Part shown: one piece after another, positions 1-46,825 of the stretch
Numbering within the stretch: the first letter of the stretch is position 1
Layout of the letters: the number at the start of each line of letters is the position of its first letter
Assembly (NCBI GenBank): GCA_905235335.1
Contig: CAJOKZ010000009.1
Coordinates: 1-46,825 of the forward strand
Reading direction: 5' to 3'
From: an uncultured Succiniclasticum sp.
GTDB taxonomy: Bacteria > Bacillota > Negativicutes > Acidaminococcales > Acidaminococcaceae
DNA: 46,825 nt
Notes under the pieces: model-generated
The model's input: the letters and a program-made list of their open reading frames with translations, nothing else
Databases searched by the model: none
What the model was told of the DNA's origin: nothing
Made by a program: the position numbers and the translations under genes

Positions 1-46
1 TGCGGTTTCATTCCCTTCTGCTCAACATGAGCATTATACACGCAGA

Positions 47-80
47 AAGAAAAGCTGTCAAGTATTTTTGCTTGACAGCT
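47..80 (-). terminator. Terminator of the autotransporter gene
   Basis: Arms AGCTGTCAAG (53-62) and CTTGACAGCT (71-80) pair perfectly over 10 bp around an 8-nt loop. Read on the minus strand, the stem is followed by TTTTCTTTC. It lies 40 bp beyond the adhesin stop codon. Confidence 0.8.
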
Positions 81-119
81 CATTATTATTTATCTTCGGG
101 CAGGAATAATGTCCGTTTC

Positions 120-2243
120 TTATTTTCCTACTTTTGCTTCCAGACGGGCCAAAGCTTCTTTCAGGGCCGCAATTTCAGAGCCCTGGGCATCCAGTTTTTC
201 TTTCATTTCCGCATTTTCTGCTTTTATTGATTTGTTTTCTTCCGAAAGATTTGTAATCTGTTTCGCCATGGCCGCCTTGCTGGTTGTAACGCCTTTATCC
301 AGAGCGAAGGATACGCCTGCGTTGATCATGTTCTCACCGTTGCCCATGCTGCCGCCTACGCTGAACATCACCTTGTCAGTAGGACGGTAGAACATGCCCA
401 GAGCCATAGCGTTGGCGTTCCGGTAATTACCGAAGCCCGCCGCCAGGCTGAACTTGTTATCCGTATCCAGGGGATGCAGGGCTGCCAAAGCCGCTGCCCC
501 AGCGCCTACCTTGTTGATCTTGCTGTCCAGGTTGCTGATACGGTGGTTCACCTGGGTCAGGTCCGCGCCGCCGCCACCGGCTTCGATCATTTCTTTTACC
601 TGTTTTACTGTGGTGGCATCGGTATCGTCCGTGCCGGGAGCCACGTTCTTGATCTGCCGTTCCTTACCTTTCGCACCTACAGAAACTGCGTTGTCCACGC
701 CTTCCGAGCCGTCGCCCAAAACTACAGCGTTCTTGGCGCCGGTACTTATATTATTGCCCAGCACGAAGGTATTATCGCCGGAAACGGTGTTGTTATTACC
801 AAAGGCATAACTGTTACTGCCGCTTACTGCGCCGGGGTCACCAAAAGCGCCGCTGTTCTTGCCGGACACTTTTAACCCTGTACCAATAGCGATGCTGTTG
901 GCAGTAGACACAGTGGAACCTTTACCGATTGCGATACCGTTTGTCGCGTCTTTTTCCACAATACCGCCCAAAGCCGCCAGTGAATTTTCCGCAAGAGCCT
1001 GGGAAGAATCACCGAATGCAGTGGAATACTTACCGCTGGCGACAGACTTGTTGCCCCAGGCTGTAGCGCCTTCGCCACTGGCTGTTGTTCCTATACCAAA
1101 CGCCGTAGACGCTTTGCCGTCGGCCTTTCCGCCATTCTTGTAATCCGTTGGAGAATTATAATAACCACCCCAGGCCGTAGCGCCGTTACCGCTGGCTATT
1201 GTTTTAATACCAAACGCCGTGGATTCATGGCCGCTGGCTTCAGACTGATACCCAAATGCAGTGGAATCTTCGCCGCTGGCTGTTGTTCCGGTACCAAACG
1301 CCGTGGAATAGGGGCCCTCAGCTGCTGTACCAAAACCAAACGCCGTGGAACCTTCTTCACTGGCTTTTGCACCCCAGCCAAACGCTGTGGAAGCTTTGCC
1401 TTCGGCCGTCGTATTATAGCCAAACGCCGTGGAACCATAGCCGCTGGCCGTACCGCCTTTAAATTCTTCACCTTCGTCAGTCACCCAACCGCCCCAGGCC
1501 GTAGCGCCATTGCCACCGGCTTCGGACTGATACCCAAATGCCGTGGATTCATCACCGATGGCCTTTGTTTTATTGCCAAACGCAGTGGCACGGAAGCCCT
1601 CAGATTTTACATAGGTACAAGCAAGATTGTATTCATTAATCCCGTCTTTTAGCACTTCGTTTGTATTAACGTCTTTAATCCTATATTTTTTTCCCTCATC
1701 ATAACTCTCGATGAATACCTCTCTATCCAGATCCTCTCTATATCGCATCCGTCCTGCCTGTGTATAAATTCCAAATGCTGTGGAGGCATTGCCTCTGGCA
1801 TTTGTATTATCACCCCAGGCCGTGGAAGCATCGAAGCCTGCAGTTGTTTTCCAGCCCCAAGCCGTGGATTGCTTGCCGTAAGCCGCTGTTATACGACCCC
1901 AGGCCGTGGATTCATCACCGCCGGCCATTGTTTCACTGCCCCAGGCCGTAGAGTTTGTGTAACTGGCCGCTGTTTTCCAGCCCCAGGCCGTAGCATCTAA
2001 ACCGCTGGCTTTTGTACCGGTGCCAAAGGCCGTAGAAGCTTCGCCGCTGGCCGTTGTATTATACCCGAAGGCAGAAGATGCATCTCCAGTGCTATCTTCC
2101 GTAACATCAACGGATGCGTTTGATGCCGTCGCGCCCCACGCTACCGGTTCACAATAACCGCCAACAAGATAGGCGCCTAACACCAGTGAACAAACAATCC
2201 GCGCCGCCAAATACTTTTTCGTTCTTCTCTTTGTCATGGTCAT
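120..2243 (-). CDS. YadA-like trimeric autotransporter adhesin with C-terminal coiled-coil tail
   Basis: A 707-residue surface adhesin of the type Vc secretion family, expected to trimerise in the outer membrane and display its head outside. Residues 1-37 form a long basic signal peptide. Residues 54-523 hold about 29 head repeats of roughly 14 residues ending STAFG, ATAWG or IAIG. Short inserts interrupt them near 165-217, 251-269 and 360-376. A neck follows with the motif RQIKNVAPG (529-537), then a short coiled stalk and a YadA anchor (about 578-650) with four beta-strand stretches. Unusually the protein does not end at the barrel: residues 655-707 are a charged heptad-rich helix. The chosen ATG has an AAGGAGG site 8 nt upstream. 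The gene is monocistronic, with its own promoter and terminator. The family call is firm; the ligand is unknown. Confidence 0.93.
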   Translation of the reverse strand: MTMTKRRTKKYLAARIVCSLVLGAYLVGGYCEPVAWGATASNASVDVTEDSTGDASSAFGYNTTASGEASTAFGTGTKASGLDATAWGWKTAASYTNSTAWGSETMAGGDESTAWGRITAAYGKQSTAWGWKTTAGFDASTAWGDNTNARGNASTAFGIYTQAGRMRYREDLDREVFIESYDEGKKYRIKDVNTNEVLKDGINEYNLACTYVKSEGFRATAFGNKTKAIGDESTAFGYQSEAGGNGATAWGGWVTDEGEEFKGGTASGYGSTAFGYNTTAEGKASTAFGWGAKASEEGSTAFGFGTAAEGPYSTAFGTGTTASGEDSTAFGYQSEASGHESTAFGIKTIASGNGATAWGGYYNSPTDYKNGGKADGKASTAFGIGTTASGEGATAWGNKSVASGKYSTAFGDSSQALAENSLAALGGIVEKDATNGIAIGKGSTVSTANSIAIGTGLKVSGKNSGAFGDPGAVSGSNSYAFGNNNTVSGDNTFVLGNNISTGAKNAVVLGDGSEGVDNAVSVGAKGKERQIKNVAPGTDDTDATTVKQVKEMIEAGGGGADLTQVNHRISNLDSKINKVGAGAAALAALHPLDTDNKFSLAAGFGNYRNANAMALGMFYRPTDKVMFSVGGSMGNGENMINAGVSFALDKGVTTSKAAMAKQITNLSEENKSIKAENAEMKEKLDAQGSEIAALKEALARLEAKVGK

Positions 2244-2312
2244 GTCATCAGCCTCCTTATCCGGTTGTAAAAAAATAATTAATTATTTATTACAATCATT
2301 TCTCCTATATTA

Positions 2313-2341
2313 ATTTTAACCTATTTCGATAAATGAATCAA
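2313..2341 (-). promoter_or_regulatory. Putative promoter of the autotransporter gene
   Basis: On the minus strand TTGATT (2336-2341) and TAAAAT (2313-2318) are separated by 17 bp. The leader between here and the start codon is very AT-rich and contains a perfect 16-bp palindrome, AAATAATTAATTATTT (2273-2288). The elements are seen; their activity is inferred. Confidence 0.5.
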
Positions 2342-2407
2342 ATTAAAAAAGTGTATACTTTTTAACATTATTATTTATATCGTTAACATTTACAGTAAAA
2401 TAATTTA

Positions 2408-2435
2408 GGGGCCGGCCCTCTGTAGGACCGACCCC
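2408..2435 (-). terminator. Putative terminator downstream of DUF554 gene and relic
   Basis: An 11-bp stem (2408-2418 with 2425-2435) is fully paired only as minus-strand RNA, where two positions become G-U pairs. A T-rich stretch, TAAATTATTTTAC, follows. This supports minus-strand termination upstream of the adhesin promoter. Confidence 0.55.
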
Positions 2436-2448
2436 GTTTATTACCATA

Positions 2449-2610
2449 TTATTTTACTGTTACAAATCGCTGTTTTGGACTTTTTGGCTTATCCGGAAGC
2501 GTATATTTCAATTTTCCCATATCCAGCAGCGGCTAAATAATGGCCGACATTGTATAATACTGCGACTTCCCGGAAAATGCTGTCATTTCTTTCCGCAAGC
2601 CCGGCGCCCT
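2449..2610 (-). pseudogene. Relic of the C-terminal winged-helix end of an AlbA_2/RecG-like ATP-binding protein
   Basis: One minus-strand frame upstream of the TAA at 2449-2451 reads APGLRKEMTAFSGKS, then an in-frame TAG (2533-2535), then PLLDMGKLKYTLPDKPKSPK and a short tail. The order 'RKEM...PLL..GKL..T.PDKP.S..Q.FV' matches, from memory, the C-terminal DNA-binding end of the putative DNA-binding/RecG-like (AlbA_2, HATPase_c_4) protein family. Only the last 50 or so residues remain and they carry a stop, so this looks like a decayed remnant. The family assignment is by eye and has not been searched. Confidence 0.55.
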
Positions 2611-2614
2611 ACTC

Positions 2615-3310
2615 CTAAAACCCCAGAGACTGCATAAGTTTCAGCACAAAGGGCACTGCCAGAAGGCCCGGCAGGTAGTTCAGCACTTTCAGTTTCGTCA
2701 GTTCCAGCATGTTCAGGCCCAGGGCCAGGATCATCAGGCTGCCGGTGCAGACCAGTTCTGTGATGAGTGTTTCGGACAGGTAGGGGGCAATGAATTCCGC
2801 CATCAGCACGATGCTCCCCTGGAATACCAGGGTGAACAAGGCCGAGCCCATGACCCCGATGCCCATGGCTGCCGTCATGGGAATGCCGGCGATCATGTCC
2901 AGCAGGGATTTGGTGTACAGCATGCCGAAGGCGCCCCGGAGCCCTGCGTCCAGAGAGCCTACAATGGTCATGGCTCCCACGTTCATGATAAGGCAGGAGG
3001 TGACAAAGGCCTGGGCGATCTTAGCGCCCTGTCCTTCCCCGGTAAAGCGGGAAGTCAGGCGTTCTGCCCCCCGGTTCACACGGCCGTCAATGTCAAGCCA
3101 TTCGCCGATGACAATGCCAATGATGGTGGATAATATGAGAATCAGTATATTCTTTTCCTGCAGGGTGCCCTGCAGGCCGATGACCACCGTACAGAGCCCC
3201 AGCCCTTTCATCATGGCCGCCGCCAGGGATTCGGGGATCCCCTTCCGGAGCAGCAGCCCGACCAGAGAACCTATTATAATGGTAACTGTATTTACAATTA
3301 CTGCAAACAT
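2615..3310 (-). CDS. DUF554 family membrane protein
   Basis: A 231-residue integral membrane protein of the DUF554 (YdfK/YqgA-like) family, located in the inner membrane. Several hydrophobic segments are spread along the chain. The N-terminal stretch with TVTIIIGSLVGLLLRKGIP and the conserved GLCTVVIGLQGTL segment are typical of the family. Length is normal for the family. The start codon is preceded by GAGAGGAAAC. Members are annotated as putative transporters or simply as conserved membrane proteins; no substrate is known and none can be read here. No partner gene is evident: it lies between DUF3842 upstream and the relic downstream. Confidence 0.85.
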   Translation of the reverse strand: MFAVIVNTVTIIIGSLVGLLLRKGIPESLAAAMMKGLGLCTVVIGLQGTLQEKNILILILSTIIGIVIGEWLDIDGRVNRGAERLTSRFTGEGQGAKIAQAFVTSCLIMNVGAMTIVGSLDAGLRGAFGMLYTKSLLDMIAGIPMTAAMGIGVMGSALFTLVFQGSIVLMAEFIAPYLSETLITELVCTGSLMILALGLNMLELTKLKVLNYLPGLLAVPFVLKLMQSLGF

Positions 3311-3423
3311 TTACACTGTTTCCTCTCTGTAACCAAGATTAAGGAACCGCTGATCACCACGGATGGTTCCGGGGTCTTCCGCAACGGCCGGGACGCCCGG
3401 ACAGCGTTTTTATCCCTCCGCCG

Positions 3424-3825
3424 TCATATACCGCGGATGATCCTTACCGCATCCTGAAGATATTCCCCAACCTTCTTTTCTTCCACGCCTGCGATATAAG
3501 CCCGGCAGTGGTTCATGGGAATCAGGACCACCCTGGCTTTGCTGGACGAAACGGCCATGGCGATCGCCGGACTAATCTCCCCGTGCATGGCATTGGCCAT
3601 GATGATGCCGGCCGGTCCGGCAATCACATCCGCCTCCGCCGCATTGAAGATGACAGCATTTTCACCAGTAGCCCCGTAGGACGGTCCGGCCTTCAGCATG
3701 TTCTCCGTAGCCACGGAATTGGTTCCCACTGCCCCCACTTCCGCAGCGGGAAAATTCTTCACAAGAAGTTCCACCAGGGAGCGGCCGATACCGCCTCCCT
3801 GTCCGTCAATCACTACAATCCGCAT
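3424..3825 (-). CDS. DUF3842 family protein
   Basis: A 133-residue protein starting MRIVVIDGQGGGIGRSLVE. The glycine-rich IDGQGGGIG segment resembles a nucleotide-binding loop and is diagnostic of DUF3842, a small Firmicutes family of unknown function. I chose the ATG at 3825 because GGAGGGG lies 4 nt upstream. A GTG at 3840 would add five residues but overlaps that ribosome-binding site. The C-terminal half has the hydrophobic ARVVLIPMNHCRAYIAGV stretch seen in the family. The stop of the downstream-facing ftsY gene is 18 bp away, so co-transcription after smc and ftsY is likely. Biochemical role unknown. Confidence 0.8.
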   Translation of the reverse strand: MRIVVIDGQGGGIGRSLVELLVKNFPAAEVGAVGTNSVATENMLKAGPSYGATGENAVIFNAAEADVIAGPAGIIMANAMHGEISPAIAMAVSSSKARVVLIPMNHCRAYIAGVEEKKVGEYLQDAVRIIRGI

Positions 3826-3842
3826 CGTTCCCCTCCGCACTG

Positions 3843-4760
3843 TTATTCTTCCGTTGCGAACAAGGCGTCCACAAATTTTTCCGGCTCAAAGGGACGGAAA
3901 TCCATGATGCCTTCCCCCACGCCGATCCATTTTACAGGCAGGCCCAGTTCTTCCCGGATCGCGACCACTACGCCACCCTTTGCCGTGCCGTCCAGTTTCG
4001 TCAGCACCACGCCGGTAACCTTTGTCGTCTCCGTAAACACCTTCGCCTGGGTAATCGCGTTCTGCCCCGTCGTGGCGTCCAGGACCAGGAACACTTCATG
4101 CGGCGCCTCCGGGATCTCCCGTTTGATGATCCGGTCGATCTTGCCCAGTTCGTTCATCAGGTTCACCTTGTTGTGGAGCCGGCCTGCCGTATCGATGAAC
4201 AGTATATCTGCGTTGCGGGCCTTGGCCGCCTTCAGCGCGTCAAACACCACGGCCGCCGGGTCCGCCCCTTCCTCATGGGCGATGACATCGCACTGGGCCC
4301 GCTCGCCCCAAATCTTCAACTGGGCGGAAGCCGCCGCACGGAAGGTATCTCCCGCCGCCATCATCACCTTGTAATTGAACAGGCGGAAATAATTGGACAG
4401 CTTGCCGATTGTGGTAGTCTTTCCCACCCCGTTGACACCGACGACCAGAATAACCGTGGGATGCGCGCCAATACGGGTACGGACGCCGTCATCCTTCAGG
4501 AAGGCAGCAATCTGCTTCTTCAGGAAGGGAAGCACATCCTCCGTTCCTTTGATCTCCCTGTTCTTCGCAGCCTTTCGTACGTCGTCGATCAGCTTTTCCG
4601 TGGTCTTGACGCCCACATCCGCTGTCAGCAGGATCATCTCCAGCTCTTCCAGGAAATCCTCGTCCACCTTGGCAGACATGCCGACAAGTTCGGTGATCCG
4701 GTTGGTAAAGTTCTGGCGGGTCTTCGTGAGCCCCGTCTTCAGTTTTTCAAAAAAGCCCAT
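3843..4760 (-). CDS. ftsY: Signal recognition particle receptor FtsY
   Basis: A 305-residue SRP GTPase receptor that docks ribosome-SRP complexes at the inner membrane for co-translational insertion. The N-terminal helical SRP54_N region (about 1-90) is followed by the GTPase with G1 GVNGVGKTT (108-116), the DTAGR motif (190-194) and TKLD (254-257), plus the TKLDGTAKGG segment typical of FtsY/Ffh. The N-terminal acidic A-domain of E. coli FtsY is absent, as in most Firmicutes. The frame extends upstream to 4937, but MGFFEKLKTG at 4760 is the conserved start and has AAGGGAG upstream. It follows smc by 88 bp, the usual smc-ftsY neighbourhood. Confidence 0.96.
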   Translation of the reverse strand: MGFFEKLKTGLTKTRQNFTNRITELVGMSAKVDEDFLEELEMILLTADVGVKTTEKLIDDVRKAAKNREIKGTEDVLPFLKKQIAAFLKDDGVRTRIGAHPTVILVVGVNGVGKTTTIGKLSNYFRLFNYKVMMAAGDTFRAAASAQLKIWGERAQCDVIAHEEGADPAAVVFDALKAAKARNADILFIDTAGRLHNKVNLMNELGKIDRIIKREIPEAPHEVFLVLDATTGQNAITQAKVFTETTKVTGVVLTKLDGTAKGGVVVAIREELGLPVKWIGVGEGIMDFRPFEPEKFVDALFATEE

Positions 4761-4848
4761 GGACTTACTCCCTTTCTGTCTATGCTGAAACGTCTTGCAC
4801 ATTTTTTGTAAAATCCTGATTGCCAAAGGGCATCCCTGCGGCGTATCC

Positions 4849-7800
4849 TCATCCCTCGCTACTTTCGGCGACCAGCCTGTCGCCCATCCGGACAGACAGG
4901 ATCTTGGAAACGCCGGACTCTTCCATGGTGATCCCATACATGACGTTGGCTGCCTCCATGGTCCCCTTCCGATGTGTAATCACGATGAACTGGGTATTGG
5001 CGGCATAGCCCGCCAGAAATTTGGAAAAGCGCCCGATATTTGCATCGTCCAATGGAGCGTCGATCTCATCCAAGATGCAGAACGGTGTGGGGTGATAGCT
5101 CAGCAGCGCAAACAGCAGGGCGATGACCGTCAGGGCCCGTTCCCCCCCGGAAAGCAGGAAGAGGCTTTGCAGTTTTTTCCCCGGCGGCTGTGCTTCGATA
5201 TCTATACCGGACTCCAGTAAATCGTCCGGATCCGTCAGCTTTAACAGTGCCGTCCCCCCTCCGAAGAGCTGTACATACGTGCCCTGGAAGAACGTATTGA
5301 TTTTGCCGAAGGCTTCCCGGAACCGTCGGGTCATTCCCGAGTTGATCTCCGAGATGACCGATTGCAGCTTATCCCGGGCTTCGCAGAGATCCGCATATTG
5401 TTTCTTCAAAAATTCATATCGCTCGCTGACTGCCTTATATTCTTCAATAGCCCCGGGATTGACAGGTCCCAGTTCCTCGATCTGCCGCTGCAGCGAAACC
5501 TGCATCCGACGCAAGGCGACTTCGCTTTTGTCTTCCAGCACACCTTCCGCCCGGGCTTCTTCCCTGGCTTCGGCAAGGTTTACCTTATATTCGGAGGTCA
5601 GCTGGTCCAGCGCGTTCTGGTAATCGCTTTCCAGCTTTGCGTTATCGATCTCGTTCTGGTGCACTTTATCTTCCGCTTTGGCCAGCTCTCCCCGCAGGTT
5701 TTTCAACTTCTCGCCCGCGGCCCCCTGCTTCTGGATCAGCGCCAGCCGCTGCTCCGAATAATCTTGCCGGCCGGTTAGGATGTCCTGCAGTTCCTGCATC
5801 AGAGTTTTCGTGCGTTCCGCCAGTTCCGTTTTCTTTGCTTTGCTGGTTTCCACAATGCCCGCCAGCTTTTCGCTTTCTTCCCCGTTGGCGTTAAAATCTC
5901 CCTGCAGCCGTCCCAGATCACTGTCCAGCTGTTGCATGCGCTCATTCTTCAACTGCCGCTGGGCCGTAGCCGTCTCCGACTGCACCCGCGCGTCCTGCAG
6001 GCGCATCGCCAGCGTTTCCAGCGCGCTCTTGTCAGACGATATCTTTTTCTGCAGCGCGTCCAGCGTATTCTTGGCTTCTTCGTTGGCCGCTTCCATTTCC
6101 TGCAGCGGTTTCTGTTTTTCCGCCAGCAGTTTCCGTACGGAAAGATACTCATTGCCCAGCTGGCTGCGGGTGTCCATGGCCAGCGCCAGCGCTTCGTTCT
6201 CCCGTTTCAGTTCATCGGAGAGGCGCTGTTCTTCCGCTTTCATTTCCGTCAGGCGGATATTTTTCTGCTGCACGGTATCCCGCAATACGGAAAGCCGTTT
6301 TTCCTGCTTTGCCAGTTCCTCTTCCAGAACTTCTTTTTCTTCCTGGATGTGCAGCAGGTTTTTATTGAAATTCCGTAACGCCTCTTCCTGCGCTTTCACA
6401 TCCCGTTCCCGTGACAGATAGCCGGATTCCTTCTTCTGGCGGCTGCCGCCGGTAAGGGAACCGCCGGCGTTCACCACGTCTCCGTCCAGGGTTACCACCC
6501 GGATCCGGAACCCGCTCTTTTTCGCCGCATTCAGGGCATGATCCATGGTTTGGGCCACCAGTACCCTGCCGACGAGGAACCGGATCGCCGGTTTCACTTT
6601 TTCCTCACATTGCAACAGGTCCGCCGCAAATCCGCAGATCCCCGGCAGTTTGGCCAGCGCTTTCTCGTCTGCCTTCAGCACCGGTTCTTTTATGGTGTCC
6701 AGCGGCAGGAAGGTCGCCCTGCCCTCTTTGCGCTCCTTCAGAAAACGGATGGCACACTTCGCCGCATCCGCCGACCGGATCACAATATTCTGGGCGCCGG
6801 CCCCCAGGGCCGTTTCCACCGCGGTCACATACTCCGGTTCCACGGAAATCAGCGCAGCAGCCGGCCCGATTACTTCTTCATGCCAGCTCTCCCGGCTCTG
6901 CATCACCGCTTTTACGCCGAACCCGAAGCCTTCCAGAGACTGCTGCATGTCGCGCAGCAGATGCAGGCGCGATTCCACCGCCGCGATCTGCGTCTGGCAC
7001 TCGTTGTATTTACGTTCGATCGTCTGGAAAACATCCCGGCGTTCCGCCGCTTTATCTGCCAGTTCGTTTCCTTCTTTTATATCACGGGCTGCATCCTGTT
7101 CCAGCTCGCCCTTGCGGGAGAGCAGGCCCCGCTGTTCTTCCGTCAGCTCTGCGATCCGCCGTTCTGCGGCGTCCACGTTATCCTTCAGCCGGTTGCGGCG
7201 GTTCATGCGCTGTTCCTGTTCCGCTTCCAGCGACCGAATCTCATTGCGCAATTCCACCATTTTGCGCATGTCTTCAAAATTGCTGTCCGTCAGCTCCTGG
7301 ATCTTTGCCTCGTTATCCTTCTGCGCCTGCAGGCGTTCCTGCTGCTGCTGTTCCAGATTTGTAACCAGCGCGGCCGCCTCGTCCCGTTTGGCTTCCAGCA
7401 CATCAAACTCTTTGGCCAGCGTTTCCAGCTGCGCCGTCCATTGGTCGATCTGTTCCCGCAGTTTCTCATTGCGTTTCGCAAGATTCCCCTGTTGCCGGAT
7501 GCTCTGCTCAATGCGTTCGTCCAACACGGCATCTTCGCCTTTGACGGCCTCCAACGCCTTTTCCTTTTCCGTAATGCCCGCCTGGATATGAGACACCTGA
7601 TCGTTCAGCGCGTCCAGTTCCTGCTGCAATCCGGTCAGGAAGGCTTCCTGTCCGCTTACTTCCGTATTCTTTTCCAGATATACCCGGTTCACGGCCTCCT
7701 GCTCCTGCTGAAGTTTGGCCCGGGCCTGCTCGATCGTTTCCACCCGCTGCACAAACTGGGTCAGCCGGCAGACGCGCAGTTTCCCGTTCAACTCGTTGAA

Positions 7801-8442
7801 GCGCATGGTTCGCTCCGACTCGATCCGCAACGGTTCCACCCGGCTTTCCACTTCGCTCTTGATATCGTTGATGCGGGTCAGGTTGTTTGCCGTATCGTCC
7901 AATCGACGTGTCGCCTCTTTCTTCCGCATCCGGAACCGGGCGATGCCGGCCGCTTCCTCAAAGATGGATCGCCTGTCCTCGGGACGGCTGTTCAGTATCT
8001 CATCAATTTTGTTCTGTCCGATCAGGAACATGGCACCCTTGCCCACGCCGGTATCGGCCAGCAGATCCAGTATATCTTTTAATCTGCAGTTTTTCCTGTT
8101 GATTGCGTAATCACTGTCCCCGGAACGGTACAAGCGACGGGTGATGCTCACCTCATCAAAATCAAGAGGTAGCTTATGATCCCGATTGTCAAATACCAGC
8201 GTGACCTCTGCGACGCCCAGGGGGCGGCGCCGGCTGGTACCCGAAAAGATAATATCCTCCATCTTGCTGCCGCGCAGGTATTTGGCGCTCTGTTCACCCA
8301 ATACCCAGCGTACCGCATCGGAAATATTACTTTTACCTGAACCGTTGGGCCCCACCACCGCCGTAATGCCCGCGCCAAACTCCAGCGCGGTGCGGTCGGC
8401 AAAGGATTTGAACCCGAACGCAGTCACCGATTTCAGAAACAA
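4849..8442 (-). CDS. smc: Chromosome segregation protein SMC
   Basis: A condensin ATPase of about 1197 residues that organises and segregates the chromosome with ScpA/ScpB. The Walker A motif GPNGSGKS lies near residue 32 and the coiled coils are long and charged. A hinge occupies roughly residues 510-680, including the GGSLTGGS loop. The C-terminal head carries the LLSGGERAL signature and Walker B with CILDEIDAPLDD. Length is normal. Start choice: the frame opens with GTG at 8451, but TTG at 8442 gives the family's usual MFLK start and has AGGTG about 7 nt upstream, so I prefer TTG. ftsY follows. The rnc gene often found upstream in Firmicutes is not here; a helicase gene takes its place. 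Confidence 0.95.
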   Translation of the reverse strand: MFLKSVTAFGFKSFADRTALEFGAGITAVVGPNGSGKSNISDAVRWVLGEQSAKYLRGSKMEDIIFSGTSRRRPLGVAEVTLVFDNRDHKLPLDFDEVSITRRLYRSGDSDYAINRKNCRLKDILDLLADTGVGKGAMFLIGQNKIDEILNSRPEDRRSIFEEAAGIARFRMRKKEATRRLDDTANNLTRINDIKSEVESRVEPLRIESERTMRFNELNGKLRVCRLTQFVQRVETIEQARAKLQQEQEAVNRVYLEKNTEVSGQEAFLTGLQQELDALNDQVSHIQAGITEKEKALEAVKGEDAVLDERIEQSIRQQGNLAKRNEKLREQIDQWTAQLETLAKEFDVLEAKRDEAAALVTNLEQQQQERLQAQKDNEAKIQELTDSNFEDMRKMVELRNEIRSLEAEQEQRMNRRNRLKDNVDAAERRIAELTEEQRGLLSRKGELEQDAARDIKEGNELADKAAERRDVFQTIERKYNECQTQIAAVESRLHLLRDMQQSLEGFGFGVKAVMQSRESWHEEVIGPAAALISVEPEYVTAVETALGAGAQNIVIRSADAAKCAIRFLKERKEGRATFLPLDTIKEPVLKADEKALAKLPGICGFAADLLQCEEKVKPAIRFLVGRVLVAQTMDHALNAAKKSGFRIRVVTLDGDVVNAGGSLTGGSRQKKESGYLSRERDVKAQEEALRNFNKNLLHIQEEKEVLEEELAKQEKRLSVLRDTVQQKNIRLTEMKAEEQRLSDELKRENEALALAMDTRSQLGNEYLSVRKLLAEKQKPLQEMEAANEEAKNTLDALQKKISSDKSALETLAMRLQDARVQSETATAQRQLKNERMQQLDSDLGRLQGDFNANGEESEKLAGIVETSKAKKTELAERTKTLMQELQDILTGRQDYSEQRLALIQKQGAAGEKLKNLRGELAKAEDKVHQNEIDNAKLESDYQNALDQLTSEYKVNLAEAREEARAEGVLEDKSEVALRRMQVSLQRQIEELGPVNPGAIEEYKAVSERYEFLKKQYADLCEARDKLQSVISEINSGMTRRFREAFGKINTFFQGTYVQLFGGGTALLKLTDPDDLLESGIDIEAQPPGKKLQSLFLLSGGERALTVIALLFALLSYHPTPFCILDEIDAPLDDANIGRFSKFLAGYAANTQFIVITHRKGTMEAANVMYGITMEESGVSKILSVRMGDRLVAESSEG

Positions 8443-8557
8443 AATAATCACCTGTCAATAAAGATAAATTGGGATTTGTACATTAGCGTACCCATCTGAC
8501 GCCGCCTTCAGTTTTTCCGTTCTTCTCTTATGCGGCAGGCACAAAGACTGTGCGTTT

Positions 8558-9907
8558 TTACGCTTTACCGCCTTTTTTAGCAGTCTTTGCCTTCGCTTTT
8601 TTTGCCTTTTCTTTCAGGGCCATGGAAACTTCCCGGGCTGCCTGGCGGCTGATCTGACGGCGGTTGGAACCGGTCTTGGGGGCATGGCGCTTATCTGCTA
8701 CAGAATTGCGGCCGCGTGATTTGGGCGCGTCCTTTTTCTGTTCCGCTTCCCGCCTCCGGGCCGCCGCGATCCGGGTACGGCGCACGATGGGCCGCCCGTT
8801 CACTGTCTGCTTTTCCAGCGTGACGCCCAGCTTTTTCTCTACATTATGCAGCCAACTTAGTTCCTCCGGCGTATACAGGGTGATAGCGATCCCGTCCCTT
8901 CCGGCCCGTCCCGTACGGCCGACCCGGTGAACATACCAGTTTGCATCATGGGGTACATCGTAATTGATTACATGGGTGACCCCTTCCACATCCAGTCCCC
9001 GGGCCGCAATGTCACTGGCGACTAGGATCTGTATCTTCGCATCCCGGAACTGTTTCATGACGGTCTTCCGCTTAACTGCGCTCATGTCCCCCGTTAAGAC
9101 GGCCGTATTATATCCATGCTCCCCCAACAGGGTATCGACTTCCCTGGCCCTCTCCTTGCTGATACAGAAAACCAGCATCAGGTACGGATTCAACCGGTCG
9201 ATCAGATGCATCAGGACTTTCGCACGGTTCTCCTCCGTCGTTTTGATACAGATCTGCCGGATCGTCCTTACCACCGCTTCCTCCGGATCAATATCAATGA
9301 TATGGCAGTTCGTAGTCAGGGCGCGTGCCAGTTTGTTGATCTCTTCGGAGACCGTGGCGGAACAAAGCATGGTCTGCCGTGCGGAACCGGTCAACGCAAT
9401 CAACTGAAGGGCATCATCCATGAAACCCTGGGCCAGCATTTCGTCCACCTCATCCAGCACCAGGAAATTCACGCCGCCCAGATCCGTGTTGCCTTTGCGG
9501 ATGTGATCCAGCAGCCGGCCCGGCGTACCGATCAGAACCTGGGCCTTGCCGGCCATCTTGTTCTTCTGGGCTTCAAAATCACGCCCGCCTGTTACAGCTA
9601 ACGTCTTAATATCCAGCCCTTCCAGCACTTGTTTCATGACTTCGTTGGTCTGCTGAGCCAGCTCCCGCGTTGGTGTGATCACAAGGGCCTGCACATACGC
9701 TTTGCCCGGATCAACCTTTTGGGACAGCGGGATCAGAAACGCCAGCGTCTTACCGGTGCCGGTCTGGGCCCGGGCCAGCACATCCCGCCCTTTCAGCAGG
9801 GAAGGGATCGCCTGCTGCTGGACCGGCATGGGCGTCCGTATCCCCATCTTTTTTAAATTTTCCCTGACCCGGGGAAGAATCTTTATCTGTTCAAAAAAAT
9901 CGTTCAT
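8558..9907 (-). CDS. DEAD-box ATP-dependent RNA helicase
   Basis: A 449-residue RNA helicase of superfamily 2, probably acting in ribosome assembly or RNA decay. Visible motifs are the Q motif around 26-35, motif I AQTGTGKT (47-54), TPTRELA (78-84), TPGR (128-131), motif III SAT (183-185), motif V ASDIAARGLDVEG and motif VI HRVGRTGRAGRDG. Motif II reads DEVD (152-155) rather than DEAD, a tolerated variant. The tail after about residue 370 is rich in lysine and arginine and probably binds RNA. It is a core DEAD protein without the DbpA or DeaD RNA-binding domain. A long hairpin sits in its 5' region. Confidence 0.93.
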   Translation of the reverse strand: MNDFFEQIKILPRVRENLKKMGIRTPMPVQQQAIPSLLKGRDVLARAQTGTGKTLAFLIPLSQKVDPGKAYVQALVITPTRELAQQTNEVMKQVLEGLDIKTLAVTGGRDFEAQKNKMAGKAQVLIGTPGRLLDHIRKGNTDLGGVNFLVLDEVDEMLAQGFMDDALQLIALTGSARQTMLCSATVSEEINKLARALTTNCHIIDIDPEEAVVRTIRQICIKTTEENRAKVLMHLIDRLNPYLMLVFCISKERAREVDTLLGEHGYNTAVLTGDMSAVKRKTVMKQFRDAKIQILVASDIAARGLDVEGVTHVINYDVPHDANWYVHRVGRTGRAGRDGIAITLYTPEELSWLHNVEKKLGVTLEKQTVNGRPIVRRTRIAAARRREAEQKKDAPKSRGRNSVADKRHAPKTGSNRRQISRQAAREVSMALKEKAKKAKAKTAKKGGKA

Positions 9908-9965
9908 GACTTGCCTCTTTAAATTCTATACTTAAATTTGAAATGTTGCAGTCTCCGGCTTCGGC

Positions 9966-10020
9966 CGGCAGGGGAAGACATCGCAAACCCGTCAACGATT
10001 GCCCATGTCTTCCCTTGCCG
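9966..10020. other. Long imperfect hairpin between DNA glycosylase and helicase genes
   Basis: Arms 9966-9981 (CGGCAGGGGAAGACAT) and 10005-10020 are complementary over 16 bp, with one position that is a G-U pair in RNA. The loop is 23 nt. A second small GC stem (CCGGC/GCCGG) abuts it at about 9955-9968. No run of T follows on either strand, so a standard terminator is not indicated. It could be a 5'-UTR element of the helicase gene or part of a repeat. Confidence 0.5.
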
Positions 10021-10044
10021 CATAATTCAGGCACGATACTATTC

Positions 10045-10677
10045 TTATGATTTCCTATTGCTCTCTGCGCTGTGCTGCCAAAGATACCACACCGCCAGGC
10101 TGCGCCAGGGCCTCCAGGGCTCCATGATCTGCTTCAGCCGGCCCCGTTTTGGGACTTCCTGCAAACCGAACAGCTGCTGTATCTCCTTTTGCAGCAGGAA
10201 ATCATCTCCCGGCAGCACATCCGGCCGGCAGAGGGACAGCAGCATGAACATCTCGATCGTCCACTGGCCCAACCCCTTCACCGTTTTCAGCAGTTTGACG
10301 ATACGGGCATCTTCCATGTCCGGAAAAGAAGAAAAATCGATCGAACGGTTCAGGATCAGGCGCGCAAACTCTTTCATATAGGTTATTTTCACTGCCGTGA
10401 GCCCGCAAGTGGCAATCGTTTCATCCCGCAGGGACAGGATCTTCTCCGGGGTTACCGGATCTCCCGCCAGCCTCCTGAGTTGTTCCATGATCTTCACGGA
10501 TACCTCCGGTGGAAGCTGCTGGGCCGCAATGCCGGTCAGCAACACGTCAAAATAGCGTTCCCGGGCATCCGGCTGCAAACTGCAGTGCCCGTACCGGCCA
10601 ATAAACGGGGCCAATTCCGGGGCCTTTTCAGTTAAATAGGTTTCACCAACAAGCCAGTTTGTGGATCCCTGCATCAC
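10045..10677 (-). CDS. DNA-3-methyladenine glycosylase II-like (AlkA/HhH-GPD family)
   Basis: A 210-residue base-excision repair enzyme that would remove alkylated purines. The helix-hairpin-helix is seen as KTVKGLGQWT (131-140). It is followed by a stretch ending in VLPGDDF with the expected catalytic aspartate at 158 or 159. An upstream glutamine- and proline-containing helix, LTGIAAQQLPP, matches the HhH-GPD fold. It lacks the extra N-terminal domain of E. coli AlkA and resembles the shorter bacterial form. GGAGG lies 8 nt before the ATG. It reads toward the helicase gene, and its promoter region borders the first tRNA cluster's terminator. Confidence 0.85.
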   Translation of the reverse strand: MMQGSTNWLVGETYLTEKAPELAPFIGRYGHCSLQPDARERYFDVLLTGIAAQQLPPEVSVKIMEQLRRLAGDPVTPEKILSLRDETIATCGLTAVKITYMKEFARLILNRSIDFSSFPDMEDARIVKLLKTVKGLGQWTIEMFMLLSLCRPDVLPGDDFLLQKEIQQLFGLQEVPKRGRLKQIMEPWRPWRSLAVWYLWQHSAESNRKS

Positions 10678-10767
10678 TCTGTCCTCCGTGATACTTTTAA
10701 AATGAACGCAAACTACCCCATAATAATTATTTTATTATATCATATATGATACACAGTACACAAACAG

Positions 10768-10794
10768 AAAAACCTCACTTCAGAAGAAGTGAGG
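10768..10794 (-). terminator. Terminator of first tRNA cluster
   Basis: CCTCACTTC (10773-10781) pairs with GAAGTGAGG (10786-10794) around a 4-nt loop. On the minus strand the stem runs directly into TTTTT. It lies 9 bp beyond the CCA end of tRNA-Leu. Confidence 0.9.
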
Positions 10795-10803
10795 CTGATT
10801 TAC

Positions 10804-10892
10804 TGGTGCCGGGGACCGGAATCGAACCGGTACGGGTATCGCTACCCGCGGGATTTTAAGTCCCGTGCGTCTGCCAGTTCCGCCACCTCGGC
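10804..10892 (-). tRNA. tRNA-Leu (anticodon TAA)
   Basis: The 89-nt class II tRNA has a long variable arm, the anticodon loop in ACTTAAAATC and an encoded 3' CCA. The acceptor stem GCCGAGG/CCCCGGC has one A-C mismatch. It is the last gene of the five-tRNA transcript. Confidence 0.95.
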
Positions 10893-10900
10893 AGAAGTTA

Positions 10901-10974
10901 TGGAGGCGACACCCGGAATCGAACCGGGGATAAAGGTTTTGCAGACCTCTGCCTTACCGCTTGGCTATGTCGCC
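10901..10974 (-). tRNA. tRNA-Cys (anticodon GCA)
   Basis: A 74-nt cloverleaf with acceptor GGCGACA/TGTCGCC, anticodon loop in GTCTGCAAAAC, TTCGATTCC T-loop and encoded CCA. A perfect 8-bp hairpin (10986-11006) separates it from tRNA-Gly and may be a processing element. Confidence 0.95.
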
Positions 10975-11012
10975 ACACATAAAAATTAAAGGAGCAAGTC
11001 CTTTAACAGCAG

Positions 11013-11088
11013 TGGAGCGGAAAACGAGACTCGAACTCGCGACCCCAACCTTGGCAAGGTTGTGCTCTACCAACTGAGCTATTTCCGC
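11013..11088 (-). tRNA. tRNA-Gly (anticodon GCC), copy 1
   Basis: A 76-nt cloverleaf with anticodon loop in CTTGCCAAG and encoded CCA. It is identical in sequence to the tRNA-Gly at 22597-22672. Confidence 0.95.
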
Positions 11089-11091
11089 AAA

Positions 11092-11167
11092 TGGTGCCTC
11101 AGCACAGAATCGAACTGTGGACACAGGGATTTTCAGTCCCTTGCTCTACCAACTGAGCTACCGAGGC
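11092..11167 (-). tRNA. tRNA-Phe (anticodon GAA)
   Basis: A 76-nt cloverleaf with AGGGA/TCCCT anticodon stem, loop CTGAAAA, encoded CCA and acceptor GCCTCGG/CTGAGGC. It lies between the Asp and Gly tRNAs; the second cluster has no copy. Confidence 0.95.
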
Positions 11168-11171
11168 ATCA

Positions 11172-11248
11172 TGGCGACCCGGACGAGACTCGAACTCGTG
11201 ACCTCCGCCGTGACAGGGCGGCATTCTAACCAACTGAACCACCGGGCC
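11172..11248 (-). tRNA. tRNA-Asp (anticodon GTC), copy 1
   Basis: A 77-nt cloverleaf with anticodon loop in CCTGTCACG and encoded CCA. It is first in its transcript and identical to the tRNA-Asp at 22674-22750. Confidence 0.95.
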
Positions 11249-11266
11249 GTTTCATCAAGCATTATT

Positions 11267-11295
11267 AGTATAGGTTATTTCTCACTCTCTGTCAA
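11267..11295 (-). promoter_or_regulatory. Promoter of first tRNA cluster
   Basis: On the minus strand a perfect TTGACA (11290-11295) and TATACT (11267-11272) are spaced by 17 bp, ending 18 bp before tRNA-Asp. This is a near-consensus sigma-70-type promoter. Confidence 0.88.
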
Positions 11296-11431
11296 GTTTT
11301 TTTCTTCCCTGCAATGCGGTCATACAATTCATCCGCATATACCGTTTTCTTTCTCCTGCTTTCCGGCATAACATGCAGAATTGGTCACCCGACTGTCGCT
11401 TAAACCCAGATATTTTCCCTGTAAACCGCTT

Positions 11432-12112
11432 TTATGCCTTCCCGTTCCCCAGGTTCAGGAGATACTTTTCCAGATTTTCCGCGATCAATCTTTCCAGAGA
11501 CGGCAGGTCTTTCGCGTCAAAGTCATGGATCGTATTGGGAAAGAACGCGGTCTTAGTTTCCGCAAAGAACTCATTGCGATGCCGGTTATACAGAAACACC
11601 AGCTCGTTTCCCCGGACAAAGTCCACATAATCCAGTATGACCGTCGAATTATTGATAAAATCCAGCGGATACCGGGAAGTAATAAACTTTTCAAAAGGGC
11701 CGATGCGATCCGGAAGGGTATCCGGATAGTCCCAGGCCAATATCCCCTTCTGCTCCAGCATCTTGCGGGACCGGGGGATATAATCCGGCTTCAGCTCCTC
11801 CAGCAGACGGGGCAGTGCCTTAGGTATGGTTTCGGCGAACACATCCTTGTCCCTGGTAATGTAACGCAGGTCACGGTACCGATGCAGGCCCACCTGCCTG
11901 ACAGGCACATAATCAAATGTTTCTTTTGTGTAAATGAGCTCCAGCCTGCGGCGGGCCTTCGCATTTTCGTAACAGGACAGCATGAACTCATGTCCTTTCA
12001 GCGTGCCGCCTTTATCTAAAACAAACCCGAACATCTCCCCGGGAAGCTGCTGCAAAAATTCCCAGGAGGAATGCCGGTCCATGATCACTTGTATATCTTC
12101 CGGTTTCGGCAT
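11432..12112 (-). CDS. Uncharacterised protein (226 aa)
   Basis: I do not recognise this family. The 226-residue product has no signal peptide or membrane segment and looks like a cytoplasmic globular protein. It is rich in aromatic and charged residues, with segments such as MFGFVLDKGGTLKGHEF, DYVPVRQVGLHRYRDLRY and HDFDAKDLPSLERLIAENLE. The codon use and composition match those of neighbours, which favours a real gene. A GGGAG lies about 12 nt before the ATG, rather far for a strong site. It lies between the first tRNA promoter and the secreted protein gene and may be transcribed with deoB. It could be a Negativicutes-specific protein; no function can be inferred. Confidence 0.7.
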   Translation of the reverse strand: MPKPEDIQVIMDRHSSWEFLQQLPGEMFGFVLDKGGTLKGHEFMLSCYENAKARRRLELIYTKETFDYVPVRQVGLHRYRDLRYITRDKDVFAETIPKALPRLLEELKPDYIPRSRKMLEQKGILAWDYPDTLPDRIGPFEKFITSRYPLDFINNSTVILDYVDFVRGNELVFLYNRHRNEFFAETKTAFFPNTIHDFDAKDLPSLERLIAENLEKYLLNLGNGKA

Positions 12113-12188
12113 AACAGTATCTGACTCCCGCGCAGTGTAAAAATATCGCCCGCTCTTTTTGATTCAGGAAAACATGCGGGGACGCATC

Positions 12189-12809
12189 TTAAATCTGCGG
12201 TTTTCCTTCCATTTTGTTTAATAAATTACCGAGGGTCCATTTGATCGTGTCGGAGGGATGCTGCTCCTGTCCCAGCGGCTGCATGTCTGCTTCCCGCAGG
12301 AACCGGCGGATGAACTTGTTTCCGTCGCTGTTGTAGGCATACATATCCGCATAGGCTACGGTACGGACATAAATGTCCCTGTCAAACATAAACGGAGATG
12401 CGCTGTTGACGATATACTCATCCATGTTGCGGACCACCAGTACCACCAATGCGCCGGCGCCGGCATTTTTTGCGGCTTCGGCCATAGCTTCCCTGTCCGG
12501 CTTCACATTTTTCGCAAACATGGCAGCCACCGCTTCATCGGCTTTTGTGTTGTCATCCGAAAGCCGGTAATAGGGAACATGGTAATCCATCTTTACCATC
12601 TGCGTCCAACCCTTCATATCCGCCCGCGTCACGCTGCCGGTACGGTCGATGACCACAAAGTTCACCGGTTTGGTCTCAAAGGCATACCCTGTCCGCAGCC
12701 CAAAAAACATGCCCTGTTCCGGCAGAACTGTCTCCCCTGGCAGTCCGCTGCATAAAAAGGCCGCCATCGCCAATATAAAAAACACTTTTTTCATCATCCG
12801 AACCCCCAT
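12189..12809 (-). CDS. Uncharacterised secreted protein (206 aa)
   Basis: A basic start followed by the hydrophobic VFFILAMAAFLCSG segment forms a Sec signal peptide. The cysteine is not in a proper lipobox, so a soluble periplasmic protein is more likely than a lipoprotein. The mature part contains VNFVVIDRTGSVTRADMKG and a segment with GALVVLVVRNMDEYIV, which suggests an alternating alpha/beta domain. I do not recognise the family. Its ATG immediately follows the TGA of deoB. The ribosome-binding site (GGAAG) is inside the end of deoB, so translation is probably coupled. Why a secreted protein should be coupled to a nucleoside-salvage enzyme is unclear. Confidence 0.75.
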   Translation of the reverse strand: MGVRMMKKVFFILAMAAFLCSGLPGETVLPEQGMFFGLRTGYAFETKPVNFVVIDRTGSVTRADMKGWTQMVKMDYHVPYYRLSDDNTKADEAVAAMFAKNVKPDREAMAEAAKNAGAGALVVLVVRNMDEYIVNSASPFMFDRDIYVRTVAYADMYAYNSDGNKFIRRFLREADMQPLGQEQHPSDTIKWTLGNLLNKMEGKPQI

Positions 12810-14072
12810 TCATTTCTTCCAAATCGAAGCTGCGTTACCATGCCCCAGCGGCCCTACCTTTAGATGCGATGCCAGTGTCTGACCGATATCGCTGAAGGTA
12901 TGGAAGGGCCGGATCTGCTGCGGCTTTACATGATTTCCGTAAAACAGTACCGGGATTTTCTCCCGGGTATGGTCCGTTCCTTTCCAGGTGGGATCACAGC
13001 CGTGATCTGCCGTAACCAGCAGTACATCGTCCGGCTTCAGCCGGGCCAGCAGCTCCGGCAGGCGGCCGTCTACATATTCCAGTCCTTCCCCATAGCCAAG
13101 CGCATCCCGGCGATGTCCGAAGGAGGAATCAAAATCCACAAAATTACTGAACACCAATGTCCGGTCCGGCGCGTCCTGCACCGCCTGCAACGTAGCGTCA
13201 AAGATCTTGTCCAGACCCGCGGCAGGATAATGTTTGCTGATGCCCCGGTGGGCAAAAATATCCGCGATCTTTCCTACGGCATAGACGCTTCCTCCTGCGG
13301 CAACCACATAATCCAGCAGGGTGTCCTCATGGGCCGGCACCGCATAATCATGACGGTGAGCCGCTACCCGCACGAACTCGCCGGCTTTTTTCCCTACAAA
13401 GGGCCGGGCGATGACGCGGGCCACCCTGTACGGCTGCACCAGCCGGTAAGCCAGCCGGCAGAGATCATACAGCCGTTCCAAGCCGAAGGTTTCTTCATGG
13501 CAGGCAATCTGCAGAACACTGTCGGCAGAAGAATAGATAATGGGTTTTCCCGTTCTCATATGTTCCTCGCCCAGTTCCTGGATAATTACCGTACCGCTTG
13601 CCAGTTTTTCCCCCAGCACGCCGGGAAGGTTCCCTTCTTTCACCAAGGTGTCCACCAGCTCCTGCGGAAAACATTTTGGCCGATCCGGAAAATAGCCCCA
13701 GTCAAAATCCACCGGCACGCCGGCAATCTCCCAGTGCCCGCTTAACGTGTCCTTACCCTTGCTTACCTCTTCCGCACAGGTATAAGCTGCTTTTACCCGG
13801 CCCCCGTCCAGCAGGTCATCCTGCAGGGGTTCCCCGGAAAGAGGATGTGCAAGGTCAGCACCGGTACTCAGCTTGTGGGCTGTCTCCAACCCCAGGGCCG
13901 CCAGATGCGGCAGGAACAGATAACGGGGGGATCCGTCCGCGTTCTTTCGGTTGGCGGCCATCCATGCCGCAATATGCCCCAGAGTATCCGATCCCTTATC
14001 TCCGAAGGCCGCCGCATCGCGGGCATAACCGATGCCGAAGGAATCCAAAAGGGTAATAATCACACGAGCCAT
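12810..14072 (-). CDS. deoB: Phosphopentomutase
   Basis: A 420-residue metalloenzyme that interconverts ribose or deoxyribose 1-phosphate and 5-phosphate, linking nucleoside breakdown to central metabolism. The N-terminal metal and phosphoserine region begins ITLLDSFGIG and continues with GDKGSDTLGH. The C-terminal metal ligands are in VTADHGCDPTWKGTDHTREK. It is slightly longer than most Firmicutes DeoB (about 390-400). The frame extends further upstream, but MARVIITLLDSFG at 14072 is the conserved start, with GGGAGG 8 nt before it. A hairpin repeat is inserted about 25 bp upstream. Uridine phosphorylase, which makes ribose 1-phosphate, lies next upstream, so the pair fits nucleoside salvage. 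Confidence 0.94.
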   Translation of the reverse strand: MARVIITLLDSFGIGYARDAAAFGDKGSDTLGHIAAWMAANRKNADGSPRYLFLPHLAALGLETAHKLSTGADLAHPLSGEPLQDDLLDGGRVKAAYTCAEEVSKGKDTLSGHWEIAGVPVDFDWGYFPDRPKCFPQELVDTLVKEGNLPGVLGEKLASGTVIIQELGEEHMRTGKPIIYSSADSVLQIACHEETFGLERLYDLCRLAYRLVQPYRVARVIARPFVGKKAGEFVRVAAHRHDYAVPAHEDTLLDYVVAAGGSVYAVGKIADIFAHRGISKHYPAAGLDKIFDATLQAVQDAPDRTLVFSNFVDFDSSFGHRRDALGYGEGLEYVDGRLPELLARLKPDDVLLVTADHGCDPTWKGTDHTREKIPVLFYGNHVKPQQIRPFHTFSDIGQTLASHLKVGPLGHGNAASIWKK

Positions 14073-14098
14073 AATGATAACCTCCCAGGACTCAAGTT

Positions 14099-14264
14099 CT
14101 ATGGAAACGCTGATTAATTCGTCTGCAAGCTGACCGGTGCTTTTTGTGACTGACTGCGTCAATGACCCTCAACGCAGCTACGGCTGCGCCTTCGGGCCAT
14201 TGTCAGTCGCAAAAAGCCCTAGCTCATCCCACAAACTCATTTAATCAGCGTCTCCCTATGAAAA
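14099..14264. repeat. MITE-like inverted repeat with flanking 9-bp direct repeats
   Basis: Terminal arms GGAAACGCTGATTAA (14103-14117) and TTAATCAGCGTCTCC (14241-14255) match at 14 of 15 positions as inverted repeats. Inside them, GCTTTTTGTGACTGAC (14139-14154) pairs with 14202-14217, leaving a core with GCAGC/GCTGC. The whole block could fold into one long hairpin. ACTCAAGTT occurs just outside both ends (14090-14098 and 14265-14273), as expected for a target-site duplication. There is no coding capacity. Interpreting it as a miniature mobile element is an inference. Confidence 0.65.
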
Positions 14265-14318
14265 ACTCAAGTTTCAGAAAACTGTCTTACTGATTGCCGG
14301 AACCCGGCAGGGATGTTC

Positions 14319-15113
14319 TTATTTATCCGCCGCAATCAACTTCTCCAACGCACGCTTTGCCACCTGCTGGAAACGCTGCTCCGCTTTTTTATACACATCC
14401 GGGGGAGCCACCGCCTCGCTGTCCGTCCGTTTAGCGATGACACCGCAGATCACGCCGGCCCGCAGGTTGTGCACGCTGCACAGGGTCAGCAGGGTCGCCG
14501 CTTCCATCTCAAAATTGGTGCATCCCAACGCCTGCCATTCCTTCAGGGATCCCTGCAGACTGCGGGGCATGTAACCGCTGAAACTGTCATACCGTTCCTG
14601 CCCGGGCCAAAAGCTGTCCGTAGTCACCGTAACGCCCAGGCGGAAAGGCACCTTCAATTCCCGGGCCGCATCCCGGAGGGCTACCGTCACATCCAGATCG
14701 GCCACAGCCGGATATTCAACAGGAGCATAGCTTTTGCTGGCGCCTTCCGTTCGGACGGCCGCCTTGCTGATAACCACATCTCCCAGGTTCAGATCCTCCT
14801 GAAGAGACCCGGTGGTGCCTACGCGGATAAAAGTCTCCACCCCAAGCCGCCCCAGTTCTTCCACAACAAAAGTGATACAGGGTCCGCCCATGCCGCTGCT
14901 CATAACCAGCACCGGTTCCCCGGCTACGCACGCCAGCCAGCTGGTAAACTCACGGTGGCTCGCAAGATAGACCGCGTCCGGATCAACGGCCTTCGCCAAT
15001 CCCTCCACACGGCCCGGATCCCCGGGAACCAACGCATACCGGGCGCCCTGCAGCATCTCCTTCGACAGCCCGACATGATACATAACCTCTCCGGGTTTCG
15101 CATAGTTTTTCAT
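14319..15113 (-). CDS. udp: Uridine phosphorylase
   Basis: A 264-residue nucleoside phosphorylase (PNP_UDP_1 family) that splits uridine with phosphate into uracil and ribose 1-phosphate. Family hallmarks are YALVPGDPGRVEGLAK near the N terminus (phosphate site), MSSGMGGPC, FIRVGTTGSLQ and NFEMEAATLLTLC near the nucleoside and ribose site. The uridine-type QERYDSFSG segment supports Udp over purine enzymes. The frame runs to 15194, but MKNYAKPGEVMYHVGL at 15113 is the likely start, with AAAGGTGG upstream. It reads toward deoB across the repeat at 14099-14264. DeoB would then convert ribose 1-phosphate to ribose 5-phosphate. Confidence 0.9.
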   Translation of the reverse strand: MKNYAKPGEVMYHVGLSKEMLQGARYALVPGDPGRVEGLAKAVDPDAVYLASHREFTSWLACVAGEPVLVMSSGMGGPCITFVVEELGRLGVETFIRVGTTGSLQEDLNLGDVVISKAAVRTEGASKSYAPVEYPAVADLDVTVALRDAARELKVPFRLGVTVTTDSFWPGQERYDSFSGYMPRSLQGSLKEWQALGCTNFEMEAATLLTLCSVHNLRAGVICGVIAKRTDSEAVAPPDVYKKAEQRFQQVAKRALEKLIAADK

Positions 15114-15222
15114 GAAACAGACCACCTTTCCGTACAACTTGTGAATCCACCGTAACATGACACAGTTTTGTTGTTTTATTATATCATAGATCACGGAGCC
15201 GGGTGTGAGAAATTAAAGAAGA

Positions 15223-15249
15223 ATCCCCCGTCAGCGTAAAACGGGGGAT
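15223..15249 (-). terminator. Terminator downstream of the pilin-like gene cluster
   Basis: ATCCCCCGT (15223-15231) pairs with ACGGGGGAT (15241-15249) over 9 bp. On the minus strand the stem is followed by TCTTCTTTAATTT. It ends the cluster at 15394-19361 before udp. The 140 bp between holds no convincing gene, only a 25-codon frame beginning with TTG over the previous stop. Confidence 0.85.
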
Positions 15250-15393
15250 CCGTTAGAAGGAATAATGAGATATCATAAACACCGGTTTACAGGAATCTGT
15301 AAAGGGGCTTATGTTTTACTTACGCAACCATATTAAATTGTTGGTCTGCGTTGGCAGCATCCGTTCCGATTACTGCCACAATGAGGAAACTCC

Positions 15394-16344
15394 TCAATAA
15401 CTGATGATGGAATGAAACGGCTCCAACACCTCCCTGTCTACAGTGATTACTGTCTGATTTCCTAAATTAACCGGTTGCCGGGCCAGAACCGCGCCGTTGA
15501 TAAAGCTGCCCGTTCCAACGGTCAGTTTTCCCTGGCACAACAGCAACGCTTTTTCCAGTCTGACATTACTTCCGATATTCAAATTTCTGTCAGCCAGAAC
15601 AATGATCCGATCGGTAAATACAGAATTGTCGGCGAACACTGCGTCATCCGCAAACAGAAATATCCCGCTTCCCTGAACAGTCAGGCCCTTCGGCAGGGAA
15701 ACCCTGTCCCGGCTGTAATACATCCATCCGCTCAGTCCGTCGCGCTGCAATTCCAGGGCGGTAGGAAATCCGGTAGAAGCCCAGACTGCAATCTCTTCCG
15801 CAGAAAACTGCGGAAACACTGCGCCATCTGATGTACTTGTGACAGAGCCATCCTCCTCTTCCGGACCGCCCTGTTCCGCCCCGCCCGCCAATGCGAAAGA
15901 ATTGCGGAGTACCGACTGTATCAGCGTCTCAGGAAAATCAACACGGCATTGCCGCAGCGCAAATTCATTCTTTCGGGAATCTTCGGCCGTGACCTGCAAG
16001 AACCGCAGTCCTACCGAATGATCCCGATGCACCGCCACCCGGATGTTCACAGGCTCCTTTCCCGGAAACAGCGGTTCGGTCTGATATACCGTCTCTGTGA
16101 TTCCGGTCCTGTCCTCCTGACGCAACGCAGTCCGCATAAAACTCTGCACGATTGTTTCCAGTTGCCTCAGACGGATTGTTTCCCGCATATATTCCGTTTC
16201 CTGGGTAACAATCCGTACCAATGAAAGCGCCATCCCTGAACAAACCAGCAGAAGCAACAAAAGAGGAATCATGATAAAACCCTGCTTCTCTCTTGTTGCG
16301 CATGGTTTCTTCCGAACCGCTGCCACAGGCAAAAGAAATTGCAT
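15394..16344 (-). CDS. PilX/GspK-like minor pilin-type protein
   Basis: About 316 residues, last gene of the pilus/secretion-like cluster. Near the N terminus REKQG is followed by a strongly hydrophobic helix, FIMIPLLLLLLVCSG, as in type III-signal prepilins. The usual glutamate at +5 is replaced by proline, as glutamate-less PilX/GspK-type minor pilins also vary here. The C-terminal part has repeated short stretches such as GIFLFADDAVFADNSVF and IIVLADRNLNIGSNVRL, reminiscent of stacked beta-helix turns. I chose the ATG at 16344; a TTG at 16356 is the alternative and would overlap the previous gene by 4 nt. The position in the operon and the prepilin-like start support a minor pilin; the exact class is uncertain. 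Confidence 0.65.
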   Translation of the reverse strand: MQFLLPVAAVRKKPCATREKQGFIMIPLLLLLLVCSGMALSLVRIVTQETEYMRETIRLRQLETIVQSFMRTALRQEDRTGITETVYQTEPLFPGKEPVNIRVAVHRDHSVGLRFLQVTAEDSRKNEFALRQCRVDFPETLIQSVLRNSFALAGGAEQGGPEEEDGSVTSTSDGAVFPQFSAEEIAVWASTGFPTALELQRDGLSGWMYYSRDRVSLPKGLTVQGSGIFLFADDAVFADNSVFTDRIIVLADRNLNIGSNVRLEKALLLCQGKLTVGTGSFINGAVLARQPVNLGNQTVITVDREVLEPFHSIISY

Positions 16345-16352
16345 ACAATCCT

Positions 16353-16871
16353 TCAATCCGCAACATATCCGTTGCTCAAACTTACTGTAATGGGAATTTT
16401 CCTGGTCAGCCCCGTTTCCAAATGCCTCACTGTCATCAAAATACCGATCCTGTCGGTCCCCAGCCGCGCCGTCTGAAAATCCTGAATCTGTATCTCTGTG
16501 TTGGAAAACGGATTGATCCCTGTACTGGCATCCTTGACCGTTTTGCGATATAAAATTCCATTGGAAATATACCAGTAACAGTTTACATTTTTGTTGGTCT
16601 TCCGGCAGATGATCTGTTCTTTTCCGTTTATATCCTGACCCAGACGCACCTGCGCCGTGTTATAGGAAAGTTCCCGACGTAATATACTTTCTGTGTATCG
16701 GACATCCCGGGCAATTTCCAGTTCTGCCAGAAGCGTTTTGTAACTAAGAAAAAAAGTCTGTACTGATTGGGAACAGATACCACCAACTAAAGCGAGCATC
16801 AAAAAAAGAAGATTTAATTCTACCAGAATCGAGCCAGATTCATTTTTTACGAAAATTGTCTCTGAAGTCAT
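16353..16871 (-). CDS. Minor pilin/pseudopilin-like protein (PilW/GspJ-like)
   Basis: A 172-residue protein with a clear prepilin peptidase site. After a short leader ending ESG, the mature N terminus would begin SILVE with glutamate at +5, followed by a hydrophobic helix, LNLLFLMLALVGGI. The rest is a hydrophilic domain with two cysteines (ICRKTNKNVNCYW) that could form a disulfide. Size and order resemble PilW/GspJ-type minor subunits. It overlaps the upstream gene by 32 nt, and AAGGAGA lies 11 nt before the ATG. It needs a prepilin peptidase that is not encoded in this window. Confidence 0.7.
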   Translation of the reverse strand: MTSETIFVKNESGSILVELNLLFLMLALVGGICSQSVQTFFLSYKTLLAELEIARDVRYTESILRRELSYNTAQVRLGQDINGKEQIICRKTNKNVNCYWYISNGILYRKTVKDASTGINPFSNTEIQIQDFQTARLGTDRIGILMTVRHLETGLTRKIPITVSLSNGYVAD

Positions 16872-17271
16872 GGCGGTCTGTTTCTCCTTCCGGTATAAAC
16901 TCGAACCGGTTCAATACTACCTTTCCCGTATCCTTGTCACGAAGTTCTTTGACCAGTAAAATGTACGGCCCTATCGTCCGGGCTGTTTCTGTTTTTTCAA
17001 AATTTCCACCTGCATTGGGGTACTGCATGCCAGAATCCGCATCCTGCCACCACGGCATAAAGTCTTCTTCCAGCAGCCGGCCGGCCTGCATTAGCCTGTT
17101 ACGAAATGTCACAGCGCGCATCATATAAGACATGCATCCCATAACAGTCGCTGCCAGCATAAGCACCACCAGCAGTTCGGGAATCATAAAGAGCCCGATA
17201 AAACCGGACGAACGGGTGCCTGCTTTCCGCCCTTTTGGATCCGTAACGGAAACAAAGTATTTTTTATCCAT
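16840..17271 (-). CDS. Pilin-like protein with atypical cleavage region
   Basis: A 143-residue protein. The N-terminal region reads SSGFIGLFMIPELLVVLML, recognisably a prepilin helix, but glycine-to-glutamate spacing is unusual. Cleavage after the second glycine puts proline at +5 and glutamate at +6. The ATG at 17271 overlaps the TGA of the preceding gene (TGATG), so translation is coupled. An in-frame TTG at 17274 adds one residue and is less likely. The C-terminal domain is small and charged (FEFIPEGETDRHDF). Probably a minor pseudopilin, possibly GspI/PilV-like by position. Whether it is processed normally is unknown. Confidence 0.65.
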   Translation of the reverse strand: MDKKYFVSVTDPKGRKAGTRSSGFIGLFMIPELLVVLMLAATVMGCMSYMMRAVTFRNRLMQAGRLLEEDFMPWWQDADSGMQYPNAGGNFEKTETARTIGPYILLVKELRDKDTGKVVLNRFEFIPEGETDRHDFRDNFRKK

Positions 17272-17747
17272 CAACGGATCCGCACTATCTGCACCCTGCC
17301 GGTAACAGGCTGAAGTTCTATGCGCATCTGCACGGATGTCACCCTCTCATGCTGCAATATATATTGTCCGCTGGTCGACGGCGAACCGTTGACTGAAAAC
17401 CGGATCACATAAGACGGTATACTTGAAAACCGAAGATATGAACTGGATCCGCCCGACGCAAAATCCCGTTTTTTGTCCACCAGATCCGGCCCCCGGCAGA
17501 CCCAGTATCCCTTACCGCCCGCGCGCAATTCCAGAAATCCCCCATCGGAGCCCGCCAGCGCCCGGTCCCTTACACGCAGGATATCCCGGGCAAATTCACG
17601 TGCCGCAGTTTCTGTCTGCGCAACAGCCAGCAATCTCTCATAGGCGGAACCGCCCAGACAAAATCCGGAAACAAGCATCCCCCATAAAAAGATTCCTGCC
17701 AGCCACTCAACAAGCAGATACCCGCCTTTATCCCTGGCTGTCCGCAA
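17271..17747 (-). CDS. Minor pseudopilin-like protein (GspH/ComGD-like)
   Basis: A 158-residue protein with leader RTARDKGG, cleavage site and mature start YLLVE (glutamate at +5), then the helix WLAGIFLWGMLVSGF. The remaining domain is beta-rich, with a C-terminal RIELQPVTGRVQIVRIR. TTG at 17747 is the only start that keeps the leader, and it overlaps the end of the major pilin-like gene by 20 nt. No strong Shine-Dalgarno sequence is seen, so it may be translated by reinitiation. It follows the GspG-like gene directly, where GspH/ComGD proteins usually sit. Confidence 0.7.
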   Translation of the reverse strand: MRTARDKGGYLLVEWLAGIFLWGMLVSGFCLGGSAYERLLAVAQTETAAREFARDILRVRDRALAGSDGGFLELRAGGKGYWVCRGPDLVDKKRDFASGGSSSYLRFSSIPSYVIRFSVNGSPSTSGQYILQHERVTSVQMRIELQPVTGRVQIVRIR

Positions 17748-18144
17748 CAGCGCTTCCGTCAGAAGTCACAGTATTTCCTTCCGCGTCAGAACCCGTCAGT
17801 GTATAGGTACTGCCGGATACGGAATACTGGAATTCCTCATTTTTCGCGTCTTTGAATCCCTTGTTTCGCGCGATATAATCCGGAATCAGATTGTTCAGCG
17901 AAGCAGGAACGCCGCCCTGTTCCAGTTTATATGTCGCAATCGCCTGATCCAGTGTGGCCAGATCATTTCTCAGTTTGGCGTTACGCGCTTTGGATCCAGC
18001 CCCGTCAATGGAAGGGATCATCATCGTTGCCATCACGCCTATAATAATCGTGACCGCAATGACTTCAATCAGGCTGAACCCTCCATTGCGCCTATTTCGT
18101 TTTGCTTCTGCAAAACAATTTTTTTCGTTCTCTTTCTTTTTCAA
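17728..18144 (-). CDS. Major pseudopilin/type IV pilin-like protein (GspG/ComGC-like)
   Basis: A 138-residue protein with the classical type III signal GG, then FSLIEVIAVTIIIGVMATM (glutamate at +5), the best pilin in the cluster. Downstream of the helix, RNAKLRNDLATLDQAIATYK and the proline/glycine-rich segment with PASLNNLIPDYI match GspG and clostridial/Negativicutes pilins. The reading frame is open to 18228, but this would overlap gspF. TTG at 18144 has GGAGGG 6 nt upstream and gives an MKKKENEKN leader, so I use it. The subunit would assemble into the pilus or pseudopilus from the inner membrane. No calcium-site cysteines are present. Confidence 0.85.
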   Translation of the reverse strand: MKKKENEKNCFAEAKRNRRNGGFSLIEVIAVTIIIGVMATMMIPSIDGAGSKARNAKLRNDLATLDQAIATYKLEQGGVPASLNNLIPDYIARNKGFKDAKNEEFQYSVSGSTYTLTGSDAEGNTVTSDGSAVADSQG

Positions 18145-18164
18145 CTCTATCCCTCCGGTTAATT

Positions 18165-19361
18165 CTATTCCGGCATCTGCATCATCAAAGTGAACAACGG
18201 CGATACCATAACTACCGTCATGGTACATATCATCCCCGCGACTATGATAACCAGTACCGGTTCCAAGACGGTCTTTAGATCCCGGAGCCGGGTGTAGAGT
18301 TCCTGTTCCTTAAGGCCCGCATATTCCAGCAGCATATGCGGTAAATTGCCGGACCGTTCCCCAATATTCAAAAATTCCAGTCCGGTCCTGCTGAAAAGAT
18401 TTCCTGCCATGGCTGCCGCTTCTGTAACCGCGACCCCCCGCATCACGTTTTCCGAAAACGTTTTTGCCTTATCCCGCATGGAAACATCTGTTAAAGCAAC
18501 AGAAGAACGCAGAATAGCTTCCGGAAAGGCAATACCGCTCTGAAGCATTAAAGCCAAAAGACGCACAAATCGTATCTCTAGAAACGAATGGCGGACCGGC
18601 CTGATGACAGGCAGACGCATAACACAGCAGAAAATCCGTTCCCGCTGCTGCAACAGAGCCTTGCCGACTATCAACATCACACAGGAAAGAGCAACCGTGT
18701 GATTTTGCAACAAAAGGGAAAATGAAACCATCACCTTTAAAAGGTCCGTTTCCTTTGCCCCCAGTGAGCGGTACAGTTCTGCAAAAGAAGGTATGAGCTT
18801 GACACTGAAAAATAAGAACGTCAGGAAGGCCAGGAACAATAAAAATGCCGGATACATGCAGGCATTGCGTGCCAGTCTTAAAAATTTTTCCTGTCGGTCA
18901 TAAAATTCAGATAATGAACGAAGCGCATATGTTACCTGTCCACTCGCTTCCCCAGCCTCGATCACCGAAACATTCATCTTTGGAAATGCGTCCGGCTGTA
19001 AAGACAAGGCATACGACAGAGGCTGTCCCCGTTGCAGGCTCATGGTAATCCGCCGGCAAACAGGTGTGTATCTATCACCCAGCCCCGATGTTATCATCCC
19101 CATCGCATGTACGATTGGGATTCCAGCCTCCAGCAACGCCGAAAGCTGTCTGAAAAAATTCGCCCTTTCCCTGTTTGAAAATTTCAATTGCGGCCGAAGC
19201 CAACTGAAAAGAGATTTTCTTTCCCTGACTTCTTTAATGTCAGTGACAAAACCATAATTCCTGTGTACAAAGTCAATAACCTCTTTTTCGCTTTCCGCCA
19301 AATATTCGCCGTTATATGCCTGCCCACCGGAACTAACCGACTGCCACCGGTATAACCGCAA
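18165..19361 (-). CDS. Type II secretion/type IV pilus inner-membrane platform protein (GspF/PilC-like)
   Basis: About 398 residues with two T2SSF domains. The first has ANFFRQLSALLEAGIPIV and VIEAGEASGQV, followed by a pair of membrane helices. The second repeats the pattern in RFVRLLALMLQSGIAFPEAI and LNIGERSGNL, followed by a last helix near the C terminus. This protein couples the assembly ATPase to pilin insertion. TTG at 19361 has AGGGGG 8 nt upstream and opens MRLYRWQSV, like other GspF proteins; GTG at 19388 has no ribosome-binding site. It is the first gene of the cluster. No PilB/GspE ATPase precedes it. Confidence 0.88.
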   Translation of the reverse strand: MRLYRWQSVSSGGQAYNGEYLAESEKEVIDFVHRNYGFVTDIKEVRERKSLFSWLRPQLKFSNRERANFFRQLSALLEAGIPIVHAMGMITSGLGDRYTPVCRRITMSLQRGQPLSYALSLQPDAFPKMNVSVIEAGEASGQVTYALRSLSEFYDRQEKFLRLARNACMYPAFLLFLAFLTFLFFSVKLIPSFAELYRSLGAKETDLLKVMVSFSLLLQNHTVALSCVMLIVGKALLQQRERIFCCVMRLPVIRPVRHSFLEIRFVRLLALMLQSGIAFPEAILRSSVALTDVSMRDKAKTFSENVMRGVAVTEAAAMAGNLFSRTGLEFLNIGERSGNLPHMLLEYAGLKEQELYTRLRDLKTVLEPVLVIIVAGMICTMTVVMVSPLFTLMMQMPE

Positions 19362-19388
19362 AATAACAATCCCCCTTTCACCTGGCAC

Positions 19389-19668
19389 AGCTTCAGTTTA
19401 GGGGGATTCAAATAAAAAATAAAGTCTTTTTTGACCAAGTTTGTGAACTAAATTTCACAAACTTGGCTCAGAGTTCACTTTTTTAAGAAAAATTCATTAT
19501 TTTCTCTTTATTTGTGAAAAAAATGTGAAAAACATGGATTATTTTGTTGTTTTTTCTTAATATAGTCTTTTGCATATGGTCATTTACCCTTAACATAGCC
19601 GCTTAAAGTAAATCGTTCAGAAAACAAGTTAAGGTTATCCATAGTCTCACAAACGATTTCCCTATATG
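19389..19668. other. AT-rich intergenic region with 12-bp perfect inverted repeat
   Basis: No convincing gene lies here. CCAAGTTTGTGA (19435-19446) is perfectly inverted at 19455-19466, 74 bp upstream of the gspF-like start. It is not followed by a T run on the minus strand. TTGGTC (19431-19436) lies 17 bp from a TTATTT on the minus strand, a weak promoter candidate overlapping one arm. The palindrome may be an operator for the pilin cluster. Confidence 0.45.
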
Positions 19669-19693
19669 AAAAAACGCCCGCATTATGCAGGCG
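19669..19693 (-). terminator. Terminator of HicB-like gene
   Basis: CGCCCGCAT and ATGCAGGCG (19675-19693) form a 9-bp stem with one mismatch that becomes G-U in minus-strand RNA. It is followed by TTTTTTC, an intrinsic terminator about 50 bp beyond the hicB-like stop. Confidence 0.85.
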
Positions 19694-19744
19694 TAACGGA
19701 AGCACCATGCGGCCCCTCTGTCAAGGTTGCGGGACAGGAACCTT

Positions 19745-20005
19745 TTATCTTGGTTTGACCCTGCTCCAGTTATGTGACAAGTAAAGGATCCTGTATGGTG
19801 GCTGCGGAATCGGGATATGCCGTTCCAACATACTGGTAATCCACTCACACTTCGCTACATTCAGAAACTGCAGCGCCTCTTCTTCCGTTTCGCCATGAGC
19901 AATACATCCCGGAAGCAACGGGATTTCGGCATGGATGCCTTCGTCCGGCTCCGGTGTAATCACATAGGGATAGTCAAGATTCATGTAAAAGTTAATATCT
20001 TTCAT
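19745..20005 (-). CDS. HicB-like (UPF0150) solitary antitoxin-type protein
   Basis: An 86-residue protein with the HicB partial-RNase-H-like fold. MNLDYPYVITPEPDEGIHAE is followed by IPLLPGCIAHGETEEEAL and a helix with CEWITSMLE and the IPIPQP turn, all typical. The usual C-terminal DNA-binding or SGKF...LP segment is replaced by an unrelated basic tail, RILYLSHNWSRVKPR, so the end may be truncated or frameshifted. No HicA mRNA interferase gene is seen on either side. Hence it may be an orphan with a regulatory role, or a remnant. The ribosome-binding site is weak (AGGGG 12 nt upstream). It has its own promoter and terminator. Confidence 0.75.
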   Translation of the reverse strand: MKDINFYMNLDYPYVITPEPDEGIHAEIPLLPGCIAHGETEEEALQFLNVAKCEWITSMLERHIPIPQPPYRILYLSHNWSRVKPR

Positions 20006-20049
20006 CTTCGTTAGTACGCCCCTGAAAAATCAAACATAAGTTCTTTGAT

Positions 20050-20058
20050 ATTATAGCA
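20050..20058 (-). promoter_or_regulatory. Putative extended -10 promoter of HicB-like gene
   Basis: TATAAT (20050-20055) is preceded by TGC on the minus strand (TGCTATAAT), forming an extended -10 element. The -35 region is weak. It lies 45 bp before the start codon. Confidence 0.5.
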
Positions 20059-20126
20059 CTTTTTTTCAAGAAAAGAAAGAAAAAAGTTTTTATATCGCAG
20101 CGCCAAATGAAATATTTTCCGAATAC

Positions 20127-20522
20127 TTACTGCAATATTTTTATGTAGACCTTACGGCGCCGCGGCCCGTCAAACTCACAAAAATAGATTCCCTGCCAGG
20201 TCCCCAGCACAAGCCGGCCATTGTCAATAATAATCTGTTCTGAAAAGCCAATCATACTGGATTTCAGATGCGCCGCCGAGTTTCCCTCCATATGCAGATA
20301 CCCGTCTTCCCATGGCACGATCTTATTGATTTCTTTCGTGAAATCTTTCACCACATCCGGATCCGCGTTCTCATTAATTGTAACCGCTGCCGTTGTATGC
20401 GGAATGAACACGGTGCAGATTCCCTCCCTTACCCCGCTGTCAGCAACAGCTTTCTGCACCAGCCGGGTAATATCCTGCATCTCGGTATGTTTTTTTGTCG
20501 TAACATTTAATTCTATAAACAT
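20127..20522 (-). CDS. YjbQ family protein (UPF0047)
   Basis: A 131-residue protein of the YjbQ/UPF0047 family, some members of which have weak thiamine-phosphate synthase activity; the physiological role is unsettled. Family features are the start MFIELNVTTKKHTEM, the segment VFIPHTTAAVTINENADPDV with the conserved histidine, and NSAAHLKSSMIGFSEQI with the second conserved histidine. The end has GTWQGIYFCEFDGPRRRKVY, which is nearly invariant. Length is normal. GAGGGACAGTT precedes the ATG. It appears to be transcribed alone. Confidence 0.92.
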   Translation of the reverse strand: MFIELNVTTKKHTEMQDITRLVQKAVADSGVREGICTVFIPHTTAAVTINENADPDVVKDFTKEINKIVPWEDGYLHMEGNSAAHLKSSMIGFSEQIIIDNGRLVLGTWQGIYFCEFDGPRRRKVYIKILQ

Positions 20523-20942
20523 AACTGTCCCTCACTTTCGTTCCGTCGGTTATTCACAGGAATCTGTTCTGTTCAAAGTAACTTCCAAAGCGACATTCGA
20601 AATGTCACTTTGAGTCCGTAGTCCAAGAAAAAGTCCGCACGCACTTAGGGGGAATTTTTCCCGGCACTAATAATTATTCTGTGCCGCGCCAAAAAATCCT
20701 TTGTTTAATTTATGCAGAAGCAATTTGAAAAACATGAGTTGCAGGCGGCTAAAATCTCTGCCTCAAAAACGAAGCTTCTTTTTTTGTCTCTGCTACCTTA
20801 TATATGCTTATATTTTTATTCCGCAGAGCATATAAAAATCCATCCGACCCCACCAACATCTAAAGGATATTTTTACTTGGCGTCGAAAATTAAATTAATA
20901 CCCACTGAAGCGAAATTTTAATTACAGAAGGGATGATTGACC
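20523..20942. other. Divergent intergenic region upstream of yjbQ and the amidase gene
   Basis: About 420 bp without a convincing gene. A 69-codon plus-strand frame at 20712-20921 has no ribosome-binding site and low-complexity content. An 8-bp inverted repeat TATATGCT (20801-20808) / AGCATATA (20827-20834), with an internal ATTTTTAT/ATAAAAAT pair, lies about 110 bp before the amidase ATG. It could be an operator. No recognised riboswitch was seen. Confidence 0.4.
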
Positions 20943-22238
20943 ATGGCAAAGCAGACTGTTTTTGTAAATGAATTCACGAATGGAATCCTTGGGCCGGAAG
21001 TGCCGATGCTGGGGCCGGTCAAAGACGGTGGCTACATCGTGGCCAATACCGCCGCAGGGTGCTGGGGCCCTATGCTCACCCCCGCTATCCGAGGCGGCCA
21101 TGAAGTGACCAAACCCGTCCTGGTTGAAGGTGCTGAACTGGGCGATGCTATCGCTATCAAAATAGTTTCTGTCAAAGTTACATCGAAAGGAACCGCTTCC
21201 GGAAATGATACAGTCTTCACAGACCGTTGCCTGGGCGACCCGTTCGTGGCCGGAAAATGCCCAAAATGCGGCAAATTATATCCCTCTACTGTTGTTGAAG
21301 GGATCGGGCAGGATGCCATAAAATGCGAAGCCTGCGGTGCGCCGGTCGCTCCCTTTGCTTTCACCAGCGGCTACACCATTGCCTTCGATGATAATTACAA
21401 AGTCGGCATCACATTAGATAAGGCCGGTGCGGAAAAGGCTGCGAACGATGCCAAAAACTTCATGCAGACACCGGATCATTCCATCCAGAACCCTGTTGTG
21501 ATTCTTGCGCCCCACGATCTGCCCGGCATGGCAACCCGCCTCCGTCCTTTCCTCGGCCAGCTTGGTACCACCCCTGTACGGAATACGCCCGATTCACACA
21601 ATGCAGGCGATTTCGGCCAGTTCCTTGTCGGCGCGCCTCATGAATATGGCATTACGGCCGACCAGCTGAAAGACGTTACCGACGGCCATATGGATATCAA
21701 CCGTGTTCGCGCAGGCGCAGTGTTGATTGCCCCGGTACGCATCCCCGGCGGCGGCGTCTATGTCGGCGATATGCATGCAATGCAGGGCGATGGGGAAATT
21801 GCCGGACATACTACAGACGTTTCCGGCATCGCCGTTCTTCAGGTCTCTGTCATAAAAGACCTGAACCTGGAAGGCCCTGTGCTTCTCCCGGTAGCAGAAG
21901 ATCTCCCCTACCTGGCCAAGCCCTTAACGGCAGAAGAATCCATGTTAGCAGAAGAAGAAGCTAAAAAATGGAACATTACGCTTGAAAAGACAGCACCCGT
22001 TTCGTTCATCGGCACCGGCGCCAACTTGAATGCCGCAATCCAGTGCGCCATGGAACGGGCTGCCGGACTGCTGGACATGACCGTCCCGCAGATCATGAAC
22101 CGCATCACCATAACCGGCGGGTTGGAAATCGGTCGTGCGCCCGGCACATGTACCGCCACCTTCCGCGCGCCAGTTGACAAACTGAAAAAAGCCAAACTTT
22201 GGGATTTGATCAAAACGCAATATGAAATTGAAGATTAA
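20943..22238 (+). CDS. Acetamidase/formamidase family protein
   Basis: A 431-residue FmdA/AmdA family protein that would hydrolyse short amides to a carboxylate and ammonia; the substrate cannot be read from sequence. Typical segments are GPMLTPAIRGGH, ILAPHDLPGMATRLRPFLG, DFGQFLVGAPHEYGI and VYVGDMHAMQGDGEIAGHT. The ATG at 20943 is preceded by AAGGGATG at 8 nt; an upstream TTG (20937) is less likely. An embedded CPKC (106-109) and CEAC (128-131) pair forms a zinc-ribbon-like insert that is not universal in the family. This is the only internal plus-strand gene, flanked by its own leader and terminator. Ammonia release fits an amino-acid or amide-using anaerobe. Confidence 0.88.
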   Translation: MAKQTVFVNEFTNGILGPEVPMLGPVKDGGYIVANTAAGCWGPMLTPAIRGGHEVTKPVLVEGAELGDAIAIKIVSVKVTSKGTASGNDTVFTDRCLGDPFVAGKCPKCGKLYPSTVVEGIGQDAIKCEACGAPVAPFAFTSGYTIAFDDNYKVGITLDKAGAEKAANDAKNFMQTPDHSIQNPVVILAPHDLPGMATRLRPFLGQLGTTPVRNTPDSHNAGDFGQFLVGAPHEYGITADQLKDVTDGHMDINRVRAGAVLIAPVRIPGGGVYVGDMHAMQGDGEIAGHTTDVSGIAVLQVSVIKDLNLEGPVLLPVAEDLPYLAKPLTAEESMLAEEEAKKWNITLEKTAPVSFIGTGANLNAAIQCAMERAAGLLDMTVPQIMNRITITGGLEIGRAPGTCTATFRAPVDKLKKAKLWDLIKTQYEIED

Positions 22239-22257
22239 GATTCCAGATTTAAAGACT

Positions 22258-22283
22258 AAGGCTGCAGCAAAGCTGCAGCCTTT
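22258..22283 (+). terminator. Terminator of acetamidase/formamidase-like gene
   Basis: AAGGCTGCAGC (22258-22268) pairs with GCTGCAGCCTT around an AAA loop. TTTACTATTTATT follows on the plus strand, 20 bp beyond the stop. Confidence 0.9.
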
Positions 22284-22364
22284 ACTATTTATTGGTTAAA
22301 CAAAAACTTTTATCATCATACATTCCGTTTTTCTTTTTATTTTGCCTTCAACCTCAGTCTCCAT

Positions 22365-22433
22365 GCGGTTTTGAGCTGTCAATTTTTTAGCAATTTTTTC
22401 AGCAATTTGCTAAAAAATACTGCTAAAAACCGC
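22365..22433. other. Nested AT-rich double hairpin
   Basis: Outer arms GCGGTTTT (22365-22372) and AAAACCGC (22426-22433) enclose inner arms ATTTTTTAGCAA (22382-22393) and TTGCTAAAAAAT (22407-22418), both perfect. It lies between two converging terminators and may be a bidirectional transcription stop or a repeat remnant. Confidence 0.6.
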
Positions 22434-22477
22434 TTAATAAGGCTTTTTGGCAAACGCTCGCTCATCAAAATAAAAAT

Positions 22478-22510
22478 CCCCGAAAACCGCTTGTTTACTG
22501 GCTTCCGGGG
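22478..22510 (-). terminator. Terminator of second tRNA cluster
   Basis: CCCCG (22478-22482) pairs with CGGGG (22506-22510), with GC pairs further in. On the minus strand it is followed by ATTTTTATTTTG. It lies 10 bp beyond tRNA-Trp. Confidence 0.75.
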
Positions 22511-22519
22511 TTATTTTTA

Positions 22520-22595
<76 letters not shown>

Positions 22596-22596
22596 G

Positions 22597-22672
22597 TGGA
22601 GCGGAAAACGAGACTCGAACTCGCGACCCCAACCTTGGCAAGGTTGTGCTCTACCAACTGAGCTATTTCCGC
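22597..22672 (-). tRNA. tRNA-Gly (anticodon GCC), copy 2
   Basis: Identical to the tRNA-Gly at 11013-11088. It is separated from tRNA-Asp by 1 nt and from tRNA-Trp by 1 nt; CCA is encoded. Confidence 0.95.
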
Positions 22673-22673
22673 G

Positions 22674-22750
22674 TGGCGACCCGGACGAGACTCGAACTCG
22701 TGACCTCCGCCGTGACAGGGCGGCATTCTAACCAACTGAACCACCGGGCC
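22674..22750 (-). tRNA. tRNA-Asp (anticodon GTC), copy 2
   Basis: Identical to the tRNA-Asp at 11172-11248, including four bases upstream of its 5' end. It is the first gene of this transcript. Confidence 0.95.
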
Positions 22751-22777
22751 GTTTGTCAGTTCACCTGACGTTTTAGG

Positions 22778-22806
22778 ATTATATCATAAATTATTCATTT
22801 AGGCAA
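22778..22806 (-). promoter_or_regulatory. Promoter of second tRNA cluster
   Basis: On the minus strand TTGCCT (22801-22806) and TATAAT (22778-22783) are separated by 17 bp, 27 bp upstream of tRNA-Asp. It sits just beyond the pyrE stop, so the tRNAs need not depend on the pyr operon. Confidence 0.8.
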
Positions 22807-22829
22807 GTCTTTTTCGGTGATAAGAAGGT

Positions 22830-23408
22830 CTATTTTTTTCCGGTACTGCCGCGTTTTGTCAGCGGCGCGCCTTCTTTACACAGCGGGCAGTCTTCCGCCT
22901 TAAACGTTGGCACATCTAAATGCAGCAGGGCTTCGGTCCGTACACCGAAATCCACTTTCCCTCCGCTACGGTCTACCAAAAGGCCGACGCCGATTACGTT
23001 ACCGCCATGTTCACGAACGACCTCCATAACCTCTTTCACGCTGCCTCCGGTAGTCACAATGTCTTCCACTACCAGCACACGGCAGCCTTCAGGGATCTGG
23101 AACCCGCGTTTCAGTGTCATCTTCCCATTCTCCCGTTCCGTAAAGATGGCGCGGGTCCCCAGTGCCTTGCCGGTCTCGTGGGCCAGCAGGATACCGCCGG
23201 TAGTAGGCCCTACTACCAGTTCAACATTGGCATCCGCATAACGGGCCGCAATCTCTTTGCAGAGCTTTTCCGTATAGGCGGGGTGCTGGAGCACGTTGAA
23301 CTTTTCCACATACATAGGGCTGTGCAGTCCGCTGGTCAGTAGAAAATGACCGTGTAGGACAGCCTGCGTCTCCTCCAACAGATGCAATACTTCTTTTTCG
23401 CTTAACAT
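22830..23408 (-). CDS. pyrE: Orotate phosphoribosyltransferase
   Basis: A 192-residue enzyme that joins orotate and PRPP to give orotidine 5'-phosphate. The PRPP loop VLVVEDIVTTGGS is at 111-123. The segment GPTTGGILLAHETGK (67-81) and the N-terminal LTSGLHSPMYVEK match the family. The C-terminal EDCPLCKEGAPLTKRGS tail is a subtype feature found in many Firmicutes and thermophile enzymes. It is the last gene of the pyr operon, 109 bp beyond pyrF. The tRNA cluster follows. Confidence 0.96.
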   Translation of the reverse strand: MLSEKEVLHLLEETQAVLHGHFLLTSGLHSPMYVEKFNVLQHPAYTEKLCKEIAARYADANVELVVGPTTGGILLAHETGKALGTRAIFTERENGKMTLKRGFQIPEGCRVLVVEDIVTTGGSVKEVMEVVREHGGNVIGVGLLVDRSGGKVDFGVRTEALLHLDVPTFKAEDCPLCKEGAPLTKRGSTGKK

Positions 23409-23517
23409 GAAAGTGCCTCCTTCAAAAACTCGCTTTGTATTGTCGTAAACTTATACGGTCTCAGGCCGCAGCCGGTTTCCGTCAAAAAGAACCGGAATGC
23501 GTCAGCGTGTTTATGTT

Positions 23518-24237
23518 TTACCTGATACACCGGATCTCTTCCACAATGGCCTCTGCCGCTTTTTTCCGATTTTCCGCCTTCATGATCGGGCGCCCCACCA
23601 CGATATGGGTCGATCCGTTGGCAAAGGCCTGCGCCGGTGTGGTCACACGGCTTTGATCATCTAGCGCGCTTCCCGCGGGACGCACACCCGGGGTCACGAT
23701 CAGGAAATCAGGACCGCAGGCTTTGCGGATCAGCGCAGCTTCTTTCGGAGAAGCGACCACGCCGTCCAGCCCCGCCTCTTTGGCCAGTTTCGCCAGTGCA
23801 ACGACCTGTTCCGGAATGGTGTTGTTATAATTCAGTGCTGCGAACTGCTCTTCATCCATGCTGGTCAGAATGGTCACCGCAATCAGCTTCGGGCGCTCGA
23901 TTCCCAGTTTCGCTGCGGTTTCCGCTACCGCCGCAGCCGCTGCTTCCATCATCTTTTTTCCGCCTACGGCATGGACGTTGATCATGTCCACCCCCAACCC
24001 TGTCTCCACCTTCAGGGCGCCGGCCACCGTGTTGGGGATATCCTGCAGTTTTAAATCCAAAAAAACTTTTTTTCCCCGTTCCTTCAGGAACCGGATCATA
24101 TCATTGCCTGCCCCGTAATAAAGTTCCATGCCTACTTTGTAATACTCTACCGCTTCCCCGATTTCATCCACGGCCTGCTTCGCTGCGTCAAGTGTCGGGA
24201 AATCCAATGCGGCAATCAGTCTCAGATCACTCTGCAT
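23518..24237 (-). CDS. pyrF: Orotidine 5'-phosphate decarboxylase
   Basis: A 239-residue TIM-barrel enzyme that decarboxylates OMP to UMP, the last step of the pathway. The catalytic D-x-K-x-x-D is in DLKLQDIPNT (61-70). The phosphate-binding end is VTPGVRPAGS and HIVVGRPIM. A GAGGTGACACG site precedes the ATG. It lies between pyrD, 144 bp upstream, and pyrE. Confidence 0.96.
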   Translation of the reverse strand: MQSDLRLIAALDFPTLDAAKQAVDEIGEAVEYYKVGMELYYGAGNDMIRFLKERGKKVFLDLKLQDIPNTVAGALKVETGLGVDMINVHAVGGKKMMEAAAAAVAETAAKLGIERPKLIAVTILTSMDEEQFAALNYNNTIPEQVVALAKLAKEAGLDGVVASPKEAALIRKACGPDFLIVTPGVRPAGSALDDQSRVTTPAQAFANGSTHIVVGRPIMKAENRKKAAEAIVEEIRCIR

Positions 24238-24381
24238 CGTGTCACCTCAAATCCTTTCCTGCTTTCTTATAAAGTCGCGTTTGTCTGTTTGCCGGCTGTA
24301 TCGCCGTACCACTGTTATAAGGGCAGCCGTTTTGCCCAGCGCGCCGCGGATCGTCCGGCTGATCCAGTCTGTTTTCCCTAT

Positions 24382-25317
24382 TTACTGCCGTCCCGGCAGC
24401 GCCAGGCCGATCATATCCCGGATCTTCTTTATGTTGTGCCTGTCCATATATTCCAAGATTCCCAGACTGATGGTCTCCGCAATGGAGGGATCCACAAAGT
24501 TGGCTGTGCCTGTGGCGATCGCGGTAGCTCCGGCCAGGAAGAACTCGATGGCATCCTCCGCGTTCATGATGCCTCCCATACCAATGATGGGAACTTTTAC
24601 AGCCTGGGCCACTTCGTAGCACATCCGTACCGCCACGGGACGGATACAGGGACCGCTGAGGCCGCCGGTCACATTACCCAGGACCGGGCGCTGCCGTTGG
24701 ATATCAATCTTCATCCCAATCAGCGTATTGATCAGGGACAGGGCATCCGTTCCCGCGTCTTCCGCCGCCTTCGCCATTTCCGTAATGCTGGTCACGTTGG
24801 GGGAAAGTTTGGTGATGACGACCTTCGATGTATTCTTTTTTACTTCCTTTACCACCTGAGCCATGCTTTTGGCATTGGTACCGAAAACCAGCCCGCCGTC
24901 TTTGATATTAGGACAGCTGACATTAATCTCTACGGCGTCCACCCCGTCTACATCCAGTTTGGCGGCCAGTTCGCCGTATTCTTCCGGAGAGGATGCGTCG
25001 ATATTGACAATGACCGGCACTTTATAGCTTCGCAGCTTCGGCAGTGTTTCCTGCAGGAAGTAATCGCTGCCCGGGTTTTCCAGCCCCACACAGTTCAGCA
25101 TGCCGGACGGCGTCTCCACCACCCGCTGCCCCTTGTTTCCGGCACGCGGCGCCAAGGTAGTTCCCTTCACCGTTATGGCGCCAACTTTTTCCAAATCCAG
25201 GAAATCGGTAAATTCCAGTCCAAAGCCAAACGTTCCGGAAGCGGTGGTCACCGGTGTTTTCATCTTCAGGCCGGCAATATCTACGGCCAGCCGGTTATGA
25301 TACAGATATCTCACCAT
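24382..25317 (-). CDS. pyrD: Dihydroorotate dehydrogenase B, catalytic subunit
   Basis: A 311-residue class 1B, FMN-containing enzyme that oxidises dihydroorotate to orotate. The catalytic cysteine lies in NVSCPN (132-137), as in 1B enzymes. The FMN-binding end has [14 protein letters not shown] and GATAIATGT. Start ATG at 25317 overlaps the pyrK stop by 7 nt, with GAGGAGGTGACGG upstream, so translation is coupled to PyrK. With PyrK it forms the NAD-linked heterotetramer typical of anaerobes. The next gene is pyrF, with 144 bp of untranslated sequence between. Confidence 0.96.
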
Positions 25318-26084
25318 TCCGTCACCTCCTCTGCCCGGAAGACAGGACCGTCTTTACATACCTTGATGCGTTTTCCGACGCCCTGGCAGCTGCAGGACAG
25401 GCAGGCGCCCAACCCGCAGGCCATGTACCGCTCCAGCGAGACCTGACAGGGAGTACCGACCTCCATGACAGCTCCGGAAACCGCTTTCATCATGGGAGCG
25501 GGACCGCATACAAAGACACTGTCGTAGCCGCCGGCCTGCAGCATTCCCGGCAGCAGAGCCATTACGGTGCCTTTCGTGCCGAGCGAGCCGTCGTCGGTGG
25601 TAAGACCGATTTCACCTGCAATTCCCATGTACAACTCTTTCCAGAACAGGTCGTCCTCCGTCCGCCCGCCCATAAGCACGTCCGGACGGATCCCTTCCGA
25701 CGCCATGGTTTCTGCCAAAAACAGCAGCGGTGCCAGCCCGGTTCCGCCGCCAACCAGCAGCGGTTTTTTTCCGGTGCGGTCAAAGCCATGTCCCAGGGGG
25801 CCTATTACACTGATCACGTCACCGCTGCAGACATCTGCCAGTATCTTCGTCGCGTCGCCAATCACGCGATACATCAGGACGATCACCCCACGCTCCCTGT
25901 CCACACCTGCGATACCCAGCGGACGGCGCAGCAACGGGGCCGTCCTTTTGGAAACCTGCACGTTGACGAACTGTCCCGGCACGGCTTGCGCCGCAATCTG
26001 CGGCGCGATCAGGTCGATCTCCTTGGTCACGGCATTCAGTATCCGCTGCCCTATGACCTTTGCTTCCACAACATATTTAGTCAT
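25311..26084 (-). CDS. pyrK: Dihydroorotate dehydrogenase B, electron-transfer subunit
   Basis: A 257-residue FAD/[2Fe-2S] protein that passes electrons from PyrD to NAD+. The flavin-binding motif RRPLG is at 53-57, the nucleotide-binding [10 protein letters not shown] near 110-119, and the FeS ligands are cysteines 223, 228, 231 and 243 in CGLGACLSC and [14 protein letters not shown] precedes the ATG at 26084. It lies directly after carB (47 bp). Confidence 0.95.
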
Positions 26085-26131
26085 TCCAAACCTCCGGTTC
26101 TCTCCGGTTTTAATTCCAATATTTTCCGCAA

Positions 26132-29100
26132 TCAGTCATCCCAGGACAGATCCTGCAACGCCACCACGCTGACAATCCGGCGGTGACGCATGGCAGCCAT
26201 GACACGCTGCAGCGCCTTTGCCGTATCCAGCGAAGTCAGGCAGGGGATCGCATGCTCCACGGTAGACCGGCGGATCCGGAACCCGTCCCTTTCCGCAGTG
26301 CCCCCATGGTTGCTGGTATTGATGACCATAGCGATTTTCCCCTCTTTGATATCATCCAGCAGGTTCGGCGTTCCCTCGCTGACCTTGACAGCCGTTTCCA
26401 CAAAAACGCCATGTGCCCGCATATATTCCGCAGTACCGCCGGTGGCCATCACCTCATAGCCTAAGTCCAGAAAACCGGCTGCAATCCCCGTTGCTTCCGG
26501 CTTGTCCTTATCCGCCACGGTAATCAGGATGGCTCCTTCATGAGGAACGTTGATCCCGCTGGCGATGCAGGCCTTGTACAGCGCGCGGCTGAACTGGTAG
26601 TCCACCGCCATGACCTCGCCGGTGGATTTCATCTCCGGTCCCAGGGTAATATCCACATTGCTCATCTTGTTAAAGCTGAACACCGGCGCCTTACAGGCAT
26701 AATAGTCCGGGAAATACTGCAGTCCAGGCCTGTAACCCTGTTCCCGGATCGATACGCCCATGGCGCATTTCGTCGCCACGTCCACCATGGGAATCGTGGT
26801 GACCTTGCTCAAAAACGGTACGGTGCGGCTGGAACGGGGGTTGACCTCTATAACGTACACGTTACCGTCCCGGACGATGTACTGCACGTTGATCATTCCC
26901 TTCACTTCCAGGTTCAGCGCCATCTTTACCGTATAATCGATGATCGTCCTGATAACATGCTCCGACAGGCTGCGGGGCGGATATACGGCAATGGAGTCGC
27001 CGGAATGAACCCCGGCCCGCTCGATATGCTGCATGATGCCGGGCATCAGCACCTCTTTTCCGTCGCAGATGGCGTCCACTTCCACCTCGGTGCCCATCAG
27101 GTAATGATCCACCAGCACCGGATGGTCGCTGGAAGCCTGCACCGCATGTTCCATGTAATGCCGCAGCTCATCATCCGTATAGACGATTTCCATCGCACGT
27201 CCGCCCAGCACGTAGCTGGGGCGCACCATGACCGGGTAACTTACGTCATGAGCCGCGTCCAACGCTTCTTCCAGACAGGTGACGCTGTGTCCTCTGGGAC
27301 GTGAGATCTCGCACTGGGTCAGTACCTCGTCAAAACGTTCCCGGTCTTCTGCCCGGTCGATGCTGTCCACACTGCTGCCCAAAATCCTGACCCCGGCTTT
27401 TGCAAGCGGGGCTGCCAGGTTAATGGCCGTCTGACCGCCAAACTGGACAATAACCCCTTCCGGCTTCTCCTTATCCAGCACATTCAGAACATCTTCCACA
27501 TGCAGCGGCTCAAAATACAACTTGTCAGACGTATCAAAATCCGTACTTACCGTCTCCGGATTGTTGTTGATGATGATCGTTTCGTATCCCAGTTCCTTCA
27601 GCGCCCAGACGGAATGCACGGTGCAATAATCGAATTCCACACCCTGCCCGATACGGATCGGGCCGGAGCCGAGGATGCACACCTTTTTCCGCGGCGTAAC
27701 CTCCACCTCGTCTTCTGTCGCGTAAGTGGAATAATAATACGGGGTAGCCGCCTCAAATTCGGCTGCGCAGGTATCTACCATCTTATACGTGGGAATAATG
27801 CCCCAAACCTTGCGCTGCTGCCGGATCTCCTGCCAGGCGGTCCCTGTGTATCCGGCGATGACTTCATCGGCAAATCCCATCTTTTTGGCCTTGCGAAGCA
27901 GTTCTTCCGTCAGCGGTCCGGCCTGTAAAAGCCGTTCCATAGCAACAATATGTACGATCTTTTCCAGGAACCACGGATTGATCTTCGTGACTTCATACAC
28001 TTCGTCAACCGTGCCACCCCTGCGCAGGAATTCGGCAATGGCAAAAAGCCGTTCGTCGTCCTGTTCGTGTACCCGGCAACGCAGTTCTTCCAGGGACAGT
28101 CCGGCCAGATGTTTCAGCTGCAGGTGTTTGCAACCGATTTCCAGGCACCGGGCTGCCTTCAGCAACGCCGCTTCAAAGTTGCGCTCAATGGCCATCACTT
28201 CACCGGTGGCTTTCATCTGGGTACCCAGCGTCCGGTCCGCTGTGACGAATTTATCGAAGGGCCACCGCGGGAATTTTACCACCAGATAGTCCAGTGTCGG
28301 CTCAAAGCAGGCCGTTGTCTTTTTCGTCACTGCGTTTTTGATCTCATCCAGCGTGTATCCCGCCGCTATCTTGGCTGCTACCTTGGCGATGGGGTATCCG
28401 GTCGCCTTGGATGCAAGCGCAGAAGAACGGCTGACACGGGGATTAACCTCAATGACATAATACTGCTCAGAATTAGGATCCAGCGCCAGCTGAACATTGC
28501 AGGCGCCGCAGACCTTCAGTTCCCTTACGATGTCGATGGAAGCCTGCCGCAGCATCTGCACTTCCCTGTCGCTCAGTGTCTGGCAGGGCGCCACCACCAC
28601 AGAATCCCCCGTATGGATGCCCACCGGATCCACATTTTCCATATTACATACGGTAATGCAGTTATCTTCCGCATCCCGCAGCACTTCGTATTCGATTTCC
28701 TTCCAGCCGGCCACCGACCTCTCAATCAGGGCCTGCCCGATCAGGCTGTAGGTCAGTCCCTTGTTGACGATATCGTCCAGCTCAGCATCGTCATGGGCGA
28801 TGCCGCCGCCGGTGCCGCCCAACGTATAAGCAGGTCTGACGATCAGCGGATACCCTACCTTATGGGCAAACTCCTTCGCCGCCGAAACCGTTTCCACAAT
28901 AGTGCTCTCTGGAACCGGCTGATGGATCTTCTCCATGGCTTCCTTGAACAGTTCTCTGTCCTCCGCCCGTTTGATGGATGCGATCTGCGTGCCCAGCAGT
29001 CTGACGCCGAAATTCCGCAGGATTCCCTTTTCGTCCAGCTCCATGGCAAGGTTCAGGCCAACCTGCCCCCCCAGTGTCGCCAGCATAGCGTCCGGATGTT

Positions 29101-29341
29101 CCTTGCGAATGACGCTTTCCAGGAATTCCACATTCAACGGTTCCACATACACCCGGTCCGCAATGTGGGTATCCGTCATAATGGTGGCTGGGTTACTGTT
29201 GACCAGCACCACTTCCAGTCCCTCTTCCCGTAAGGAACGGCAGGCCTGTGTGCCGGAATAGTCAAATTCCGCCGCCTGCCCGATGATGATGGGCCCGGAA
29301 CCGATAACCAGAACCTTCTTCACTCCCTGTACGCGAGGCAT
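26132..29341 (-). CDS. carB: Carbamoyl-phosphate synthase large subunit
   Basis: A 1069-residue synthetase that makes carbamoyl phosphate from bicarbonate, ammonia and two ATP. Two homologous halves are visible, each with [13 protein letters not shown] or [14 protein letters not shown] at its start and an ATP-grasp domain (about 125-330 and 670-870). The oligomerisation domain links them. The C-terminal segment from about 935, with [18 protein letters not shown], is the MGS-like allosteric domain that binds UMP or ornithine-type effectors. The start codon overlaps the carA stop (TGATG). Length is normal. Confidence 0.97.
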
Positions 29342-30411
29342 CAGCGGTCACCTCCCATCATCTTCACAAAACGACGGAACAGATATTCGTGACCGCCGGG
29401 GCCCGGGCAGGCCTCCGGATGGTACTGCACCGTAAAGGAAGGATGTGTTTTGTAATACAGTCCTTCAATCGTTTTGTCGTTCAGGGAAACATTGCTGATC
29501 TCCACCCGGTCATCCAGAGACTTTTCATCTACTGCATAACCATGATTTTGGGACGAGATACAAATCTTGTGCTCCCGCAGGTCCCGGACAGGGTGATTGA
29601 TACCCCGGTGCCCGAATTTCATCTTATACGTATCGTACCCGCTGGCCAGCGCAAGCAGCTGGTGCCCCAGGCAAATTCCAAAGATGGGTTTTCGCCCAAT
29701 CATCCGGCGGATGTTTTCGATCACTTCAGGCAGGTCCTTTGGATCTCCCGGCCCGTTGGACAGGAAGATACCGTCCGGATTATCGGCCAACACTTCCTCC
29801 GCTTCAGTATACGCTGGATACACGGTAAGACGGCAGCCGAAACTGACCAGATACTGCAGGATGTTGCGCTTGATGCCGTAATCCATGACAGCGACCCGAT
29901 ACGAGCCTTCCCCCATCTCATATTTTTCTTTTACCGTGACCTGCTTCACCTGGTCGTGCACATCCGGCGAAGCCAGCATCTCTCTTACCTTTTCTTCGCT
30001 GGTGTCCGCCGCTGTGACAACGCCCTTCAAGACTCCGTAATTTCGTAATTTGCGGGTGATGGCGCGGGTGTCCACGCCCGTCAGCACCGGCACATCCTGC
30101 TGTTCCAGAAATGCCGACAGCGTGCCCTCGCTGCGCCAGTTGCAGGGGTAGTCGCATAACTCGCTGACCACATAACCCTGGAAAAAGCACCGTTCCCCCT
30201 GGTTGAAGCAGGGGTTCACGCCATAATTCCCGACCAGCGGATAGGTCATCACTACGATCTGTTCGCAGAATGACGGATCCGTGAGGGTCTCCTGGTATCC
30301 GCTCATGCCAGTGGTGAAAACTACCTCTCCCACCGCATCGCGTCGGCCGTACAGTTCCCCCTCATAGACACTGCCGTCCTTCAATACCAGCTTCCCTCTT
30401 ATTTTTTGCAT
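29341..30411 (-). CDS. carA: Carbamoyl-phosphate synthase small (glutaminase) subunit
   Basis: A 356-residue glutamine amidotransferase that supplies ammonia to CarB. The class I triad is Cys247 in [15 protein letters not shown], and His331 with Glu333 in [11 protein letters not shown]. The N-terminal CPSase_sm domain starts [17 protein letters not shown] chose ATG at 30411, just inside the pyrC end, with GGAG 4 nt upstream; the open frame to 30474 lacks family similarity. Its stop overlaps the carB start. Confidence 0.96.
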
Positions 30412-31691
30412 AATTCTCCGTCTTTCATCACAATCCGGCCGGCCACCACAGCGGCAACCGCTTTTCCTTTGCATTTCTTCCCTTCAAACGGGGTCACTTT
30501 GCCAATCGTATAAAATTTCTTCGAATCGACCGTCCATTCCTTCTCCAGGTCCAGTATCGTGATATCCGCCGGGGCACCTTCCGCCAGCTTTCCGCCTTTC
30601 AGTTGGAAGATTTCGGCCGGACGGCAGCTCATCTTTTCAACAACCTGCCCCAGTGTCAGCACACCTGTATGATAAAGATCTGTCAGTACCACGCCTACGG
30701 AAGTCTCCAGACCACAAAAACCATTGGGGGCTTTGCGGAATTCCACATCCTTTTCTTCCGGCGCGTGAGGCGCGTGATCGGTAACGATGATATCGATGGT
30801 ACCGTCCAACAGGCCGGCACGCAGGGCGTCCACATGATCCCGGCTTCGCAGCGGCGGGGATACCCTTGTGGCCGTACTGTACCCCAGGCAGGCTTCGTCA
30901 GTCAGCGTCAGATGATGCACCGTAGCCTCCGCCGTCACCGGATAGCCTTTCGCTTTTGCCTGACGGATGATGTCCACCGCGCCTTTACTGGCTACATGTG
31001 CAATATGGACACGCGCTCCTGTATATCCGGCCACCAGCACATCCCGGGCAACTGCAATGTCCTCCGCCACGGAAGGCACACCGGGCACACCCATCTTTGC
31101 CGAGACCGCCCCTTCATGCATATATCCGTCCGCATTCAGCTCGCTTTCGATGCTGTGGGAGACCAGAGGCGCGTCAAAACTCGTCATATATTTTGCCGCG
31201 TTCATCAAAAGGCGGCTGCTGTCCACATAATGGCCGTCATCAGAGAAAGCCACCGCGCCTTTTTCCAGCATATCCCCCATCTCGGACAATTCTTTTCCTG
31301 CCTCATCCTTGCTGATGGAACCGATGACTTCCACGTTCACATATCCTTCCCGGGCCGCCCTCTCTTTAATACCGCTGACCACGATGGATGTGGATATGGC
31401 CGGCTTCGTATTGGGCATGCAGGCAATGGTGGTGATACCGCCAGCCGCTGCCGCCATGGTACCGGTACGAATGCTTTCCTTCGCTTCCAGTCCAGGTTCC
31501 CGCAGATGGGTGTGCATGTCGATAAACCCGGGAGCCACAATCTTCCCGGTAGCATCATATATTTCCTCTGCCTGATCCGGCAAGTCTTTCCCGATTTTTA
31601 CGATTTTACCGTCTTCTGCCAGAATGTCGCAGATTGCGTCAAGTTGTTGGGAGGGATCGACTACCCGCCCATTTTTAATTAGCAGCTTCAA
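30399..31691 (-). CDS. pyrC: Dihydroorotase (class I)
   Basis: A 430-residue metal-dependent amidohydrolase that cyclises carbamoyl aspartate to dihydroorotate. The metal site HTHLRE (60-65) follows GFIDMHTH; the flexible loop and later ligands are in SHSIESELN, HIAHVASK and VTDHAPHAPEEK. The C-terminal region EKEWTVDSKKFYTIGK belongs to the composite beta domain. It overlaps pyrB upstream by 17 nt and carA downstream by 13 nt, so the cluster is translated as a tightly packed unit. Confidence 0.96.
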   Translation of the reverse strand: MKLLIKNGRVVDPSQQLDAICDILAEDGKIVKIGKDLPDQAEEIYDATGKIVAPGFIDMHTHLREPGLEAKESIRTGTMAAAAGGITTIACMPNTKPAISTSIVVSGIKERAAREGYVNVEVIGSISKDEAGKELSEMGDMLEKGAVAFSDDGHYVDSSRLLMNAAKYMTSFDAPLVSHSIESELNADGYMHEGAVSAKMGVPGVPSVAEDIAVARDVLVAGYTGARVHIAHVASKGAVDIIRQAKAKGYPVTAEATVHHLTLTDEACLGYSTATRVSPPLRSRDHVDALRAGLLDGTIDIIVTDHAPHAPEEKDVEFRKAPNGFCGLETSVGVVLTDLYHTGVLTLGQVVEKMSCRPAEIFQLKGGKLAEGAPADITILDLEKEWTVDSKKFYTIGKVTPFEGKKCKGKAVAAVVAGRIVMKDGELCKK

Positions 31692-32634
31692 TTTGTTTAC
31701 CTCCAGTCAGTGTCAGGAATAACAGTGCCATACGGACCGCCACGCCGTTCTGTACTTCGTCGCGGATCGCGGCCTGATCGCAGTAACCCACGTCCCAGGA
31801 AATTTCCAGCCCCCGGTTCATAGGACCGGGATGCAATACGACACAGTCCGGTTTCGCCAGTTTCAGCCTGGCTTCGTTCAGGCCGAAGATGCGGGCATAC
31901 TCCCTGGGTGACGGGAACAGGCCGCTTTTCTGCCGTTCCAGCTGGATCCTCAGCACATCGATGGCATCTGCCCCTTCGATTGCTTCCTCGATACGCCTGT
32001 GATAGGTCACTCCCAGGCTCTCGATGGCATATGGCATCAGCGGACGGGGCCCGGCCACATGCACATCGGCACCCAGTTTGGTCCAGGCCGCGATGTTAGT
32101 GCGGGCCACACGGCTGTATAAGATATCGCCGAGGATGACCATCTTTTTCCCTTTCAGGTCTTTCAGTCCGTGCTCACGCAGGGTGAACAGGTCCAGCAGT
32201 CCCTGGGACGGATGGGCATGGGCGCCGTCTCCGGCGTTGATAATGACAGGCGCAGCCACGTCCGCGGCATATACCGCCGCGCCTTCAATGGGATGACGCA
32301 TAACGATGGCGTCACAGCACATGGACTGCACGGTCAGGATAGTATCCCGCAGGCACTCCCCCTTTACCACGCTGGAAGTGGAGGTAGTAATATTAACCAC
32401 GTCCGCCCCCAGATATTTACCCGCCAGTTCAAAAGATGTACGGGTACGTGTACTGGGCTCGTAAAACAGGTTGATGATGGATTTTCCTCGCAGGGAAGGT
32501 ACTTTTTTAATGTCACGTTTCATGATCTTTTTCATTTCCGCAGCAGTCTGCAGAACCAGATCGTACTCCTCGACGCTGAAACTTTCCAGGTCGAGGACGT
32601 CCCTGCCAGCCAGGGACACGGGTGCTTTTGCCAT
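31675..32634 (-). CDS. pyrB: Aspartate carbamoyltransferase catalytic subunit
   Basis: A 319-residue enzyme that joins carbamoyl phosphate and aspartate. The carbamoyl-phosphate loop is STRTRTSFE (61-69), the next binding stretch is MRHPIEGAA, and the C-terminal motif is VLHPGPMNRG. The regulatory PyrI subunit is absent, as in most Firmicutes with this operon layout. ATG at 32634 has AGGAGG 7 nt upstream; the frame open to 32769 crosses the leader terminator and is not coding. It is the first gene of the operon, so expression follows the PyrR-type leader. Confidence 0.97.
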   Translation of the reverse strand: MAKAPVSLAGRDVLDLESFSVEEYDLVLQTAAEMKKIMKRDIKKVPSLRGKSIINLFYEPSTRTRTSFELAGKYLGADVVNITTSTSSVVKGECLRDTILTVQSMCCDAIVMRHPIEGAAVYAADVAAPVIINAGDGAHAHPSQGLLDLFTLREHGLKDLKGKKMVILGDILYSRVARTNIAAWTKLGADVHVAGPRPLMPYAIESLGVTYHRRIEEAIEGADAIDVLRIQLERQKSGLFPSPREYARIFGLNEARLKLAKPDCVVLHPGPMNRGLEISWDVGYCDQAAIRDEVQNGVAVRMALLFLTLTGGKQIEAAN

Positions 32635-32743
32635 GATGGTTCCTCCTGTTCTTCTGAAGAAAATACGTTTGTGAACGCCGTCCACCTGCTGCCGCCGGCG
32701 ACAGCACATAACAGGCTCCGGCCCGTATTTTCCAAAATAATAA

Positions 32744-32777
32744 AAGCCTTCTTGTCCCGCAGGATGCAAGAAGGCTT
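32744..32777 (-). terminator. Leader terminator of the pyr operon (attenuator)
   Basis: AAGCCTTCTTG (32744-32754) pairs with CAAGAAGGCTT (32767-32777), 11 bp, followed on the minus strand by TTATTATTTT. It lies 110 bp upstream of pyrB, after the PyrR-type motif, so it is placed as a regulated attenuator rather than an end-of-gene terminator. Confidence 0.9.
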
Positions 32778-32813
32778 ATTTTTTATTCAAAACACTTCAT
32801 TTTTATTAAGTCA

Positions 32814-32843
32814 CCTTACAGTCTCACAGGACCGATTTAAAGG
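32814..32843 (-). promoter_or_regulatory. PyrR-binding RNA motif in the pyr leader
   Basis: The minus-strand sequence has CCTTTAAATCGG, then GTCCTGTGAGACTG, then TAAGG. It matches the established PyrR anti-antiterminator pattern: a CCTT...AAGG closing stem and a TCC-N-G-N-GAG loop. In B. subtilis, UMP-bound PyrR binds this motif and allows terminator formation. TATTCAAAAC before and GTTTTGAATA after it could pair as an alternative structure. No pyrR gene is in this window. Confidence 0.85.
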
Positions 32844-32864
32844 TTAAGCTATTCAGTTTTGAAT

Positions 32865-32893
32865 ATTATAACACGAACTGTCTGTCACTTCAA
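32865..32893 (-). promoter_or_regulatory. Promoter of the pyr operon
   Basis: TTGAAG (32888-32893) and TATAAT (32865-32870) are 17 bp apart on the minus strand. This places transcription start just before the PyrR motif. Confidence 0.88.
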
Positions 32894-32938
32894 CCGCTAA
32901 TTTCAGAATCGCCGCATAAGGATGCCGTCATGACAAAA

Positions 32939-34294
32939 TCACGCCAGCTGCGCCAGCAGTTCCGTATCATCCCGGCTTAACAGCGACGGATTTGTGATTT
33001 CCTTCATCTTCTCCCACTGCTTCCGGCTGCGGGAAGGCTGGGTGCTGTGCCAGTATTCCGCCGTAAGCTCCATGAAAAACCGTACCTGCTGCCGGCGCTT
33101 GTCAGATTTCCCGCAGGAAGTAATCCAAAAACGCTGCCATATAAGATAAATTTCCCATTCGTCCTTCATCAGCAGGCGTGCACAGCCGGCTGCCATATCC
33201 CTTGCATTGCGAAGCAGGAAGCGGATCAGGTCTGTAATGTCTTCCTGTTCGGAAACCAGTTTCATCTTCTGTTCCAGATGCTCCAGCATGCTGGCATCCC
33301 TGTGGGCATTCCCTTCCTCCAGCAACGTACACTGCCATCCGATATGTCGGTATCTCCGCAACGCCCAGAACAACGCTGTCATTGCAAACCACTGGCAGGG
33401 CTCATATAAACGAAGGGCGCTTTCAAAACCGTCCCATTTGCATTGTATCTGCATATGAAGAGAAAAATCAGCCAGGGCCTTGCGGATCAGCCGGAAATCA
33501 CGAACCTTCCCCAGGAACAGGCACAACTCCTTCAAAAGCAGCGTGCATTCCTGTACCCATCCCCGTTGGGCAATCTGGGCAGCGATCCGGCTCCATTCCA
33601 TCACAAAATGCTGCCGCATGGCAAAATCCGCTGTAGGATGGCGTAAAATGCGGCGGCTCATCCGGCAGACAGTGAGCAAGATGTCCATTTGACGTCGGTC
33701 CGCCGTCACAAACAACAGGTCTGCCAACGCAGAAAGGATTGCGCCGTTAACCGGCACCGGGTTTTCAGACCATTGCGCATAAAACGCATTCACAATATCC
33801 TGCAATTCCCTGTCATGGCGTGTGCGGGCCGCTGTATCCGCCACATTCCGCAAATACAGATATCCCTCGCCGGAAAGTTCAGGATCTTCATTGCCAAGCA
33901 AGCGTAAATCTTCCAAGATAATTTGGCCGCAGCCCTTTCCCAAAGCTGGCATCTCCTGTTTAAAGGCGAGACAGCCCAGCAGTCCTACCTGTTTCAGGAT
34001 CTCGCCCCGAACAGAGGGACAGCCGACGATGGTTTTTCGGAAAACACCCATCAGCTTATCTGTTTCTTCATCCCTTTTACTGCGCAGGTAATACAGCCCC
34101 GCATCTTTCAGCTTTGCCGCCAGTTCTTCCGTTTCCTCGCCCTGTTCCGCCATCCAGTTCAGCAACTTGTAATCCGGAGCCTGTAACAGCAGCTGCTTAC
34201 GACGGGCATCCTTTTCTTCCTCTAATTCCCGGTCGAGCCTTTCGTCAAAGTCAGTATATCCTTTTTTAAAAATATTTTCTTCAGATCGTGCCAT
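32939..34294 (-). CDS. Uncharacterised alpha-helical protein (451 aa)
   Basis: I do not recognise this family. The 451-residue product has no signal peptide and no clear membrane segment. The N terminus is highly charged (DERLDRELEEEKDARRKQLL). The rest alternates amphipathic helices rich in leucine, arginine and tryptophan, as in helical-repeat scaffolds. Local stretches such as GEILKQVGLLGCLAFKQ, GYLYLRNVADTAARTR and GAILSALADLLFVTADRR could be tetratricopeptide/ARM-like repeats, but no consensus is clean. The RBS is poor (CGGTAAACAGT). It follows the etf cluster and ends just before the pyr promoter. It may be read from the etf transcript. Confidence 0.7.
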   Translation of the reverse strand: MARSEENIFKKGYTDFDERLDRELEEEKDARRKQLLLQAPDYKLLNWMAEQGEETEELAAKLKDAGLYYLRSKRDEETDKLMGVFRKTIVGCPSVRGEILKQVGLLGCLAFKQEMPALGKGCGQIILEDLRLLGNEDPELSGEGYLYLRNVADTAARTRHDRELQDIVNAFYAQWSENPVPVNGAILSALADLLFVTADRRQMDILLTVCRMSRRILRHPTADFAMRQHFVMEWSRIAAQIAQRGWVQECTLLLKELCLFLGKVRDFRLIRKALADFSLHMQIQCKWDGFESALRLYEPCQWFAMTALFWALRRYRHIGWQCTLLEEGNAHRDASMLEHLEQKMKLVSEQEDITDLIRFLLRNARDMAAGCARLLMKDEWEIYLIWQRFWITSCGKSDKRRQQVRFFMELTAEYWHSTQPSRSRKQWEKMKEITNPSLLSRDDTELLAQLA

Positions 34295-34359
34295 ACTGTT
34301 TACCGTTAACTGAATTCAGGAAACACTGAACCATGGGTTTGTCTGCAAATTCTTTCCGC

Positions 34360-34563
34360 CTATCCCTGAAAACCGTGCTCAGCCAACACTTCATAAGCTT
34401 CTTCTGCCTCTGCCGCCGGCACGGATATTTCAATCGCAGCCGGTTTATTGTTCCGTCTGGATGCCACCTGTTTCAGCTGGCATAAAAAACTGTTGTCGAC
34501 CAGAAGCTTTTTTAATTTTTCAGCACGCTCCTGCGTCGGAGCAATATAGATAACCTTCCACAC
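34360..34563 (-). CDS. Small uncharacterised protein (67 aa), DUF2007-like
   Basis: A 67-residue protein with an alpha-beta pattern: WKVIYIAPTQERAEKLKKLL, a strand with SFLCQLKQV, and AAIEISVPAAEAEEAYEVL at the end. This resembles DUF2007-type 'putative signal transducing' proteins, known for small ferredoxin-fold domains; the match is by eye. GTG at 34563 is the start, with TGAGGTG 9 nt upstream. It begins 12 bp after the etfA stop, so it is the fourth gene of the etf unit. No function can be assigned. Confidence 0.72.
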   Translation of the reverse strand: MWKVIYIAPTQERAEKLKKLLVDNSFLCQLKQVASRRNNKPAAIEISVPAAEAEEAYEVLAEHGFQG

Positions 34564-34575
34564 AGAAGCTGCACC

Positions 34576-35580
34576 TCAGGATTCTTTATATGCTTTGATT
34601 TTTTCAATTAGTTTGGGAATCACCGTATGAACATCGCCGATCAGGCCATAGTGGGCTACCTCGAAGATCGGTGCGTTCTCATCCTTGTTGATAGCCACGA
34701 TCACTTCCGACCCCTTCATGCCGGATACATGCTGCAACGCACCGGAAATCGCACAGGCAAAATACAGCTTTGGCGCGATGGTCTTGCCGGACTGCCCTAC
34801 CTGAGACGCATGATCCACCCACTTTTCATCCACGGCTGCACGGGAACCGGCAATGGCAGATTTTTCGAACAAACCGGCCAGCCCGTCCAGCACCGCAAAA
34901 CGTTCCGCATCACCGAAGCCGCGACCGCCCGCAACAACAACTTCCGCGTCTTCAATCTTCAGTTTGCCGCCGGTAGAAAGCGGTTCCTTTTTCAGGAGCT
35001 CCAATTTGCTTTCCACTTTATTCTTAACTGTATAATCGATCACTTCGCCCTGGCGGGAATCATCCGGTTCCATAGGCGCGAAAATTTTGGGCCGTACCGA
35101 ACCCATCTGGGGACGGATATCAGAGCATACGATGGTGCCCATCAGGTTTCCTCCCAAGGCCGGCCGCGTCCATTTCAACAAGCCGTCCTCTCCCATAACT
35201 ACTTCCGTGCAGTCCGCGCACAGGCCGGTCTTCAGACGGGCTGCCACACGGGGCGCCAGGTCACGTCCGTCAATCGTGGCACCGAACATGATGCCGTTGG
35301 GCTTGTATTCACGCGCCAGCTCGCAGATCGCATTCGCATATAATTCCACATTGTAATCCGCATATTCATCGCCCAGCACCGTGTAGACTACATCCGCCCC
35401 CCGGGCGATCAGCGTGTCCGCCAGTCCGTTATTTTCCTTCCCGATCAGCACGACAGCCGTGTTCTGTCCTGCCTCGTCGGCCAGACGGCGTGCCTGCCCC
35501 AGCAGTTCATGCGTCACACCGAGTATCTCGCCATTTTCCATCTGGGCCACTACCCAGATCGCGTTTTCAGTCTTTGCCAT
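34576..35580 (-). CDS. etfA: Electron transfer flavoprotein alpha subunit
   Basis: A 334-residue EtfA/FixB-like subunit. The N-terminal domain starts IWVVAQMENGEILGVTHEL. The C-terminal FAD-binding domain shows the family sequence GSRAAVDEKWVDHASQVGQS, followed by APKLYFACAISGALQH and VAINKDENAPIFEVAHYGL. The conserved arginine in GSR and the serine in GQSG contact FAD. ATG at 35580 lies inside the end of the upstream ferredoxin gene (14-nt overlap), which argues for matched synthesis. Which dehydrogenase it serves is unknown; no acyl-CoA or lactate dehydrogenase gene is nearby. Confidence 0.94.
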   Translation of the reverse strand: MAKTENAIWVVAQMENGEILGVTHELLGQARRLADEAGQNTAVVLIGKENNGLADTLIARGADVVYTVLGDEYADYNVELYANAICELAREYKPNGIMFGATIDGRDLAPRVAARLKTGLCADCTEVVMGEDGLLKWTRPALGGNLMGTIVCSDIRPQMGSVRPKIFAPMEPDDSRQGEVIDYTVKNKVESKLELLKKEPLSTGGKLKIEDAEVVVAGGRGFGDAERFAVLDGLAGLFEKSAIAGSRAAVDEKWVDHASQVGQSGKTIAPKLYFACAISGALQHVSGMKGSEVIVAINKDENAPIFEVAHYGLIGDVHTVIPKLIEKIKAYKES

Positions 35581-35767
35581 TATGAAAATCCTCCCTTGGA
35601 AGAGTAATTGCCTCTACAGGACATTCGTAGATACACGCACAGCATTCCACACATAACGCATCCCTGACAGACGCTTTCCCAGCTGTCACGCGGATGGCCC
35701 CTGTGGGACAGATGGCCGCGCAGTCCTCGCATCCTTTGCAACGTTTCTGATCAACCGCAATTGCCAC
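35567..35767 (-). CDS. Two-[4Fe-4S] ferredoxin
   Basis: A 66-residue ferredoxin with two complete cluster motifs: cysteines 10, 13, 16 and 20 in CKGCEDCAAICPTGA, and 39, 42, 45 and 49 in CVECCACIYECP. Both keep the proline after the fourth cysteine. It sits between etfB and etfA and overlaps etfA by 14 nt. In some Etf systems (LctC or CarE of acetogens), a ferredoxin domain is fused to EtfA; here it is a separate protein. It would shuttle low-potential electrons to or from the flavoprotein. The start lies 10 bp after the etfB stop. Confidence 0.95.
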   Translation of the reverse strand: MAIAVDQKRCKGCEDCAAICPTGAIRVTAGKASVRDALCVECCACIYECPVEAITLPREDFHNGKD

Positions 35768-35777
35768 GATGCACCGC

Positions 35778-36572
35778 TCAGCGTTTAATTACGCCGGCCG
35801 CGATCAGCTTTTCCACCAGCCTGTCAACGGCAACATCCACATCTTCTTCTTTAATGATCTGTGTTTCCACCTTTTGCACTTCCGGTGTAAACACCTTGAT
35901 GACCCGGGTCGGGGACGCGTTCAGGCCTACGTTGGTGGTATCCAGTGCAAGATCTGCCGCTGTCTTCACAGGAATTTCCGTCTTGCGTGCCTTCATCTTG
36001 CCCCGGATACTGGCAAAACGCAGCTCTTTCTCCGCACGGGTCATGGTCACCAGCAGGGGCGCCGGAGCTGCCAGTGTCTCAGCCCAGTTCTCCGTTTCCC
36101 TTTCCACGATAAAGCGTCCATCCTCAAAGTCAACCTTCAAAGCTGACGTAACCTGCGGAATGCCCAGATGTTCCGCCATCTCCGGCCCTACCTGGGCCGT
36201 GCAGCCGTCGGCCGCTTCCCGTCCGCAGAGGATCAGGTCATAGGCCCCCAGATGTTTTACCAGCGCAGCCAGCGCCACACTGGTAGCCAAAGTATCGGAA
36301 CCGGCCACCACGCGGTCTGTCAGCAGGAAGGCTTCATCCGCGCCCAGCGCGATGGCATCCTTCAGTATATCCTTGGCCTGAGGCGGTCCCATGGTGATTA
36401 CCGTGACCTTCGCCCCGTACCTGTCTTTTAAAATCAGCGCGGTCTCCAATGCTTCCGCGTCATACGGATTCAAAATGTTCTCCACGCCGTCCCGTACCAG
36501 AGTACGTGTTTCCGGATTCAGGCGAATCTGCGCCGTGTCCGGTACCTGCTTTACACAGACGATGATGTTCAT
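35778..36572 (-). CDS. etfB: Electron transfer flavoprotein beta subunit
   Basis: A 264-residue EtfB/FixA-like subunit. MNIIVCVKQVPDTAQI, the DAEALETALILKD helix, TMGPPQAKDILKDAIALGAD and CGREAADGCTAQVGP are the family landmarks. The nucleotide-binding part includes ALLVT-like segments and a signature near MTRAEKELRFASIRGKM. I chose ATG at 36572 because AGGAGG lies 6 nt upstream; the open frame extends to 36671 but is not homologous. It heads the etfB-ferredoxin-etfA operon, with a promoter about 190 bp upstream. Confidence 0.94.
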   Translation of the reverse strand: MNIIVCVKQVPDTAQIRLNPETRTLVRDGVENILNPYDAEALETALILKDRYGAKVTVITMGPPQAKDILKDAIALGADEAFLLTDRVVAGSDTLATSVALAALVKHLGAYDLILCGREAADGCTAQVGPEMAEHLGIPQVTSALKVDFEDGRFIVERETENWAETLAAPAPLLVTMTRAEKELRFASIRGKMKARKTEIPVKTAADLALDTTNVGLNASPTRVIKVFTPEVQKVETQIIKEEDVDVAVDRLVEKLIAAGVIKR

Positions 36573-36757
36573 GTGTTCCTCCTGTTTGTGATATCGTTTG
36601 ATTTTTGAAACCCTGCATGCCCGCTCGCCACTAATCAAATTCGGATACTTTCTCCGCCGCGCGGCGCACAACGTTAAATTAATTATAGAAAGAAAGTCGG
36701 TAAAACTTCTTCCGCCGCAATGCGCGGGTTCCTGGCTTCCTTTAATCAGTACAAAAT

Positions 36758-36786
36758 ATTATATCATGTTTTATCTGTTTTTCCAA
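36758..36786 (-). promoter_or_regulatory. Putative promoter of the etf operon
   Basis: TTGGAA (36781-36786) and TATAAT (36758-36763) are spaced by 17 bp on the minus strand. The leader to etfB is about 180 bp. In the 380-bp gap 36573-36954, this and the rbr terminator are the recognised features. Confidence 0.65.
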
Positions 36787-36789
36787 ATG

Positions 36790-36824
36790 AAAAGAGGCTG
36801 CCGCGGTTCAGACAGCAACCCCTC
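36790..36824 (-). terminator. Putative terminator of rubrerythrin gene
   Basis: On the minus strand GAGG...TTGCTG pairs with CGGCA...CCTC, with a small bulge, and TTTTC follows. It lies 130 bp after the rubrerythrin stop and just before the etf promoter. Confidence 0.5.
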
Positions 36825-36954
36825 ATTCTTTTCATCGCATAGCTTTATGCATCACTGCCGGCACATCCGCCGGGATGGACAACGTTTGACAGAACGTACC
36901 ATAACACCGGAGACGCAGGCGCAAATGGTTGAAGCGCTGCGCGTCCGGAACGAA

Positions 36955-37494
36955 TCAATAATTTTCTGCGTGGATCTCAAAATATGCCTGAGGATGTGCA
37001 CACACCGGGCAGATCTGCGGCGCTTTTTCCCCTACTACGATATGACCGCAGTTGCGGCATTCCCAAATCTTAACGGAACTCTTTTTAAATACTTCCTGTG
37101 CCTCGATATTCTTCAGCAGGGCACGATACCGTTCTTCGTGATGTTTTTCGATAGCGCCTACTGCGCGGAATTTAGCGGCCAGTTCCTTAAAGCCCTCTTC
37201 CTCCGCCGTTTTGGCAAACCCTTCATACATGTCGGTCCATTCAAAGTTTTCCCCCGCTGCCGCAGCTGCCAGATTCTCGGCCGTGCTGCCGATGCCGTCC
37301 AGTTCCTTGAACCACATCTTGGCATGTTCTTTTTCATTATCCGCCGTCTTCAGAAACAGCGCGGAGATCTGCTCAAAGCCTTCCTTCTTTGCCTTGGAAG
37401 CAAAATAAGTGTACTTGTTCCTTGCCTGGGATTCCCCCGCAAAAGCTGCTGCCAGGTTCTTTTCGGTCTGGGTTCCTGCGTATTTGTTCGCCAT
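36955..37494 (-). CDS. rbr: Rubrerythrin
   Basis: A 179-residue peroxide-reducing protein of anaerobes. The N-terminal ferritin-like di-iron domain includes [17 protein letters not shown] and the second E...E-x-x-H set in EKHHEERY. The C-terminal rubredoxin domain has cysteines 146, 149, 162 and 165 (ECRNCG, ICPVC). It protects against hydrogen peroxide, with electrons from rubredoxin-like donors. The start has GAGGAGG upstream. It is transcribed alone or with the CGGC gene; direct repeats lie in its leader. Confidence 0.96.
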
Positions 37495-37565
37495 GATGAT
37501 TCCTCCTCAAGTTTTTATTTATTATGTCATGGTAAGCAACTTTTTGTTGCCTAAAATCACAAATG

Positions 37566-37602
37566 ATATGCAAAGCAGATTTTTTAGGATAATATGCAAA
37601 GC
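37566..37602. repeat. Pair of direct repeats upstream of rubrerythrin
   Basis: ATATGCAAAGC occurs at 37566-37576 and again at 37592-37602, each followed by a purine-G then TTTTTTA (26-bp period). They are located 70-110 bp upstream of the rbr start. They could be regulator binding sites; none known to me matches. Confidence 0.45.
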
Positions 37603-37663
37603 GGTTTTTTATTTCCTGTTTCACGTTACAAGGGAAAAGTTCGGCCCACGCCCTTGTCGTCCC

Positions 37664-37701
37664 GCATCATTAAATGCCTAAAAAATCCGATTTAACGATG
37701 C
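37664..37701. repeat. Inverted repeat related to the 3' end of the CGGC gene
   Basis: GCATCATTAAAT (37664-37675) and ATTTAACGATGC (37690-37701) are inverted at 11 of 12 positions. ATTTAATGATGC (37756-37767), which includes the CGGC gene's stop, is a perfect partner of the first arm. The 37690 copy and its flank resemble the end of the CGGC gene over about 30 bp. Confidence 0.5.
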
Positions 37702-37757
37702 GTGCTGCACACACTGCTTCCATCCCCTCCCCTGTTCCTCTGAAAGGCTTTTTTTAT

Positions 37758-38117
37758 TTAATGATGCGTGCCGTACACTACTTCGATGCCTCTGCTTTCC
37801 AGGTACGCCGCCATTTTTTCAATCCACGGGCAACGGTTTTTCACGTCCGGATCGTCCTTATCTTTTTTGTTAGTGCAGCTGCTGAAATGAACCGTATCCA
37901 CCGGTTCTTCTGCCAGGCGGTCCAGCTTTTTCTTCAGCCCCTCATCGTTTTCCACTGTCTGTCCGCAGCCGTTGCAGGTCATCATGGAAAACAATTCCAA
38001 GTCTTCCTGCCCGTACCGCTCAAATTTCACGGCACGGTTGCGAAAAGATTTTAAACAGGCAGCGCCGGGACAACGCATACTGACATCCAAACAGCGGATG
38101 ATCGCAACTTTCTTCAT
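37758..38117 (-). CDS. CGGC domain-containing protein
   Basis: A 119-residue protein starting MKKVAIIRCLDVSMRCPGA. It has multiple cysteines: RCLD, RCPGAAC, the TCNGCGQ centre and a later SSCTNKK. This pattern is that of CGGC-domain proteins, small anaerobe proteins thought to bind a metal or cluster; function unknown. I use ATG at 38117; an in-frame start at 38144 is preceded by no good site. GGGGGGG lies about 10 nt upstream. The 3' end is partially duplicated downstream. It sits next to rubrerythrin, which hints at redox biology. Confidence 0.75.
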   Translation of the reverse strand: MKKVAIIRCLDVSMRCPGAACLKSFRNRAVKFERYGQEDLELFSMMTCNGCGQTVENDEGLKKKLDRLAEEPVDTVHFSSCTNKKDKDDPDVKNRCPWIEKMAAYLESRGIEVVYGTHH

Positions 38118-38309
38118 AATAAATTTCCCCCCCCGGCGCAGCATTTTATCTGCCGCAGTCTTATGGTAAAGTTATTATATCACAGGCGGAAAATAAAAAC
38201 TGTGAAAGCTTGATGAATTAATTTTTTTCGAAATGCAATTTTCTTTTACCCAGATCCGCAGATACGGCGGACCCCGGAACGGCACCTGCCGCAACACCCC
38301 GCACGAATT

Positions 38310-39071
38310 CTACATCTTGCAGGTCTGTCCGCCGTCCACAAAGATAACCTGTCCGGTACAAAAGCTTGACGCGTCCGAGGCAAGATAGATCAGAATGCCG
38401 TCCAGCTCGCCTTCCCTGCCGAAACGGCGAAGGGGCAGCGAAGCTTTCTGCGCTTCCGCCATGGGACCGTCCAGCGAACTGGCGGTAAGCTCGGTAGCAA
38501 ACACGCCGGGACCGATGGCGTTTACATTGATTCCCAGAGGCGAAAGCTCGCAGGCCAGCGCGCGTGTCAGGTTCGCGATGGCCGCTTTGCTGGCATAATA
38601 CGATACTGATCCGGCTTCCCCTCCGTGGGCGGCAATGGAAGCTGTGTTGATGATCCGCCCACTTCCCTGTTTTGCCATCACGCGAGCCGCTTCACGGCTG
38701 GCGATGTAGGCGCCTGTCACGTTGGTTGCCATGGCGCGGTTCCATCCTTCTGTGGTCGAACTGAGCAGGTCATCCCATACGATGATGCCGGCGTTGTTGC
38801 ACAGAATATCAAGCCGGCCAAACTTCTCAACAACCGCGGCGATACAGTCGATGATGGACTGCTCATTGTTCACATCGCAGGGAACCGCAATGCATGTCGC
38901 ACCCAACGCCTCTACCTGCGACCTGGTTTCCTCCAGTTTTTCCACACGACGCGCCGCTACGGCGACAGACGCTCCCTGATTCGCAAGAGCCTTGGCGAAC
39001 TGGCGCCCCAGCCCGGAGGAAGCGCCGATGACCAGCGCCACTTTCCCTGTCAGATCAAAATAGTTTTTCAT
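38310..39071 (-). CDS. Short-chain dehydrogenase/reductase (SDR)
   Basis: A 253-residue NAD(P)-dependent oxidoreductase. The nucleotide-binding motif GASSGLG is at 16-22 and NNAG at about 90. The catalytic Ser-Tyr-Lys is represented by the TASIAAHGG serine region and the YYASK site. The end with FCTGQVIFVDGGQ is classical. The basic residues after the first strand (AARRVEK) suggest NADP use. It resembles gluconate 5-dehydrogenase and 3-ketoacyl-ACP reductases, but the substrate cannot be named. ATG at 39071 has AGGGTGG upstream; the longer frame to 39131 is less likely. Confidence 0.92.
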   Translation of the reverse strand: MKNYFDLTGKVALVIGASSGLGRQFAKALANQGASVAVAARRVEKLEETRSQVEALGATCIAVPCDVNNEQSIIDCIAAVVEKFGRLDILCNNAGIIVWDDLLSSTTEGWNRAMATNVTGAYIASREAARVMAKQGSGRIINTASIAAHGGEAGSVSYYASKAAIANLTRALACELSPLGINVNAIGPGVFATELTASSLDGPMAEAQKASLPLRRFGREGELDGILIYLASDASSFCTGQVIFVDGGQTCKM

Positions 39072-39164
39072 TATGACCACCCTTTCCGTTGACTGTCTGG
39101 CGCTGTGCAGCGCATATAAATCACGAACCATCGCCCATGTTTATTTTACCACATACTGTCAAAA

Positions 39165-39195
39165 AAGTGCAGCAGACATTCCATCTGCTGCACTT
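39165..39195 (-). terminator. Terminator of the helical lipoprotein gene
   Basis: AAGTGCAGCAGA (39165-39176) pairs perfectly with TCTGCTGCACTT (39184-39195). On the minus strand the stem runs straight into TTTTTTG. It ends the lipoprotein transcript before the SDR gene. Confidence 0.93.
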
Positions 39196-39288
39196 GGTAA
39201 TACATTATACGTATTCATGCGGCATCGCAAGATATATGACAACCCCACGACCTGCAATCACGTTTCCGCAACGCCTCCGCACAATTTC

Positions 39289-40410
39289 TTACAGGTTGTT
39301 TTCTTTCTTGAACTGCGCTAACATCTCCAGCACTTTCGCTTTCATATTGCCGCCTTCGGCAAAACGAGCCGCGTTTCCGCTCACGCCGTCGATCATGGCC
39401 TGGGCACGGTCTTCCTGCATTTGCATGATATCAGCAGCTGCTTTCGCCAGGCCAGCATATTTGGCTTTCACGTCGCCGTTGGCTTTTTTGATCTCCGCCA
39501 ATGCATTTTTGCCAAGATCCAGCAGCGCTGCTTTGTCAGCAGCACCATTGTTGATGCTGTCCGCCAGTTTCTTCAGAGTTGCTTCGTTCTTTTCCGCAAA
39601 AGCTACGAAATCTTTCGCTATAGCCGCAGTATCTCCCGTTACTTTTGCTGCTTCACCGGATACTGCGCCCGCTACCGCAGCTGCCAGTTTTTTCATCTCC
39701 CAGCCTGCCGGTTTGATTTTTTCGAAAATACCATTCAGATCCACGCCGCCGACATCGACGCTGTCATCCCAGTTCAGTTTATCAATGGCTGCCTTTGCTT
39801 CCGCAAAACTCATAACGCCGTCTTTGTTTTCCAACGCAGTTTCTTTATTCAGGGCAACTTTGCCGGCCGCATAGTCAAAGGCCACATTTTTGAAAATGGC
39901 TTTCCCGTCTTCGCCCACTTTCAGAATCCAGGCATAAGCTTTTTTGCCCATTTCGTCCACTACTACACTCTTTGAATTATAGTAGCCGGTGATTTTCCCG
40001 GTTGCGTCTTTGATTGCAACCCAGCCGTTCTTTTCCAGCTCTTCAATCTTAAAGTTCTTCGGGTCAATGTTCAGGCTGCCGGCTGCCAAACCGCGGCTGA
40101 CCTTTTCCGATACCCCTGTCGCCTTGGCCAGCAGGTCATCCGCTTCTTTTTCCGCGGCCGCATTGCCCTTGGCTGCTTCCTTCAGCTTCGCCAGCTTTTC
40201 CTTCAGGCTCTTGAGCCCCTCCTGTGCTTTTTTTGCTTCCTCGCCTTTCAGCTCTGCAGCGTTTGCCGCAAGTTTGTCCACATTGCCCAGCAGCGTTGAG
40301 AACTCTGTTTTCAGCCCTTTCAGCAGTTCTGCCTTTTTATCTCCGCCACAGCCTGCGACCATGGACAGGGACAACAGCATCGCCATCACAACCAGTAAAA
40401 ATTTTTTCAC
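39289..40410 (-). CDS. Helical lipoprotein of unknown function (373 aa)
   Basis: Starts with GTG at 40410 (GGAGG 7 nt upstream), giving a lipoprotein signal peptide: KKFLLVVMAMLLSLSMVAGC, with a good lipobox VAGC and lipid-anchor cysteine at residue 21. After this come two helix-rich, alanine/lysine/glutamate-rich segments. They flank a middle domain containing NGWVAIKDATGKITGYYNSK and KAYAWILKVGEDG, which has a beta-rich look as in surface-adhesin-E-like domains of Negativicutes (from memory). The frame opens to 40794 but overlaps the transporter gene and is not coding there. It would sit in the inner or outer membrane on the periplasmic side. Promoter elements TTCCAC-17-TAAAAT (40479-40507) lie upstream. 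Role unknown. Confidence 0.8.
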   Translation of the reverse strand: MKKFLLVVMAMLLSLSMVAGCGGDKKAELLKGLKTEFSTLLGNVDKLAANAAELKGEEAKKAQEGLKSLKEKLAKLKEAAKGNAAAEKEADDLLAKATGVSEKVSRGLAAGSLNIDPKNFKIEELEKNGWVAIKDATGKITGYYNSKSVVVDEMGKKAYAWILKVGEDGKAIFKNVAFDYAAGKVALNKETALENKDGVMSFAEAKAAIDKLNWDDSVDVGGVDLNGIFEKIKPAGWEMKKLAAAVAGAVSGEAAKVTGDTAAIAKDFVAFAEKNEATLKKLADSINNGAADKAALLDLGKNALAEIKKANGDVKAKYAGLAKAAADIMQMQEDRAQAMIDGVSGNAARFAEGGNMKAKVLEMLAQFKKENNL

Positions 40411-40478
40411 AATACTTCCTCCTAACTTTAAAATAATGGAAACTCGCTCGGACTTCCAGTCCTTGTTTCTGTATTTTA

Positions 40479-40507
40479 ATTTTACCATATCTTGGAAAAA
40501 AGTGGAA
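40479..40507 (-). promoter_or_regulatory. Putative promoter of the helical lipoprotein gene
   Basis: TTCCAC (40502-40507) and TAAAAT (40479-40484) are spaced by 17 bp on the minus strand; the -35 match is weak. The gap up to the permease stop also has a CCGGGG/CCCCGG hairpin at about 40535-40565 without a T run. Confidence 0.45.
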
Positions 40508-40609
40508 TTTTTTTCTGAAATTTTGGGAGAGTCCCTCCGGGGTTTTCCCTCATTTTTCCCCCGGTATGCCGCACCATAAAAATTATACCGGATTCCTGCC
40601 TGTCTCCAC

Positions 40610-41461
40610 TTAATACCCCCCGTCCCGCACAATCCCGACGACATAAAATACCGCGAATGCCAGCATATCGACGACGACGACCGTTGCTCCCACCGGCGTG
40701 CCGGCCAGGATGGAGAGCGCCATGCCCAGCAGGGCGCAGGCCACGGAACACACCGCCGAGCAGAGAATGACCGAACGGAAGCTGTTGAACACACGCATGG
40801 CAGATAGCGCCGGAAAAATAACCAGCGCGGATATCAGCAGGGAACCTACCAGGTTCATGGCCAGCACGATAATCACCGCGATCAGCACCGCCAGAAGGAG
40901 ATTGCAGGTTCCCACCGGCGTGCCTGCCGTCCGGGCAAAGGTTTCGTCAAAGGTTACCGCGAAAATTTTGTTGTAAAACAGGATGAACACACCGATAACG
41001 ATTGCCGATAGGGCGACGCACACCCATACCTGCATCTTCGTCAGGGTCAGGATGGAAGTGGAGCCGAACAGCGTCGTGCAAACATCGCCCGACACATTGG
41101 AAGAAACGGAGAACATATTCATCAGGAGATATCCGACAGCCAACGCGCCTACAGATATCATGGCAATAGCTGCGTCCCCCCTGATCTTCGCGTTCTTTCC
41201 CGTACGCAGCAGCAGTATGGCGGAGGCTGTCGTCACCAGCAGGATGAACGGCATGTCATCCGTGAAATTCAGCACCGCCGCTACCGACATGGCGCCGAAT
41301 GCCACGTGGGACAGCCCGTCCCCGATAAAGGAATACCGTTTCAGCACGAGTGTCACACCCAGCATGGACGAGCATAATGCGATCAGGACCCCCACTATGA
41401 GGGCATTGACCACGAAAGGATATTGAAAGTACAAAATTAGTTTATCAATCGTTGCATCCAT
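40610..41461 (-). CDS. Zinc/manganese-type ABC transporter permease
   Basis: A 283-residue ABC-3 family membrane protein (ZnuB/TroC/MntB-like) with about eight hydrophobic helices. The N terminus YPFVVNALIVGVLIALCSSM and LVLKRYSFIGDGLSHVAFG segment match the family; the latter carries the ATPase-coupling region. A later GSLLISALVIFPALSAM matches the conserved EAA-like end. It transports the ion delivered by the solute-binding protein. The gene is 257 bp downstream of the ATPase gene; a long inverted repeat fills the gap. Confidence 0.93.
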   Translation of the reverse strand: MDATIDKLILYFQYPFVVNALIVGVLIALCSSMLGVTLVLKRYSFIGDGLSHVAFGAMSVAAVLNFTDDMPFILLVTTASAILLLRTGKNAKIRGDAAIAMISVGALAVGYLLMNMFSVSSNVSGDVCTTLFGSTSILTLTKMQVWVCVALSAIVIGVFILFYNKIFAVTFDETFARTAGTPVGTCNLLLAVLIAVIIVLAMNLVGSLLISALVIFPALSAMRVFNSFRSVILCSAVCSVACALLGMALSILAGTPVGATVVVVDMLAFAVFYVVGIVRDGGY

Positions 41462-41511
41462 ATCTGTTTCCCCTAATCATTACAGTATAAAAAATTAAAT
41501 CGGGATATAGC

Positions 41512-41699
41512 AGCCTGTCTGATGCCGCCTGTACGCAGCAGCCGGCTCCCGCAGGGCGCGAGGAGGAACGGTAAAGGCCGTCATAACGGCCAGGCTGCAG
41601 AAAGAAACCGCTGACGTCACCGCATCGTGCCGAAGGCACATGCGGACAATCAGGCACCAAAGCGTTCGGCCGCAATGTAAAGGCGGCATCAGACAGGCT
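41512..41699. repeat. MITE-like long inverted repeat inside the metal transporter operon
   Basis: Arms 41512-41534 and 41677-41699 are inverted copies matching at 22 of 23 positions. Inside are smaller perfect hairpins: GGCCGT/ACGGCC near 41576-41591, and CCGCAT...ATGCGG near 41618-41645. The block lies exactly between the ATPase and permease genes. Reading frames through it are open by chance (41445-41837), with no homology I recognise. I infer a non-autonomous repeat; it could also be a structured RNA within the operon. Confidence 0.65.
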
Positions 41700-41718
41700 A
41701 CATAAATTCCAACTTCCC

Positions 41719-42414
41719 TTACAGCAAAAAAAGTTTTCCCGTTTCCGACCGTCGGTATTCTTCCGCAGTCCCGAAAAATAACACCTGACCCATGTGCAGG
41801 ATATGTGTCGCACAGGGGATCGCTTCCCGTACGTCATGGGAGATCATAACAATGGCGATACCCATCTCCCGGTTAATCTTCGCCACCAGGTTGTACATCG
41901 TTTCCGCCATCTTCGGATCCAGGCCGGAAACCGGCTCGTCCAGCACCAGCATTTTATCGGAAGCGCACAGCGCCCGGGCCAGCAACACTCGTTGCTGCTG
42001 CCCACCGGAAAGGTCGCGGTAGCATTCCCCTGCCAACGGCAGAATCTCCATCTTCTCCATGGCATTTTCCGCGATTTTTTTCTCCTCCCGGCTGTAAAAC
42101 GGTCGCCAGCCGCACCGCCCCTGGCAGCCCGACAGCACGATCTCCCGGACAGATGCGGGAAAATCCCGCTGTACCACAGTCTGCTGGGGCAGATACCCAA
42201 TCTGGTTATGCCGCAGCCCTTCTTCTACTATAATGCGTCCTGCCAGCGGCTTCTGCAGTCCTAACACAGTTCGCAGCAGCGTACTTTTTCCCGCACCGTT
42301 TTCACCGACGATGCAGAGGTAATCGCCTTTATTGATTGTAAACGAAAGATGTTCCGCCAGGACATGCGGCCCATATCCCAGCTTCAGGTCTTCACATCTG
42401 ATCAGTGTATCCAT
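41719..42414 (-). CDS. Zinc/manganese-type ABC transporter ATP-binding protein
   Basis: A 231-residue ABC ATPase. Walker A is GENGAGKST (37-45), the signature LSGGQQQRVLLARAL, and Walker B MLVLDEPVSGLD. The C-terminal HILHMGQVLFFGTAEEYR matches ZnuC/TroB-like transporters. It powers uptake by the following permease. The start is 40 bp past the binding-protein stop. The upstream substrate-binding protein and the downstream permease complete the system. Confidence 0.94.
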   Translation of the reverse strand: MDTLIRCEDLKLGYGPHVLAEHLSFTINKGDYLCIVGENGAGKSTLLRTVLGLQKPLAGRIIVEEGLRHNQIGYLPQQTVVQRDFPASVREIVLSGCQGRCGWRPFYSREEKKIAENAMEKMEILPLAGECYRDLSGGQQQRVLLARALCASDKMLVLDEPVSGLDPKMAETMYNLVAKINREMGIAIVMISHDVREAIPCATHILHMGQVLFFGTAEEYRRSETGKLFLL

Positions 42415-42454
42415 TTTATTCCCTTTCTCAAAAAAGGCGCGGTGATTTTATATC

Positions 42455-43597
42455 TTACCGAAGCGCCTCCCGCAACACTTCCAAATTTTTTTCCATAAAA
42501 GAAAGATACGTCGCGCCCTTTCGTATTTCTTCTTCCGAAACAGACTGCATGGAATGCAGCGTCAGGACTTTCTGATTTTTCGCGACTGTATTTTCTGCAA
42601 TCGTCGCCGCCAGTTTATGCTGACGTCCTTCCATAGTGAGGACCGCGGGCAGATTCAGTTCATCCATCTTCCTGATCAGAAACACGATCGTTTGAAAGCT
42701 GGCCTCCGTTTCCGCCGAACAGCCATTGAATGCCGCATAATAGCTGAGCCCATAGTCATCCGTCAGATAGCGGAAGGGGAAACGGTCGCCAAACAGCAGC
42801 GTCTTCACGGGTGCCTTTGCAACAATTTCTTTATATCGATCGTCCAGTGCTTTCAGCTTTTTGCTGTAAGTTACATAGTTTTCGCGATACGTACCTGCGT
42901 TCATCGGATCCATCGCAGACAGCTCATCCGCTATAGCCCTGCAGGCAATGTCCGCATTTTTCAGAGATAACCACACATGCTCATCGTATTCTGTTTCCCC
43001 TGCCCGGCTGTTTCCGTGATCATGAGTTTCACCGCGCTTTGCGTCATATGCGCCTTTACCGCATCCTGTTTTTGTTTCCGATACTGCTTCTTCGTTATGC
43101 GGCCCTTTCCCTTCCCCGGCATGCCGCCTATCATTCGTATCATTGCAGGCCTCCCTGTTCCAAAGGGAAACGGGTTTACGCTCCTGCATGCCTTCCACGG
43201 TCTCCTCTGCCCGGACCCGGCCGCCCAGCAGTTCCATCAGGCAGATGACCCTGCGTTTCGGGTTTTTCTGTTCCGCCAGCGCCTTTTTTATCCACTTATC
43301 CGATTCGCCGCCCACGTAAACAAGAAGGTCGCAGCCGCTGATCTTCAGAATATCCTCCGCGCCGGGCTGGTAGCTGTGCATATCGGTTCCTTTTTTCGTC
43401 AGCAGATCCAGCCTGATACTTTTTCCCTGCGCGCCGCTGATTTCTTTAGCCCAGCTGTATTCCGGGAAAATCGTCGTAACGACCATCAGCCCCGGTCTTC
43501 CCGTATTATCCGCGGTATCCCTGCGGGAGCCGCTGCAGCCGGCGATGCACAACAGCGCCAGCGACAGCACGGCAACCCATGCGAAAACACATTTCAT
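42455..43597 (-). CDS. Zinc/manganese-type ABC transporter substrate-binding lipoprotein
   Basis: A 380-residue ZnuA-like (cluster A-I) binding protein. The signal ends in the lipobox IAGC, with cysteine 21 as the anchor. Metal-site residues expected from the family are His74 in MHSYQPG and His207 in EYDEHVW. The usual third histidine region reads FGDRFPFRYLTDDYGLSYY here, so one ligand may differ. Between 130 and 206 is a long hydrophilic loop with scattered His, Asp and Cys instead of the compact His-rich loop. ATG at 43597 has GGAG about 9 nt upstream. It heads the three-gene transporter operon and most likely carries zinc; manganese is possible. Confidence 0.9.
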   Translation of the reverse strand: MKCVFAWVAVLSLALLCIAGCSGSRRDTADNTGRPGLMVVTTIFPEYSWAKEISGAQGKSIRLDLLTKKGTDMHSYQPGAEDILKISGCDLLVYVGGESDKWIKKALAEQKNPKRRVICLMELLGGRVRAEETVEGMQERKPVSLWNREACNDTNDRRHAGEGKGPHNEEAVSETKTGCGKGAYDAKRGETHDHGNSRAGETEYDEHVWLSLKNADIACRAIADELSAMDPMNAGTYRENYVTYSKKLKALDDRYKEIVAKAPVKTLLFGDRFPFRYLTDDYGLSYYAAFNGCSAETEASFQTIVFLIRKMDELNLPAVLTMEGRQHKLAATIAENTVAKNQKVLTLHSMQSVSEEEIRKGATYLSFMEKNLEVLREALR

Positions 43598-43658
43598 CGT
43601 TTCTTTCTCCAACATTTGAATATATCAGCATACAAAAAATTGAGCCAAAAAATAGAAG

Positions 43659-43684
43659 AAACCGCCGAATCGCTTCGACGGTTT
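43659..43684 (-). promoter_or_regulatory. Leader hairpin upstream of the metal-binding protein gene
   Basis: AAACCGCCGAA (43659-43669) and TTCGACGGTTT (43674-43684) form an 11-bp stem fully paired as minus-strand RNA (one G-U), with a 4-nt loop. TTCTATTTTTT follows on the minus strand. It may be a terminator of the upstream gene or an attenuator in the transporter leader. Confidence 0.6.
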
Positions 43685-43745
43685 TATTGACATATCTTCC
43701 AATTGTTAAACAGGCCGCTGCATGCAGCAAACTTCTAACGTATTT

Positions 43746-43764
43746 ATTATAGCACAGTTGTCAA
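43746..43764 (-). promoter_or_regulatory. Possible promoter upstream of the metal transporter operon
   Basis: TATAAT (43746-43751) preceded by TGC gives an extended -10 element on the minus strand. A TTGACA (43759-43764) is only 7 bp away, too close to act as its -35. The leader hairpin lies between this and the start codon. Confidence 0.4.
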
Positions 43765-43856
43765 GAGTCTGGCCGGGTCGCACGGATTCCGTTACCGCCC
43801 CGTGACACAAATCCGGTTATGCGGATACTGCCACGCCGGTTGCCCCGCCAGCCTTC

Positions 43857-45323
43857 TCACACTTTCGCCCTGCCTGCATAGGGGATGCCGGTACATTCCT
43901 CCACATCCCGGTTCAATGTTACCAAATCGTCCAGGCATAAATCATGCACAGAAGCATGTCCTGTGATGCGGGCAAAGGTTTTCAGTTCCGACAGGGACAC
44001 GTTCAGGAAATTCGCCACCCGCTGCGCCGCCGCATCGATACTGAGACGGGCACGCAGTTCCGGATCCTGTGTGGCCACACCCACGGGACAGTTGCCGGAG
44101 CCGCAGATACGGTACTGCTGGCAGGCTGCCGCAATCAGTGCCGCGCTGGCAATTGCAATCGCGTCCGCCCCCATGGCCAACGCCTTGGCAAAATCAGGCG
44201 ACACCCGCAGTCCCCCGGTGATTACCAGCGCAATGTCAGAACCGGCAGCATCCAGATATTTGCGGGCCCGACTCAGGGCAAAGATCGTCGGAACCGTGGT
44301 CGCTTCCCGCAGGAAGAATGGACTGGAACCGGTGGCGCCGCCGCGGCCGTCAATGGTGACGAAATCCGGTTCCGCAAACACACAATGCTCCAGATCCTGC
44401 TCGATTCGTCCCGCTGCAATCTTGATGCCGATAGGACGTCCCCCCGAGCGTTCCCGCAGCATATCCACCATGGCTTTCAGGTCTTCTTTGGAATTGATTT
44501 CCGGGAACTTGCTGGGACTCTGCACATCCTCGCCCGGCTTTTTACCGCGAAGCGCCGCAATCTCCGGGGTCACCTTTTCCCCCGGCAGATGCCCGCCCAT
44601 GCCGGGCTTCGTCCCCTGCCCGATTTTGATCTCGATGGCGTCGGCCACTTTCAGGTTTTCATCGGTAACGCTGTATTTGTTGGGGATATATTCAAAAATA
44701 TATTTATATGACGCCGCTTTTTCTTCCGGCAGGATGCCGCCTTCCCCGCTGCACATGGCCGTCTTCGCCATAGCAGATCCTTTGGCAAGGGCAACCTTTG
44801 TCTCTTTGGAAAGAGCGCCGAAGGACATGTGGGAGATGTACACCGGGCTTTCCAGGACCATCGGCTGTTTCGCGTGCCTGCCGATTACAGTTTGGGTGTC
44901 CACTGGCGCATCGTCGTCCAGCGGCGGCGGATTCAGCTGCGTACCTAGCAGCAGGATGTCATCCCAGCCGGGCATAGGCATCAGGGTCCCCATAGCACCG
45001 CCGAGGGTGCGCCCGCTCACCGCCATCTCATGAATCTCCTTCATGTAGCGGCAGCGTTCGTCCACCCGCGCATACGCTTCATCGTAAGCCAGCGATGCAA
45101 GCGAAGGCTTCGCAGCTCCGTCAGGCTCTGCTTTCACCGTGCCGGCAGAAGCCGTTCCCGCACCCGCATCTGTCTCTGGTTTTGTTTCTTCCGCATCCGC
45201 AATCTTTTCAAAATTGGAGATGGGCTGCCGGCAGATGGGGCAGCAGGGTATCTCGCTCAGTTTTTTTCCTTCCTTCGCCTCGTCAAAAATGGCGCCGCAG
45301 ATGCGGCAACGGTATACGGCCAT
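43857..45323 (-). CDS. GltB-type FMN glutamate synthase-like protein with rubredoxin-like N-terminal domain
   Basis: A 488-residue protein. The N terminus has CRIC (6-9) and CPIC (28-31), a rubredoxin-like metal site. Residues from about 90 to the end are the FMN- and 3Fe-4S-binding synthase domain of archaeal-type GltB proteins. Evidence: MSFGALSKETKVALAKGSAM, KIGQGTKPGMGGHLPG, IDGRGGATGSSP and the cluster stretch CQQYRICGSGNCPVG. The glutaminase domain and a GltD partner are absent, so it may use ferredoxin or another donor and accept ammonia or another substrate. ATG at 45323 has GGAGGG upstream; the ATG at 45329 is too close to it. The reaction is not proven. Confidence 0.88.
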   Translation of the reverse strand: MAVYRCRICGAIFDEAKEGKKLSEIPCCPICRQPISNFEKIADAEETKPETDAGAGTASAGTVKAEPDGAAKPSLASLAYDEAYARVDERCRYMKEIHEMAVSGRTLGGAMGTLMPMPGWDDILLLGTQLNPPPLDDDAPVDTQTVIGRHAKQPMVLESPVYISHMSFGALSKETKVALAKGSAMAKTAMCSGEGGILPEEKAASYKYIFEYIPNKYSVTDENLKVADAIEIKIGQGTKPGMGGHLPGEKVTPEIAALRGKKPGEDVQSPSKFPEINSKEDLKAMVDMLRERSGGRPIGIKIAAGRIEQDLEHCVFAEPDFVTIDGRGGATGSSPFFLREATTVPTIFALSRARKYLDAAGSDIALVITGGLRVSPDFAKALAMGADAIAIASAALIAAACQQYRICGSGNCPVGVATQDPELRARLSIDAAAQRVANFLNVSLSELKTFARITGHASVHDLCLDDLVTLNRDVEECTGIPYAGRAKV

Positions 45324-45469
45324 GATCATCCCTCCTCAGTTTCACTCCGCAAGGTCACTTTAACAACCTCTTTAATATTATTTTATATAATTTATTTTTA
45401 CGTGTAAAATAATATTTTTGTATTTTAGAAGAATTTTTTTAATTCCCGTTCTGTTCGCTGTCCTCATGA

Positions 45470-45475
45470 TATAAT
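45470..45475 (+). promoter_or_regulatory. Possible promoter of the MATE gene
   Basis: TATAAT (45470-45475) preceded by GA lies 40 bp before the plus-strand start. No good -35 is present in the AT-rich region upstream. Confidence 0.4.
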
Positions 45476-45515
45476 AATGGATAACAATAACGTTTACGGT
45501 CTTAAAGGATATGCC

Positions 45516-46825
45516 ATGTCTCTGAAACAAACTCTTTTCGGTCCCGATGCCGGCGCAAGGTTCCGGCATTTTTTCAGCGTCATGCTCCCCATCTTTATCA
45601 CACAGACCGCCATCATGGGGATGAGCTTTTTTGACGCGGTCATGAGCGGTCATTCCGGCGCAGTACAGCTGGCAGGAACATCCATCGGCGGGAACCTGTG
45701 GATGCCGGTCTTCACCACCGTCAATGGAATATTGATTGCCTCGACACCCCTCTCCGCGCATCTGCTGGGCGCCGGGAAACGACAGGAAATCGGCCGGGTG
45801 GTCCGTCACGGCCTCTTCCTTGCCATGCTGTTTTCCTGTCTGTGCTTTACGGCGGGCTTTTTCTTTTTGGAGTCCGTCGTTCGAAACCTGGGGCTGGATC
45901 CGGAAGTCGCCTATATCGCCGTCCGCTATCTGGCGGGGATCGGCATCGGTATCGTCCCCTTCTTTATGGGAACGGTCCTGCGATCCTTCATTGATACCCT
46001 GGGCGGAACCCGTCTGACCATGCAAGTGTACCTGACAGCGCTTCCTGTCAACGCTGCGCTGAATTACATCCTTATCTTCGGTAGGCTGGGGCTTCCGCCT
46101 CTGGGAGGCATCGGCGCCGGTATCGCCACGGGTCTCACCTGCTGGTTCATCTTCGGACTCTTTTCCCTGGTCGTTTCCTTCCATTCGCAATATAAAGATG
46201 TAAAAATATTCCGGTGCGACCCTTCCTTCCTCAACAAAACCCTTCTTAAGGAATATCTGCAAATCGGTGTCCCTATCGGTCTTTCCATTTTTTTGGAAAC
46301 CAGTATCTTCGGCGTCGTGGCGTTCCTGGTCGCCCGCTTCGGCACCGCGGCCATCGCCGCGAGCCAGGCTTCCATGAATTTCAGTACGCTCGCCTACATG
46401 ATCCCCCTAAGCGTCTCCATGAGCATGACCATACTGGTCGGCATCGAGGCCGGGGCCAAACGGTGGATTTCCGCGGAACAGTATGAAAACACCGGGCTGG
46501 CCTTCAACTGGACCTGTGCGCTGATCCTGCCTTCCCTCTTTTATATGCTGCGCTATCCCATCGCCCGCATGTACGTGACCGAACCGGAGGTCGTGGAAAT
46601 CTGCGCACGGTTCATCACATACGGCTGCCTTTTCATCATGGGCGATGCCGTAGCCGCCCCCATACAGGGAATCCTCCGGGGATATAAGGACGTCAACCTG
46701 CCCTTCTGCTCCAGCCTCATCGCATATTGGGCCATCTGCGCGCCGTTGGGCCTGTTTTTCGACTATTCGCTGAACCACGGCCCCTATTCCTACTGGCAGA
46801 GCCTGGACATCGGCATCTTTGTCTC
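45516..46825 (+). CDS. MATE family efflux transporter (partial at window edge)
   Basis: The gene starts at ATG 45516 (AAAGGAT about 6 nt upstream) and remains open to the window end, giving at least 436 residues; the C terminus is cut off. The product is a multi-helix MatE protein that would export drugs or metabolites with Na+ or H+. Readable family features are the start RHFFSVMLPIFITQTAIMG, the first-helix acidic residue in MSFFDAVMSGHSGAVQLAG, a second-lobe LQIGVPIGLSIFLETSIF, and IVPFFMGTVLRSFIDTLGG. It reads away from the GltB-like gene. The ORF on the opposite strand here is a shadow. Confidence 0.92.
   Translation, partial: MSLKQTLFGPDAGARFRHFFSVMLPIFITQTAIMGMSFFDAVMSGHSGAVQLAGTSIGGNLWMPVFTTVNGILIASTPLSAHLLGAGKRQEIGRVVRHGLFLAMLFSCLCFTAGFFFLESVVRNLGLDPEVAYIAVRYLAGIGIGIVPFFMGTVLRSFIDTLGGTRLTMQVYLTALPVNAALNYILIFGRLGLPPLGGIGAGIATGLTCWFIFGLFSLVVSFHSQYKDVKIFRCDPSFLNKTLLKEYLQIGVPIGLSIFLETSIFGVVAFLVARFGTAAIAASQASMNFSTLAYMIPLSVSMSMTILVGIEAGAKRWISAEQYENTGLAFNWTCALILPSLFYMLRYPIARMYVTEPEVVEICARFITYGCLFIMGDAVAAPIQGILRGYKDVNLPFCSSLIAYWAICAPLGLFFDYSLNHGPYSYWQSLDIGIFV

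What the first reader, a model, noticed from the sequence alone, without database searches (positions are those of the whole stretch)
120..512. Trimeric autotransporter with a coiled-coil tail after the membrane anchor
YadA-type proteins normally end with the last beta strand of the barrel. Here the anchor ends near residue 650, and a further helix of about 50 residues with heptad spacing follows. By known topology this tail would be in the periplasm, where it could tether the outer membrane to peptidoglycan or another periplasmic partner. Negativicutes lack the Lpp/Pal-rich linkage of Proteobacteria and use other tethers, so a tail like this could be one.
Basis: partly seen in the sequence, partly recalled or inferred. 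Interest (0 to 1): 0.7.

Follow-up and report, generated by a model that had tools for sequence, protein, structure and literature searches.

The report
Adhesin with periplasmic coiled-coil tail
A surface adhesin of a rumen bacterium carries, after its outer-membrane anchor, a real 51-residue coiled-coil tail that should hang into the periplasm; such tails were already reported for its relatives, their job is unknown, and the evidence here favours holding the three chains together over tethering the membrane to the cell wall.

Summary
The gene (window 120-2243, minus strand) encodes a 707-residue YadA-type trimeric autotransporter. Its anchor (593-647) is followed by a short linker and one unbroken helix (656-706) with perfect heptad spacing. 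It is not an artefact: a cross-species orthologue keeps the tail with 0 amino-acid changes, and all 171 Negativicutes anchors examined have a tail, whereas proteobacterial anchors stop at the last strand.

It is not new. Bechon et al. [quoted passage not shown]

The tether reading is only partly supported. Two paralogues in the same genome share the tail's first residues, then carry the wall-binding SLH domain; those are the likely tethers. SLH tails have near-constant spacing (49 +/- 3 residues). Coil-only tails vary (60 +/- 11), in the window's clade by whole heptads, and have no wall-binding domain. C-terminal lysine is common but does not track L,D-transpeptidase genes.

Best guess: a periplasmic trimeric coiled-coil clamp that brings and holds the three C-termini together during barrel assembly. 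Geometry is well supported; function is inferred.

The parts
120..2243 (-). Trimeric autotransporter gene, 707 aa
2130..2243 (-). Probable signal peptide with N-terminal extension (residues about 1-38)
   Evidence: read from the sequence; boundary is an estimate
714..2096 (-). Passenger head: YadA head repeats (residues about 50-510)
   Evidence: Pfam PF05658, 11 stretches, E 4.5e-46; outer limits approximate
564..656 (-). YadA stalk-like segment, residues 530-560
   Evidence: PF05662 E 7e-6, just under the curated cut-off
483..566 (-). Helix expected to run through the barrel pore, residues 560-587
   Evidence: AlphaFold2 model
303..467 (-). YadA membrane anchor, residues 593-647, four beta strands
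   Evidence: PF03895; strands in the model
279..305 (-). Linker after the last strand, residues 647-655, ending in a nearly invariant Ser (S655) at the helix start; first part of the segment shared with SLH-tailed paralogues
126..278 (-). Periplasmic coiled-coil tail, residues 656-706, about seven heptads (core I/L/M/V with two Asn and one Gln)
52..81 (-). Terminator-like hairpin after the stop codon

Best explanation
The tail is a trimeric parallel coiled coil on the periplasmic side of the 12-stranded YadA barrel. Each chain contributes four strands, ends in the periplasm and, after a short linker capped by a conserved Ser, forms a helix of about 51 residues (about 7.6 nm). I propose that it acts as a trimerization clamp: autotransporter chains reach the periplasm as monomers, and the C-terminal coil pairs three chains in register for barrel insertion and keeps the three C-termini together afterwards. 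It is the same scaffold that, in paralogues, carries an SLH wall-binding domain; only those paralogues are likely to tether the outer membrane. Shown here: helix, heptads, conservation, shared juxtamembrane segment, heptad-stepped length. Inferred: trimeric state, periplasmic location (from topology), clamp function.
For: Unbroken heptads: 40 of 44 coil-only tails with recognizable proximal and distal motifs have a spacing of 1 modulo 7 (15, 22, 29, 36, 43 or 50 residues); the other four differ by 3 or 4, the stutter that coiled coils tolerate. In the window's own clade 19 of 20 helix lengths are 39, 46, 53 or 60. Core positions: a = I/L/N/V, d = L/Q/M/I. The trimer-specifying motif R-h-x-x-h-E (PMC3653964) occurs in 32 of 76 nonredundant coil-only tails against 1.8 expected with the hydrophobic pattern kept, mostly near the C-terminus; OmpM of the same genome, whose V. 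parvula relative has a triple coiled coil (PMC10628300), has it before its barrel. SLH-tailed paralogues share the juxtamembrane segment: the window tail scores 24.4 bits against a profile made from SLH tails only. Prior work: trimerization is thought to occur in the periplasm (PMC7247746), and the trimeric coiled-coil lipoprotein SadB assists SadA there (PMC3953254), a helper in trans for what the tail could do in cis.
Against: The window protein itself has Ala in place of the motif's Arg (ALARLE). Asn at core a positions also fits dimers. No trimer model could be run. Proteobacterial relatives assemble without a tail, so it cannot be essential for barrel folding in general. No experiment known to me deletes such a tail.
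Confidence: 0.55

Rival explanations
1. Non-covalent tether or spacer: the coil spans to the cell wall or to a periplasmic partner and links it to the outer membrane.
For: Topology puts it in the periplasm; paralogues with the same first residues carry SLH; the genome lacks OmpA/Pal domains.
Against: No SLH or other wall-binding domain, and no remnant of SLH in about 880 bases behind the stop of 117 coil-only genes. SLH tails keep a near-fixed barrel-to-SLH spacing (49 +/- 3.1, n 51), coil-only tails do not (60 +/- 11.3, n 117; Brown-Forsythe P 3e-8, within the window's family P 4e-6, not corrected for shared ancestry). OmpM is present as tether.
Confidence: 0.2
2. Lpp-like covalent tether: the C-terminal lysine of the coil is joined to peptidoglycan by L,D-transpeptidases, as in Braun's lipoprotein.
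For: 44 of 75 nonredundant coil-only tails end in Lys against 12% Lys in the tails; the window's genome has four YkuD-family matches.
Against: Terminal Lys is not significantly linked to YkuD genes: 18 of 27 tails end in Lys in genomes that have them, 25 of 46 in genomes without a match (P 0.33). SLH tails also end in Lys more often than composition predicts, and Lys is a common helix C-cap.
Confidence: 0.07
3. Passive leftover: coil-only tails are SLH tails that lost the SLH domain and are now neutral.
For: Shared juxtamembrane segment; at least 17 changes between the two tail types on a weak 54-column tree.
Against: Heptad register and length steps are preserved; 0 non-synonymous against 4 synonymous codon differences in the tail of a near orthologue; no SLH debris downstream; every one of 119 non-SLH anchors kept a tail.
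Confidence: 0.1
4. Artefact: misplaced anchor boundary (the helix is the stalk) or assembly error.
For: The gene sits at a contig end, and such adhesins often break assemblies.
Against: Anchor is complete and four-stranded before the helix; a tail follows in all 171 nonredundant anchors and in an orthologue from another assembly.
Confidence: 0.01

Closest known systems
Veillonella parvula trimeric autotransporters VtaA-VtaI (Bechon et al. 2020, PMC7549365)
   Same: YadA head, stalk and anchor followed by an extra C-terminal coiled coil (or SLH domain)
   Different: Different genus and passenger; the passages read give no register, length or motif analysis of the coil
SLH-tailed trimeric autotransporters of the same genome (L002, L003) and of V. 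parvula (Poppleton et al. 2017, PMC5491611)
   Same: Same anchor and same first residues after it ([ST][KR]xAMAxEIxxL)
   Different: Short coil at near-fixed spacing, then an SLH domain that can bind peptidoglycan
OmpM (PMC10628300; own copy in L146)
   Same: Periplasmic coiled coil (triple in V. parvula OmpM) joined to an outer-membrane barrel, with an R-h-x-x-h-E motif in the copy of this genome
   Different: Coil lies before a porin barrel and carries an N-terminal SLH domain; established tether
CbpF of Fusobacterium nucleatum (PDB 9gh4, PMC12012533)
   Same: Trimeric autotransporter whose chain runs on past the anchor into a heptad-like segment
   Different: Fusobacterial; the tail is not described in the passages read
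SadB, helper lipoprotein of SadA (PMC3953254)
   Same: Periplasmic trimeric coiled coil thought to aid trimerization of an autotransporter
   Different: Separate protein acting in trans, inner-membrane anchored

Membership tests
YadA-type trimeric autotransporter (type Vc) | YadA anchor domain PF03895 | tested here: met
   E 2e-14, over cut-off
YadA-type trimeric autotransporter (type Vc) | YadA head repeats in the passenger | tested here: met
   PF05658, 11 stretches, E 4.5e-46
YadA-type trimeric autotransporter (type Vc) | Four strands per chain, one pore helix | tested here: met
   single-chain model
YadA-type trimeric autotransporter (type Vc) | Homotrimer in the outer membrane | not testable with these tools
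   single-chain prediction only
Negativicutes trimeric autotransporter with extra C-terminal coil (PMC7549365) | Coiled coil after the anchor, chain ends there | tested here: met
SLH-tailed autotransporter / SLH tether | SLH domain (PF00395) after the anchor | tested here: not met
   no SLH in the window protein; genome SLH hits lie elsewhere
Lpp-like covalent tether | C-terminal Lys linked to peptidoglycan by L,D-transpeptidase | tested here: inconclusive
   terminal Lys and YkuD genes present, but the two do not co-vary across genomes
Trimeric coiled coil | R-h-x-x-h-E trimerization motif (frequent, not obligatory in trimers) | tested here: not met
   window has A in place of R; motif enriched in relatives
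Trimeric coiled coil | Parallel three-stranded state | not testable with these tools
   no multimer prediction available

The most novel reading that the evidence does not exclude
The coil-only tails are an SLH-independent tether of the Lpp type: a trimeric periplasmic coil whose terminal lysines are cross-linked to peptidoglycan in species with L,D-transpeptidases, so that adhesins themselves staple the outer membrane to the wall.
Probability: 0.06. Interest if true: 0.75.

Novelty: new member of a known kind. Interest (0 to 1): 0.33.

Why it matters
The tail appears to be the rule in Negativicutes adhesins and its function was stated as unknown in 2020. The contrast found here (near-fixed spacing when an SLH domain follows, free length in heptad steps when it does not) separates a tether from a clamp and gives a direct deletion test. 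If the clamp view is right, these bacteria build into the adhesin what enterobacteria do with the helper SadB.

Tried and rejected
1. Assembly artefact or misplaced anchor: rejected. 2. SLH domain lost by a recent stop: searched all three frames behind 117 coil-only stops with an SLH profile, none found. 3. Lpp-like covalent tether through terminal Lys: Lys enrichment found, but no link with YkuD genes. 4. A sharply conserved end motif as a docking site: the last residues vary (KVGK, LAEK, MGMA, LINK); only the heptad pattern and a basic end are widely shared. 5. Length steps of raw total tail length in mixed clusters were not cleanly heptadic, because linkers and ends differ; the register shows when measured between the two motifs. 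That measure is not fully independent: the distal pattern looks for hydrophobic positions, so it tests continuity of the heptad phase more than length alone. The clade measure does not have that weakness. 7. Paper searches on C-terminal extensions found nothing beyond the two cited.

Full report
What is there. The first 2.2 kb of the window hold one gene on the minus strand (120-2243, 707 aa). It is a YadA-type trimeric autotransporter: YadA head repeats, a stalk-like segment, a complete YadA anchor at 593-647, then 60 more residues. The window is one whole contig (C9) of a 116-contig genome.

The tail is real. AlphaFold2 with 59 aligned sequences gives pore helix, four strands, a nine-residue low-confidence linker and one helix 656-706 at high confidence. 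Hydrophobic residues repeat at exactly 3.5 (P about 1e-4). An orthologue at 97% identity in another species keeps the 61-codon tail with 4 synonymous and no amino-acid changes, and the DNA beyond the stop is unrelated. A terminator-like hairpin follows the stop.

It is general in the class and already published. 140 of 300 Negativicutes genomes have a YadA anchor. I read the C-termini of 171 nonredundant anchors, chosen from the higher-scoring hits plus the window's genus and family, so not a random sample: none ends at the barrel, 119 have a coil or other non-SLH tail and 52 were scored as SLH, of which one (L095) has an unusual Pro-rich tail and was left out of the length statistics. Two proteobacterial anchors read as controls stop right after the last strand, as do the YadA and Hia chains in the PDB, while fusobacterial CbpF continues. 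Poppleton 2017 (PMC5491611) described SLH after the anchor, and Bechon 2020 (PMC7549365) described 'SLH or coiled-coil' after the anchor for all Veillonella trimeric autotransporters, extended it to other Negativicutes, Synergistetes and Fusobacteria, and wrote that the coil's function is unknown.

What the comparison adds. (1) Register: between a proximal S[KR]xx[ML] motif and a distal hxxhE motif, 40 of 44 tails have spacing 1 modulo 7, and the four exceptions differ by 3 or 4; in the window's clade 19 of 20 helix lengths are 39, 46, 53 or 60. Relatedness inflates such counts, but several separate whole-heptad length changes are needed to produce them. (2) Homology with SLH tails: a profile of the first 26 residues of SLH tails scores the window tail at 24.4 bits and finds 29 of 117 coil-only tails at 10 bits or more, against 0.1 per set of pattern-preserving shuffles. 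In the window's genome three anchors are coil-only and two carry SLH. (3) Spacing: barrel to SLH is 49 +/- 3.1 residues, coil-only tails 60 +/- 11.3. (4) The R-h-x-x-h-E trimer motif is enriched about 18-fold over pattern-preserving shuffles in coil-only tails, though the window protein has Ala for Arg.

How it probably works. Four strands per chain starting from the periplasmic side put the C-terminus in the periplasm (established topology of type Vc anchors; my own knowledge). Trimerization of these proteins is thought to occur in the periplasm (PMC7247746), and the trimeric helper SadB assists one of them in enterobacteria (PMC3953254). A C-terminal trimeric coil would bring three barrel segments together and hold them in register. 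That matches a part whose register is kept while its length drifts by whole heptads. A tether should keep its reach, as SLH tails do. These steps from geometry to function are inference.

Tether readings. The genome has OmpM (L146: SLH, coil with RVAALE, then the start of a barrel at the contig end), no OmpA/Pal domain, and two SLH-tailed adhesins. The coil-only tail has no wall-binding domain. A covalent Lpp-like link through the terminal Lys was considered because 59% of nonredundant coil-only tails end in Lys and the genome has four YkuD matches, but Lys endings are not significantly rarer in genomes without YkuD.

Limits. No trimer prediction was possible; statistics are not corrected for phylogeny; the anchor tree has 54 columns and is poorly resolved; the sample leans to high-scoring anchors; SLH assignment used a sequence pattern.

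Noticed in passing
window 33-61, minus strand: A perfect 12-of-12 sigma-70 promoter match (TTGACA, 17, TATAAT) overlaps the terminator-like hairpin behind the adhesin gene and points out of the contig, as if terminator and next promoter were fused.
   Followed up: no
window 1596-1757, minus strand (residues about 163-216): The head repeats are interrupted by about 54 residues (around KKYRIKDVNTNEVLKDGINEYNLACTYV) that match no Pfam family in the whole-protein scan.
   Followed up: no
L042, L109, L090, L015 and 17 other tails: A second juxtamembrane type: a strongly conserved non-heptad segment (about PERYKGGPISSVYVMQDE) lies between the barrel and the coil in 21 tails, mostly from other families. 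Its role is unexplained.
   Followed up: partly
genome sample, groups f28, f31 and genus g12: Groups of Negativicutes with many autotransporters show no YkuD L,D-transpeptidase match, while most other families have one or more.
   Followed up: partly
L095: One anchor is followed by a 201-residue Pro/Ala/Val-rich tail that is neither coil nor typical SLH tail.
   Followed up: no

Follow-up and report, generated by a model that had tools for sequence, protein, structure and literature searches.

The folded block upstream of deoB in an uncultured Succiniclasticum sp., a rumen bacterium, is most probably a non-autonomous, MITE-like repeat that was mobilised in trans by an IS5-family transposase and inserted before deoB with a 4-bp duplication of CTAT. 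The best reading of the results is that the element belongs to an IS5-derived, class-wide and strand-polar MITE family. Succiniclasticum is a genus within Negativicutes, and the window is the whole 46,825-nucleotide stretch of DNA that was analysed. The initial annotation had called the block a miniature inverted-repeat element, and this was supported by the many copies, the absence of the element at deoB in relatives, an empty site, and an IS5-family element whose ends are the same.

Both nested inverted repeats that the initial annotation had described were present. The outer repeat (14100-14117/14241-14258) spanned 18 nt with 89% complementarity, and the inner repeat spanned 16 nt with 94% complementarity, its left arm (14139-14154) pairing with its right arm (14202-14217) in the fold. 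The folding energy of the 184-base block was -68.1 kcal/mol, compared with -39.7 (sd 3.5) for shuffled sequences (z -8), and none of 200 shuffles equalled it. Repeat search and copy extraction placed the element at 14103-14255 on the minus strand, which is the better-folding one. It is 153 bp long, the copies have 14100-14258 in common, and the terminal inverted repeats are GGAAACGCTGATTAA (14103-14117) and TTAATCAGCGTCTCC (14241-14255). For 14100-14258, the fold energy was -86.6 kcal/mol on the minus strand versus -64.2 kcal/mol on the plus strand, and the covariance model described below scored 152 bits on the minus strand and 56.8 on the plus strand. The window copy had 5 loop bases fewer than the consensus.

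The gene deoB (12810-14072, minus strand, ATG with A at 14072) matched Pfam Metalloenzyme and owes its name to the initial annotation. The gene upstream of it, a member of the PNP_UDP_1 phosphorylase family, lies on the same strand at 14319-15194, and the better-folding strand of the window copy is the coding strand of both genes. The ribosome-binding site GGGAGG of deoB was read from the sequence at 14081-14086 on the minus strand. It lies 16 bp from the element and 3 bp from the nearer of two 9-mers ACTCAAGTT, so that the distance of about 11 bp given earlier held only roughly. A consensus scan revealed no promoter-like site in the element. A very stable hairpin is predicted in the deoB message ahead of the ribosome-binding site, and in the window copy this predicted hairpin can be lengthened by pairing between the two 9-mers. 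The element may affect deoB, and any such effect would be a by-product. Elsewhere in the window, two tRNA clusters were observed (10807-11248 and 22523-22750), some of whose genes were equal in score.

A search of the block against its own genome, which had been proposed as a check, showed that the block was not single-copy. It gave at least 53 matches, of which at least about 30 besides the block itself were near full length, with 78-94% identity; the copy count is a lower bound, 40 candidates having been scored. To count as full, a copy had to begin its match no later than base 8 of the 159-base core and end it no earlier than base 150; partial copies were dropped. Full copies numbered at least 28 in the own genome, with many more elsewhere in Succiniclasticum, and nine genomes (G000-G003, G005-G008, and G013) contributed the 81 that made up the set. 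The unit was 153 bp long in the window copy and about 158 bp in most copies. The consensus, TAAGGAAACGCTGATTAATTCG...CTCATTTAATCAGCGTCTCCTTA, comprised 164 bases including the bounding TA...TA, which was found at both borders in all 28 full copies of the own genome and in 67 of the 81 overall. According to a crude ORF caller, 78 of the 81 copies lay outside called ORFs. The features of a MITE observed here were a length of ~160 bp (<500), multiple copies without a transposase of their own, terminal inverted repeats, a target-site duplication, an intergenic position, and a stable stem-loop. The GC content of 0.40-0.55 is not that of an AT-rich element; AT-richness is usual for MITEs without being defining, and YPAL is likewise not A+T-rich (PMC2229807).

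Altered forms were also observed. Deletion forms extended down to 32-bp end-to-end palindromes, and the ~32-bp palindromes L228 (G012:C33), L229 (G007:C245), and L227 (G003:C47) consisted of two terminal repeats end to end, those in G012 and G007 sharing one locus. Copies in two species (L237, G001:C10, and L238, G013:C72) carried a similar ~50-nt apical-loop insert. L233-L236, from four genomes, held the inner hairpin without the outer terminal repeats, and L232 (G003:C36) was a copy with additional terminal repeats adjoining both ends.

IS5 elements duplicate YTAR. The 4-mers adjoining GG...CC were identical on both sides in 57 of the 81 full copies, compared with 1805 of 6480 (28%) when the left and right 4-mers of different copies were paired; 24 copies had unlike flanking 4-mers. 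The identical 4-mers were TTAA (34), TTAG (7), CTAA (6), ATAA (6), and four others once each, and 47 of the 57 were YTAR, mostly TTAA. The window copy, alone among the 81, had CTAT on both sides (14099-14102 and 14256-14259), which is YTAN and not YTAR. Outside the genus, the 4-mers were identical in 15 of 30 copies (5/11 in the distant genome G049 and 10/19 elsewhere). A 2-bp TA target duplication was replaced by the 4-bp reading after the flanking 4-mer test.

The sites of the element differed between species. The element was missing upstream of deoB in all 11 relatives that have both flanking genes; G002 and G007 allowed no judgement and are not among the 11. The gap between deoB and the phosphorylase gene was 537-653 bp in eight relatives and 127-151 bp in three. 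In G011, the sole long-gap relative tested, the gap held an AhpC-TSA (peroxiredoxin) gene that was missing from window 14075-14318. The flanks of copies from different genomes hardly overlapped at all. The initial annotation had suggested looking for empty sites with a single ACTCAAGTT. An empty site was found, in G002, G011, and G006, for another copy (G000:C70). Read by eye, this empty site was GCAA, not CTAA, in G002 and G011, and when a second empty site was sought, all matches were one-sided.

An IS5-family partner was found on a metagenomic viral contig from IMG/VR (L245, 4896-6110), where the ends GGAAACACTGATTAATTC and (reverse) GGAGCCGCTGATTAATTAA lie 1215 bp apart with CTAA on both sides. 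The first 18 bases of this element are the left end of some Succiniclasticum copies. Two overlapping frames of 247 and 120 residues between the ends matched the NCBIfam IS5 family transposase NF033581 (E 2.8e-63 and 1e-11) and DUF772/DDE_Tnp_1, with DDE_Tnp_1_6 below the cut-off. The evidence for the partner is this one locus on a metagenomic viral contig. The ends of the repeat match those of an IS5-type transposon, and we therefore regard it as a real mobile repeat rather than a one-off regulator.

A viral scan with the L245 protein returned only that contig and no other copies of the transposase. Its plasmid relatives were <60% identical among the matches listed, most of the 15 being annotated as IS5 family, and among the fetched loci the nearest transposases reached 26-27% identity. 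DDE_Tnp_1 was detected at 12 places in 5 of the 14 genus genomes, two of these places being in the own genome, and no place was enclosed by a pair of these ends; these assemblies are drafts, which lose IS copies, and this bears on the missing partner transposase. One end lay beyond a transposase frame in L215, with no second end, and none of the nine solo ends, spread over eight loci in the own genome, had a transposase among the neighbouring frames, as judged by eye. Ten pairs of ends 250-4500 bp apart were found in seven fetched loci, and the two loci that were opened (L053 and L176) had ordinary genes. An IS630-type partner was rejected, DDE_3 being found in none of the 14 genus genomes and not in G049. 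Among viral contigs, the end pattern occurred in 13 stretches, including the IS5 element (L245), a full element (L246, 74.6 bits), part of an element (L243), and short paired ends ~100 bp apart (L240-L242), and plasmids and phages gave no match to the elements searched with. Among the features of an IS5-derived MITE, a transposase between matching ends (L245) and a YTAR duplication were thus found, and a partner transposase in the same genome was not.

The repeat was not confined to one genus. Named records with the conserved left-end pattern comprised 41 stretches, from Succiniclasticum ruminis DSM 9236 and from Succiniclasticum, Acidaminococcaceae, and Selenomonadales MAGs. A DNA search of 61 genomes gave matches in 11 of the 14 genus genomes and in one distant genome, G049, which had no fewer than 40 copies, of a diverged form; the exact end pattern did not occur in 49 genomes from elsewhere in the order. 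A covariance model built from 21 Succiniclasticum and 11 G049 elements added two genomes of the order (G064 and G040). In the two-genus alignment, 29 of the 57 pairs had changed on both sides, and 95.6% of cells were paired, compared with 85.2% after shuffling and 34-45% in slid structures. No shuffle among 500 was as high on four of five measures, and 21 were on the fifth. When restricted to the genus (45 copies), the analysis showed double-sided changes in 12 of 39 pairs, with 0/500 shuffles on four measures and 20/500 on the fifth.

The covariance-model search found matches in 84 of 300 Negativicutes genomes, representing 31 of 97 genera and, by our own count, 14 families; at most nine matches per genome were shown, so these are not copy numbers, and 17 of the 84 genomes had a single match, some of them weak. 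Without the two training genera, there were 70 genomes and 29 genera, with a best E of 2.6e-28, the E-values being rough. At 59 loci of other genera, which include nine places fetched twice, the placed match scored 110.9-128.2 bits and the reverse strand at most 55.4 bits, indicating that the class match did not result from palindromy alone. Rfam gave no match at window 14060-14320 up to E 5, and at the gathering score the element had none in any of 20 class loci.

The strand orientation of the copies was assigned by homology, not by energy. The strand set in this way folded better in all 23 representatives, by a mean of 27 kcal/mol, and in 80 of the 81 Succiniclasticum copies, by 17 kcal/mol. 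Mispairs of the G.T type exceeded those of the A.C type by 147:43 in 25 members (five from the training genera), by 452:231 in the 81 copies, and by 59:33 in 11 copies of G049; the rows are related to one another, and the strand counts are therefore not independent. The 23 folds contained 57 predicted 2x2 loops, 49 of them GA/GA, and ATGA/GAA occurred in 15; RNAfold by itself favours GA/GA loops. These loops were common in other genera, sparse in three Succiniclasticum rows, and lacking in the window copy. The one-strand fold is probably kept because the element itself, not host messages, needs a single strand (ssDNA or its own RNA). A more far-reaching and less likely reading is that selection acts on a single folded strand, in which short helices connected by recurrent GA/GA loops form a rod that a partner would recognise as ssDNA or RNA. 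In that case the IS5-like ends would not suffice, and movement or persistence would also depend on the fold.

The copies have no orientation preference relative to genes. Between co-directional gene pairs, based on crude ORF calls, the better-folding strand was transcribed in 35 cases and the other strand in 41 (p 0.57). In two species (G228 and G212; L280 and L285, 1501-1669), a copy lay between rpoB and rpoC, where the TAA at the element edge is the rpoB stop and the transcribed strand is the worse-folding one. This copy was identical between the species at 166/169 positions, compared with 228/291 in the last 300 bases of rpoB, 1091/1191 in the preceding 1200, and 285/300 in a 300-base rpoC window; similarity was 98% with the orthologue and did not exceed 90% with any of the 23 other copies compared. 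At a second site common to two species, the element was identical at 167/167 positions, with near-identical adjacent bases and outer flanks of 82-84%. At the two common sites, the elements thus differ less than much of the flanking sequence does, a hint of gene flow or local selection, and some copies, such as that between rpoB and rpoC, may have been fixed as host elements.

The conserved rpoB-rpoC copy, which exceeded the flank windows compared, together with the stem covariation and the one-strand fold with recurrent GA/GA loops, is also what a class-wide structured host RNA would show, i.e., an element retained because it serves the processing or stability of operon messages. We consider this explanation unlikely for the family, given that orientation relative to genes is without preference, that the worse-folding strand is transcribed at rpoB-rpoC, that the sites differ between species, and that the copies have 4-bp duplications and transposon-like ends.

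Template switching between arms would give rise to double-sided changes without selection. Palindromy could thereby result from mutation alone, changes being copied from arm to arm with no selection on the fold; however, such a process is strand-symmetric and should leave G.T and A.C mispairs in equal numbers, without polarity, and the observed 147:43, 452:231, and 23/23 make it very improbable.

In the initial annotation, the block was read as a mobile element that had duplicated 9 bp of its target, ACTCAAGTT. The 9-mers were exact on both sides (14090-14098 and 14265-14273), but they do not border the repeated unit, which lies inside them; they sit 1 and 6 bp outside the common unit 14100-14258. 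The longest word common to the 20-base flanks was 9 in the window copy, 8 in one copy, and at most 6 in 79, and a flank word of at least 9 occurred in about 0.11% of 6480 swapped pairs, so that about 0.09 cases would be expected by chance in 81. The 9-bp duplication, seen in none of the other 80 copies and within chance, can be dismissed almost entirely, and the duplication of the window copy is CTAT, 4 bp, directly at the element ends.

Collectively, these results point to the insertion of an IS5-derived MITE. The element would have inserted between the phosphorylase gene and deoB in this Succiniclasticum species, duplicating CTAT, with an IS5-family transposase presumably acting in trans on the element ends. 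Most accounts of MITEs concern a single species or genus, and the fold is generally regarded as a passive consequence of the inverted repeats. Here, homologous copies could be aligned over 14 families of one class, and the covarying stems and polarity are unlike a passive palindrome. Selection of a MITE as a folded single strand thus becomes a testable proposition. The family also supplies a repeat annotation for Negativicutes; neither such an annotation nor a description of this repeat was found in the literature searched.

Several known repeats resemble the element. According to PMC2229807 and PMC10969869, ERIC (IRU/RU-1), an enterobacterial 127-bp repeat, is likewise short and intergenic, forms a stem-loop, occurs in more than one family, and lies inside operons; it differs in host class and length, and the likeness drawn here is one of described features. 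The Correia/NEMIS repeats of Neisseria, as portrayed in PMC3049150 and PMC2229807, have a similar size, terminal repeats, and a hairpin in messages; RNase III cleavage and promoters are reported for them, whereas the consensus scan gave no promoter-like site in our element. In the same papers (PMC3049150, PMC2229807), RUP of Streptococcus pneumoniae is a MITE with a proposed IS partner that has common ends, but it is 107 bp long, with IS630-Spn1 as partner and TA as target, and no IS630-type DDE_3 was found in the 14 genus genomes or in G049. Compared with IS5-family insertion sequences (NF033581), the element is without a transposase and forms a long hairpin, while the same terminal repeats enclose the L245 transposase and the 4-bp YTAR duplication is shared.
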